Shown here one piece after another: positions 1 to 45,660 of a stretch of DNA of 45,660 bases. Where the stretch lies: the NCBI GenBank assembly GCA_012520295.1, contig JAAYOP010000118.1, positions 1 to 45,660 of the forward strand, written 5' to 3'. The translations under genes were made by a program, and so were the position numbers. The notes under the pieces are model-generated. The model saw nothing but the letters and a program-made list of their open reading frames with translations, did no database searches and was not told where the DNA came from. The stretch comes from Clostridiales bacterium. GTDB lineage: Bacteria > Bacillota > Clostridia > Oscillospirales > Oscillospiraceae. Positions within the stretch are counted from its first letter, which is position 1. Each line of letters opens with the position of its first letter.

Positions 1-22
1 ATCTTAACAGGTTTCGCATGCA

Positions 23-58
23 GGGGGAATAGGTTTTGCTATTCCTCCTTTATTTTTG
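23..58 (+). terminator. Intrinsic terminator of an upstream gene
   Basis: A 10-bp stem (23-32 with 39-48, one G-T wobble) closes a 6-nt loop and is followed by a T-rich run (49-58). It must end a plus-strand gene lying left of the window; no coding sequence of that gene is visible. Confidence 0.8.
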
Positions 59-130
59 CCAATTATAATTTTACACTAAGATTTACAAGATAAAATGTTA
101 AATTATTAAAATTTATTACGATATATATCC

Positions 131-159
131 TTGAAATGCATTTTTTTCTATAGTATAGT
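131..159 (+). promoter_or_regulatory. Sigma-A-type promoter of the V-ATPase operon
   Basis: TTGAAA (131-136), a 17-nt spacer and TATAGT (154-159) sit in AT-rich DNA just after the upstream terminator. Transcription would start near 166, about 50 nt before the ntpF start codon. Confidence 0.65.
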
Positions 160-216
160 GGTTAAGTATAATTTGATTATTTGGTAACTGCTTTTTCGGG
201 AGAGGAGGGATTACAG

Positions 217-530
217 GTGTCGCTGGATGCACTGAAATCAATAACGCAAGCTGAGGAATCGGCCCGAAAAGCAATAGCTGCGGCAATTCAAGATTCCAGA
301 GCTGCTGTCGATGAAGCTGAAAGAGCGGGACAGGATTTGATTGAAAAAGCAAGGCTCCAGGCTGAAGAAGAGGCGGCCAGGCTTATCAGGGAGACCGAGC
401 AGGAGGTTTCAAAGGAGATAGAGGACCTTGCGAGAACCACTGTCAATAAAAAGGCAATAATGCGCTCTGATGTGGAAAAGCGGCTGGATCAGGCATCTGA
501 TTATATAGTCGGAAGGATTGTGAACGGCTG

Positions 531-531
<1 letters not shown>
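217..531 (+). CDS. ntpF: V-type ATPase peripheral-stalk subunit G/H (NtpF-like)
   Basis: A 104-residue protein that is almost entirely charged, Ala/Glu/Lys-rich coiled coil, as expected for the G/H stalk subunit that pairs with subunit E to hold the catalytic head against the membrane sector. I start it at GTG 217 because AGGAGG (203-208) lies 8 nt upstream; an in-frame TTG at 181 would add 12 residues, place the ribosome site inside the gene and has no ribosome site of its own. It is the first gene of the operon and its stop overlaps the next start (TGATG), so it is probably translationally coupled to ntpI. The assignment rests on coiled-coil character, size and position, because this family is poorly conserved. 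Confidence 0.8.
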
Positions 532-2965
<2,434 letters not shown>

Positions 2966-2985
2966 AAAGGGAAGGAATACACAAT

Positions 2986-3585
2986 ATGAATGGTATTGAA
3001 AATATTACCCGGCGCATCGGCGAGGAAACTCAAATTGAGATTGATGAAATAATGAAAAAAGCCGATGAACAGTGCGAGGCTATAAGAACAAGATACAGGA
3101 AAATGGCCGAGGAAGAATACTGGAGGATTTTGAATAAAGGCAAGCAGGAGGCTGAGAACAGAGCCCAGCGTATGCGCAGTGTAGCTCAGGCGGAGGCAAA
3201 AAAGCAAATGCTGTCATTAAAGCAGGAAATGATCGGCAAAGTTTTTGAAATGGCTGTGGAAAAGATCCTGTCAATGCCTGAAGATCAATATGTGGATTTT
3301 TTAAAATCCCTGGCGGTAAAAGCGTCAAGGACGGGGAAGGAGCAGATAATCCTCTCTCCCGGTGACCGTGCCAGATATGGCAAAAAGATAGCTGTAGCCG
3401 CAAATGAAGCCCTCCTGGCAAAGGGCAAAACAGCATCCCTGACCCTTTCCGAGAAGACCGGAGGGTTTCGGGGAGGTCTTATCCTGAGCGAGGGCAGAGT
3501 AGAAGTTAATTGCAGCATTGAAACAATTATTGAGCTCAGAAGGAATGAATTGGCGGGAGAGGTTGCAAAGCTGCTGTACGAATAA
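2986..3585 (+). CDS. ntpE: V-type ATPase peripheral-stalk subunit E
   Basis: A 199-residue protein: an N-terminal charged coiled coil (about 1-95) followed by a globular head (about 100-199), the standard subunit E layout. The head contacts subunit B at the top of the enzyme and the coil pairs with subunit G/H. I start at ATG 2986 because GGAAGGA (2970-2976) lies 9 nt upstream; the in-frame ATG at 2953 lies inside ntpK and has no ribosome site. The C-terminal motif GGLILSEGRVEVNCS is typical of the family. Confidence 0.93.
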   Translation: MNGIENITRRIGEETQIEIDEIMKKADEQCEAIRTRYRKMAEEEYWRILNKGKQEAENRAQRMRSVAQAEAKKQMLSLKQEMIGKVFEMAVEKILSMPEDQYVDFLKSLAVKASRTGKEQIILSPGDRARYGKKIAVAANEALLAKGKTASLTLSEKTGGFRGGLILSEGRVEVNCSIETIIELRRNELAGEVAKLLYE

Positions 3586-3609
3586 TACAGCCGTTAAGGA
3601 GGCAGTGAT

Positions 3610-4611
3610 TTGGCAAAGAAGGTTAAGATAAAAGATACCGACTACCTGTTCCTTTCCTCATATATCCACGCCAAGGAGCCGAAGCTTGTGGGAGGAGCAA
3701 GGCTTGACAGGATGCTTGAGGCAAAAACTCCCGAAGACGCTTTGAAGGTTCTGGAAGAATGCGGCTGGCCTGCCTCTGACGGGACCGGTATGGAAAACCT
3801 GGAGAGGCTTCTTGCGGACAGGAGGGAGGCAGTATTTAAGGATATGAGCTCCCTTGCCCCCGATCCGAAAATTGTTGACCTCTTCAGGCTCAAGTACGAC
3901 TATCATAACGCAAAGGTGCTCATGAAAGCAGCTGCGTCCGGTGTTGACGCAGAGGAAATCCTGTCGGAATCGGGAAGAATACCGCCGAAGAAGCTGATTG
4001 AAGCCGTTCTGGAAGGAAACCCCGGTGACTTGCCCAGGGCTCTTGCCGAGGCATACGCTGACGCATCGGATACACTGTCAAGGACAAGCGATCCCCAGAT
4101 TGCGGACTTTATTATGGATAGGGCCTATCTTGACGAATATCTTTCTCTGGCCAATAAAACCGGCAGCAGCTTTATGAAGGGCTATGGGGTTTTATTGGTG
4201 GACACGGCCAATCTGAGAAGTGTGGTGCGAGCGTACAGAATGAAAAAGGACGCGGAGTTTCTCAGAAAAGCGCTTGTATCGGGCGGGACCGTGGATGCAG
4301 GACAGATACTGTCCGCATATGACTCTCCGGCGGATGTTCTCAACGTGTTTAAAGGGACCGGACTGGAGAAAGTCCTGGAGGAAGCGGAAAGGGCCATGGG
4401 CGGCGGGAGGCTCACGCTGTTTGAAAAGCTCTGCGATGAGGTCCTGTCGGAGTATATGTCCCGCGCAAAAATGGAGAGCTTCAGTGAAAAGCCGCTTATC
4501 AGGTACCTTTGGGCGGTAGAGGCAGAAATAAGTGCCGTAAGGATAATCATGGCGGGCCATTATAACGGGCTTCCCGCCGAAAGTATAAAAGAAAGACTGA
4601 GAGGGATATAG
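3610..4611 (+). CDS. ntpC: V-type ATPase subunit C (central-stalk socket, d-like)
   Basis: A 333-residue soluble protein that caps the rotor ring and links it to the D-F shaft. It is largely helical with the family's repeated hydrophobic patches, and its length matches the family (about 330). It starts at TTG 3610: AAGGAGG (3596-3602) lies 7 nt upstream and no better codon is in range. It is followed 1 nt later by ntpG, consistent with coupled translation. Confidence 0.92.
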   Translation: MAKKVKIKDTDYLFLSSYIHAKEPKLVGGARLDRMLEAKTPEDALKVLEECGWPASDGTGMENLERLLADRREAVFKDMSSLAPDPKIVDLFRLKYDYHNAKVLMKAAASGVDAEEILSESGRIPPKKLIEAVLEGNPGDLPRALAEAYADASDTLSRTSDPQIADFIMDRAYLDEYLSLANKTGSSFMKGYGVLLVDTANLRSVVRAYRMKKDAEFLRKALVSGGTVDAGQILSAYDSPADVLNVFKGTGLEKVLEEAERAMGGGRLTLFEKLCDEVLSEYMSRAKMESFSEKPLIRYLWAVEAEISAVRIIMAGHYNGLPAESIKERLRGI

Positions 4612-4612
4612 T

Positions 4613-4936
4613 ATGAGCGGTTATAAAATTGCCGTTATAGGCGATAAAGACAGCGTCATAGGTTTTAAGGCTCTCGGTCTTGAGGTTATTGATGTAAATA
4701 CCCCGGCAGAGGCAAAAGAAGCGTTTGCGGGGCTTTTACGAAGTAAGGATGAATATGCCATTATCTATATCACCGAGCAGCTTGCCGACAAGCTGTCCGA
4801 CGAAATATCGGCTGCCAAGGATAAGGTTACACCGGCTGTAATCTTAATCCCCTCCAAGAGCGGAACCCTGGGTATGGGTATGTCTGCCTTGAAAAAGGCG
4901 GTTGAGCGTGCCATTGGGTCGGATATCTTACAGTAA
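4613..4936 (+). CDS. ntpG: V-type ATPase central-shaft subunit F
   Basis: A 107-residue Rossmann-like subunit F, called NtpG in E. hirae, which binds subunit D in the rotating shaft. Typical features are the N-terminal KIAVIGDKDSVIGFKALGL and the YAIIYITEQLAD strand. The start is 1 nt after the ntpC stop. After its stop the operon has an unusual 198-nt gap before ntpA, holding a short ORF and complementary Shine-Dalgarno sequences that are annotated separately. Confidence 0.93.
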   Translation: MSGYKIAVIGDKDSVIGFKALGLEVIDVNTPAEAKEAFAGLLRSKDEYAIIYITEQLADKLSDEISAAKDKVTPAVILIPSKSGTLGMGMSALKKAVERAIGSDILQ

Positions 4937-5032
4937 GGCGGCTGTCATGGCACAGTAAGAGCCCGGGCTTCATTAAAACGACAGGAGTTTATTATTGCCG
5001 TCCAGGTTGATTGGGATACGGCGGCCGGGCGG

Positions 5033-5127
5033 AATGGAGGTTAGCGTGATCAGACTTTTATATCCCGCGGCGGCGTATACCTCCATTTGTTTTCTATCAA
5101 ATTTATCTGCAGGAAATGGAGGGTATA
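5033..5127 (+). promoter_or_regulatory. Candidate Shine-Dalgarno sequestration hairpin before ntpA
   Basis: TATACCTCCATTT (5076-5088) can pair with the ntpA ribosome site region AAATGGAGGGTATA (5114-5127), giving 13 bp with one bulged G and a 25-nt loop. The same CCTCCATT (5080-5087) is also perfectly complementary to AATGGAGG at 5033-5040, which is the ribosome site of the short leader ORF. The two pairings are mutually exclusive. The complementarity is seen directly; a regulatory role is inference. Confidence 0.45.
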
Positions 5128-5138
5128 GACATATATGA
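5046..5138 (+). CDS. Possible 30-residue leader ORF overlapping the ntpA start
   Basis: GTG 5046 follows GGAGG (5036-5040) by 5 nt and opens a 30-codon frame. Its TGA (5136-5138) overlaps the ntpA ATG (5135-5137) in an ATGA arrangement. The product would be small and moderately hydrophobic ([16 protein letters not shown]). I recognise no homology. Its value would be as a translated leader: a ribosome moving through it would open the hairpin that covers the ntpA ribosome site and would stop exactly at the ntpA start. It may equally be a chance frame. Confidence 0.3.
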
Positions 5139-6907
5139 GCGGTAGAATTGTCAAGGTTTCCGGACCTCTGGTGGTTGCTGAGGGACTCTCGAACGCCAAC
5201 ATGGCCGATGTTGTCAAGGTGGGTAAACTGGGTCTCAGGGGCGAAATACTCACCATGACGGGAGACAGAGCATCCATACAGGTCTATGAGGAAACGGCGG
5301 GAATCGGGCCGGGCGACCAAGTGTCCACAACGGGAGCACCGCTGTCCGTGGAATTAGGCCCGGGTTTATTGGAAAACATATACGATGGTATTCAGAGACC
5401 TCTGACGGAAATAAGAGCCATCGCTGGCTCCACAATAACAAGAGGAATTGACATTCCCGCCCTCAACAGAGAAAAGAAGTGGGAATTTACCCCCAGTGCC
5501 AATGTGGGAGACAGTGTTGAACCCGGCGATATAATCGGCACTGTTCAGGAGACCCCTTCCATTGTCCACAAAATCATGGTTCCTCATGGCATAAAGGGCA
5601 CTGTTGAAAAGATATTTGACGGCAGTTTTACCGTTACGCAGACGGTTGCTGCTGTAAAGCTGGAGGACGGGAGCATCAGAGAAATAACCATGATGCAAAA
5701 ATGGCCGGTTCGCAAAAGCAGGCCATATAAGCATAAATATTTGCCTTCACAGCCCCTTTGCAGCGGGCAGCGCGTCATAGATACGTTTTTTCCCATAGCC
5801 AAGGGGGGGACTGCTGCGGTACCGGGTCCTTTCGGCAGCGGGAAAACGGTTGTCCAGCACGCTCTGGCCAAGTGGTCCGATGTGGATGTGGTGGTATATA
5901 TCGGCTGTGGTGAGCGCGGAAACGAAATGACAGACGTGCTTATGGAGTTTCCCCAGCTTACCGACCCTACATCAGGTGAACCCCTCATGAAAAGGACAGT
6001 TCTCATCGCAAATACCTCTGACATGCCTGTTGCGGCCCGTGAGGCTTCAATATATACCGGAATTACAATAGCCGAATACTTCAGAGACATGGGATATGAT
6101 GTGGCGATTATAGCAGATTCCACATCCAGATGGGCAGAAGCTCTCAGAGAAATATCCGGACGTCTTGAAGAGATGCCCGGAGAGGAAGGCTATCCCGCCT
6201 ATCTGGCCTCCCGTCTTGCCCAGTTTTATGAGCGGGCGGGCATAGTGGAGTGTGTGGGAAGTCAAAGCAGAAGAGGAAGCCTGACGGCAATCGGAGCGGT
6301 GTCTCCTCCGGGCGGTGACCTCTCTGAACCTGTTTCCCAGTCTACAATGCGTATTGTAAAGGTTTTCTGGGGACTGGACGCGGGACTTGCCCATGCACGT
6401 CATTTCCCGGCAATTAACTGGCTGAACAGCTATTCCCTGTATTTGGACAATCTCCGCCCGTGGTTTGATGAAAACCTGGGAAAGAGCTTTCTCAAAAACA
6501 GAGAAAAAGCAATGGCCATACTACAAGAGGAATCAGAGCTTCAGGAAATTGTTAAGCTGGTTGGTATAGATTCCCTGTCCGACAAGGACAGGCTCACATT
6601 GGAAACAGCTAAGATGATCAGAGAAGATTTCCTGCAGCAAAATGCCTTTGTGGATACGGATAACTATTCTGACTACGAGCGCCAGGCAATGCTTTTGGAG
6701 ATTATACTGAAATACGGAGAGCTTTCCCAGAGTGCGTTAAGCCAGGGGGCCAAACTGCAGGACCTTATCAATATAGAAGCCAAGGAAGTTATAGGCAGGG
6801 CAAAGGTTGTCCCCATAGACGAATATAAGGAAGAATACACAAGGATATTAAAGGAAATGACCGAGCAGATAAACAAGACTAAAGCAAGGGGTGAGCTGGA
6901 TGATTAG
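5135..6907 (+). CDS. ntpA: V-type ATPase catalytic subunit A
   Basis: A 590-residue catalytic subunit that hydrolyses ATP at the A-B interface. The P-loop GPFGSGKT is at 231-238, the catalytic glutamate is in GCGERGNEM (E260), and the family-specific non-homologous insert (about 115-190) is present. Length agrees with E. hirae NtpA (593). ATG 5135 is preceded by AATGGAGGG (5115-5123). The stop overlaps the ntpB start by 8 nt. Regulation may involve the leader structure just upstream. Confidence 0.97.
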
Positions 6908-8276
6908 GGAATACAGAACCATACAGGAGATTTCCGGCCCTTTGATGCTTGTTAAGGAAGTTGAAGGCGTTACCTATGATGAGTTGGCCGAAATTGAGCT
7001 GCCCAACGGTGAAAAAAGGCGCTGCAGAGTGCTGGAGGTAAATGGAAGCAACGCTGTGGTTCAGCTGTTTGAAAGCTCAAGCGGTATCAATCTGGCGGAA
7101 AGCAAGGTTAGGTTCCTTGGGCATGGTATGCAGCTGGGAGTTTCCGAGGATATGCTGGGCAGAGTTTTTGACGGTATGGGCAGGCCAATTGACGGCGGAC
7201 CGGAAATCCTTGCCGATGCCTGGATGGATGTAAACGGGCTTCCCATGAATCCGGCTGCCCGGAACTATCCCTCTGAGTTTATCCAGACCGGCATCTCAGC
7301 AATCGACGGTCTGAATACGCTGGTAAGGGGTCAGAAGCTGCCCATATTTTCCGGCTCAGGTTTGCCCCACGCGTCATTGGCGGCCCAGATTGCAAGACAG
7401 TCGAAGGTTCTGGGTACCAAGTCCCAATTTGCCGTGGTATTTGCCGCGGTGGGTATAACCTTTGAGGAATCTGAGTACTTTGTTCAGGAATTCAAGCGCA
7501 CCGGCGCCATTGACAGGACGGTGGTCTTTACAAACCTGGCAAACGACCCGGCAGTTGAGCGCATAGCTACGCCCCGTATGGCATTGACCGCGGCGGAATA
7601 TCTGGCCTTTGAAAAGGATATGCACGTGCTTGTCATTATAACGGACATAACCAACTATGCCGAGGCTCTTCGTGAAATATCAGCAGCGCGCAAGGAGGTC
7701 CCCGGACGACGCGGATATCCTGGCTATCTTTATACGGACTTTGCCACCATGTATGAGAGAGCGGGAAGGAGGATCGGAAAAGAAGGCTCCATAACAATGA
7801 TACCGATTCTCACAATGCCTGAGGACGACATTACCCATCCCATTCCCGACCTTACAGGATATATAACCGAGGGACAGATAATCCTGTCCAGGGAGCTCCA
7901 TATGAAGAATATAATGCCTCCCATTGATGTGCTGCCGTCTCTGTCCCGTCTTAAAGACAAGGGAATAGGAGAGGGCAAGACCAGGGAAGACCATTCCGGA
8001 ACAATGAACCAGCTTTTTGCCGCCTACTCGGCCGGCAAGGACGCCCGGGAGCTTATGACCATCCTGGGTGAGGCCGCCCTGTCGGATACCGATAAGCTGT
8101 ATGCGAAATTCGCTACCGAATTTGAAGAGCGGTATGTGGGACAGGGCTCAGAAACAAACAGGAGCATAGAAGAGACCCTTGACCTGGGCTGGGAGCTTCT
8201 GTCCATACTTCCCAAATCAGAGCTAAAGCGCATTCCGATGGAGCATATCGAAAAATATCTGCCCGAAAAAGCATAA
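6900..8276 (+). CDS. ntpB: V-type ATPase regulatory subunit B
   Basis: A 458-residue nucleotide-binding but non-catalytic partner of subunit A. I choose ATG 6900 rather than the in-frame GTG at 6891: AAGGGG (6886-6891) then sits 8 nt upstream, and the protein begins MIREYRTI, like the family. It has the usual degenerate P-loop region ([14 protein letters not shown]) and the arginine-finger-bearing segment of B subunits. Length equals that of E. hirae NtpB. The start overlaps the end of ntpA, giving coupled translation and equal A:B stoichiometry. Confidence 0.96.
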
Positions 8277-8328
8277 ATCAATTAGCTTTTTGGCAGTGAT
8301 TAACATATATTTATAAGGAGGCGATACG

Positions 8329-8985
8329 TTGGCTTCCATAACAATAAAACCGACGCGCATGGAATTAAACCGCATAAAGGCGCGGCTTAAAGTTGCCAGG
8401 CGCGGTCATAAGCTGCTAAAGGATAAGCGTGACGAGCTGATGCGCCAGTTCATGCTTGTAATAAAGGAAAACAGGCTTCTTCGCGAGAAGGTAGAAAGTG
8501 GACTGGCTAAGGCAATGGGCGCCATGTCGGTGGCTTCCGCTCTGATGTCCCCCGAAATGCTGGAGCAGGCCTTGCTCTATCCCAAGCAGAGCGTAGAGGT
8601 GAGGATGAAATACAAAAACATCATGGGCGTCAATGTTCCCGAATACGAATTCAGAACGAAAAACGACGATCCGTCGGAAATTTTTCCCTATAGCTATGCA
8701 ATGACCTCCGGCGAGCTGGACGATGCCATATCCATCCTGTCGGAGACTCTTGATGATATGCTGGAGCTGGCAAGAGTTGAGAAGGCCATGCAGCTGCTGG
8801 CCCAGGAAATCGAAAAAACCAGACGCCGTGTCAATGCACTGGAATATGTAATGATTCCTGAAATGGAACAGAATATAAAATATATCAGAATGAAGCTGGA
8901 GGAAAATGAGCGGGGAAACATTACAAGACTCATGAAAGTCAAGGACGCAATTTTAAAGGAAGCCCATGGTTACGAGACGATCTGA
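8329..8985 (+). CDS. ntpD: V-type ATPase central-shaft subunit D
   Basis: A 218-residue, long antiparallel coiled coil that forms the rotating shaft inside the A3B3 head. The start MASITIKPTRMELNRIKARL and the C-terminal helix with NALEYVMIPEME are family hallmarks. It starts at TTG 8329, 7 nt after AAGGAGG (8315-8321). It is the last gene of the operon; a terminator follows. The E. hirae NtpH and NtpJ partners are not present downstream. Confidence 0.95.
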   Translation: MASITIKPTRMELNRIKARLKVARRGHKLLKDKRDELMRQFMLVIKENRLLREKVESGLAKAMGAMSVASALMSPEMLEQALLYPKQSVEVRMKYKNIMGVNVPEYEFRTKNDDPSEIFPYSYAMTSGELDDAISILSETLDDMLELARVEKAMQLLAQEIEKTRRRVNALEYVMIPEMEQNIKYIRMKLEENERGNITRLMKVKDAILKEAHGYETI

Positions 8986-9009
8986 GTATAAAAAGCAGCA
9001 CAGAAAATA

Positions 9010-9055
9010 AGCAGCAGGTGACAGGATTAACTGTGTTACCTGCTGCTAAATTTTC
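9010..9055 (+). terminator. Terminator-like hairpin after ntpD
   Basis: A perfect 10-bp stem, AGCAGCAGGT (9010-9019) with ACCTGCTGCT (9038-9047), is followed by AAATTTTC. The T tract is short, so termination may be partial. It is the only strong hairpin between the V-ATPase operon and the next gene. Confidence 0.6.
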
Positions 9056-9177
9056 AAATGGGCACTTTCGCGAAAAACTAAAAAACTGACACGATGGCTG
9101 TAAAATAAACAATTTTATCGCAAGAAAAAGCATTAGATTTAACACATTTATAGCTTTATACCGCAAAAAAACTATGA

Positions 9178-9291
9178 TATACTTTTTTTAAAGTATACTA
9201 ATAACACAAATAGAAAAACTGTCTCTGAAGGACAAACCGTGTCCGGAGCTGTGAGGAAGAAATGGATAAGATATTTATTGATTATCCATTT
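9178..9291 (+). promoter_or_regulatory. Two palindromes upstream of the Na/Pi cotransporter gene
   Basis: TATACTTT (9178-9185) is inverted at AAAGTATA (9190-9197). AAATGGATAA (9260-9269) is inverted at TTATCCATTT (9282-9291), a 10-bp stem with a 12-nt loop ending 25 nt before the start codon. TATACT at 9194-9199 could be a -10 box but no good -35 precedes it. The rest of the 8986-9316 gap shows only the ntpD terminator. An operator or leader hairpin role is inferred. Confidence 0.35.
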
Positions 9292-9316
9292 ATTCATGTT
9301 TTGATTGGAGTATGAA

Positions 9317-11068
9317 ATGGAAGTATTTGATATCCTGGCGCTTCTAGGCGGGCTTGCAGTATTTCTTTACGGTATGAATGTACTGTCCGCCAGTCTAACG
9401 AAAACTTCCAGCGGAAAGCTGGAGCAGTCTCTTCAAAAGCTTACCTCCAGCAGGTGGAGAGGCATTCTGCTGGGGCTTGTGACTACGGCTGTAATACAGT
9501 CCTCATCGGCGGTTACAGTGATGCTCGTAGGCCTGGTCAATTCCGGAATAATGACACTCAAGCAGAGCATAGGAGTTGTTCTCGGTTCAAATATCGGCAC
9601 CACCGTTACAGCCTGGGTTTTGAGCTTGACAGGCATTGACAGCAGCAATGTGTTCGTCAACCTGCTCAAGCCCGCATCCTTCTCCCCTGTGATAGCCATT
9701 ATCGGCGTAGGCATTATTATGATGTCAAAAAACAGCAGGCGGCGAGACGTAGGAACTGTCATGGTGGGCTTCGCGGTGCTTATGTTCGGAATGGAAATGA
9801 TGGGCGATGCCATGAAGCCCCTGGCTGAGAGTGAATCCTTTGCCAATTTCCTTATTTTGTTCTCAAACCCGATAATGGGCGTGCTGGCCGGTACAATCTT
9901 CACAGGAATTATCCAGAGCTCTTCCGCATCCGTGGGAATACTTCAGGCCCTGTCGCTGACAGGTACCGTGACATATTCCTCGGCCATTCCAATAATAATG
10001 GGCATGAATATCGGAACTTGCATAACTGCCCTTATCTCCAGCATAGGAGTGAACAGAAATGCCAGACGTGTTGCGGTCTCGCATATAGGTTTCAAAATAA
10101 TAGGCACAATAGCATTTCTCATACTATTCTATTTGCTCAATTCCATTATAGGTTTTTCATTCGTGTATAAAATGGCATCACCTCTGTCAATAGCTGTTTT
10201 CCACACATGCTTTAATGTATTCACCACTCTGGTTCTCCTCCCGTTCCTGGACAAACTTGAAAAGCTGGTAACGATGGTTGTAAGGGATAAAAGCGGGGCA
10301 AAAGAGAAATACGTGCTCCTGGACCGCAGGCTGCTACTCAACCCGCCCTTCGCCGTTGACCATTGCAAGACCGTAACAAACCAAATGGCGGAAAAGGTGA
10401 GGGAAAGCCTGTATACGGTCTTTGGCATTATGAGAGAGTATGATTCTCAAAAAGCAAGGCTTATTGAAGGTATTGAGGATGAAATTGATAGCTTTGAAGA
10501 CAAGCTTGGAACCTATCTGGTTGAGATAAGCAGCAAGAGCCTCACCCTTGCCGACAGCAGAAAGGTTTCAATGCTGCTTCAGAATATCGGTGATTTTGAA
10601 AGAATGGCCGATCATTCGCTGAATATTCTAAAATCAATTCAGGAGATGAATGAAAAGAAAATTGATTTCAGCGAAGCGGCATGGAAGGATATCGATGTGG
10701 TTGAAAAAGCTCTGACCGAGATTATTGAGCTGGCCATAAACTCCTTTATAAACGAGGATCTGAACTCTGCCCACTTGGTGGAGCCTCTGGAGGAGGTTAT
10801 TGACACTCTGGTATTTGAGATGAAAAGTCGACACACTCTGAGAGTACGGGAAGGCCAGTGCAATCTGGAGCTGGGCTTCATATTTGCTGACTTGGCCACG
10901 AATTTTGAGAGGATATCCGACCACTGCTCCAATATTGCCGTTTGCCTGATTGAGGTGGACAAAGGCAGCTTTGATACCCACGAATATTTAAAACAGATAA
11001 AAAGCGCCACAGACAGCTTTTTCTCTGAGAAATTTGAGATGTACAAGAAAAAATATACCCTGCCCTGA
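9317..11068 (+). CDS. Na+/phosphate cotransporter (Na/Pi-II family) with PhoU-like domain
   Basis: A 583-residue membrane carrier. Two inverted QSSSA repeats, Q61-S64 and Q200-S203, are the signature of SLC34-type Na/Pi carriers and lie within about eight membrane segments (residues 1 to about 310). Residues from about 340 onward are helical, charged and PhoU-like, with two repeats (FERMADH and FERISDH). The family imports phosphate using the Na+ gradient; the PhoU part is thought to be regulatory. I prefer ATG 9317, preceded by TTGGAG 6 nt upstream, over the TTG at 9305 that overlaps this site. It is monocistronic between hairpins. Confidence 0.88.
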   Translation: MEVFDILALLGGLAVFLYGMNVLSASLTKTSSGKLEQSLQKLTSSRWRGILLGLVTTAVIQSSSAVTVMLVGLVNSGIMTLKQSIGVVLGSNIGTTVTAWVLSLTGIDSSNVFVNLLKPASFSPVIAIIGVGIIMMSKNSRRRDVGTVMVGFAVLMFGMEMMGDAMKPLAESESFANFLILFSNPIMGVLAGTIFTGIIQSSSASVGILQALSLTGTVTYSSAIPIIMGMNIGTCITALISSIGVNRNARRVAVSHIGFKIIGTIAFLILFYLLNSIIGFSFVYKMASPLSIAVFHTCFNVFTTLVLLPFLDKLEKLVTMVVRDKSGAKEKYVLLDRRLLLNPPFAVDHCKTVTNQMAEKVRESLYTVFGIMREYDSQKARLIEGIEDEIDSFEDKLGTYLVEISSKSLTLADSRKVSMLLQNIGDFERMADHSLNILKSIQEMNEKKIDFSEAAWKDIDVVEKALTEIIELAINSFINEDLNSAHLVEPLEEVIDTLVFEMKSRHTLRVREGQCNLELGFIFADLATNFERISDHCSNIAVCLIEVDKGSFDTHEYLKQIKSATDSFFSEKFEMYKKKYTLP

Positions 11069-11111
11069 CAGAACGGCAGTTGGACGATTTTGCCAAAACT
11101 TCTATAGTGAC

Positions 11112-11153
11112 AAATCAAGGTGTTTTGCATACTCATGCAAAACGCCTTGATTT
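11112..11153. terminator. Strong 19-bp hairpin after the Na/Pi cotransporter gene
   Basis: Positions 11112-11130 pair with 11135-11153 over 19 bp (one G-T wobble) with a 4-nt loop (ACTC). No long T run follows on the plus strand, so it is an unusual terminator or a structured intergenic element. Confidence 0.55.
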
Positions 11154-11192
11154 AGCTTTATGGGAGAAACTAGAAAGTATGCCGTCATATAA

Positions 11193-11228
11193 ATCATAAA
11201 GACGGACAAAGCTCAATATGATGTAGTA
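11193..11228 (+). repeat. 36-bp element, copy 1, upstream of spoIIIAA
   Basis: This 36-bp block matches 12897-12932 at about 28 of 36 positions. The invariant parts are TCATAAA, GGACAAAGCT, AATAT and ATGTA. It ends 59 nt before the spoIIIAA start and follows a hairpin. The other copy follows a terminator and precedes spoIIIAC. The placement suggests a shared promoter or activator site for sporulation genes, but I cannot fit it convincingly to a known sigma consensus. Confidence 0.6.
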
Positions 11229-11287
11229 TCGGCAATCATGTCCATTATCGAAGCGGGCTTCCAGGAAGCTCCGAAAGAGGTGGGGGG

Positions 11288-12187
11288 TTGGATATTACGG
11301 ACAGCCTTGTTAGCAGGTATGACGAGGCGGTAGGCCTTTTTCCCCGGCCTTTGCGGGATGAGTTTATCCGTCTCCCCGTGGGAGAGAAGGCTCTGGCGGA
11401 GGAATTCAGACTCAGAGCAGGTAAGATGGCCGCGGTTTTACTGCCCGGAGGCGAAAAAGCCGTCAGAGTACCCATGACTCTGGCAGATTTGGGCAGGATA
11501 ACGGAGGCGGCTACCGAGGCCTCCATGCACTCAACCAGGGAGAGCCTGAAAAACGGATATATAACGGCGCCGGGGGGTCACAGAATAGGAATATGCGGCA
11601 CAGCGGTGGTCAAAGACGGCGAGGTTACAGGATTTCGGACGATATCCTCCCTGGCCGTCAGAATTTCCAAGGAATTGATCGGTATCGGCAGGGAGCTTAC
11701 AGGGAGCCTTTTTGAAAACGGGGAGTTTTTGTCAACCCTCATCATATCACCGCCGGGCGGAGGGAAAACAACCCTTTTGAGAGATATAATAAGGCTTGTC
11801 TCCGACAGGGGAAAACGAGTGTCCGTAGCCGACGAGAGGGGAGAAATAGCGGCACTCAAGGGAGGAATTCCCCAGTTTAACATAGGCAGGCACACCGATG
11901 TACTGGAATTCTGCCCGAGAGCGCAGGCGGTCATATTCCTTTTGAGAGCGATGAATCCGCAGATAATTGCCATGGACGAAATAACGGGTCCTGAGGATTT
12001 TGAGGCGCTGCGGAGCGCCGTGGGCTGCGGCGTGAAGCTTCTTGCCACCGCCCACAGTGCCAGCACCGGGGAAATGAAAAAAAGACAGCTTTACAGAGAA
12101 ATGCTTTCATGTGGGATTTTCGAGAGGATTGTCGTCATAGATAATAATGCAGGAAAAAGGAGCTATCGCATAGAGCACTGCCAATAG
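11288..12187 (+). CDS. spoIIIAA: Stage III sporulation protein AA, ATPase
   Basis: A 299-residue ATPase related to secretion NTPases. The Walker A SPPGGGKTT spans 154-162; the Walker B-like IIAMDEIT and the ADERGEI motif are present. It is made in the mother cell and is thought to power or assemble the SpoIIIA-SpoIIQ channel across the two forespore membranes. It starts at TTG 11288, 7 nt after AAAGAGG. The order AA to AH is the conserved clostridial/bacillar one. Confidence 0.96.
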   Translation: MDITDSLVSRYDEAVGLFPRPLRDEFIRLPVGEKALAEEFRLRAGKMAAVLLPGGEKAVRVPMTLADLGRITEAATEASMHSTRESLKNGYITAPGGHRIGICGTAVVKDGEVTGFRTISSLAVRISKELIGIGRELTGSLFENGEFLSTLIISPPGGGKTTLLRDIIRLVSDRGKRVSVADERGEIAALKGGIPQFNIGRHTDVLEFCPRAQAVIFLLRAMNPQIIAMDEITGPEDFEALRSAVGCGVKLLATAHSASTGEMKKRQLYREMLSCGIFERIVVIDNNAGKRSYRIEHCQ

Positions 12188-12208
12188 CTACAGAAGGGGG
12201 GGCTGAGC

Positions 12209-12718
12209 TTGCTGAGAATTGTCGGAGCCTTGATGGTTATATCCTGCTGCTCCATTATAGGTATGGGCTATGCCGGCGGGTTGAGGGCGAGAAAGAAAAA
12301 CCTGGCAGGCTTCATTGCGGCCCTTACCGTTATGAGAAGTGAAATATGCGACCTTTTGACGCCCATGCCGGAGCTTCTGGAGAGGATGGCGGGGCAGACA
12401 GAGCCGCCCATAAAGCAATTTTTCATTAACTGCCTGAGCTTTATGAAAATGCAAATGCCATTTTCTAAGGCCTGGGAAAAGGCTGTCCGTGAAACTGCCG
12501 GCCTGGAGCTTTATACGGAGGAAATTTTTTGCCTGTGCCGGCTGGGAATGCTGCTGGGCAGATATGAGGTGGAGGAGCAGAGGGTGGCAATAACCAGAAC
12601 CATTGTAAGGCTTGAGGAATTCCACAGGCGGGCCGGGGAGGATATGGCAGGCAGAGGGAAGGTATGCGCCGCCATGGGAATCAGTGCGGGACTTATGATA
12701 GCCATAATCATGATATAA
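12209..12718 (+). CDS. spoIIIAB: Stage III sporulation protein AB
   Basis: A 169-residue protein with an N-terminal membrane segment (LRIVGALMVISCCSIIGMGY), a helical cytoplasmic body resembling type II secretion GspF-like proteins, and a hydrophobic C-terminal tail (AAMGISAGLMIAIIMI). It starts at TTG 12209 after GAAGGGGGGG (12193-12202). Its stop codon lies inside a 12-bp hairpin, and a strong terminator follows, which is unusual inside this locus. Confidence 0.92.
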   Translation: MLRIVGALMVISCCSIIGMGYAGGLRARKKNLAGFIAALTVMRSEICDLLTPMPELLERMAGQTEPPIKQFFINCLSFMKMQMPFSKAWEKAVRETAGLELYTEEIFCLCRLGMLLGRYEVEEQRVAITRTIVRLEEFHRRAGEDMAGRGKVCAAMGISAGLMIAIIMI

Positions 12719-12740
12719 TAGTCGCATCGCGACTATTATA
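12714..12740 (+). terminator. Hairpin overlapping the spoIIIAB stop codon
   Basis: TATAATAGTCGC (12714-12725) and GCGACTATTATA (12729-12740) form a perfect 12-bp stem with a 3-nt loop, followed by CTTTTATG. The stop codon of spoIIIAB lies inside the 5' arm. It is probably a 3'-end or attenuation hairpin. Confidence 0.55.
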
Positions 12741-12815
12741 CTTTTATGTGCGCTCCCCCATCGCCCCTTTGCTGCAACCGGCGGCAAAGTCACATACTGT
12801 AAAACCAAATTTAAC

Positions 12816-12843
12816 AGCAGCCCCTCACCGGGGCTGCTTTTTT
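12816..12843 (+). terminator. Intrinsic terminator between spoIIIAB and spoIIIAC
   Basis: AGCAGCCCC (12816-12824) and GGGGCTGCT (12830-12838) form a 9-bp GC-rich stem with a 5-nt loop, followed by a six-T run (12838-12843). It is textbook in form and splits the spoIIIA locus. The gap 12719-13023 otherwise holds the stop-codon hairpin and the second 36-bp element; I see no gene in it. Confidence 0.85.
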
Positions 12844-12896
12844 ACCCTACCGCCGCAGGACGGTTAATGCCGTGTTTAAGTCAGAAATCAGTTCGG

Positions 12897-12932
12897 GTCA
12901 TAAATGTGGACAAAGCTTAATATTATGTATTA
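12897..12932 (+). repeat. 36-bp element, copy 2, upstream of spoIIIAC
   Basis: This is the second copy of the element found before spoIIIAA. It lies just after the AB/AC terminator and 91 nt before the spoIIIAC start. Conservation of TCATAAA, GGACAAAGCT, AATAT and ATGTA, in the same order and spacing, suggests both halves of the locus are initiated by the same factor. Confidence 0.6.
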
Positions 12933-13023
12933 CCTGCAGGACAGTCTCAAGTGTACTGCCCCTGATGACGCGAACTGTGTTACAGGACTGATGATACAAT
13001 CCGAATGATTTGAGGTTATGTAC

Positions 13024-13218
13024 ATGGAAGTCGATTTGATATTCAAAATCGCAGCCGTCGGTATAATTGTAGCAATTCTCAACCAGCTTTTAAAAAACTC
13101 CGGCAGGGATGAACAGGCTACCATGGTCACCATAGCGGGGCTGGTTGTGGTACTGGTCATAATAGTGAGGGAAATAAGCGACTTGTTTAACCTGATAAAG
13201 TCGCTGTTCGGACTATGA
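13024..13218 (+). CDS. spoIIIAC: Stage III sporulation protein AC
   Basis: A 64-residue protein with two hydrophobic helices (IFKIAAVGIIVAILNQLL and VTIAGLVVVLVIIV). I choose ATG 13024 over ATG 13018 because TGAGG (13011-13015) is then 8 nt upstream rather than 2. It belongs to the SpoIIIA channel complex in the outer forespore membrane. It resembles SpoIIIAD and overlaps or abuts it (1-nt gap). Confidence 0.93.
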   Translation: MEVDLIFKIAAVGIIVAILNQLLKNSGRDEQATMVTIAGLVVVLVIIVREISDLFNLIKSLFGL

Positions 13219-13219
13219 T

Positions 13220-13606
13220 ATGGAAATCCTTATAAAGGCCGCGGCTATAGGTATCGTTGCTTCCATCATCGGACTGGTGGTTAAAAAAAACAGTCCGGAA
13301 ATGGCCCTTATCCTTACGGTGAGCGCAGGGATTATCATAATTGGACTTGCTGTGACCATGTTTTCCGGACTGAAGAATTTTATCGAGGACCTTGCCGATA
13401 CGGCAGGAATATCCCAGGCCATAATTCTTCCTGTGATAAAAACCATCGGGATAGCCATAGCCGGCAGGATCGCATCGGATATTTGCAGTGATGCGGGTTA
13501 CTCCTCCTCGGCTTCAGCCATCGAGCTGGTTGCCGCAGTATCCGCCATATATGTTTCCATGCCTCTGATGAAAATGGTGATACAGATGCTTCAGAGCTTT
13601 ATGTAA
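13220..13606 (+). CDS. spoIIIAD: Stage III sporulation protein AD
   Basis: A 128-residue integral membrane protein with about four hydrophobic helices. Its N-terminal half resembles SpoIIIAC, and the segment IASDICSDAGYSSSASAIEL is a family hallmark. It starts 1 nt after the AC stop with no strong ribosome site, so it is likely translated by coupling. Confidence 0.94.
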   Translation: MEILIKAAAIGIVASIIGLVVKKNSPEMALILTVSAGIIIIGLAVTMFSGLKNFIEDLADTAGISQAIILPVIKTIGIAIAGRIASDICSDAGYSSSASAIELVAAVSAIYVSMPLMKMVIQMLQSFM

Positions 13607-13651
13607 TCAAAAGAAACCTCGCCGCGGGGAAATTAAAGGAATGCATTGCTA

Positions 13652-14887
13652 ATGAAAAGGTCTGTAAAGCTCATTACAACCGTATTGATGGCCCTTGTAC
13701 TTGCAACAAATGCTCTGGCATATGAAGGGGAAGATACCGAAATATCCGCTGGTGACGGAAGTGAAGCTATCGCCGCACATTCCGGTTTAAAGGAAGCTGG
13801 GTCACAGACTTATGGGGGTATGGGCAATGGGGACATGGCTGAGATAATCAATCGCCAGTATTCTTCCCTGGAGCTTGATAATCTTCGGGATTCCCTTCCG
13901 GAATCAGGGGCTGAAATAATGGGCGAGCTGGAGATTTCAAGTCACATGGATATGGATACGGGGCTGGGGAAGATATATGAAAAGGGATGCCGTGAGATTG
14001 GAGGCATATTAAAAGGCGCCCTGCGCAGCGCTGTAATTATTCTCATCATAGCAATTGTTTGCAGTGTATCCGAGAGCTTTTTTGAGAGCGGGGCTTTCGG
14101 GGAAGCGCCGAGTTATATCTCCTTTGCCGGCGTATTGGCGATATCCATAGTTGCCGTGGGTGATGTAAACGCGTTTATTGGATACGGGTATACCACCCTG
14201 GACGAGCTTAACGGAATTTCAAAGGTTTTGCTCCCCACACTGTCCGCTGCCGCTGCTGCAGGAGGGGCGGTGACCTCGGCGGCGGTAAAATATGCGGCGA
14301 CCGCGCTTTTTATGGATGTTTTGATCACTTTGGCAACGGGTCTGCTTATGCCGGTTATATATGCGTACATAGCCTCAAGTATAGCTGAGGCGGCCATTGG
14401 AGGTGAGGGGCTCTCCGGGGCTTCCGGTTTTCTTAAATGGCTGGCAACAACGATACTCACACTGCTGGTACTGTCATTTGTCGTATATATCAGCGTAACC
14501 GGAATAGTATCCTCCACTGCCGATGCGGCAACTATACGGGTGGCGAAAACGGCCCTGTCAACGGTATTTCCGGTGGTGGGAAGCATAATATCCGATGCCG
14601 CTTCATCGGTGCTGGCGGGAGCGTCGGTATTAAAAAATGCGATAGGGGTTTTCGGTATGCTTGCCGTTATAGCCATATGCCTTCTGCCATTTTTAAATCT
14701 AGGCGCCCATTATATCCTGTATAAAGCCGCCTCCAAGCTGAGTGCCACCATTTCAGGCGCCAGGATATCAAAGCTGGTCAGCAGCATAGGAACCGCCTTT
14801 GGCCTTGTAATGAGCCTTACCGGAGCCTGCGCTCTGATGCTGTTTTTTTCCATCATCTCCATGCTGAAGGTTGTGTCTGCCCAATGA
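13652..14887 (+). CDS. spoIIIAE: Stage III sporulation protein AE
   Basis: A polytopic membrane protein of about 411 residues with an N-terminal signal sequence (KRSVKLITTVLMALVLATNALA, predicted cleavage after ALA) and about seven hydrophobic segments from residue 125 onward. It is the largest membrane subunit of the SpoIIIA channel. The start is uncertain: AAAGGA (13635-13640) is 5 nt from TTG 13646 and 11 nt from ATG 13652; I prefer the ATG. The stop overlaps spoIIIAF (ATGA). Confidence 0.93.
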   Translation: MKRSVKLITTVLMALVLATNALAYEGEDTEISAGDGSEAIAAHSGLKEAGSQTYGGMGNGDMAEIINRQYSSLELDNLRDSLPESGAEIMGELEISSHMDMDTGLGKIYEKGCREIGGILKGALRSAVIILIIAIVCSVSESFFESGAFGEAPSYISFAGVLAISIVAVGDVNAFIGYGYTTLDELNGISKVLLPTLSAAAAAGGAVTSAAVKYAATALFMDVLITLATGLLMPVIYAYIASSIAEAAIGGEGLSGASGFLKWLATTILTLLVLSFVVYISVTGIVSSTADAATIRVAKTALSTVFPVVGSIISDAASSVLAGASVLKNAIGVFGMLAVIAICLLPFLNLGAHYILYKAASKLSATISGARISKLVSSIGTAFGLVMSLTGACALMLFFSIISMLKVVSAQ

Positions 14888-15369
14888 TTGAGCTGATAAA
14901 AAACTGGGTAATCAGCCTAGCGTCGGCTGCGCTGATATCGGGCATAGCCCGGTCCCTTGTGCCCCCGGGCAAGATGCGCAGGGTTGTGTCCCTGGTGTGC
15001 GGTTTTCTGACAATTGCAGTCATGCTGGGGCCCCTCCGGGAGTTTGATTTAAGCAGGTATTCCGAGTTTTTGGTGGAATTCAACAGCCAAACCCAGGCTT
15101 ACGGTTTGAGCTTGGAAAATGAGAATGCAAGACTGGTAAAAGCTATCATAGAGGAGAGGAGCGCGGCATATATATTGGACAAAGCAATATATTTGGGCAT
15201 TGTCAATTCTGAAGCAACCGTGGAGACAAAGTTCGGAGAAGGAGACTATCCCTATCCATGGAGCGTTACTCTCGGAGGGGAGGCGACTGCGGAACAAAAG
15301 GAGATGCTTGGTCGGTATATAGAAGCGGAGCTGGGAATACCGGCTGAGAGACAGTATTGGAGCGAATGA
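14884..15369 (+). CDS. spoIIIAF: Stage III sporulation protein AF
   Basis: A 161-residue protein with two N-terminal membrane helices (SLASAALISGIARSLV and VVSLVCGFLTIAVMLG) and a soluble C-terminal domain with the alpha/beta ring-building fold known in SpoIIIAF/AG. It starts within the spoIIIAE stop codon, a 4-nt ATGA overlap. Confidence 0.92.
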   Translation: MIELIKNWVISLASAALISGIARSLVPPGKMRRVVSLVCGFLTIAVMLGPLREFDLSRYSEFLVEFNSQTQAYGLSLENENARLVKAIIEERSAAYILDKAIYLGIVNSEATVETKFGEGDYPYPWSVTLGGEATAEQKEMLGRYIEAELGIPAERQYWSE

Positions 15370-15370
15370 T

Positions 15371-15922
15371 ATGGATGATATGGATATAAAAATAGCGGAT
15401 TTTTCCTACAGGGCAAAATCCGTCGTTAAAAAGCTAAAGAAATATAAGTATGTGCTTGTTGTTCTGGCGGCGGGAATTATTATCTTGCTCATGCCTTTGG
15501 GAAGCGGGAATAAGAGCCCGACCGGCAAAAGCCAGGAGCTTAGAATCCCGGCTTTCTCACTGGAGGAGCAGGAAAGGAAGATGGAAGAGGCTCTGTCAAA
15601 AATTGAAGGAGCTGGAAAAGTGACGGTAATGCTTACGTTGAAAAGCGATCTGGAGCAGCAAATAGCTTATGACGTGGAAACAGATTTGAGAACAGACGAT
15701 AACGGTTTCTATGAGTCAGACAGCCGGTCCAAGGTCGTGACCTTCTCCGCGGGCTCGGGGCGCCAGTCGCCCATTACGGTTAAATATATATACCCATGCT
15801 ATCAGGGCGCTCTGGTAATAACTCAGAGTACCAGCCCGGAGGTGAAGCTTCAAATTGTAAATGCGGTTGCGGCTCTGACGGGATTGTCAACAGACAGAAT
15901 TACTGTGGTGAAAGGAACATAA
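15371..15922 (+). CDS. spoIIIAG: Stage III sporulation protein AG
   Basis: A 183-residue protein with one membrane helix (KYVLVVLAAGIIILLMPLG, about 27-45) and a ring-forming extracytoplasmic domain (about 60-183) related to flagellar FliF and secretin ring domains. The conserved core TVKYIYPCYQGALVITQS is present. In Bacillus it forms a large ring in the intermembrane space. It starts 1 nt after the spoIIIAF stop. Confidence 0.94.
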   Translation: MDDMDIKIADFSYRAKSVVKKLKKYKYVLVVLAAGIIILLMPLGSGNKSPTGKSQELRIPAFSLEEQERKMEEALSKIEGAGKVTVMLTLKSDLEQQIAYDVETDLRTDDNGFYESDSRSKVVTFSAGSGRQSPITVKYIYPCYQGALVITQSTSPEVKLQIVNAVAALTGLSTDRITVVKGT

Positions 15923-15962
15923 ATTGAAAAAGTGCCGTTTTGACGGCGGAATGGAGCGAAAA

Positions 15963-16520
15963 ATGAAACTGTTTAAAAGAAACGCGATCATCTTAACGGT
16001 AGTTATGTTTTTGTGTGTGGCTGTATATCTGAACTGGTCGTATAACAGGAGCCATTCGGACGAAGGCGAATTAGGTGCTGTTGATGCGTCGTTTGAGGAT
16101 GAAACTGGAGACATCGGTGAGAGCGGTCTGTTCTATGGGGAGGATAATAACCTTTCGCAGGAGGTTTCAGACTACTTTTTCGATGCCAGACTGGCGCGGC
16201 AGCAGGCGAGGGACAGTGCCATATCCACGCTGCAGGAGGCAAGTCAGACTGAGGGGGCAACCCAGGAGTCAATCGATATGGCGGTCAACGCAATTACCGC
16301 AATGGCAGGCTACTCGCTGTCTGAGGCTGAAATCGAAACCCTGATAAAGGCAAAGGGCTTTGCAGATTGTGTTGTATTTCTGGAGGAGGACTCTGCTACC
16401 GTTGCCGTTCCAGCGCCTCAGGAAGGTTTGAGTACCAGCGCCGTTTCCCGTATTACCGACATCATACTGTCTGAAACCGACCTGACGGTGGAGCAAATAA
16501 AGATTATTGAAATAAAATAA
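15963..16520 (+). CDS. spoIIIAH: Stage III sporulation protein AH
   Basis: A protein of about 185 residues with an N-terminal anchor (MKLFKRNAIILTVVMFLCVA) and a C-terminal YscJ/FliF-like domain (about 85-185) that binds SpoIIQ from the forespore. ATG 15963 gives the usual family N-terminus and has GGAG 6 nt upstream. An in-frame TTG at 15924 with AAAGGA 7 nt upstream is a real alternative that would add 13 residues. It is the last gene of the spoIIIA locus. Confidence 0.93.
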   Translation: MKLFKRNAIILTVVMFLCVAVYLNWSYNRSHSDEGELGAVDASFEDETGDIGESGLFYGEDNNLSQEVSDYFFDARLARQQARDSAISTLQEASQTEGATQESIDMAVNAITAMAGYSLSEAEIETLIKAKGFADCVVFLEEDSATVAVPAPQEGLSTSAVSRITDIILSETDLTVEQIKIIEIK

Positions 16521-16640
16521 TGCCTTGCAAAAAAAAGCAGGTTTCCTCTTTTTGCAGGCAAATAACCCTGTTTTTACCCCTTTCAGATACATTGATTGGC
16601 TGTAAAACGGAAAAGGGCACACAGGTTGCAATCATTAACA
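16521..16640 (+). repeat. Dispersed intergenic repeat, copy A (degenerate)
   Basis: It carries the family core: GGCAAATAACCCTG, then TTTTTACCCC, TTTCAGATACATTGATTGGC and a downstream GGGCACACAGG. It begins directly after spoIIIAH, in the same sense. A 5' hairpin, 16521-16533 with 16549-16560 (one bulge), may also terminate the spoIIIA transcript. The central hairpin is decayed compared with copies B, C and E. Confidence 0.65.
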
Positions 16641-16653
16641 CAATGAAATAATT

Positions 16654-16689
16654 AGGAGGCCGGAGCATATTGGAAACGCTCGGGCTCCT
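16654..16689. other. Interrupted hairpin between repeat A and the orphan gene
   Basis: AGGAG (16654-16658) pairs with CTCCT (16685-16689), CC with GG, and GAGC (16663-16666) with GCTC (16678-16681). No T run follows. Function unknown; it may be leftover from a terminator. Confidence 0.35.
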
Positions 16690-16738
16690 ATTCATTTTGC
16701 CGGAATGTAATATGACAATATTCTCCGTATGCTGAGTC

Positions 16739-16744
16739 TATAAT
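16739..16744 (+). promoter_or_regulatory. Probable -10 box before the orphan secreted gene
   Basis: A perfect TATAAT lies 29 nt before the start codon at 16773. The region about 17 nt upstream (GACAAT near 16714-16719) matches a -35 box only weakly. Confidence 0.4.
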
Positions 16745-16772
16745 TTGTAACAACGGCAAACGGAGGGTAAAA

Positions 16773-17402
16773 ATGGGAAAACCGGAGAAAGCGGCAGCAA
16801 TCCTTGTAGCCTTCTTTATATTTATGTCAGGGAGTGCGGGTTTGGACATTGGCGGTCAACAAAACTTTGACGGTGATATAAAGTATTTTCAGGAGACCCG
16901 GCTCACTGACGGTGAGACAGCTCAGGCACTGGGCGGGATGCTGTCATGTGTTATCGGGGCAATGCTTGACAGACAGTGCTTTCTATTAGAAGGAGAGCCT
17001 GATGTTAAGCTTGCTTCCTTATCTGTTTTATACGCCGTTTACAGGAATGCCGCCCCCTACATATGTGAATACATAGACGATAGGGTAGCTGTGATATCCC
17101 AGTCCGGTATGGCACGGCTGTATTCAGGTATGTTTGCCCACGGCGAGCTGACGGCACTGGACACCGGGACGGCAGAAGAAAACGTTTATGTGCTTGGGGA
17201 CAAGATTGTCATTTTCATCATAAAGAAGCAGGGTGTCCGCCTGGATTGGGTTTCCGCTGAAAAAGAAAAGGACGGCTCAATGACTGTTTATTACCAGGTC
17301 GGAAAAAACGGTGCGGATATATGCCGGGCAAATGTAAATCTTACAAAGACAGGGGGCTGGGCTGCCGGATACAGCATAAACTCCATAGCTCTGACATATT
17401 AG
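16773..17402 (+). CDS. Uncharacterised exported protein
   Basis: A 209-residue protein with a hydrophobic N-terminus (AAAILVAFFIFMSGSAGLDI) that looks like a signal peptide or anchor without a lipobox cysteine. The mature part is mixed alpha/beta, with a possible domain at 70-130 (LSVLYAVYRNAAPYIC) and a beta-rich C-terminus. I do not recognise the family. GGAGGG (16762-16767) 5 nt upstream makes the start secure. It follows spoIIIA but has its own promoter-like sequence, so a sporulation role is only a positional guess. Confidence 0.6.
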   Translation: MGKPEKAAAILVAFFIFMSGSAGLDIGGQQNFDGDIKYFQETRLTDGETAQALGGMLSCVIGAMLDRQCFLLEGEPDVKLASLSVLYAVYRNAAPYICEYIDDRVAVISQSGMARLYSGMFAHGELTALDTGTAEENVYVLGDKIVIFIIKKQGVRLDWVSAEKEKDGSMTVYYQVGKNGADICRANVNLTKTGGWAAGYSINSIALTY

Positions 17403-17435
17403 TCATTGTCTGAGGGATTTGACGATTATTGATCC

Positions 17436-17489
17436 GATAAAAACACAATGGGCTGCTGTATAGTTAAAAGTTATACAGCAGCCCATTGT
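17436..17489 (-). terminator. Terminator of aspS
   Basis: A perfect 18-bp stem (17445-17462 with 17472-17489, 9-nt loop) separates convergent genes. On the minus strand it is followed by TGTTTTTATC, so it mainly ends the hisS-aspS transcript; it could also stop the orphan gene from the other side. Confidence 0.85.
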
Positions 17490-17499
17490 AGCGTTGGCT

Positions 17500-19275
17500 T
17501 TATTCCAAAATACTCAGACCCAGCTCCTCAAGCTGCGCGTCGTCTACCACATCAGGGCAATCCGTCATGGGCTCCGAAGCGTTTTGAAGCTTTGGAAAGG
17601 CTATTACATCCCGCAGGCTATCGCATTCAAGAAGCTGCATAACAAGACGGTCCAGTCCGATGCCCATGCCGCCGTGGGGAGGAGCACCGTATTTAAAGGC
17701 ATCAAGCAGGTAGCCGAATTTACGCCTGGCCTCCTCCTCGGAAAGGCCGAGAATCCTGAAAATACGGCTTTGAAGCTCCGGATTTGTTATTCTGATGGAG
17801 CCGCTTGACAACTCGATGCCGTTTAAAACAAGGTCCCAGGCTTTGGCGCGCACTTTGGACTTTTCGGTTTCCAGATAGTCTGTGCATTCGTCCATAGGTG
17901 AGGTAAAGGGGTGGTGCATGGCCACATACTGTCCGGTTTCCTTGTCATATTCAAAAAACGGGATTTCCACAATCCAGAGAAGGTTATATACCCCCTTGGG
18001 TATAAGGTCCAGCTTTTTTGCCAGCTCGGTGCGAAGGCTGCCCAGCTGAAACAATACATTGCTTGTGTCCCCGTCGGAAATGATTAAAACCACATCACCC
18101 TCTTCGGCACCAGCCTTTTCCACGATGGCCTTTATTTCATCCTCGGTCATAAACCTGGAAAAGGAGGAGGTCACACCGTCACCGGTCAGTCTTATCCATG
18201 CAATGCCTTTTCCGCCTATGCCCTTTATATAATCTGTCAGCTTGTCCAGTTCCTTGCGGCTCAATACATTAACGGAATTCTTCGCGCAAATCCCTCTGAC
18301 GCTGCCGCCCTCCTCAAGTGCAGAGGTGAACACGCGGAAGTCGCAGCCGGATACAAGGTCGCTTATATCAAATATCTCCATGGTATAGCGTGTGTCGGGC
18401 TTGTCGGTGCCAAAGCGCTCCATTGCTTCCCTATAGGTCATTCTGGGAAGGGGCAGGTCGATTTCCATGCCCATTATTTCGCCGAAAAGGCGTGCCAGAT
18501 AACCCTCCACCATCTCGATAATATCGTCCATATCCACAAAGGACATTTCCAGATCTATCTGGGTGAATTCCGGTTGCCTGTCGGCTCTGCTGTCCTCATC
18601 CCGGAAGCTGCGGGCAAGCTGGATATACCTGTCGAACCCGGCCACCATTGAAAGCTGCTTATAGAGCTGGGGGGACTGGGGAAGAGCATAGAATTTGCCC
18701 TTGTGGAGGCGGCTGGGGACCAGATAGTCCCTGGCGCCCTCCGGAGTTGATTTTATGAGTATGGGCGTCTCAATTTCAATAAAGCCGTTTTCGTCGAAAT
18801 AGTCTCGGGTGAGCTTAGCCACCCTGTGGCGAAGCATTATGTTGCGCTGCAAATTCGGTCGTCTGAGATCCAGATAGCGATGTTTCATTCGCGTAGCTTC
18901 ATTTGTAGCGCAATTTTCGGTTATTTCAAAGGGCGGAGTCTCGGACACGGCCAATATGCGAAGCTCGGTGACCTCGACTTCTATGTCCCCTGTGGGAATT
19001 TCCTTGTTTTTTGAGGAACGCTCGCGAATACGCCCTGTGGCAGCAAGGACATATTCCGGCTTAACCTGAGATGCCTTTTTAAAAAGCTCCCTGGGGGTGT
19101 TGTCATCAAAGGCCAGCTGGAGAATGCCTGTCCTGTCTCTTAAATCAATGAACAGCAGGCCGCCCAAATCTCTTACTCTTTGCACCCAACCGCATACGGA
19201 GACTTCCTTATGCCTGTCTGCCAGTCTGAAATTGCCGCAATATCCGGTTCTCTTGAAATTAACTAGGTTATCCAT
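17500..19275 (-). CDS. aspS: Aspartyl-tRNA synthetase
   Basis: A 591-residue class II synthetase that charges tRNA-Asp. It has an N-terminal OB-fold anticodon-binding domain (about 1-110), motif 2 (FRDEDSRADRQPEFTQID), the bacterial GAD insertion (about 290-410) and motif 3 (GMGIGLDRLVMQL). Length is normal. The ribosome site AGGAG lies 9 nt before the ATG. It follows hisS by 43 nt, the same hisS-aspS pairing as in Bacillus. Confidence 0.98.
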   Translation of the reverse strand: MDNLVNFKRTGYCGNFRLADRHKEVSVCGWVQRVRDLGGLLFIDLRDRTGILQLAFDDNTPRELFKKASQVKPEYVLAATGRIRERSSKNKEIPTGDIEVEVTELRILAVSETPPFEITENCATNEATRMKHRYLDLRRPNLQRNIMLRHRVAKLTRDYFDENGFIEIETPILIKSTPEGARDYLVPSRLHKGKFYALPQSPQLYKQLSMVAGFDRYIQLARSFRDEDSRADRQPEFTQIDLEMSFVDMDDIIEMVEGYLARLFGEIMGMEIDLPLPRMTYREAMERFGTDKPDTRYTMEIFDISDLVSGCDFRVFTSALEEGGSVRGICAKNSVNVLSRKELDKLTDYIKGIGGKGIAWIRLTGDGVTSSFSRFMTEDEIKAIVEKAGAEEGDVVLIISDGDTSNVLFQLGSLRTELAKKLDLIPKGVYNLLWIVEIPFFEYDKETGQYVAMHHPFTSPMDECTDYLETEKSKVRAKAWDLVLNGIELSSGSIRITNPELQSRIFRILGLSEEEARRKFGYLLDAFKYGAPPHGGMGIGLDRLVMQLLECDSLRDVIAFPKLQNASEPMTDCPDVVDDAQLEELGLSILE

Positions 19276-19318
19276 CTTTTTATACTCCTGTCTATATATC
19301 GCCGCCTGGGCTGAAGAA

Positions 19319-20581
19319 TTATTCTGATAATAGCTTGAAAATGGCTTCGGCGTCCATTTTACATTCGGTTTGCTCTCCTGATTTCATTTCCTTGAGCTTA
19401 ATTAATCCGCTTTCCAGCTCGCTTTCTCCGATTACGGCCGTATAGTCAGCTCCTATACGGTCGGAATACTTCATCTGGGCTTTCAGGCTGCGCCCTGTTA
19501 TATCTCTCTCGGCAGCCATACCCAGTTTTCTTAGCTTATTGACAAGTACCTGTACGGCCATATTCGTCTTTTCGCTCTGAGAAGCAACAAAAAGGGTTAC
19601 CCCTCCCGGTTTTGGTATCTCAATACCTTCGGCTTCCAGGGCCAGCAGCATCCGTTCGATACCGCTGCCGAAGCCCAGTCCCGGTGTGGGCTTTCCACCC
19701 AGCTCCGACACAAGGCCATCATAGCGGCCGCCGCCTATTATCGTGAGGTTTTCATCCAGCGTTGAAATAAACTCAAAAACCGTGCCTGTATAGTAGTCAA
19801 GCCCCCTGACTATTTGCGGGTTTATCTTATATGATATATCCATGGCATCCAGGTAATCCTGCAGCTTTTCAAAGTGGTCTTTGCAACTGCTGCACAGGTA
19901 ATCCAAACCTGTGGGAGCGTCAAGGGCGATGCTTTTGCATGCCTTGCTTTTGCAGTCGAGGATTCTCATTGGATTTCTGTCCAGTCTGTCCAGACAGGTG
20001 GGGCATAGCTCTTCCTTTTTGCCGCTGAAATAATCCCGAAGGTCTTTGTGAAAATCCTTCCGGCAGTCAGTACAGCCAATGGAGTTTATCTCAAGTACTA
20101 CTTTTTTTATACCCAGTCTTGATAGGTATTGGCTACCCAAAGCGATAATCTCGCTGTCAGCCTCCGGGCCGCCTGCGCCAAAGCACTCGACTCCGAACTG
20201 GTGATGCTCCCTCAATCGCCCGCTTTGGGGCTTTTCATAGCGAAATACCGGAGCTATATAATAAGCCTTGACTGGCAGCCCCGCAGCATATAATGAGTTT
20301 TCAAGATAGCTGCGGACGACCGAGGCTGTGCCCTCCGGCCTCAGGCTTATGGAGCGGCCTCCCTTATCTGTGAAGGTATACATTTCCTTTTGTACCACAT
20401 CGGTAGTATCTCCTACGCCACGAAGAAAAAGCTCCGTATGCTCAAAGGTAGGAAAGCGTATTTCACGAAACCCGAAATCTTCTGCAGTGCGGCGGGCAAC
20501 AGCCTCAATATACTGCCATTTATAAACCTGGTCGGGCGTTACGTCTTTTGTGCCCCTGGGCGCACTGATCATATTGGCCAA
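19319..20581 (-). CDS. hisS: Histidyl-tRNA synthetase
   Basis: A 420-residue class II synthetase for tRNA-His: motif 2 (SLRPEGTASVVRS), the histidine-binding segments RGLDYYTGTVFEF and GGGRYDGLVSELGG, motif 3 (GLGFGSGIERML) and a C-terminal anticodon domain. Between motifs 2 and 3 sits a CxxC pair (CPTCLDRLDRNPMRILDCKSKAC), common in clostridial HisRS. The start is TTG 20581, with GGAGGA 6 nt upstream; an ATG 9 nt further in is too far from that site. No T-box is evident. Confidence 0.97.
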   Translation of the reverse strand: MANMISAPRGTKDVTPDQVYKWQYIEAVARRTAEDFGFREIRFPTFEHTELFLRGVGDTTDVVQKEMYTFTDKGGRSISLRPEGTASVVRSYLENSLYAAGLPVKAYYIAPVFRYEKPQSGRLREHHQFGVECFGAGGPEADSEIIALGSQYLSRLGIKKVVLEINSIGCTDCRKDFHKDLRDYFSGKKEELCPTCLDRLDRNPMRILDCKSKACKSIALDAPTGLDYLCSSCKDHFEKLQDYLDAMDISYKINPQIVRGLDYYTGTVFEFISTLDENLTIIGGGRYDGLVSELGGKPTPGLGFGSGIERMLLALEAEGIEIPKPGGVTLFVASQSEKTNMAVQVLVNKLRKLGMAAERDITGRSLKAQMKYSDRIGADYTAVIGESELESGLIKLKEMKSGEQTECKMDAEAIFKLLSE

Positions 20582-20617
20582 TATGATTCCTCCCCGTATA
20601 ATGAAGTCAAAATGTAT

Positions 20618-20700
20618 GGCGGGATGCCTCCACCCCGCCGAAGTATTAATATATGCGGTTATGAGGCCGGCCGATTTGATTTAATACCACGTATAACCGC
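20618..20700 (-). promoter_or_regulatory. Two hairpins in the hisS leader
   Basis: GGCGGG/CCCGCC (20618-20623 with 20634-20639) and GCGGTTAT/ATAACCGC (20655-20662 with 20693-20700) lie in the 147-nt mgsA-hisS spacer. The second encloses a GGCCGGCC palindrome. They may end the minD transcript or regulate hisS. No complete T-box stem I or consensus antiterminator is seen. Confidence 0.35.
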
Positions 20701-20728
20701 TTATATACGTATATATTATATCAGCCGG

Positions 20729-21142
20729 TTATTTTTTCTGCTTGTTTTTTGGATTGACAATATCACGCCATCCCAAATCGCCGCGCTGGAGACCTCTTAC
20801 CAGGACCTCTGCGGTGGCTACATTGGAAGCAAAGGGTATGGAATATTGATCGCAGAGCCGGGCGATTTGATTCACTTCGTCATATAACTCGGGCTTGGAG
20901 GGGTCGCAGAAAAACAGAACCAAGTCAATTTCGTTATATGCTATACGGGCCCCTATCTGCTGGCTGCCGCCCTGACTGCGTGACAGATATAGAGTTATCG
21001 GCAGTCCGGTAGCTTCTGATACAAGCCGTCCCGTAGTGTTGGTAGCGCATATGGAGTGGCCGGCAAAAATGCCGCAGTAAGCGATACAGAACTGTACCAT
21101 CAGTTCTTTTTTATTGTCGTGTGCCAGCAAAGCGATATTCAT
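20729..21142 (-). CDS. mgsA: Methylglyoxal-synthase-like protein lacking catalytic residues
   Basis: A 137-residue MGS-fold protein, full length. It keeps H8 (LLAHD), the phosphate-site TTG (36-38), D80 (FFCDP) and the C-terminal FASNVATAEVLVRGL. However, the catalytic aspartate of the GGDQQ motif (D71 in E. coli) is serine here (GGSQQ, S60), ATGTTG is ATNTTG, and the segment that normally holds the PHxPD histidine reads SKPELYDE. Canonical conversion of dihydroxyacetone phosphate to methylglyoxal is therefore doubtful. Its place beside minD matches mgsA in clostridial mre-min-rodA-mgsA clusters, so it is an ortholog that may have changed function. Confidence 0.8.
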   Translation of the reverse strand: MNIALLAHDNKKELMVQFCIAYCGIFAGHSICATNTTGRLVSEATGLPITLYLSRSQGGSQQIGARIAYNEIDLVLFFCDPSKPELYDEVNQIARLCDQYSIPFASNVATAEVLVRGLQRGDLGWRDIVNPKNKQKK

Positions 21143-21172
21143 TATATGACACCTCTCATCTCTTTAATGATG

Positions 21173-21931
21173 CTAAATATATTTTCTTATTTTGTTTATC
21201 GCTACCTTTTGACCCGCAAGGCGCTGGGATATTCTCATAAAAGCGTCCAGGGCGCCCTTGCTTTTCCTATTGAACGCAGTTAGGGGTATGCCCGCATTTG
21301 AAGAAAGGATGATTGCTTTATCCTCGGGAACTATACCGATGAGCTGAACGCCGACAGAGTCCACGGCATCATCAATTGTGGATTTCATGCTTTTGAGCAG
21401 GGACGGCCTTATTCGGTTTACTATGAGGCGGATATCGTCCAACCCTTGTTCCATAAGCTCTATAACCACACGGGCAGCATCCCTGTAGCTGGTTGTGTCT
21501 GTTGTGGCTATGACAAGGGCGCTGTCCGCCCCGCAGACAGACAGCTGAAAGCCCATTCCTATTCCGGCGGGAGAATCGATTAAAATAAAATCATACTGGC
21601 TTTTCAGGCTTTCAATCAGGTTTTTCATATCCTCAGGGCTGATACTGTCATGTGCGATGTATACAGGCGCTGTCAGGAAATAGAGATTATTGATTTTAGG
21701 GTGGGCCACGATAGCTTTTTCCGGAGAGCTGTGACCTTCAATTATGTCGCTGAAATCCATGACCGCCAAATCGGAAAGACCAAGGCAGATATCCAGGTTT
21801 TTTAATCCCATATCTCCATCCAGGCAAAGGGTTTTATATCCCATGGATGCCAGACAACAGGAGAGGGCGGAAACAGCCGTGGTTTTTCCGGTGCCGCCTT
21901 TGCCTGAAGTTATTACAATAGCCTTTCCCAT
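21173..21931 (-). CDS. minD: Septum-site-determining ATPase MinD
   Basis: A 252-residue ParA/MinD-family ATPase with the deviant Walker A KGGTGKTT (11-18), LDGDMGLKNLD, and IDSPAGIG. MinD binds the membrane as an ATP dimer and positions the division-site inhibitor. The C-terminus (VAINKIRKYI) is short and only a weak amphipathic helix. Neither minC nor minE lies beside it, which is unusual. AAAGG sits 9 nt before the ATG. It has its own promoter upstream. Confidence 0.85.
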   Translation of the reverse strand: MGKAIVITSGKGGTGKTTAVSALSCCLASMGYKTLCLDGDMGLKNLDICLGLSDLAVMDFSDIIEGHSSPEKAIVAHPKINNLYFLTAPVYIAHDSISPEDMKNLIESLKSQYDFILIDSPAGIGMGFQLSVCGADSALVIATTDTTSYRDAARVVIELMEQGLDDIRLIVNRIRPSLLKSMKSTIDDAVDSVGVQLIGIVPEDKAIILSSNAGIPLTAFNRKSKGALDAFMRISQRLAGQKVAINKIRKYI

Positions 21932-21959
21932 ATGACCATGCCTTTCATCTTATATATGC

Positions 21960-21988
21960 ATAATATAGAAGAGTAAGCGAATTTTCAA
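21960..21988 (-). promoter_or_regulatory. Promoter of minD
   Basis: On the minus strand, TTGAAA (21988-21983), a 17-nt spacer and TATTAT (21965-21960) lie upstream of the minD ribosome site. It allows minD-mgsA expression apart from mrdA. Confidence 0.55.
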
Positions 21989-22055
21989 CAGTTAATTTAC
22001 ATTTTGCTGCCATAAGAGCGATAATTTTGCAGACTCTTACGCGGATTGCGGGGAC

Positions 22056-24095
22056 TTACCTTAAAATCCGGTTTTCTGCCGCCTGGCTGTATCCAGTATT
22101 ATCGGAAAAGAAATAATAGTCAAAAATATTTTTGGCAATCTGTGTAACGGCAGAGCCGCCGCCGCCGCTTTCCACAACAACCACAACGGCTATCTGGGGG
22201 TCCTCATAAGGCGCGTAAGCGATGAAAACGGCGTTATTTTCTATGTTCTCACCAAGCTGCACAGTACCCGTCTTGGAGGCAACGTCAATTGGATAGTTTC
22301 CGAAGACGGTTGAGGCGGTGCCGTTTTTTGAAACGTTCAGCATACCCTGTTTGATTGCTTCGAAATATTTCAGATCGGCATCCACCGTGCTTAAAACCTC
22401 CGGTTCATTTTTTTCGACAATCTCCGAGTTGTCATGGGCTTTGATTTCCTTCATGAAATGAGCCGCATATCTGGTGCCGTTGTTTGCGATGGTGGCGCAG
22501 TAGGTAGCCATCTGCATAGGTGTGAAAAGGTTATATGATTGGCCTATGGACGCCTGTACCGTGTCGCCTCCGTACCAGGACTCACCATAGGTTTCCTCCT
22601 TATACTCTCGCGTTGCCAAAACACCAGTGCTTTCAAAAAGCTCTATTCCTGTTTCCATGCCCAGACCAAACTGCCTGGCGTATTTGGAGATGTTGTCGAT
22701 ACCTGTCCGGTCTCCTACATGATAGAAAAAGTAGTTACAGGATACCTCCAGGGCTTCTATGACATTGACGCTTCCATGGGTGTCTGGATAAACCCAGCAC
22801 TTTGGCTGATACATACCTTTGTATTCGGTATATCTTCCCTTGTCGAAAACTTTGGTTGACGTGGTTATAACCTCTTCGTTGAGAGCCGCTATAGCGGTGA
22901 CCATTTTGAAAGTGGAGCCGGGAGAGTAGGCGCCCAGGGTTGCCCTGTTAAACATCGGCTTCATTGGATTTTGCGCCAGTTCATTGTAGTTGATACTGAA
23001 GCTATCCAGACTGTAGGTCGGATATGAGGCCGAGGCCAGCACACCGCCGCTTTTTACGTCTATGACCACAACGGCTCCGCCGTTGGCCAGGCTTGTTTCG
23101 TCCGTTCTGCCGGCGTTAATAGCATCAATTGTGCTTTTGAGGGAATCCTCGGCTATCTGCTGGCACTCTATGTCAATAGTGAGCACTAAATTGTCACCGG
23201 GCTTGGGCTCTTTTGTATAAAGCACGCTGGTTATCAGTCCGGACGAATTCCGGGTTGTGACCTGCTCGCCGTCAACACCTCTCAGGTATTCCTCATATCT
23301 GGCCTCAAGGCCGTCCTTGCCCACAAGGGCGTTAACCGGATATCCCAGCTGGGTGTAATAAGTGATTTCATCTCTGTCCATGGGTCCGATTCTACCAAGG
23401 ATATGGGCGGCGTAATCGGTGTGATATTGACGTACCGGAATTGTCACGATTGATACCCCGGGATATCCCTTTTCTTTTATAATTGATATGAGGTCGATAT
23501 TCACATCGCTGGCAAAGTAATAAGGCTGCGGGATAAAAAGAGCCCGAAGCTCAAGCTCATAGCGTATCCCGGCAGCTATTCTGGCCTGTTCATCTGTGAA
23601 ACTCTCAGGAATGGAGTAGTGCTCCCTGAAAAAATCCATAAGCTCTTCTGCCGATATTTCAGGGTCCAGCTTGAAAACTTCTGTATACTCGTTGAGTCTC
23701 TGCTTCTGTGATTGGCTCATATCGGGAAGATAGCTGAAAGGAGGCTGCATGCTTATAGGAGTGGTATCGGTATATATAATGCCAAGCTTTCGGGCGTCTT
23801 CCGCCAGGCTTAGTAAGATGCCGTTGGGATGCTCCGCTTTTACAAGCTCCGACCTGTCGATGGTTATATTATAGCTAATTCGGTTTGATACCAGCAGCCG
23901 TCCGCATCTGTCCAAGATATTGCCCCTTGAAGCAGGTACGATTTCCGTGATGACAATATTGTTTCGTGATTGCTCATAATAGGCGCTGCCGTTTATAATC
24001 TGAAGACCATAGAGAGACAACAGGTAAGAGGAGGCCAGTACCAGGGGAATCATAACCAGTGCCACCAGGCGTAAGGGTTTAATAATTCTTTGCAT
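22056..24095 (-). CDS. mrdA: Penicillin-binding protein 2 (elongasome transpeptidase)
   Basis: A 679-residue class B PBP: an N-terminal membrane anchor (about 8-32), the dimerisation/pedestal domain starting at PASRGNILDR (54-63), and a C-terminal transpeptidase with S394TFK, S452CN and K608TGT. It cross-links peptidoglycan during side-wall growth with RodA and MreC/D. AAAGGA lies 8 nt before the ATG. It directly follows mreD; its usual partner rodA is not in the window. Confidence 0.95.
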   Translation of the reverse strand: MQRIIKPLRLVALVMIPLVLASSYLLSLYGLQIINGSAYYEQSRNNIVITEIVPASRGNILDRCGRLLVSNRISYNITIDRSELVKAEHPNGILLSLAEDARKLGIIYTDTTPISMQPPFSYLPDMSQSQKQRLNEYTEVFKLDPEISAEELMDFFREHYSIPESFTDEQARIAAGIRYELELRALFIPQPYYFASDVNIDLISIIKEKGYPGVSIVTIPVRQYHTDYAAHILGRIGPMDRDEITYYTQLGYPVNALVGKDGLEARYEEYLRGVDGEQVTTRNSSGLITSVLYTKEPKPGDNLVLTIDIECQQIAEDSLKSTIDAINAGRTDETSLANGGAVVVIDVKSGGVLASASYPTYSLDSFSINYNELAQNPMKPMFNRATLGAYSPGSTFKMVTAIAALNEEVITTSTKVFDKGRYTEYKGMYQPKCWVYPDTHGSVNVIEALEVSCNYFFYHVGDRTGIDNISKYARQFGLGMETGIELFESTGVLATREYKEETYGESWYGGDTVQASIGQSYNLFTPMQMATYCATIANNGTRYAAHFMKEIKAHDNSEIVEKNEPEVLSTVDADLKYFEAIKQGMLNVSKNGTASTVFGNYPIDVASKTGTVQLGENIENNAVFIAYAPYEDPQIAVVVVVESGGGGSAVTQIAKNIFDYYFFSDNTGYSQAAENRILR

Positions 24096-24122
24096 AGGGC
24101 ATTCCTTTCATATGAGGGTTGG

Positions 24123-24626
24123 TCAGCCGCGGTTTTTTCTGGCCACTCTTTTAACCGGATAGTACACCGGTATTATAAAAAGAGCGGAATACAAAATCTG
24201 ATTTAAGGCTACACGGCTGAGTATTTTAAAGCTGACATTATCGAAGATAAGATATTGAAACATCTGCAAAAATGAAAGAACAGCCAGCACCAGAAGGGAA
24301 AGAAGAGAGTAAGTCGGAAAGCCGCGGGCTAAGATAAATTCAGACAAAAAACCCGTAAAAAAACCTATTGCGGCCAGAGATACTGTGAATAACACACCTG
24401 AATCCGCAAGGGATATATCACACAGCAGTCCTGCTACAATGCCCCATATACCTCCGTTAAGCCCGTCTTCGAACAGTCCAATTCCCACAACGGCAAGAGG
24501 TAATATGAGGGGAAAGACACCAAAAAGCCTGATGTGCGTGAAGACAGAGGTTTGGAGTATGTATAGCAGGAACAGCAGCAGGAAATGTGTCAGGATTCTT
24601 TTTATTTTGTTCTTAGGTATATTCAT
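24123..24626 (-). CDS. mreD: Rod shape-determining protein MreD
   Basis: A 167-residue integral membrane protein with about five to six helices, the standard MreD size. I start at ATG 24626, with AAGGGA 9 nt upstream. An in-frame ATG at 24668 would add 14 residues but has no ribosome site. It lies between mreC and mrdA in the elongasome operon. Confidence 0.88.
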   Translation of the reverse strand: MNIPKNKIKRILTHFLLLFLLYILQTSVFTHIRLFGVFPLILPLAVVGIGLFEDGLNGGIWGIVAGLLCDISLADSGVLFTVSLAAIGFFTGFLSEFILARGFPTYSLLSLLVLAVLSFLQMFQYLIFDNVSFKILSRVALNQILYSALFIIPVYYPVKRVARKNRG

Positions 24627-24717
24627 AGAGAAAAATCCCTTGTTCTGCCGATACAACCGAAACGACATATGGTTGTTTGCCGGCTGGTTTTTAGTTGGTC
24701 TTTTTATTCGCCGTCCT

Positions 24718-25575
24718 TTATGCCTGCTCCTCCGGGAATTTAAAATCGGTTACTACAAACACCTGGGTGAGAGAGGACAGTTCAGCCGACGGCTCAATTA
24801 TTCCATACCAGTTAAGACCGGTTTCTTCTTTGTGGGCAGAGGTTATTTTTCCTATAACAAGTCCTTGGGGAAATACCTCGCCCTTTCCGGAGGTTAGCAC
24901 TGTGTCTCCGTTTATAAGATCGGCGCCTGCCGGGAGATAAGACAGCTTCAAACACCCTTCATGCATAAGGAAAAAGTCACCTTCGGCAACACCTGAAATT
25001 CCGGTTCTGTCCACAATGGCTCCGATGCTGGTTTCCGCATCTATAATTGTACGCACAACGGAGGTTGTGGAGCCGACTTCTATAACCTGGCCAACCAGAT
25101 AGCCTGTTTCCGTTATGACACAGTCATATAGCTCTATGCCTGTGTTGGACCCTTTATTGATTATAAAGGTAGATGACCAGTTGGAGGAGTTCCAGGAGAC
25201 AATCGCCGCATCCTCAAAAACCATATCGGGCCTTGAGTTATGGAGCTTCAGAAGCTCTCTCAGTCTCTGGTTCTCCGCGTTGGACACCTTTGATTGGCGA
25301 ACGATTTCTTCGATTTCGGCGATTTGGGTTTTTAGCTCCTCATTTTCGGCTTTCAGCCTGTCAAAGTCGTACATATAGCTATATATGTCTTCCAGATAGC
25401 TCGCTATATAGGTCAACCCCTGTTCAAAAGGGGAGGATATTATGCGGAGAGTATTGGAAAACACATTTGTGCCGTTGCCAAAAGCAAGTGATGAAAGGAG
25501 TATAATAATTAAAACGGCCGCAAGGATTATCGCTACCTTGACACCTTTTGTTTTAAAAAAATCTTTCATAAGCAT
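24718..25575 (-). CDS. mreC: Rod shape-determining protein MreC
   Basis: A protein of about 285 residues with one N-terminal membrane helix (VAIILAAVLIIILLSSLAFG), a coiled coil (DRLKAENEELKTQIAEIEEIV) and the C-terminal beta-barrel pair of MreC. It scaffolds PBP2 outside the membrane. The start is uncertain: ATG 25575 (GGAG 12 nt upstream) or 25569; ATG 25608 has no ribosome site. No mreB precedes it, unlike most mreBCD operons; maf does. Confidence 0.9.
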   Translation of the reverse strand: MLMKDFFKTKGVKVAIILAAVLIIILLSSLAFGNGTNVFSNTLRIISSPFEQGLTYIASYLEDIYSYMYDFDRLKAENEELKTQIAEIEEIVRQSKVSNAENQRLRELLKLHNSRPDMVFEDAAIVSWNSSNWSSTFIINKGSNTGIELYDCVITETGYLVGQVIEVGSTTSVVRTIIDAETSIGAIVDRTGISGVAEGDFFLMHEGCLKLSYLPAGADLINGDTVLTSGKGEVFPQGLVIGKITSAHKEETGLNWYGIIEPSAELSSLTQVFVVTDFKFPEEQA

Positions 25576-25627
25576 ATGCGCCCATTTCTCCGGCGACAAA
25601 CAGATCATAAATATAACACGAAGCGCT

Positions 25628-25655
25628 ATGTCATTCCTCGCCGGGAAAATGACAT
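25628..25655. promoter_or_regulatory. Palindrome between maf and mreC
   Basis: ATGTCATT (25628-25635) is inverted at AATGACAT (25648-25655), an 8-bp perfect inverted repeat with a 12-nt spacer, in the 89-nt maf-mreC gap. No T tract follows. It may be an operator or a processing site. Confidence 0.3.
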
Positions 25656-25664
25656 GACACCGGG

Positions 25665-26258
25665 TTAAAATGCTATATAAGATGCTATATGAATTCCCAT
25701 TTTATTGAGCATGAGGCCCAGCCGGCACAGGGGGAGTCCCACAACGTTAAAAAAGTCACCGTCAATGCGGCTGATAAACAGAGAGCCCAGCCCCTGCGCC
25801 CCATATGCTCCGGCTTTGTCCATGGGCTCGCCGGAGGCTATATAAAAATCGATTTCCCTGTCGGTAATATCCCTGAAGCTGACTTTTGTTTCCTCATAGT
25901 CCTTAAGCTCAGTGCCGTTTTGAAGCAAGGCCACACCGGTATATACAAGGTGGGTCCGGCCGGACAAGGAACGGAGCATATCCGCAGCCTCGTCCTCATC
26001 GTCAGGTTTACCCAAAGCCTTGCCGTCCAGCACGACTATTGTGTCGGCAGCAAGTATCAGACAGCTGTCTCCGACTTTGTTTTTTATTGAGGCCGCCTTT
26101 TGCAGTGCCATATGGGAAACGGCCTGACCGGGGGGCAGGTTTTCGGGCAGAACTTCGTCTATATCCGGGGGGATTATTTGGAGATTTTTAAAGCCCAGCA
26201 TACCCAGAAGCTCACGTCTTCTGGGAGACTGTGATGCAAGGATTATTTTATCGCTCAT
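25665..26258 (-). CDS. maf: Maf family nucleotide pyrophosphatase
   Basis: A 197-residue Maf protein: LASQSPRRRELL near the N-terminus, the catalytic region ILAADTIVVLDGKALGKP, and KAGAYGAQGLGSLFI. Maf enzymes remove pyrophosphate from dTTP, UTP or modified nucleotides and are linked to septum formation in Bacillus. AGGAG lies 6 nt before ATG 26258. In many Firmicutes maf precedes mreBCD, so the position supports the call. Confidence 0.95.
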   Translation of the reverse strand: MSDKIILASQSPRRRELLGMLGFKNLQIIPPDIDEVLPENLPPGQAVSHMALQKAASIKNKVGDSCLILAADTIVVLDGKALGKPDDEDEAADMLRSLSGRTHLVYTGVALLQNGTELKDYEETKVSFRDITDREIDFYIASGEPMDKAGAYGAQGLGSLFISRIDGDFFNVVGLPLCRLGLMLNKMGIHIASYIAF

Positions 26259-26337
26259 TTAAACTCCTGTCTCGCAGCAGGATGGATGTGCCGCGTGGGT
26301 TACTCTCTTTAAACCGGTTAAAACCGGAGGTATATTT

Positions 26338-26366
26338 TTAGTATTGAAAAAACCAGAGCTTTTCAA
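26338..26366 (-). promoter_or_regulatory. Promoter of the maf-mre-mrd unit
   Basis: On the minus strand TTGAAA (26366-26361), a 17-nt spacer and TACTAA (26343-26338) precede maf. A leader hairpin, CCGG/CCGG around 26314-26327, follows. The -35 is part of an inverted repeat (TTGAAAA / TTTTCAA). Confidence 0.45.
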
Positions 26367-26413
26367 ACAGGCTATGCTATTTTTCCCACTGGGAAACACA
26401 AGGCAGTTTGCTG

Positions 26414-28492
26414 TCAATAATACAGCCCTCTGGTGCGGGATACGGGTTCATGTCTGGAAAGATTCAGATAGCGCTGGGCAATTTGTACGCATTCCTTTTC
26501 GTTTTCCGTTGTAAACATTAGCCGCGCGCCCCATAAACCCAGACGGGTATAATGCCTTTGCCTGTCGGCAAGGTAGAGCTTCTTTGGGCTGAAGACCATG
26601 CTTCTGCACCCCGCGGCTTTCAAAACAGGGTAGACGGAGCCGTGCTTGTCCCTCAGCTGGGCTCCGGTATCGCAGTTGCATACGCCCATAGAGCTTTTAA
26701 TTATGCAGTTTTCGGTTATTAACAGGGGTATCCTGCCATAGACCACAAGTTCCGTATCTATGCACTTGGAGAGCTCGCGGATTTCCGAAAGCTTAAGCTC
26801 AAAGGAAAGGGTTGCAGATTCCAGTCCGTCGTCCTTTAAAACCTTGAGAGTCTGGGAGTTGGTCACATTCAGGCCGTAGTCGCCCCTGACCCTGAAGCCC
26901 ATTGCTTTAACAGCCTGTATATGCCCCGGATTATTTACAAGCACATCCTCAATATGTATTTCCCTTAAATGGTTCAGCTTTTTTAAGATGGCCTCCTCTT
27001 CACCGTCTTGAATGATTGGGGGGAGAGAGGCGCATATGATGGTTTTTCCATTTTCCCAGAAGGGCGTAATTTTATAGGGAGCGTCAATCAATTCGTCAAC
27101 GGGCACATATATGGCAGAGGGCTTGAGACCCGCCAGTTCATTGGAAAGCTGGTCGGCTTTCAAAACTGAAATTGTTATGTCGGGGCGTTCTTCCGTGTTA
27201 AGATAGCGAAGACCGGCGTGGAACTCGAATTTTTTCCTGGGTTTAACGGCGCGCCGGAGCAAACTGAGCTCCTGAAGGCACTCGTTGCGTAGCCTGCTTA
27301 TTTCTGAATTATCTATATATATGCCCCTGTCCACAATACTTTTAACGCCGGTGCAGTAATATGGGGTGTTTCCCGTCTTATAAAGCTGGGTCTGCAGTGT
27401 AACCGAAGTGAGTTCTTTTTTACCTATCATATCAGGGATTGGACCCTCAACTTTGGCTGTATTACCCTTGTCGTCCTGGGCGGCCAGACGGGCCGGCTTA
27501 CCGCGCTGAAAAAGGCCATAAAAGGTAACGGGAACACGCTGTGCATCCTGGCCCATATAGTCCGCTCTCACGGAGGAAAGTGTGGAGGGGAGTTTCTTCT
27601 GAGGCTTTCCCGGGATGCCCAGCATATCAGCTCCGGTGTTGCCGGTATAATATCCGTCGGTAAAACCGGAGGACTGAAAGGCTTCCAGCAGCAGTGACAT
27701 ATCATGTTCACTGGGCTTTCTTCTGTTTTTTATGGAGCGGGCATAAATATCCGTGATTATTGCCGTGTGTTCCGGGTGCTTGGAACCCGTTTCAATTGCC
27801 ACACTTTTCACCCCGAAGCTTTCAAGCTCCTCCAGATGGGCACTAAGGGAGAGCTCCGCCAGGTACAGCGGGAAAGAATCAGCCTTTGCTCCGAAACCGT
27901 AGCTCAACCTGCAGGGCTTTGAGCAGTAGTCCAGATTACAGCTCCTGCGGCTTGTGAAAGCGCTCATATAGCACAGCCCGTCATATGATATACACATCGG
28001 TCCGTGGCAATATACCTCAATTTCGATTGGTGAGCTCCGGCATATTTCCCTGATTTTATCCGCGGACAGCTCCTTTGCCAGAATAGCGCGTGTTGCTCCC
28101 AAAGAGGCAGCATGCATAACGCCGCTTAGGCTATGTATTCCCATTCGGCTTCCCGCGTGAAGGGCTAAGTCAGGATATATCTGTCTGAGCGCCTTCATTA
28201 GACCCATGTCGCCGACAATAAGTGCGTCCACACCCATATTTACGGCCTTTTCTGCCAGACTGAGGTATAGCTCCAGGGAGGAATCCCTCAGCAATGTATC
28301 CAGAGTAACATATGTTTTAACGCCGCGAATACGGCAGTATTCGGCAGCGGCAGCCATTTGATTTTCATTGAGACTTCCGAAATTTCTCCTGCTGTTGCAG
28401 TCGTAAAAACCGAGCCAAACCGCGCTTGCGCCGCTGTGAACAGCGGCTCTGACAGCCTCCGGTGACCCGGCCGGAGCAGAAAGTTCCAGCAT
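26414..28492 (-). CDS. U32 family peptidase / RlhA-like protein with C-terminal DUF3656-type region
   Basis: A 692-residue protein. Residues 1 to about 300 are a U32 TIM-barrel-like domain (SAPAGSPEAVRAAVHSGA). The conserved cysteine block includes EVYCHGPMCISYDG, the SCNLDYCSKPCRLSY motif and later CNCDTGAQ. U32 proteins of this layout (RlhA, TrhP) act in RNA hydroxylation, with an iron-sulfur centre proposed from the cysteines; older annotations call them collagenase-like proteases. Which substrate this one uses cannot be read from sequence. It has its own promoter and leads the minus-strand block. Confidence 0.85.
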   Translation of the reverse strand: MLELSAPAGSPEAVRAAVHSGASAVWLGFYDCNSRRNFGSLNENQMAAAAEYCRIRGVKTYVTLDTLLRDSSLELYLSLAEKAVNMGVDALIVGDMGLMKALRQIYPDLALHAGSRMGIHSLSGVMHAASLGATRAILAKELSADKIREICRSSPIEIEVYCHGPMCISYDGLCYMSAFTSRRSCNLDYCSKPCRLSYGFGAKADSFPLYLAELSLSAHLEELESFGVKSVAIETGSKHPEHTAIITDIYARSIKNRRKPSEHDMSLLLEAFQSSGFTDGYYTGNTGADMLGIPGKPQKKLPSTLSSVRADYMGQDAQRVPVTFYGLFQRGKPARLAAQDDKGNTAKVEGPIPDMIGKKELTSVTLQTQLYKTGNTPYYCTGVKSIVDRGIYIDNSEISRLRNECLQELSLLRRAVKPRKKFEFHAGLRYLNTEERPDITISVLKADQLSNELAGLKPSAIYVPVDELIDAPYKITPFWENGKTIICASLPPIIQDGEEEAILKKLNHLREIHIEDVLVNNPGHIQAVKAMGFRVRGDYGLNVTNSQTLKVLKDDGLESATLSFELKLSEIRELSKCIDTELVVYGRIPLLITENCIIKSSMGVCNCDTGAQLRDKHGSVYPVLKAAGCRSMVFSPKKLYLADRQRHYTRLGLWGARLMFTTENEKECVQIAQRYLNLSRHEPVSRTRGLYY

Positions 28493-28558
28493 TCAGCACC
28501 GCCCTTTCCACCTGTAATCAACTAATTATTCTACTAATTATATAAACCCCCTGATGAA

Positions 28559-28582
28559 AAACTCCCTGAAAACCAAGGGAAT
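28559..28582 (-). terminator. Weak attenuator-like hairpin in the U32 gene leader
   Basis: On the minus strand a 5-bp stem (TCCCT/AGGGA, 28580-28576 with 28567-28563) is followed by GTTTTTC, between the promoter and the U32 start codon. The stem is short, so attenuation is only possible, not shown. Confidence 0.25.
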
Positions 28583-28631
28583 TTGGTATCAGTCACGGGC
28601 AGAACAGAAATCATGTAAATTCATATGAAGT

Positions 28632-28660
28632 AGTATACCATATTTCCCTTTGATTTGAAA
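28632..28660 (-). promoter_or_regulatory. Candidate promoter of the U32 gene
   Basis: Minus-strand TTTCAA (28660-28655), a 17-nt spacer and TATACT (28637-28632). The -10 is strong and the -35 weak. It would give a leader of about 130 nt. Confidence 0.4.
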
Positions 28661-28740
28661 TATCTTAATCATTAAAATCTTTATCAGCTACAGATATAAC
28701 CTGCGGTTTAGCATGACTTGTAAATTAGTAATGTATACTC

Positions 28741-28866
28741 TGTAAAAAGAGCGAATTTGCGTTTTTGACGGGCAAAACAAGCCAGTTTTGCCCGTTTCAT
28801 ATGCATTGATTGACTGGATGAACAAATTTGCGGACAAACGCGGTAAATCCCTTCAGCAGGCATTGA
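28741..28866 (+). repeat. Dispersed intergenic repeat, copy B
   Basis: It contains the family core: an 11-bp perfect hairpin, ACGGGCAAAAC (28768-28778) with GTTTTGCCCGT (28785-28795), then TTTCATATGCATTGATTGAC and an end at TCAGCAGGCATT. The 5' arm is shorter than in C-E (only GAGCGAATTTGC). It lies between divergent genes, 30 nt upstream of the dnaD promoter, and is the one copy not 3' of a same-sense gene. Confidence 0.75.
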
Positions 28867-28895
28867 GCAAACAAGACACTTTTCGTTTTTGCTCG

Positions 28896-28924
28896 TTGCA
28901 GCTTTACATTTTTTTTGTTATACT
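28896..28924 (+). promoter_or_regulatory. Promoter of dnaD
   Basis: TTGCAG (28896-28901), a 17-nt spacer and TATACT (28919-28924), about 85 nt before the dnaD start codon. Confidence 0.6.
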
Positions 28925-29008
28925 GTCTTATACCAGAATTAAAGCATTTATGATGTGATTATTGCCACTTAAGATAAGCCGGGCAGGCAACGAGAAAGGA
29001 CGATTGGA

Positions 29009-29944
29009 TTGAAAGAGAAAAAATACGTTTTACCGCCGCCCGAAACAATAACAATCAGCGCCGAGGCAGCAAATAAGCTAATTGACAGTGCAAATCCCGC
29101 TGCCGCGCTTTTATATTTATACATACTGAAAAACGGCGGCACGCTTTCCTCGGAGCAGGCCGCGGCAGAGCTTAAGCTGGGAGACGGAATTTACCCGGCG
29201 ATGGCGGAGCTTAAAAAGCTGGGCCTTATTGCCAGTGAGCCGAAAACAATAACGGAGCGGGAGGACACGCCGCCGGAATACACTGCCGAAGATATAGAAA
29301 GATCCGTAGAAAGCGGGTCTTCTTTCAGGCCTCTCATTGAGGAACTCCAGCATATGCTGGGGAAAATACTGTCAGGAAATGAGCTGAAGATTTTTTATGG
29401 AATATACGACTATCTGGGGCTGCCCGCAGAGGTCATTGTTCTTCTGGTAAACCACTGCATTGAGAAACAGGCAGCCAGATACGGGGAGGGCAGAAAGCCC
29501 ACTGTCCGCATGATTGAAAGAGAAGCTTATGCCTGGGCCCGCAGGGAGATATTTTCACTGGAGATGGCGGAGGAGTATTTAAAGCACCTGGCAAAGATAT
29601 CGGATATGACGGAAAAAGTAAAAGAAGTGCTGAGAATCGGGAATAGAGCCCTTTCTCCCACCGAAGAGAAATACATTGCCTCATGGCTGGAGATGGGCTT
29701 TGACGCCGATGCGTTGGAAATTGCCTATGACCGAACTGTAATAAAAACAGGTGAGCTGACCTGGGCATATATGAACTCTATAGTAAAAAGCTGGAACTCA
29801 AAAGGACTGCGCACAGCTGCGGATATTCTCTCCAATGACAGCAGAACGCCCGGCCAGAGGAAAAAATCCGCGGACAGGCAGCCGGATAAAACCGAGCTGG
29901 AGCGCATGAAGAAATATTTGAAATCCCTGAAGGAAAGCAATTAG
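29009..29944 (+). CDS. dnaD: DnaD-like replication initiation/primosome protein
   Basis: A 311-residue protein with an N-terminal winged-helix region (about 15-75) and two DnaB_2/DnaD C-terminal domains (about 105-190 and 215-285). The second ends in the YxxxIxxxW motif (YMNSIVKSW) that contacts DNA. It recruits the helicase loader during replication initiation or restart. It starts at TTG 29009, with GAAAGGA 9 nt upstream. It forms an operon with the DnaI-like ATPase that follows. Confidence 0.9.
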   Translation: MKEKKYVLPPPETITISAEAANKLIDSANPAAALLYLYILKNGGTLSSEQAAAELKLGDGIYPAMAELKKLGLIASEPKTITEREDTPPEYTAEDIERSVESGSSFRPLIEELQHMLGKILSGNELKIFYGIYDYLGLPAEVIVLLVNHCIEKQAARYGEGRKPTVRMIEREAYAWARREIFSLEMAEEYLKHLAKISDMTEKVKEVLRIGNRALSPTEEKYIASWLEMGFDADALEIAYDRTVIKTGELTWAYMNSIVKSWNSKGLRTAADILSNDSRTPGQRKKSADRQPDKTELERMKKYLKSLKESN

Positions 29945-29984
29945 CAATAAAAAACCACAGGCATATGGTTTGGGGGAGATAAAC

Positions 29985-30983
29985 ATGTCGCTGGACGGTA
30001 GAATACTCGCAAGAGCAATGGACAGGCTGACAGACCGAAACAACAAGAGGGAAGCACGGACTGCCCGTCTGAGAGAAGAGGTATATAAAAGGCTGCCCCG
30101 GGTGGCCGATATTGACAAAGAGCTGACTCTTTCAATGATTGAGGCGGCTTCTGCTGCCCTGGAGGGAGGCTCGGATCCGGAAGAAGCTGTAAGAAAGGTG
30201 GCTGAAAAAAACCTTTCTCTGCAGGCTGAGAGAGCCGAGCTTATGGTGGCTGCCGGATTTCCTATGGACTGTCTTGACGATAAACCCCTGTGCAACACAT
30301 GCAGGGACAGGGGGTATGTAGGCTCAAAACCATGCCAATGCCTTATGGAGCTATACAGGGAAGAGCAGAGAAAGGAGCTCTCTCAGTTACTAAAGCTGGG
30401 TGAGGAAAACTTCGAAGCTTTCAATCTTGATTATTACAGCTCTGTCCCCGATCCCGGGACAGGGATTTCGCCCAGAGAGAACATGGAGCTTGTCTATGAA
30501 ACATGCCGTTTATATGCCGGAAAATTCGGCACAGGCAGCGGGAGCCTGTTTTTTACCGGGGCGCCGGGACTTGGAAAGACCTTTTTATCTGCCTGCATAG
30601 CAAGGGAAGTGGCGGAGAAAGGATATTCTGTGGTATATGACACTGCTCAGAGTGTCTTCTCCAGCTTTGAAGATGAGAAGTTTTCAAAAAACTATGAGCT
30701 TGAGGAAACACGCAGCGACATTGCCAGATATATGAACTGCGACCTTCTCATCCTGGATGATTTGGGAACGGAAATGACCACAGCTTTTACAATCAGCGCC
30801 CTGTATGATCTGGTTAATACCCGCCTTGCCGCAGGAAAGCAGACAATAATCAACTCAAATCTGGATATAGATGAAATAAGAAAAAGATACTCCCCCGCAA
30901 TAGCCTCCCGCCTGGAGGGAGAGTATCAGAAGCTGTCATTTTACGGCAGGGATATAAGGCTGATAAAAAAAGAAATATATTGA
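29985..30983 (+). CDS. DnaI/DnaC-like helicase loader ATPase
   Basis: A 332-residue AAA+ protein with an N-terminal helical domain, a zinc-binding CNTC...CQC cluster (C103, C106, C117, C119), Walker A GAPGLGKT (192-199) and Walker B LLILDDLGTE. This is the layout of Bacillus DnaI, which loads the replicative helicase. ATG 29985 is preferred because GGGGGAG lies 6 nt upstream; a TTG at 29970 overlaps that site. Pairing with dnaD argues against a transposon IstB origin. Confidence 0.9.
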   Translation: MSLDGRILARAMDRLTDRNNKREARTARLREEVYKRLPRVADIDKELTLSMIEAASAALEGGSDPEEAVRKVAEKNLSLQAERAELMVAAGFPMDCLDDKPLCNTCRDRGYVGSKPCQCLMELYREEQRKELSQLLKLGEENFEAFNLDYYSSVPDPGTGISPRENMELVYETCRLYAGKFGTGSGSLFFTGAPGLGKTFLSACIAREVAEKGYSVVYDTAQSVFSSFEDEKFSKNYELEETRSDIARYMNCDLLILDDLGTEMTTAFTISALYDLVNTRLAAGKQTIINSNLDIDEIRKRYSPAIASRLEGEYQKLSFYGRDIRLIKKEIY

Positions 30984-31023
30984 CTTATTGCAATATATTG
31001 ATTAGAATATTCTGAGAATACAA

Positions 31024-31117
31024 AAGGGGTGCTGGACGCTTGTCCGGCTGAGATGGGGCAAAACGCAGCTCCGAACCCACGAACCTGATCCGGGTAATGC
31101 CGGCGTAGGAAGCAAGA
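31024..31117 (+). ncRNA. TPP riboswitch (THI element)
   Basis: The conserved thi-box parts are present in order: GGGGTGC, GGCTGAGAT, then ACCC, GAACCTGATCCGGGTAATGCC and the closing GGCGTAGGAAGC. It senses thiamine pyrophosphate and precedes thiT, so it probably shuts off thiamine uptake when TPP is plentiful. Confidence 0.96.
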
Positions 31118-31123
31118 GAGATT

Positions 31124-31190
31124 AAAAGAGCTCATGCTCTTTTCGTACGCCGTGACGCAATTATTGTGCCGCGGCGTTTTCTGTTTCTGT
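31124..31190 (+). terminator. Expression platform of the TPP riboswitch
   Basis: An 8-bp hairpin AAAAGAGC/GCTCTTTT (31124-31143) is followed by a larger stem with ACGCCG (31147-31152) and CGGCGT (31172-31177), then TTTTCTGTTTCTG. The second stem is a good terminator. Which alternative pairing is switched by TPP was not resolved by eye. Confidence 0.65.
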
Positions 31191-31257
31191 ATGCGTTCAT
31201 ATCTGCAGGGTATATCCCGCTCCGGTTCGGAAATCTATATAATTCAGGAGGAGAGGT

Positions 31258-31815
31258 ATGAAAACACGGAAGGAAATTATCACACTCTGCTATGCCGCAG
31301 TAAGCGTGGCTATGTCTTTTGTTCTCAGCTTTGTAGAAATCCCCGTCGGATTTCAGGGAGGCTCTATTAACTTTGTCATGATACCCCTGATAGTTTTTGC
31401 CGTTTACAGGGGCGGGCTTATCTGGGGCTTGGGAGCCGGTGCGGTATTTGGCACACTGAAACTCCTGACAGGCTCTTCGGCCGTTACATGGGCCTCAATA
31501 CTGCTGGACTATACTTTTGCATACGCTGCGGTAGGCCTTGCGGGTATATTCAAAGGCAGGAAGTATGGCGGCATATTGGGAGCGCTGACCGGGTGCGTTG
31601 CGCGATTTGCAGTTCACTTTATAAGTGGTATCACAATATACGCGATAAACGCCCCTTCGGAAGTTCTGGGCATAACAACATCATCGGTTTTGCTTTTCTC
31701 ATTTCTATATAATATAGCCTATATGGGGCCCAACACCGTTGCGGCTGTTGTGCTCTCGCCGGTTTTGGGAGTCGCGGTTACAGGGTTCGGCAGCTCCGCC
31801 AGAAAAACAAGATGA
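31258..31815 (+). CDS. thiT: Thiamine ECF transporter substrate-binding protein ThiT
   Basis: A 185-residue, six-helix S-component of an energy-coupling-factor transporter. Family motifs include GGSINFVMIPL, ILLDYTFAYAAVG, HFISGITIY and YNIAYMGPN. It binds thiamine and uses a shared EcfAA'T module that must be encoded elsewhere. The TPP riboswitch upstream fixes the substrate. A strong GGAGGAGAGG lies just before ATG 31258. Confidence 0.95.
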   Translation: MKTRKEIITLCYAAVSVAMSFVLSFVEIPVGFQGGSINFVMIPLIVFAVYRGGLIWGLGAGAVFGTLKLLTGSSAVTWASILLDYTFAYAAVGLAGIFKGRKYGGILGALTGCVARFAVHFISGITIYAINAPSEVLGITTSSVLLFSFLYNIAYMGPNTVAAVVLSPVLGVAVTGFGSSARKTR

Positions 31816-31851
31816 TATTACTGCATTTTTATACCCCGTGACACAAAGTTG

Positions 31852-31881
31852 TTGACATTGCTTGCTAATATAGGGTAAAAT
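31852..31881 (+). promoter_or_regulatory. Promoter of the rpmH-jag operon
   Basis: A perfect TTGACA (31852-31857) and TAAAAT (31876-31881) are separated by 18 nt. A DNA inverted repeat, AAAATGGTGC/GCGCCATTTT (31877-31886 with 31911-31920), overlaps the -10. The transcript would begin with TCGGAAGC...GCTTCCGA (31888-31895 with 31921-31928), a leader hairpin. Confidence 0.65.
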
Positions 31882-32071
31882 GGTGCTTCGGAAGCAGATA
31901 AATGCTCCAAGCGCCATTTTGCTTCCGACATATGCCATGTATCACAAAGCCTGAAATTACATTATTAAGTATTATTTTTTTTTGTCATCGGATAAAATTT
32001 ATATGGGGCATGGCATGTTTTTTTGCAAACTACGGCATAGAGCCGTTGAGTATTTTTCAGGAGGTGTCACA

Positions 32072-32206
32072 ATGTTAAGAACCTATCAGCCAAAGAAGAA
32101 ACAGCGCTCAAGAGAGCATGGCTTCAGAAAGAGAATGTCCACAAAAAGCGGACGCAAAATTCTTGCTCGCAGAAGAGCAAAGGGACGCGCCAGATTATCG
32201 GCATAG
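32072..32206 (+). CDS. rpmH: 50S ribosomal protein L34
   Basis: A 44-residue, highly basic protein with the standard L34 sequence ([17 protein letters not shown], then [19 protein letters not shown]). ATG 32072 lies after AGGAGGTG (32060-32067). It heads the rpmH-rnpA-yidD-yidC-jag cluster. It normally lies next to dnaA and the replication origin, but here thiT is the left neighbour. Confidence 0.98.
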
Positions 32207-32221
32207 AAACCGGGTTATAAA

Positions 32222-32569
32222 GTGAAATTTACAACATCCCTCAAAAAAAACCATGAATTTCGAAGAGTTTACGCAAGGGGAAAAAGCGTTGCCACTCCCC
32301 ATGTGGTGCTGTACTGCATTCGAAACAGAACACAAGCCAACAGGCTGGGTATTACGGTGGGAACAAAGATTGGCAAAGCTGTGAAGCGTAACCGGGTACG
32401 GCGACGGCTCAGAGAGATTTACAGGACAAATGAAGAAAGCTTCACAAAAGGATGGGACCTGGTGGCTGTGGCCAGAGTCAGAGCTGCCGATGCTACCTAT
32501 GAACGGATAAAGTCCGACTTTTTAAGGGCCTCGGACAAGCTTGGCATATTAAACAAGGGCGCCAGGTGA
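32222..32569 (+). CDS. rnpA: Ribonuclease P protein component
   Basis: A 115-residue basic protein that assists the RNase P RNA in tRNA 5' maturation. The RNR motif KRNRVRRRLREIYR is present. It starts at GTG 32222, 15 nt after rpmH; the ribosome site is weak, so translation is probably coupled. Confidence 0.96.
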   Translation: MKFTTSLKKNHEFRRVYARGKSVATPHVVLYCIRNRTQANRLGITVGTKIGKAVKRNRVRRRLREIYRTNEESFTKGWDLVAVARVRAADATYERIKSDFLRASDKLGILNKGAR

Positions 32570-32639
32570 TTGCCAAAGATTTAGCCCTTGCCTTTGTGCC
32601 TGCCTGCCGTTTAGGTGAGAGGGAAGCCGTTATTGATTT

Positions 32640-32849
32640 ATGAAAAAATTGCTGATAAAAGCGGTAAAATTTTACAGAAGGAATATTTCGCCGATATCAT
32701 CTCCAAAATGCAGATTCATACCCACATGCTCGTCATATGCTCTTGAGGCACTGGAGAAATACGGCGCACTCAAAGGCTCGTATCTGACACTCAGGAGAAT
32801 TTTAAAATGCCATCCCTTTCACAGGGGAGGTTACGACCCGGTTCCTTAA
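32640..32849 (+). CDS. yidD: Membrane protein insertion efficiency factor YidD
   Basis: A 69-residue amphipathic protein with the conserved [22 protein letters not shown] and [13 protein letters not shown]. It is thought to help YidC at the membrane. ATG 32640 lacks a close ribosome site (GAGAGGGA is about 20 nt upstream). The following 239-nt spacer to yidC is structured. Confidence 0.95.
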
Positions 32850-32882
32850 TTCCCAGGATTATACTGGCATAATCTAAAAACC

Positions 32883-33076
32883 CATTTCTCCGCCGGGGAT
32901 AATGAGTTTACATGGTTTGCGCAAAGCTTTCTTGCAGGTTGTTGCCGTCTGCCTGCTAAATACCGTTAAAGCAAAATAACAAGCCGGCATCCCGAATATT
33001 CGGTTTTCTTTCGTATGGGATGTATGACTATCTGGCGGAGAAATGAACGCTTGTACCCTATATAATACAAGCGTAG
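32883..33076 (+). promoter_or_regulatory. Structured spacer between yidD and yidC
   Basis: CATTTCTCCGCC (32883-32894) is perfectly complementary to GGCGGAGAAATG (33034-33045), closing a 139-nt domain. Inside are GCAGG/CCTGC, CATCCC/GGGATG and the palindrome CCGAATATTCGG. A further 9-bp stem, ACGCTTGTA/TACAAGCGT, around 33047-33075 contains TATAAT (33061-33066). It could be a leader RNA controlling yidC or a small RNA. Confidence 0.45.
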
Positions 33077-33088
33077 GTGGAGGTATAA

Positions 33089-34468
33089 ATGAGTATTATA
33101 ACAGTCCCGTTTTCGTGGCTGCTGATGTTCCTGTACAACCTGGTTAATAACTATGGTCTGGCAATCATACTGTTCGCTCTGGTAGTTAAGCTTATTTTAC
33201 TACCCTTTGGTATGAAGAGCAAGAAAAGCACAATGCGGATGAGTTTGATCGCACCTAAGCAAAAGGAACTCGAAAAAAAATATGGAAATGATAAAGTAAA
33301 ATATCAGGAAGAGCTTATGAAGCTCTACAAGGAGGAAAACATAAAGCCCCTTGGCGGATGCCTGTGGTCTCTGATACCCTTGCCCATCTTATTTGCACTC
33401 TACAGTGTTGTCAGACAGCCCTTTACAAAAATGATGGGACTTACCGTTGACCAGTGGACCTACCTGAAGACCAATATTCTTGAAGCAATGGGGCTGACGG
33501 CTCCGACAAATCTGACATATGAGCAGATTTATTATGCCCAGAGCATGCATGGCAGGTTTACCGAGGTCAGCCAGAGAATCAGTGAAAACGCCGAAACTAT
33601 TGCAAACACGGTGGGGAGCTTCAAGCTTACGGATATTGACTTCTCCTTTCTGGGTTTAAACCTCGGAGATACGCCCAATTTTAAGTTTTTCCTGGATGTA
33701 ACTGACTGGTCTCCGGCGGCAGTTTGGCCTGCCCTTGGTCTTTTCCTGATACCTCTAGTGTCGGCGGGGTTGTCAATTCTGGCAACAAAGCTGGGCCAGA
33801 AGGGAATGGGAACAACCTCCGAACAGAGCGGTATGAAGGGCTTTACCATTTTTATGCCAATTATGTCTCTGTGGATAGGCTTTATAATGCCTGCCGCTCT
33901 GGGCGTGTACTGGATTGCCAGCAGCCTGTTTGGAATACTTCAGGATATATGGCTGAACAGAAAATACGGCAGAGAGCTTGCAGCCGAGAGGGCCGCAAGA
34001 GAAGAGAAGAACAAGCGCATTGAGAAAGAGCGGGAGAAGAAAAAGCTTGAGACAGAGCGTTCAGGCAATGTCATAAATCCCAACACCAGCAGGCGAAAGA
34101 TGCAAAAGATTGAAAAGCAAACCCAGGAAAAGAGGTCTGCCGAGTGGCTTGCTGTCCAGGGAAAGAAAAAGAAGACTGAAAAAGAGAATCCTTCCCAGGT
34201 AGGAGACAGGCCTTATGCTCGCGGAAGAAATTATAAGCCTGATCGTTTTCAAAAGGGATATAATCCTGATGAGCAGGATCAAAACACCGGGGAAGGATCA
34301 GAAGGAACCGAAGACGAGGTACTTGAGCAGAAATCCCTGCCCATAAATGAAGATTATACTGGCCAAAGCGATGCCGAGGATTCTGGTGAAGCTTCCGAAG
34401 GAGCTTTTGGGAACGAAATAACCGATACGGAAATCACCGACGGAATCACTGATAAAACTGATGAATGA
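33089..34468 (+). CDS. yidC: YidC/Oxa1 membrane protein insertase with long charged tail
   Basis: A 459-residue insertase. About five membrane segments lie at 20-40, 88-108, 210-230, 252-270 and 271-287. The groove basic residue is K34 (VVKLILLPF) where Bacillus has Arg. There is an extended loop of about 95 residues (112-205) and a soluble tail of about 170 residues: basic at 291-390, then acidic Ser/Glu/Asp-rich at 391-459. The tail is longer than in typical Firmicutes YidC (about 260 residues in SpoIIIJ). The GGAGGT site is about 5 nt before ATG 33089. Confidence 0.93.
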   Translation: MSIITVPFSWLLMFLYNLVNNYGLAIILFALVVKLILLPFGMKSKKSTMRMSLIAPKQKELEKKYGNDKVKYQEELMKLYKEENIKPLGGCLWSLIPLPILFALYSVVRQPFTKMMGLTVDQWTYLKTNILEAMGLTAPTNLTYEQIYYAQSMHGRFTEVSQRISENAETIANTVGSFKLTDIDFSFLGLNLGDTPNFKFFLDVTDWSPAAVWPALGLFLIPLVSAGLSILATKLGQKGMGTTSEQSGMKGFTIFMPIMSLWIGFIMPAALGVYWIASSLFGILQDIWLNRKYGRELAAERAAREEKNKRIEKEREKKKLETERSGNVINPNTSRRKMQKIEKQTQEKRSAEWLAVQGKKKKTEKENPSQVGDRPYARGRNYKPDRFQKGYNPDEQDQNTGEGSEGTEDEVLEQKSLPINEDYTGQSDAEDSGEASEGAFGNEITDTEITDGITDKTDE

Positions 34469-34491
34469 GTCGGAAATAAGGAGAGTGCCTG

Positions 34492-35145
34492 ATGTATAAG
34501 TCAATAGAAGCAGTTGGCAAGACCGAAGAGGAAGCTATTGCTGCGGCTCTTGCTCAAATCGGCAAGGAAAGAGACGAGGTCTCCGTTGAGATACTGGAGA
34601 GATCCAAGTCTGGATTTTTAGGTATTGGCGCCTCACCTGCAAAAGTCAGAGTCAGCTATGAATGTGTTGAACCGGCAGTTGAACTGACAGAGAATTTCCT
34701 GAGGGGACTACTGGAGAAAATGGGCTCAAATGCTGTTCCAAAGGTAGAAATGACTCAGCCCGACCGAATAAATGTAGATATAACCGGTGAAAAGCTGGGA
34801 ATGCTTATTGGACGCAGGGGTGAAACCCTCGATGCCATACAGCATCTGACAAACGCCGTGGTAAACAGAGCATGTGAAACAAGAGTTCATATAAGCATCG
34901 ATGCGGAATCCTACAGAAGTAAAAGGGAGGATTCCCTGCAAAGACTGGCGGAAAAAGTAGCCGGAAAGGTTATAAAATACAAAAGAAACATGACACTGGA
35001 GCCTATGAACTCCTATGAAAGGCATATTATCCATACGGCTCTTCAGGATTATGAGGGAGTATCCACTTTCTCCACAGGGACAGAACCAAACCGGCGAATT
35101 GTCATTGCCTACGGCAATAAAGGAAGACGGTATTCGGGAAAATAA
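34492..35145 (+). CDS. jag: Jag/KhpB RNA-binding protein
   Basis: A 217-residue protein with an N-terminal Jag domain (about 1-55, SKSGFLGIG), a KH domain with GMLIGRRGETLDAIQ, and a C-terminal R3H domain (YERHIIH). It binds RNA and in other Firmicutes influences cell elongation. TAAGGAGA lies 9 nt before the start. It ends the yidC operon; mnmE and mnmG, usual next genes, are absent. Confidence 0.95.
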   Translation: MYKSIEAVGKTEEEAIAAALAQIGKERDEVSVEILERSKSGFLGIGASPAKVRVSYECVEPAVELTENFLRGLLEKMGSNAVPKVEMTQPDRINVDITGEKLGMLIGRRGETLDAIQHLTNAVVNRACETRVHISIDAESYRSKREDSLQRLAEKVAGKVIKYKRNMTLEPMNSYERHIIHTALQDYEGVSTFSTGTEPNRRIVIAYGNKGRRYSGK

Positions 35146-35231
35146 AAGAGAGCTCAACTCCCGAGCCTGACGCTGGGGTATATGCCCTTGTAATTGTATC
35201 TGCAAGTATATAAGGAAAACCGGCATAATAT

Positions 35232-35410
35232 AAAAATAATTTTCACTGAACAAATGCATTTGCGAGACGTATTTTCAAAAAAATCAAATTTGCTCTTTTG
35301 GGCGGGCAAAACAAACCTGTTTTGCCCGTTTCAGATACATTGATTAACTGCCTGGAGGGGTGGGCACACGCCGCAAATCCGTTGTTCAGCAGGTATTAAA
35401 ACAGCTTAAA
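35232..35410 (+). repeat. Dispersed intergenic repeat, copy C (most complete)
   Basis: It begins AAAAATAAT, carries the 5' arm (GAACAAATGCATTTGCGA), then CAAATTTGCTCTTT and the 11-bp central hairpin CGGGCAAAACA/TGTTTTGCCCG (35303-35313 with 35318-35328). TTTCAGATACATTGATTAAC, GGGCACACGCC and a 3' end at ACAGCTTAAA follow. Both ends match copy E. It fills most of the jag-acpP gap (35146-35461); no gene is visible there. Confidence 0.8.
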
Positions 35411-35461
35411 GCTAAAAACATATGAAATGGCTTATTATACGGCGGAAGGGGGAGAGAAAGC

Positions 35462-35692
35462 TTGGTATTTGAAAAAGTCAGAGAGATATTGGTCGCCCAG
35501 TTCGGAACGGGTGAGGACACAATAGACGAAAATACGGATATAGTAGATGATCTGGGAGCGGATTCTCTGGACCTGGTGGAATTGATGATGAGTCTTGAGG
35601 AAGAGTTTGGTGTTTTGATTACAGACGAAATGGTAAAGGAAATAAAAACCGTAGGTGAGCTTGCTAACCTTCTGGAAGAGAATATGGAATAA
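35462..35692 (+). CDS. acpP: Acyl carrier protein
   Basis: A 76-residue acidic four-helix protein with the phosphopantetheine attachment motif GADSLDLVELMM (Ser of DSL). It carries acyl chains in fatty-acid synthesis. It starts at TTG 35462 after GGAAGGGGGAGA. It stands alone, with a terminator after it and no fab genes adjacent, which is unusual. Confidence 0.95.
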   Translation: MVFEKVREILVAQFGTGEDTIDENTDIVDDLGADSLDLVELMMSLEEEFGVLITDEMVKEIKTVGELANLLEENME

Positions 35693-35708
35693 ACGCGAGT
35701 GATAATGC

Positions 35709-35737
35709 AAAAGGTGGCGAAAATCGCCACCTTTTTA
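35709..35737. terminator. Bidirectional terminator between acpP and the HD-GYP gene
   Basis: A 12-bp stem (35709-35720 with 35724-35735, AAA loop) is flanked by A and T runs on both sides, so it can serve both convergent genes. Confidence 0.9.
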
Positions 35738-35772
35738 TACTTCTTTTGATGTTTCAAAACAGAATAAATGAC

Positions 35773-38331
35773 CTAGTTTTCCGCAACAGCGGCTGTTTCC
35801 CCATCCGGGAAAGATGTCTGATAGGGAAGTATCTCACCCTGCCTTATCAGGTTGACAAAGACATGGGCCAGAAGAGGATCAAACTGTGTGCCGGCATTCT
35901 CTTCAATCTGGTGAGCGGCATAATCCGTTGACATTGCCCCTCTGTATGGCCGGCTTGTGGTCATGGCATCGAAGCTGTCTGCTATGGCCAGGCATCTGGC
36001 CGTAATGGGAATTTCCTCGCCGGATATTCCGCGGGGATAGCCCTTTCCGTCCCAACGCTCATGATGGCCTACCACCGCCGGTATCAGGTAATCCATGGAG
36101 GGGAGATGCCTGATTATATCAATAGAATTGTTTACGTGGTTTCGCATCAGTGCAAACTCATCGATAGTCAATGAGGAGGTTTTGCTGAGTATGGTTTCGG
36201 GTATGCTTATTTTTCCGATGTCATGAAGCAGGGCCGCCTCGTATATAATTCCCACCTGCTCCTCACTGAGTCCCGCCGCCGTGGCGAGAATCGAAGAATA
36301 TCTGGCCACATTGAGACTGTGGTTGTATGTATAGTGGTCCTTTGCGTCTATAGCGGCTGTGAGAGCAAATATGGTGGGTGAATGTGTCCTGTAGGTACTG
36401 TCGCTCCGCCCCTTAATGCGCTCTACAATATCCATTGCCCGGTCGGAAATGCTCTGTTTAGAAGGAGTTGTTCCTTTGAACAGCACAATCTTGCTTTTGC
36501 CCGTGGTTTTTGCGTTGTAAACGGCCAGGTCGGCGTTTTCAACCAGTTCTCTTGCGGTGGAGGCGGAAAAGGGACTGACACATATACCGCAGCTTACGGT
36601 TATGGTCTTTTTGCCGCATCGCTCGGGAGTGCTGTTAATAAGTGATATCTGCTGCTGTATCTCATTTGCCAGGGCGGTGGCCTCCCGCCCGTCGAAATGG
36701 GGCAGAAGGAGGGCGAATACCTTTCCGCTATACCGGTATATGGTGCAGCCTTCGCCTGCGTACCTGCGCAGGATATTGGCGACTTCTTTAAGTACATAAT
36801 CACCGTCTGTGGAGCCGTAAAGCTGGTTATAGAGCTTGAAATCGTCCAGATCCACAAACATGAGGGCAATCGAATCGTCTTTGCAGGCCTGAAATTCGGC
36901 TGTAATTCTCTCGGAGAAATATTTGTAGTTATATACGTTGGTCAGGCTGTCAATTCTGGCCTCCCTGAAAACACGCTCATAGAGGGCAGCGTTTTTGACC
37001 GCTATTGAAGCTATTGAGCTCAGGGAGTTTAGAAACTCCACTTGACCGGAATTAAAGCCGCCGGCTTCCTTTGATGACAAAAGAATTATTCCGGTAATCT
37101 CATTTTGAGACTTCAAAGCGACAATATTAGTCAGATTAAGGGTTTGAAGCAGTTCCTTTTCCGTTTCCCACATGGACAGGTAATAGGGAGTTCGAATGAA
37201 TTCGGACACGACAATATGTGGACTGCACTCCGACAGGTATTTTATACAGGGACTGTCAGGCGCTATTGTAAAGCTGTGGTTTTTAAGTACGCCGGAGCTG
37301 TGGCGGGGCACGTAGCTTCCGTTTTCGGGAAGACATATAAACACCTTTTGTACAGATATCTCCGAGGAAATAATAGAAACCAGCTCTTCCATAATCTCAT
37401 CCATGCTCAGAGAGCGGGCAGCGATATTGCTGAAGCTGTTAAGCAGGTTGCTGCGTTGCTTGTTCCCGGAAAACAAGGTATCCAGGAGCCTGTTTATAAG
37501 GGAACAAGAAATACCGATTGCAGCGGAAAAGATAGCTATCACCGCTGCAGCGGCCTCCGAGCTTTTTATGGGGAAGTTATCTGTTATAAATCCTGTTAAA
37601 GGCTCTGCAAGAAACAGCGCGACTACAACGCACAGTAGTGCTGCAACAAACAGCACGGCGCTGCGCCCCATCATCTCATTGAAATGCACTGTGTTTTTCT
37701 TGAAAAGGGATATGGTCAAAAGGACTGCCAGCGGGATTCCCGCAAAAATACTCCAGGCTATTGTGCTACCGGGTATAAGCGTTGCCCCTTTTCCAAGAAG
37801 CAGGACTGCGGCCCCGCCAATGGCGTAAATCAGGCCGGGCATGCGAAGTCCCTTGTTCACAGCGTCCTCCAGGAGGAGCTTTATAGCGGATAACACAACA
37901 CACAGATAATAGGCTGCGGCTATGTATATGGGCCATTTGGGGGTAAATTGAACAAGGCTCGCCGTATTCAGACTGGAGGTTGCGGAGATGAAGACTCCGA
38001 AAGGTGCAAGTATAAATATGACTGCCGTTCCCAACGACCAGACAAGCTTGAGCATCCAGCCCCTTTTTTCAAGAAAGTTGCGCACATGGAAGTAGAAAAG
38101 GACGGCAACCGAAAATGAGGCCAGATGGTAAATATAAAACCAAAACGCGGCTCCGGGCTTAATCTGAAGGCTCATCATAATAGCCCCACCCGCCTCAAAG
38201 AACAGGCACAGGAGCATGAAAAGAAGAGATTTTATCGCCGGAGCCTTTTTAGCTGCGGCATATGCAGCTATAAGGATCGCAAAAAAGCACAGCGCTATTA
38301 AAATGTATAAGGGGTGGGAAACGGCATTCAT
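35773..38331 (-). CDS. Membrane GAF / degenerate GGDEF / HD-GYP signalling protein
   Basis: An 852-residue protein. About eight membrane helices (1-285) are followed by a GAF domain (about 300-455), a GGDEF domain (about 458-620) and an HD-GYP domain (about 650-835). The GGDEF active-site motif is SGKVF (535-539), although the metal-site FVDLDDF is kept, so diguanylate cyclase activity is unlikely. The HD-GYP part is intact: H671, HDIGK (703-707), GHHERWDGKGYP (755-766). It probably hydrolyses c-di-GMP or a related dinucleotide in response to a membrane or GAF signal. Its ATG overlaps the stop of the GH3 gene, so the two are coupled. Confidence 0.88.
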   Translation of the reverse strand: MNAVSHPLYILIALCFFAILIAAYAAAKKAPAIKSLLFMLLCLFFEAGGAIMMSLQIKPGAAFWFYIYHLASFSVAVLFYFHVRNFLEKRGWMLKLVWSLGTAVIFILAPFGVFISATSSLNTASLVQFTPKWPIYIAAAYYLCVVLSAIKLLLEDAVNKGLRMPGLIYAIGGAAVLLLGKGATLIPGSTIAWSIFAGIPLAVLLTISLFKKNTVHFNEMMGRSAVLFVAALLCVVVALFLAEPLTGFITDNFPIKSSEAAAAVIAIFSAAIGISCSLINRLLDTLFSGNKQRSNLLNSFSNIAARSLSMDEIMEELVSIISSEISVQKVFICLPENGSYVPRHSSGVLKNHSFTIAPDSPCIKYLSECSPHIVVSEFIRTPYYLSMWETEKELLQTLNLTNIVALKSQNEITGIILLSSKEAGGFNSGQVEFLNSLSSIASIAVKNAALYERVFREARIDSLTNVYNYKYFSERITAEFQACKDDSIALMFVDLDDFKLYNQLYGSTDGDYVLKEVANILRRYAGEGCTIYRYSGKVFALLLPHFDGREATALANEIQQQISLINSTPERCGKKTITVSCGICVSPFSASTARELVENADLAVYNAKTTGKSKIVLFKGTTPSKQSISDRAMDIVERIKGRSDSTYRTHSPTIFALTAAIDAKDHYTYNHSLNVARYSSILATAAGLSEEQVGIIYEAALLHDIGKISIPETILSKTSSLTIDEFALMRNHVNNSIDIIRHLPSMDYLIPAVVGHHERWDGKGYPRGISGEEIPITARCLAIADSFDAMTTSRPYRGAMSTDYAAHQIEENAGTQFDPLLAHVFVNLIRQGEILPYQTSFPDGETAAVAEN

Positions 38332-39941
38332 CTCAATTCCGCCTCCTCACGTATATCAGCTCTTGACTTTGACTGGAATTTCATCAGCTCAGCAATGTCG
38401 ACGGTACTGGGATTTATTCTAGGAATGGCTCTCCCAGTGTGACTTTCGTAGCGGTCTATAGAGCCAAACTTTAAAACCGTTATTTTAAGAGGATCGGTAT
38501 TAATCAGCTGCTTTAAGTCGCTGTAATCGCTGTCATAATACTTGAAGTACACGGAAAAATGCTCCGCCAGGGTGGATTTTTTGACCACGTCCAGCTCCTG
38601 GGAATTAGGGAGTATTTCCAGATATATATGAAGATAAGGGTTGTCCGCTTCGTCATACTCTTTTTTGGCAAGCCATTGCCCAACTCCCAGCTTTGATAAG
38701 CGGAGCACTTCCTCAATGGAGGAATGATTCAAGCGGGTAAATCCTGCAATATCGATAACTGAGGGATCTCTGTCGATATATGTAAATCTGGGCAGACCAT
38801 TTCCTCTGCCTGCGTATGTGCATCTGTACATATCACCTATACGGTAGCGCATAAATGCTCCGCCGTGAAACAAGCTGATTACGAGCTCATAGTTTTCTCC
38901 CGCGCCCACTTCATCCATCAGACATGTGCGGGGCTTATATTCCGGATCATTCATGTTCTTTATCATTTCATTTTCGGGAATAAACTCATAAAAGCACGTA
39001 TCCGGGAAAAAGTATATCCCCTGGCGCTCCCAGCTATCAACACCTATGCAGGAGGACTCAGCAGCAAAGGAAAAATCCACCGGACTGACTCCCCAGCCGT
39101 CCTCAACTATCTCCTTGTGATTTTTTATGTCCGAGCATGCGCATATAATGCCCTTCGGGCTAAAAAAGTCCCTGGGCCGAAGGGCCTTACCGTCTCTTTT
39201 TCCAATGTATTTAGCCCTGAGATATTTAAGTCCGCCCAAGGGCGATACTCCCAGGGGTTTTATATTACCTATTTCACCAGGAAAGCTGCTTGTGATGTAG
39301 CCGGCGATATTTCCCATGGAAATGAAGAAGTCTATACCTCTGCCGATGGCCATTTCAATGCCTTTTTTGCTTCTGAGGCTCAGTGAGGTCTGGCTTTCTT
39401 CCATCGTATCGGGAAGCCATGAAAAATCTATCTCCTCTGAAAGAAGTGAAGGAATAAGACCCGTGGCATAGGGGAGAGGAGCGCCGCCATATACAATCCT
39501 GTCGCCGTATTTTACGCGAATATCACCCTTTCCGCTGGCAGCGGAAAGTATTAAAACGGAGAGTAAATTGTGTTTCAGAGAATCCAACATACCTTTTGTA
39601 TAAGGCGAAAGCTTAAGGGGCCGATGTCCCCCGTCCCATGCCGATTGCACCCAGATAACAGGTTGGCTGGGCAAAATCTCCGGCCGCCTGGTAAGCAGGG
39701 ACTCGGCATAGTCCTCGTAGGTTGTAAGAGGCATACACTCCCTGAATTCGTCAACAGTGACGGGTTGTGCGTCCTTTAGAATGAGGCGGCCGAGTCCGCT
39801 GTTGCACCAGAGCCGGACTTGCTCCTGCATAAGACGCTTCTGAATAAACATGTATTCGGACAGGCCAAGATCCAGAAAACCGCAGTATTCTGACCAGATA
39901 TCTTCTCTGGGTGTCTTTTTCAGCTTTTCCTGAAATTTCAT
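38328..39941 (-). CDS. GH3 auxin-responsive promoter family protein (adenylate-forming fold)
   Basis: A 537-residue protein with GH3 hallmarks: PDTCFYEFIP (313-322), YELVISLFHGGAFMRYRIGD (351-370) and FTYIDRDPSVIDIAGF (386-401). Plant GH3 enzymes join amino acids to hormones through acyl-adenylates; bacterial homologs are mostly uncharacterised. The N-terminal nucleotide-binding motif, normally SGT(S/T)xG-like, reads QSAWDGGHRPLK (99-110), so ATP use is uncertain. GGGAG lies 8 nt before the ATG. It is translationally coupled to the HD-GYP protein downstream. Confidence 0.8.
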   Translation of the reverse strand: MKFQEKLKKTPREDIWSEYCGFLDLGLSEYMFIQKRLMQEQVRLWCNSGLGRLILKDAQPVTVDEFRECMPLTTYEDYAESLLTRRPEILPSQPVIWVQSAWDGGHRPLKLSPYTKGMLDSLKHNLLSVLILSAASGKGDIRVKYGDRIVYGGAPLPYATGLIPSLLSEEIDFSWLPDTMEESQTSLSLRSKKGIEMAIGRGIDFFISMGNIAGYITSSFPGEIGNIKPLGVSPLGGLKYLRAKYIGKRDGKALRPRDFFSPKGIICACSDIKNHKEIVEDGWGVSPVDFSFAAESSCIGVDSWERQGIYFFPDTCFYEFIPENEMIKNMNDPEYKPRTCLMDEVGAGENYELVISLFHGGAFMRYRIGDMYRCTYAGRGNGLPRFTYIDRDPSVIDIAGFTRLNHSSIEEVLRLSKLGVGQWLAKKEYDEADNPYLHIYLEILPNSQELDVVKKSTLAEHFSVYFKYYDSDYSDLKQLINTDPLKITVLKFGSIDRYESHTGRAIPRINPSTVDIAELMKFQSKSRADIREEAELR

Positions 39942-40003
39942 TCGGATGCTCCCTCTGTCGCCTGCTACATACTAATTGTAATCAATAGGGAAAATAGGGA
40001 AGT

Positions 40004-40187
40004 ATTACATTAATGCCTGTTTGCAGCACAATGGAATTGGGGCGTGTGACAGCAGATCCATTCAGGCGGTCAATCAATGTATATGAAACAGGCAAAACAG
40101 GCTTGTTTTACCCGTTATAAAGAGCAAATTTGCTCCTTCAATAAATGCGTTTCGCAAAACGCATTTATTCAGCGGTCATTACATTAA
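40004..40187 (-). repeat. Dispersed intergenic repeat, copy D, flanked by 10-bp direct repeats
   Basis: Read on the minus strand it has the 5' arm as a 13-bp hairpin (40140-40152 with 40157-40169), the palindrome GAGCAAATTTGCTC (40122-40135), and the central hairpin 40087-40099/40104-40116 kept by two G-U wobbles. CATATACATTGATTGACC and CACACGCC follow. ATTACATTAA occurs at both edges (40004-40013 and 40178-40187). It lies 3' of perR in the same sense. The rest of the 39942-40398 gap (40188-40344) is AT-rich; I see nothing else in it. Confidence 0.75.
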
Positions 40188-40335
40188 ATTGTATTATATT
40201 ATAAAAAGCTGTTAAATTCAATATGTTTATAGATAAAAAGCGGGATTTTATAAAGAAAATGTAAAAATACTTAACATTGTGTTAACATCATAAAACAAAT
40301 CCTTTCAGTAAAAGACAATAATCGCGCAAAAATCA

Positions 40336-40373
40336 AACGAAAAAGCGAGAGACGCTCCTGGAAGGTCTCTCGC
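40336..40373 (-). terminator. Terminator of perR
   Basis: GCGAGAGAC (40345-40353) pairs with GTCTCTCGC (40365-40373). On the minus strand it is followed by TTTTTCG, a good intrinsic terminator 26 nt after the perR stop. Confidence 0.85.
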
Positions 40374-40398
40374 ATTTCAAAACAATATGTCCGGAATC

Positions 40399-40794
40399 TC
40401 AAGGAGAGCCTGCGCATTTGTCGCACAGTCCGCGAAATATCAGCTCATGGCCTTCGATTTTATAATTGTAAAGCTTTGATGCCGCTTTGTTTAAATCCAC
40501 ATCCAGCTTCAGCTCATGCATGTCTATAACCGCACCGCATTTTCTGCAAATAAAATGAGAGTGGGGAGTCGTATTGCCGTCAAACCTCTCCTGACCGTTT
40601 ACAAACCCGATGGAAATAATACTCCCGTCTTCCTTAAATTTTGACAGGTTGCGGTAGACAGTTCCCAGGCTAAGGTCAGGATAATCGCTCTTAAGGTTGC
40701 GGTATATCCATTCGGCTGAGGGATGGATATCGGTGGAAATCAGCTTATTAAATATTGCTTCTCTCTTCTTGCTGTAGCGTACCGTCTTTCCCAT
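40399..40794 (-). CDS. perR: Fur-family peroxide-type repressor (PerR-like)
   Basis: A 131-residue winged-helix metalloregulator. The two structural-zinc pairs, CRKC and CDKC, are present. All five positions used by PerR for its sensing metal can be matched: the His of IHPSA, the Asp of RFDGN, the two His of PHSHF and the Asp of VIDMH. Fur usually has glutamate at the last-named site. I start at ATG 40794 (MGKTVRYSKK); the frame continues upstream through AT-rich, low-complexity codons that are promoter DNA. A palindrome overlapping its promoter suggests autoregulation. Confidence 0.8.
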   Translation of the reverse strand: MGKTVRYSKKREAIFNKLISTDIHPSAEWIYRNLKSDYPDLSLGTVYRNLSKFKEDGSIISIGFVNGQERFDGNTTPHSHFICRKCGAVIDMHELKLDVDLNKAASKLYNYKIEGHELIFRGLCDKCAGSP

Positions 40795-40813
40795 AAACTC
40801 ACCAGCTATTAAA

Positions 40814-40867
40814 TAATAATAATTCCTGTTTATTATTAAATATACCACAAACAAATTCGCTTGTAAA
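40814..40867 (-). promoter_or_regulatory. perR promoter with Fur/PerR-box-like operator
   Basis: On the minus strand TTTACA (40867-40862), a 17-nt spacer and TATATT (40844-40839). A perfect 9-bp inverted repeat, TAATAATAA (40814-40822) and TTATTATTA (40830-40838) with a 7-nt spacer, covers the expected transcription start. Its AT-rich form resembles Fur-family boxes. Confidence 0.6.
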
Positions 40868-40950
40868 GCATAAATTATTATATTTGTAACATATTGGAAC
40901 CAAACAATGAAGTTGTATATAAGTATATAAATAGTCTGAAACTTTCTTAT

Positions 40951-40979
40951 GTTGCGAATATACACGAAAAGGTGTATAA
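40951..40979 (+). promoter_or_regulatory. Promoter of the metallophosphoesterase gene with internal palindrome
   Basis: TTGCGA (40951-40956), a 17-nt spacer and a perfect TATAAT (40974-40979). TATACAC (40958-40964) and GTGTATA (40971-40977) form an inverted repeat between the boxes, placed like an operator. The leader to the start codon is about 140 nt. The DNA 40868-40950 between this and the perR promoter is AT-rich with nothing recognisable. Confidence 0.6.
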
Positions 40980-41128
40980 TATAAAACGAATAAATGCTAT
41001 GAAAAGCTATATTTATCAATGTTTGCGGCAGAGCATCAGAAAAACTTACCCAAATGGAATAGGCCGGGATTGGCTGCCCAATCTCAAATCACTCAAGACG
41101 GGCAGAGTCTGGCGAAAGGATTTTATAG

Positions 41129-41752
41129 ATGAAAATTCTTGCGGTTTCCGACATTGAAAGCCGTTTTATATGGGATTACTTTGATCCGGACATATTCAAG
41201 AGTATGGATATTATCATTTCCTGCGGTGACTTGAAAGCATCGTATCTGTCTTTCCTGGTCACAATGATACCGGCACCGCTTTTTTATGTGCACGGAAATC
41301 ATGACTCCTCTTTCATTACGGATCCACCGGACGGCTGCACATGTATAGACGGTAAAATAGTAGAGTACAAGGGACTGAAAATAGGCGGTCTGGGAGGATG
41401 CAGGGGCACGAAAGAGCGAGCTTATCAGTATACGGACAGCCAGATGTGGAAGCGCTCAAAAAAGTTTGAGACCGATATAAAGAAAAAAAAAGGGCTGGAT
41501 ATTCTGGTTACCCATGCTCCGCCCCTGGGCTTTGGGGACGGTGATGATGAGTTTCACAGGGGATTTGAAGCCTTTTTATACATAAATGAAATGTATGAGC
41601 CAAAGTATCATTTCTTTGGACACAGACATTTGAGTGGCTCACCTGTCAATAACCAGGCGGTAATACAATATGGGGAGACAACGCTGATAAATGCAACAGG
41701 ATACAGGATTGTAGAATTCGACAAGCCTGTAGGGCTTGGCGCTGCTAAATAA
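41129..41752 (+). CDS. Calcineurin-like metallophosphoesterase
   Basis: A 207-residue single-domain phosphoesterase: D8-I-E10, CGD (D34), GNHD (56-59), THAPP (H129) and GHRH (164-167). The first motif of the family is normally DxH; here it is DIE, a variant that may change the metal site or be a subfamily trait. The substrate cannot be read from sequence. AAAGGA lies 9 nt before ATG 41129. It is transcribed alone from a clear promoter, divergent from perR. Confidence 0.85.
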   Translation: MKILAVSDIESRFIWDYFDPDIFKSMDIIISCGDLKASYLSFLVTMIPAPLFYVHGNHDSSFITDPPDGCTCIDGKIVEYKGLKIGGLGGCRGTKERAYQYTDSQMWKRSKKFETDIKKKKGLDILVTHAPPLGFGDGDDEFHRGFEAFLYINEMYEPKYHFFGHRHLSGSPVNNQAVIQYGETTLINATGYRIVEFDKPVGLGAAK

Positions 41753-41785
41753 CGGATTTTCGCAAATCTTAATTTCATTAAGCTA

Positions 41786-41823
41786 TTGAAATCAACTGCA
41801 ATTAACTGTATAATTGTTAACAA
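41786..41823 (+). promoter_or_regulatory. Promoter of the alcohol dehydrogenase gene
   Basis: TTGAAA (41786-41791), a 17-nt spacer and TATAAT (41809-41814). The perfect palindrome TTGTTAACAA (41814-41823) overlaps the -10 and start site. It resembles fused Rex half-sites but lacks the usual 4-nt centre. Confidence 0.6.
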
Positions 41824-41887
41824 GACATATAATATTGCCATAAGTTTAATTTAACATAATTTAACACAATACGGAGGAAACAACACA

Positions 41888-42985
41888 ATGAAAGTAAAAG
41901 CAGCTGTAACTCGAGAAAAGGGCAAATTCACAATCGAAACGGTAGAACTGGGCGAACCCAAAGCCGGTGAAGTGCTTGTCAAGATGGTGGCAAGCGGCAT
42001 ATGCCATACGGACACGGCGGTGATAGAGCAGTTTCTGCCGGTCACATTCCCAATAGTTGCGGGACATGAGGGAGTCGGTGTTGTTGAGAAAGTTGGCCCT
42101 GGTGTAACGGCCCTAGCTCCGGGCGACCGGGTTATACTCACATTTCCGTCCTGCGGTGTATGTGACCAATGCTATGACGGTCATCCATACTCCTGCGAAG
42201 ATAACTTCAATATGCTTTTCGGCGGAAAGTACCGCGACGGGACAAAGCGTATGACCGATGACAAGGGCAATGAAATCGGCGTAATGTTCATGCAAAGTTC
42301 TTTCGCCACATATGCTATTGCAAACGAGGATAATGCCATCAAGGTGGATGTGGACGAGGAGGAGCTCAAAGCGCTCTGCTCTCTGGGTTGCGGAGTGCAG
42401 ACCGGAGCCGGTGCTGTTATAAATCGCATGAAGCCCCGCCCGGGTTCAAGCATAGCCATATTCGGCTGCGGAGCCGTTGGTCTGGCTGCGATTATGGCTG
42501 CCAAGCTTTCAGGCTGCTCCACGATTATAGCTATCCACGGCTCAAAAGGCCGCGAAGAAGCCCTTGAGTTTGGGGCGACCCACACAATCCACGGCCGCAA
42601 GGAGGATATTGTTGCCAGGGTAAAGGAAATCACTGGCGGCAAGGGCGTCAACTACGCTCTCGAATCCTCAGGTCAGCCGGCTCTCGCCGTTACCATGCTC
42701 GACTGCATGGCTAAAGAAGGCCTTGCCGTCACCGTCAGCGTAACGGCCGATGCTGAGGTACCCATCAAGCTGGAGCCCCATATTATGAACCCCAGCGTTA
42801 CATTTGCCGGATGCGTAGAGGGCCACAGTAATCCGAAGGTCTTTATTCCTGAACTTGTCAGACTGTATAAGGAAGGCAAATTGCCTGTTGACAAAATGAA
42901 CAAATACTACAAGTTCGAGGAAATCGAGAAGGCGTTTGAAGAGAGCCATACCGGCGGAGTACTCAAACCTGTCCTTGTTTTTTAA
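41888..42985 (+). CDS. Zinc-dependent alcohol dehydrogenase (class III/aryl type)
   Basis: A 365-residue medium-chain dehydrogenase. Catalytic zinc ligands are C39, H60 (GHE) and C168 (GCGVQTGAG). The structural zinc set is C89, C92, C95, C103. The cofactor loop is GCGAVG (193-198). At the end of the second strand the usual NAD-selecting Asp is replaced by HGSKGR (217-222), which suggests NADP(H), an inference. It oxidises or reduces an alcohol/aldehyde pair that sequence alone does not define. GGAGG precedes the start; a terminator follows. Confidence 0.9.
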   Translation: MKVKAAVTREKGKFTIETVELGEPKAGEVLVKMVASGICHTDTAVIEQFLPVTFPIVAGHEGVGVVEKVGPGVTALAPGDRVILTFPSCGVCDQCYDGHPYSCEDNFNMLFGGKYRDGTKRMTDDKGNEIGVMFMQSSFATYAIANEDNAIKVDVDEEELKALCSLGCGVQTGAGAVINRMKPRPGSSIAIFGCGAVGLAAIMAAKLSGCSTIIAIHGSKGREEALEFGATHTIHGRKEDIVARVKEITGGKGVNYALESSGQPALAVTMLDCMAKEGLAVTVSVTADAEVPIKLEPHIMNPSVTFAGCVEGHSNPKVFIPELVRLYKEGKLPVDKMNKYYKFEEIEKAFEESHTGGVLKPVLVF

Positions 42986-43038
42986 CTGGAAATTGCCTGA
43001 AAAAATCCAAAGCCGTCAATAAGCATAGTCATTAGATA

Positions 43039-43073
43039 AAAGCTGTCCCGTACTCATGTTTCGGGACAGCTTT
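43039..43073 (+). terminator. Terminator-like hairpin after the alcohol dehydrogenase gene
   Basis: AAAGCTGTCCCG (43039-43050) and CGGGACAGCTTT (43062-43073) form a perfect 12-bp stem with an 11-nt loop. The 3' arm ends in TTT. Confidence 0.75.
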
Positions 43074-43119
43074 GTGTAAAGGCAGAAGGGTTTTAACTGT
43101 ATAAATGGAGGAATAATAT

Positions 43120-43746
43120 ATGAAGGTATTATTGCTTAACGGAAGTCCGCGTAAGAATGGCTGTACTTTTACCGCCCTGAGCGAAATTGCGACCCGGCTT
43201 GAGAAAAACGGGATAGAAACCGAGTTCTTTCATATTGGTGCGGAACCTGTGGGAGGCTGCAGGGCTTGCAGGGCTTGTATGAAAATAAGAGACAGATGTG
43301 CCTTTGGAGAGGAAGACGGGGTTAATGAGTTTATCGAAAAGCTCAACGCTGCTGACGGGCTTGTGGTAGGCTCTCCGGTGTATTTTGCCAGCATAAACGG
43401 AAACCTGGGCTCTTTTCTGGACAGGGTGTTTTACGCTAAAAAGGATTTCTCCGGAAAGCCGGCAGCGGCAATAGTCAGCTGCAGGAGGGGAGGCGCAGGC
43501 AGCGCCTTTGACAGACTCAACAAGTATTTCACGATATCCTCCATGCCCGTTGTATCTTCCCAGTACTGGAACGGTGTACATGGGAACACGCCTGAGGAGG
43601 TTCGGCAGGATTTGGAGGGACTGCAGATAATGAGAACCCTTGCTGACAACATGGCCTGGCTTCTCAAATGCATAGAGGCTGGAAAGAAAGCAGGCATAGA
43701 GTTGCCAAAGCCTGAAAAAAAGATTATCACAAGCTTTATCAGGTAA
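43120..43746 (+). CDS. Flavodoxin-fold NAD(P)H-dependent reductase, iron-sulfur-flavoprotein type
   Basis: A 208-residue flavodoxin-like protein. LLNGSPRKNG (5-14) is the FMN phosphate loop and GSPVYFASING is the second FMN segment. C47-x2-C50-x2-C53-x6-C60 matches the compact cysteine motif that holds a 4Fe-4S cluster in Methanosarcina iron-sulfur flavoprotein, so a cluster is likely. GGAGG lies 8 nt before the ATG. It is probably an electron-transfer or quinone/oxygen-detoxifying reductase; partners are unknown. Confidence 0.85.
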   Translation: MKVLLLNGSPRKNGCTFTALSEIATRLEKNGIETEFFHIGAEPVGGCRACRACMKIRDRCAFGEEDGVNEFIEKLNAADGLVVGSPVYFASINGNLGSFLDRVFYAKKDFSGKPAAAIVSCRRGGAGSAFDRLNKYFTISSMPVVSSQYWNGVHGNTPEEVRQDLEGLQIMRTLADNMAWLLKCIEAGKKAGIELPKPEKKIITSFIR

Positions 43747-43751
43747 TTGTT

Positions 43752-43913
43752 TTAAAAATAATGTTCACAGAACAGATGTGTCTTGCGAAATGCATTTGCA
43801 GTTTGACATGGCAAAACAAACCTGTTTTGCCTGTTCCAGATACATTGACTGCCTGAATGGATTTGCTGCCACAGGCCAAAAATTCATTGCAGCACCTGGA
43901 ACAACTTAAAAAT
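43752..43913 (+). repeat. Dispersed intergenic repeat, copy E
   Basis: It starts 5 nt after the flavoprotein stop, in the same sense. It shares AAAAATAAT, TTCACnGAACA, the arm TTGCGAAATGCATTT, the central hairpin GGCAAAACA/TGTTTTGCC (43810-43818 with 43823-43831), then CAGATACATTGAC, GCCTGAATGGATTTGCTG and an end at ACAACTTAAA. TTAAAAAT occurs at both edges. AATGGA/TTCATT gives a second stem also seen in copy D. Confidence 0.78.
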
Positions 43914-43989
43914 GTTGTAAGAGTATTGCTGTTGTCGCGTTTTAACTGTACAGCAGGCATAAAATAAGAATACTCAACAGCAGTTCATA

Positions 43990-44020
43990 AGGGGGCGACC
44001 GGCAAGGCCGGTGGCCCCTT
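43990..44020 (+). terminator. GC-rich hairpin after repeat E
   Basis: ACCGGC (43998-44003) pairs with GCCGGT (44007-44012), extended by GGGGC/GCCCC across a G-G mismatch. The following T run is poor (CCGTTTTC). It is a probable plus-strand terminator. Confidence 0.5.
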
Positions 44021-44048
44021 GGCCGTTTTCGGGGAAAATATCGATAGA

Positions 44049-44073
44049 AAAAGCCGGATAAACCGGCGTTTTT
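44049..44073. terminator. Bidirectional terminator before the aldo/keto reductase gene end
   Basis: GCCGG (44053-44057) and CCGGC (44063-44067) form a short stem flanked by A5 and T5 runs, so it can end minus-strand aldo/keto reductase transcripts and plus-strand read-through. Confidence 0.75.
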
Positions 44074-45262
44074 ATTGGTGTTTATAATATCCGATTATTT
44101 TTGAAACTCTTTTTGCCACCTTATAGGCAGGGGTCTCCAGCTTTCTGGTGACAAGCTCAAGCATATTCCGGATTTCAATTTCCTGGGGACAGTGCTGCTC
44201 GCATTTGCCGCATTTAATACACTTTGAAGCGGCTGTGGAGTCCACACCCAGGGTTGTGCACATGAAGTATTCCTTCATGCCCATATACCAACCTTCTGAA
44301 TATCTGGTATTCAGGCAGTTGAAGCACACAGGTATATCCACCCCCCGGGGACAGGGCATGCAATAGCCGCAGCCTGTGCAGGGGACCTTCACCTTGCCGC
44401 GAATAATGTCTCTGACCTTTGAATAAAGCTCCTTTTCTTCATCGCTCAGGCCGCTCTGATAATCTTCAGAAGCAGCGGAAGAGTTTTCCAGCACCTGCCC
44501 CGGCGTATTCATCCCCGACAGGACGACGGTAACCTCCTTCTGGCAAAAGAGCCAGCGCAGAGCCCACTGGGCATAAGTCCTGCTCCGAGAGGTGTCAAAT
44601 CTGTCAAAGAGAGCTTTTGCCTCGCTTGGGATGTTTGCCAATCTGCCACCCCGCAAGGGCTCCATTATGATGACAGGCAGGCCCTTTTCGGAGGCGTATC
44701 TCAGTCCCGACACGCCTGCCTGGGAGGTCTCATCTATGTAGTTATACTGGATCATGCAAAAGTCCCAGTCATAGGCGTCAACCAGCTTTTTGAAGCTTTC
44801 GCTGCTGCCGTGAAAGGAAAAGCCGAAGTTTCTTATTTGTCCCGAGGCTTTTTTGGCCTCCGCCCACTCTTCGATACCATATTGCCTTATTCTCTCCCAG
44901 GAGCCCATATCGCCCAGCATATGCATAAGATAATAGTCGATTCTGTCCGTTTGCAGTCTTCTGAGTTGTTCATTGAAATACCTGTCCAGATCCCCCGGCC
45001 TTTTCACAAAGTAGTGGGGGAGCTTTGTGGCAATATGAACCTTGTCCCGGTAGCCCTTGGCAAGAAACTTGCCCACGGACACCTCGATGCCGGGATATAT
45101 GTAGGCGCAGTCGAAATAGTTTATGCCCTGCTCAATGGCGCTCAGCATGACTCTCTCTGCATTTTCCTGGTCAATTACGGTGCCTTTCTTTGTGAACCTC
45201 ATGCACCCCAGGCCAAGAAGTGAGAGACGATCGTTGTTCTTCGGATTTACTCTGTAATTCAT
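44072..45262 (-). CDS. Aldo/keto reductase with C-terminal 4Fe-4S ferredoxin domain
   Basis: A 396-residue protein. An aldo/keto reductase barrel (about 1-285) has the catalytic DCAYIYPG and ATKLP segments. A ferredoxin-like tail follows, with CTGCGYCMPCPRG (about 298-310) and CIKCGKCEQHCPQEIEI (about 349-365), enough cysteines for 4Fe-4S binding. This fusion is common in anaerobic Clostridia and suggests electron exchange with ferredoxin-type partners. The substrate is unknown. The ribosome site is weak. It is a single gene with its own promoter and terminator. Confidence 0.92.
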   Translation of the reverse strand: MNYRVNPKNNDRLSLLGLGCMRFTKKGTVIDQENAERVMLSAIEQGINYFDCAYIYPGIEVSVGKFLAKGYRDKVHIATKLPHYFVKRPGDLDRYFNEQLRRLQTDRIDYYLMHMLGDMGSWERIRQYGIEEWAEAKKASGQIRNFGFSFHGSSESFKKLVDAYDWDFCMIQYNYIDETSQAGVSGLRYASEKGLPVIIMEPLRGGRLANIPSEAKALFDRFDTSRSRTYAQWALRWLFCQKEVTVVLSGMNTPGQVLENSSAASEDYQSGLSDEEKELYSKVRDIIRGKVKVPCTGCGYCMPCPRGVDIPVCFNCLNTRYSEGWYMGMKEYFMCTTLGVDSTAASKCIKCGKCEQHCPQEIEIRNMLELVTRKLETPAYKVAKRVSKIIGYYKHQ

Positions 45263-45312
45263 ATCAGTTTCCGTTTCCTATAGAGAGATATTGTTGTCTT
45301 GTGAATACTGTA

Positions 45313-45342
45313 ATTATAGCATCAAAAGAACCTATACAACAA
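45313..45342 (-). promoter_or_regulatory. Promoter of the aldo/keto reductase gene
   Basis: Minus-strand TTGTTG (45342-45337), an 18-nt spacer and a perfect TATAAT (45318-45313), about 50 nt before the start codon. Confidence 0.6.
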
Positions 45343-45364
45343 TATTGAGAAACCTGCTTTTGAA

Positions 45365-45505
45365 TTAAAAAATCAACTTCTCGGCCAGAAATGGCGCAGA
45401 TTTCCATATCGTTGTCCTTTTTTCGAAGAAAGCATCGGGAGCCAGCCGCCCAATAATCTCATCAGCTTGAACTGCTATTGAATAATTCAAAACGGAGAAT
45501 TTCAT
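45365..45505 (-). CDS. Possible 46-residue small protein
   Basis: The frame runs from ATG 45505 to TAA 45365 and encodes a mixed, protein-like composition (e.g. VQADEIIGRLAPDAFFEKRT). Only GAG stands 5 nt upstream as a ribosome site. TTGACA on the minus strand (45552-45547) is a possible -35 with no clear -10. I recognise no family; it may be a small gene or a gene remnant. It is the only coding candidate in 45263-45660. Confidence 0.3.
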   Translation of the reverse strand: MKFSVLNYSIAVQADEIIGRLAPDAFFEKRTTIWKSAPFLAEKLIF

Positions 45506-45602
45506 AATCTCATATTTTTATGTAAATAAATAGATATTTCTGCGGTTGTCAAACATATGGTCCATTTTTTTAGGAAGTCTGTCAATGGTAAGTAGTAGTA
45601 GC

Positions 45603-45654
45603 GCTGTGGGAAGCGTTGAAAAGTCTAACGCACCTTTTCAATGCTTTCCATAGC
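45603..45654. other. 21-bp hairpin at the window edge
   Basis: Positions 45603-45623 pair with 45634-45654 over all 21 bp, four of them G-T wobbles, with a 10-nt loop. No T run follows within the window. It may be a terminator, the end of a small mobile element or a structured RNA; the flank beyond 45660 is not visible. Confidence 0.5.
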
Positions 45655-45660
45655 TGTTGG

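Follow-up and report, generated by a model that had tools for sequence, protein, structure and literature searches.

In the Ralstonia PhcB system, a methyltransferase gene that makes the fatty acid methyl ester signal 3-OH PAME lies beside sensor genes. To our knowledge, this system has neither a GH3 protein nor a 7TM-HD-GYP protein, and its methyltransferase is unrelated to the one described here. In the BDSF system, RpfF is a thioesterase/dehydratase-type synthase and RpfR is a PAS-GGDEF-EAL protein. Excerpts of two papers describe RpfF as a fatty-acid signal synthase encoded beside its multi-domain receptor RpfR, whose c-di-GMP phosphodiesterase activity is raised by the ligand (PMC6361424, PMC8846402). 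The excerpted text of a third describes OlsH of planctomycetes as a GH3-like N-acyl ornithine synthetase with a fatty acid substrate and divergent but recognisable nucleotide-binding motifs (PMC12493201).

Here, we analysed a stretch of 45,660 nucleotides from a Clostridiales bacterium (the window) that carries a GH3-like gene followed by a receptor gene. The likeness to RpfF/RpfR, a putative synthase gene and a gene for a multi-domain c-di-GMP receptor side by side, is one of function only, and the parts are unrelated: the family of the window unit, in Bacillota, has a GH3 ligase, a membrane methyltransferase (putative; MT) and a 7TM-GAF-GGDEF-HD-GYP protein, and the window proteins match GH3 and 7TM/GAF/GGDEF/HD families rather than an RpfF-type synthase or a PAS-GGDEF-EAL receptor. 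With OlsH, as far as the excerpted text goes, the family shares its place among bacterial GH3 proteins, divergent but recognisable nucleotide-binding motifs and a predicted fatty acid substrate; OlsH, however, keeps TSGTTQGATK and is partnered by the O-acyltransferase OlsI in lipid synthesis, whereas the motif here is mostly TTW[EK]xG and the partners are MT and the receptor. Judged by their listings, searches of an open-access library showed no description of an MT-GH3-receptor unit or of a GH3/HD-GYP pair.

The gene pair in the window

A sequence-only reading had proposed that a GH3-like gene is coupled through an ATGA overlap to a gene for a membrane HD-GYP protein; both open reading frames, the overlap and the domains were confirmed (Table 1).

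Table 1 Features of the window locus (strand "." denotes unstranded)
Feature	Position	Strand	Basis or remark
GH3-like protein, 537 aa, reading frame intact	38328..39941	-	GH3_M match; family profile against plant GH3 structures
GH3 nucleotide-binding motif I region, aa 97-114, QSAWDGGHRPLK	39600..39653	-	Alignment, 38 rows
GH3 motif II region, aa 291-297, FAAE	39051..39071	-	Alignment, 38 rows
GH3 motif III, aa 360-370, GGAFMRYRIGD, intact	38832..38864	-	Alignment, 38 rows
ATGA overlap, GH3 stop and receptor start, four bases common to both	38328..38331	-	
Receptor protein 7TM-GAF-GGDEF-HD-GYP, 852 aa	35773..38331	-	Reading frame; Pfam
7TM sensor domain, aa 1-300, fast-changing in the window lineage	37432..38331	-	HisKA_7TM; rate comparison
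GAF domain, aa 309-447	36991..37407	-	Pfam
GGDEF domain, aa 459-613, signature degenerate (RYSGKVF)	36493..36957	-	Pfam; motif check
HD-GYP domain, aa 660-819, motifs intact	35875..36354	-	Pfam; motif check
Fur-GH3 gap where relatives have an MT-like gene; no gene or convincing remnant here	39942..40398	-	
Dispersed repeat copy inside the Fur-GH3 gap	40040..40170	.	Second, inverted copy at 35248-35354
Fur-family gene, outside the module; actual start possibly further inside	40399..41019	-	Synteny anchor common to L126

In Pfam scans, the window receptor scored above cut-off for HD_5 (7e-38), GGDEF (1e-34) and GAF_3 (1.6e-6). HisKA_7TM remained below cut-off (0.0018), although 10 of 11 aligned homologues match it at E<=0.1; a hydropathy scan gave nine hydrophobic segments in the first 300 residues, and six to nine across the five receptors scanned. 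HD and HHExxDGxGYP motifs occur in 34 of the 35 receptors complete through the domain, including the window protein (HDIGK, HHERWDGKGYP). The GG[DE]EF signature of an active diguanylate cyclase is missing from the window GGDEF domain, so that the protein as a whole is likely to act as a phosphodiesterase. The output domain varies in two relatives: at locus L129 the same 7TM domain is carried on a HisKA-HATPase-REC histidine kinase, with Hpt and response-regulator genes adjoining MT, and the L057 receptor stops after an intact GGDEF domain. Full-length receptor comparisons left out L001, L046, L057, L100, L102, L105 and L129.

The window GH3 protein matches GH3_M at 2.4e-13, above cut-off, and the GH3 N-terminal model at 0.04, below it; at E<=0.1, the aligned family members match GH3_M (19/19), the N-terminal model (19/19) and GH3_C (11/19). 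A 19-row family profile finds plant GH3 structures (4b2g, 1.1e-14; JAR1 4epl, 5.6e-10), which places the family in the same fold family as the plant acyl acid amido synthetases JAR1, GH3.12 and GH3-1. The relationship is distant: motif I differs, and the profile hardly matches in its N-terminal half. Taking the canonical motif I from the excerpted text of PMC12493201 as reference, the SSGTxxGxxK type is not found and the lysine is kept; of the 38 aligned rows, 33 have TTW[EK]xG, four have TSG[KR] and the window has SAWDGG. Motif II, expected as xxxSE/TE, ends in TE in all 37 non-window rows and is altered only in the window, and motif III (RYRxGD) is present in 38/38 rows, the window included. 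Because most family members depart from the canonical motif I, ATP use is putative, which counts against the explanation that we favour below. These comparisons left out L014 and L059, in which the 5' part of GH3 is missing, and L105, in which the GH3 gene is broken; invariant sites were counted without L060, which diverges most. Structure prediction for GH3 (window, L001 and L066 as input) and MT (L066 and L001) gave unusable models (pLDDT 46 and 48).

A recurring unit with a third gene

At all 40 other distinct loci, inside and outside the class of the window, a GH3 gene is followed by a gene for a protein with the same 7TM domain (L111 is identical to L001 and was counted once); L105, whose GH3 gene is broken, is among the 40. 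The pairing is far above chance, and the neighbourhood comparison that the sequence-only reading had suggested comes out in favour of the pair. The same reading had overlooked a further gene: directly upstream of GH3 in 40/40 non-window loci lies a gene for a membrane protein of ~185 amino acids from the ICMT/PEMT methyltransferase clan. What had been called a two-gene system is thus a genuinely recurring GH3/receptor pair within a family that has a constant third member. In 38 of the 40 loci, MT, GH3 and receptor follow in this order on one strand of a single contig, with spacings of -43 to +62 bp and -44 to +62 bp (starts chosen mechanically); in the other two, the contig ends within GH3, and the partner contig carries MT followed by the 5' half of GH3. 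The comparison of loci shows a three-gene unit, MT-GH3-7TM receptor with a predicted signalling output, conserved in many Bacillota.

By reciprocal profile searches, the three genes occur together. The 7TM-GAF profile reached E<1e-100 in only 7 of 391 genomes, the same seven that hold a close GH3 (next best, 5.9e-7); none of the 391 showed a close relative of the receptor half on its own. The MT profile scored 1.2e-50 or better in only 9 of 299 genomes, which are the non-window operon genomes (next best, 5.4e-14), again with no orphan close relative of MT among the 299. Of 12 distant GH3 loci, six were inspected with flanks, and none of these six carries MT or the receptor. Distribution is patchy, as in 7/391 genomes of the window's class. 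In family f13, 7 of 10 loci have a DegV-family gene immediately upstream of MT (assigned by Pfam for one). Across the 22 loci compared, no acyltransferase or other lipid gene is recurrent; nor is the convergent acyl-carrier-protein gene of the window (35471-35692, plus strand), which had been considered as a module partner. A plasmid search gave no match, an Rfam scan of 20 short loci found a tRNA and a group II intron fragment and no riboswitch, and two scans for viral contigs gave one locus only, L066, which we read as bacterial DNA adjoining phage genes.

We assign the third gene to the ICMT/PEMT clan on its family profile and RHP motif. At E<=0.1, PEMT is matched by 16 and ICMT by 10 of 19 members, the confident PDB matches of the family profile are ICMTs only (4a2n, 2.6e-6; 5v7p, 4.2e-4; 5vg9, 8.5e-4), R108, H109 and P110 are invariant in 19/19 members, and C-terminal tyrosines and prolines are conserved. 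Single proteins match known methyltransferases weakly, above a cut-off in 3 of 8 scanned, and the L126 protein has no Pfam match at E<=0.01. MT differs from ICMT/PEMT enzymes in being shorter, in having RHPG in place of the RHPxY type and in having QD where 4a2n has EE. The clan includes reductases too, and methyl transfer by MT is putative.

Loss of the third gene and evolutionary rates

The same-genus locus L126 has the order Fur-MT-GH3-receptor (the end of Fur, MT at 1071-1670, GH3 from 1686). In the corresponding window gap, tblastn gave chance-level matches only (best E 0.17, 559 bases), and the MT profile found nothing at E<=10 in the whole window genome, the same profile being strong in 9 other genomes. 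By this comparison the window genome has evidently lost MT, locally, since its same-genus relative keeps the full order, and the window pair is, judged by gene order, the remainder of a three-gene unit. At L105, MT is present and GH3 is broken, so that, barring an assembly error, GH3 can be lost without prior loss of MT. Inverted arms flank the window pair and at first suggested a mobile element; because they are copies of a repeat dispersed through the genome, a transposon origin was dropped.

Relative rates were compared between the window and L126, a test of one lineage with non-independent outgroups. The window was faster at p<0.05 with 6/7 outgroups for GH3 (e.g. 79/33, 86/35) and with 7/7 for 7TM (e.g. 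89/28, 99/18); GAF, GGDEF and HD-GYP each differed with 0/7. On smaller row sets, comparison with the MT-bearing L001 gave significantly faster change for GH3 with only 1/8 outgroups and for 7TM with 8/8, and the MT-bearing pair L012 and L013 was asymmetric in HD-GYP with 2/4. The 7TM domain is asymmetric also between the MT-bearing L128 and L126 (4/6 outgroups; 24/44, 24/43, 20/36, 13/30). As estimated from these alignments, the comparisons show that since the apparent loss of MT the window GH3, nucleotide-binding motifs included, and 7TM domain changed fast and HD-GYP did not.

Discussion

The unit probably makes a small fatty-acid-like molecule that is sensed by a membrane receptor controlling a second messenger. 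We favour with modest confidence a synthase-receptor module in which GH3 and MT would make a ligand, the 7TM protein would read it and c-di-GMP would be adjusted, the window copy having decayed. GH3 would use ATP to activate a carboxylic acid, probably a fatty acid, and couple it to an amino compound; MT would methylate either the conjugate or one of its precursors. From within the membrane or on its way across, the product would bind the 7TM domain of the partner receptor. The signal would then reach HD-GYP by way of the GAF region (in single relatives, the output would be GGDEF alone or a hybrid histidine kinase) and change c-di-GMP, in what may be cell-cell or self-sensing. The earlier proposal of a small-molecule enzyme working together with dinucleotide signalling fits the conserved pairing, and the sequence-only interpretation as a whole is partly supported.

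The enzymes might instead form a membrane-lipid pathway with a structural product rather than a signal: an N-acyl amino compound made by GH3 would be methylated by MT, and the role of the 7TM protein would be limited to monitoring the state of the membrane and adjusting the pathway. OlsH, a characterised bacterial GH3 enzyme that makes N-acyl ornithine for membrane lipids in the excerpted text of PMC12493201, is a precedent, MT matches PEMT more often than any other Pfam model, and DegV-family genes adjoin the unit in family f13. We nevertheless consider this rather unlikely, since among 391 genomes the sensor is not found without both enzymes, the receptor output varies while 7TM is kept, and neither an acyltransferase nor any other lipid gene is a recurrent neighbour in the loci compared.

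Patchy distribution would also suit clearance or detoxification, with GH3 and MT modifying or inactivating an environmental molecule, e.g. a host or plant acid, sensed by 7TM; plant GH3 enzymes activate and inactivate acyl hormones via conjugation, according to excerpts of PMC11253546. This is improbable, as a clearance enzyme would not need the dedicated receptor that is fixed alongside in 40/40 loci, and the DegV neighbours point to fatty acids. Still less expected is a single membrane complex of the three proteins, in which the receptor is itself the target of GH3 and MT or the two are non-catalytic partners, GH3 being a regulator that binds nucleotides or acyl groups: the tight gene overlap and the non-canonical motif I in 33/38 rows would suit it, but motifs II and III are kept (37/37 and 38/38 rows) as expected of an enzyme, and MT matches methyltransferases.

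Under the favoured synthase-receptor module, the synthesis arm in the window would have decayed, so that the surviving phosphodiesterase could be receive-only or adapting to another cue; the window would then hold a decaying and perhaps receive-only copy. A fixed enzyme-enzyme-receptor unit predicts that the receptor ligand is the enzymes' own product, and the ligand of the 7TM sensor becomes directly testable through making that product. More tentatively, the unit could represent a new kind of communication between cells in Bacillota. Its autoinducers would form a new class, N-acyl amino compounds that are probably methylated, synthesised by a GH3 ligase and an ICMT-type membrane methyltransferase. 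A dedicated 7TM receptor, coupled to one of several exchangeable outputs (HD-GYP, GGDEF or a hybrid histidine kinase), would read them, and the window organism would by nature produce no signal while retaining the phosphodiesterase of the receiver. If true, Bacillota would gain a lipid-type, non-peptide signalling system.

Recurrence of the GH3–receptor pair and a third gene

The sequence-only reading had placed a GH3-like ORF in ATGA overlap with the ORF of a membrane HD-GYP protein (here the receptor, 7TM–GAF–GGDEF–HD-GYP); coordinates and overlap are borne out, both ORFs lying on the minus strand. The GH3-like protein matches Pfam GH3_M at 2.4e-13 and the GH3 N-terminal model at 0.04 only; the receptor matches HD_5, GGDEF and GAF_3, and HisKA_7TM weakly, with its HD-GYP motifs kept and its GGDEF signature not intact.

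Coordinates of features in the window
Feature	Position	Strand	Remark
GH3-like ORF, 537 aa	38328-39941	minus	ORF call
Receptor ORF, 852 aa	35773-38331	minus	ORF call; shares ATGA with GH3
Dispersed repeat (~130 bp), copy in Fur–GH3 gap where the methyltransferase gene is expected	40040-40170		inverted relative to the 35248-35354 copy
Dispersed repeat (~130 bp), second copy	35248-35354		inverted
Acyl-carrier-protein gene	35471-35692	plus	convergent to receptor gene; near Jag-type gene

GH3 homologues were found, the window's own genome included in each count, in 7 of 295 genomes of the order sample (E ≤ 0.001; two with distant GH3s), 13 of 391 of the class sample (1e-10; 7 close), 12 of 299 of the phylum sample (10 close) and 13 of 220 of the window's own family. 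They further occur in 1 of 10 genomes from the family of G147 and 10 of 87 from that of G231; the samples overlap, each drawn evenly out of larger groups. Together with two extra loci, L001 (a MAG of an uncultured Oscillospiraceae bacterium, with the same DNA as L111 of the own-family sample) and L066 (an IMG/VR contig), these give 40 distinct loci outside the window. In all 40, the next same-strand gene downstream starts with the same 7TM domain, and the pairing, from which a two-gene system had been suggested, thus recurs outside the window's genome. The receptor gene runs off the contig end in L001, L100, L102 and L105. In L046 (10378-12914) a split near its 5′ end leaves the receptor gene as two ORFs, the genes before it being intact.

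Immediately before GH3 and in the same orientation, 38 of the 40 loci encode a ~185-aa methyltransferase-like membrane protein (MT), spaced −43 to +62 bp from GH3 with mechanically chosen starts. In L014 and L059 the contig starts inside GH3, and their partner contigs with the GH3 5′ half, L015 and L061, have MT in the same place. Among 19 aligned MT members, PEMT is matched by 16, ICMT by 10 and DUF1295 by 8 at E ≤ 0.1; of eight scanned singly, cut-offs were passed only by L053 (PEMT, DUF1295), L056 (Steroid_dh) and L060 (DUF1295). Confident PDB matches of the family profile are ICMTs (4a2n, 2.6e-6; 5v7p, 4.2e-4; 5vg9, 8.5e-4). In L105 (1360-2558) GH3 is broken into two ORFs and shortened, its middle absent, by decay or an assembly fault; MT and receptor are in place.

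Specificity and variants of the module

At the sequence level the three genes are conserved together. In the 391 class genomes, the receptor 7TM–GAF profile matches at E < 1e-100 in exactly 7, those with close GH3, and the next-best match (5.9e-7) is confined to the GAF region. In the 299 phylum genomes, the MT profile reaches ≤1.2e-50 in exactly 9, the holders of close GH3 other than the window; it matches 53 genomes, the remaining 44 scoring ≤53.6 bits. Distant GH3s occupy 12 places across the order, class and phylum samples, and in the six examined with flanks of ≤20 kb (L016, L017, L062–L065) neither MT nor the 7TM receptor is nearby; unrelated GGDEF genes lie close by in two of them, L062 and L065. 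L062 (9045-12407) holds two adjacent distant GH3-family genes, and its genome, G473, also has the three-gene module. No other widely recurring neighbour was found within 8 kb in 22 loci compared, window included, and no recurrence of the acyl-carrier-protein gene beside the module in compared loci.

Of the 35 receptors whose sequence spans the whole HD-GYP domain, window included, 34 keep its motifs; GG[DE]EF is present in at least 10 receptors. The exception, L060, is the most divergent member: HDIGL replaces HDIGK, the GYP motif carries an insertion, and GH3 motif I is a more canonical TSGR. The L057 receptor ends after an intact GGDEF. In L129 (3248-9374) the same 7TM is fused to a hybrid histidine kinase (HisKA–HATPase–REC), with Hpt and response-regulator genes just upstream of MT; here the output is exchanged within the module, sensor and enzymes remaining constant. 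A GGDEF gene lies directly upstream of MT in L099 (362-2800) and L119–L123, with EAL also in both scanned.

Loss of MT and accelerated change in the window lineage

In the same-genus genome G1019 (locus L126), the tail of a Fur gene is followed on one strand by MT, GH3 and receptor; in the window, Fur is followed by 457 bp without MT, then GH3 and receptor. No MT was found elsewhere in the window's genome, which is 96% complete. In a 27-row GH3 tree from which later f1 loci were left out, the window falls together with L001 and L011, both of which have MT (support 100/100), so the absence of MT here represents a loss. The acyl-carrier-protein gene and the GH3–receptor pair lie between the two inverted repeat copies; the repeat occurs in at least 40 places in the genome (40 of 130 candidates scored; 76–87% identity apart from itself), and no match was seen in L126.

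The window GH3 carries 9 changes at sites invariant in the other rows except L060 (38 rows), including T100S in motif I and G293A and T294A in motif II; the runners-up are L060 (6) and L103 (3). Its 7TM has 3 such changes (W46E, P192A, D194S), any other at most 1. In relative-rate comparisons, which concern one lineage with non-independent outgroups, the window differed from L126 at p < 0.05 with 6 of 7 outgroups for GH3, with all seven for 7TM (e.g. 89 to 28, 99 to 18) and with none of the seven for GAF, GGDEF or HD-GYP. Against L011 the values were 7 of 8 for GH3, 6 of 7 for 7TM (8 of 8 in a later set) and 0 of 7 for the other domains; against MT-bearing L001, GH3 was significant with 1 of 8 only and 7TM with 8 of 8. 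No pair among ten MT-bearing controls was asymmetric against its full set of outgroups in GH3 or in 7TM, single outgroups reaching p < 0.05 for GH3 in three pairs and for 7TM in one. HD-GYP was asymmetric with 2 of 4 outgroups in control pair L012/L013 and, among three further controls, 7TM with 4 of 6 in L128 versus L126. This fast, domain-specific change could stem from a loss of constraint or from adapting to a new ligand; that decay can also begin elsewhere is indicated by L105, where MT is present and GH3 broken, unless this is an assembly fault.

Proposed function

In membranes, ICMT and PEMT transfer methyl groups to lipidated carboxyl ends or to lipids. GH3 enzymes use ATP to activate an acid, which they hand to an amine, and bacterial OlsH performs the same reaction with fatty acids and ornithine (PMC12493201). 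Adenylation by the module's GH3 is putative, since 33 of 38 rows depart from the canonical motif I. Family f13 has a DegV-family gene directly adjoining MT upstream, on the same strand, in 7 of its 10 loci (L012, L013, L100, L101, L102, L104, L105; for L101, Pfam DegV at 1.3e-72). FakB belongs to the DegV family. FakB proteins are fatty-acid binders (PMC12288450), and these neighbours hint at a fatty acid substrate.

No account of such a three-gene unit turned up in the open-access literature searched, as far as its text was available. As proposed, the module would work most like RpfF/RpfR, in which the gene of a fatty-acid-signal synthase adjoins that of a receptor combining GGDEF with a phosphodiesterase domain (PMC6361424, PMC8846402); it is, however, no member of that system, the window proteins coming from other families. 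The sequences themselves show that the genes are conserved together and in order, that MT was lost and that change was domain-specific; substrates, product, methylation, ligand binding and an effect on c-di-GMP are what we infer. Since the receptor's sensory half is not found without both enzymes and, after MT loss, changes together with GH3 while the output is constrained, the simplest reading is that this half would sense the product of GH3 and MT.
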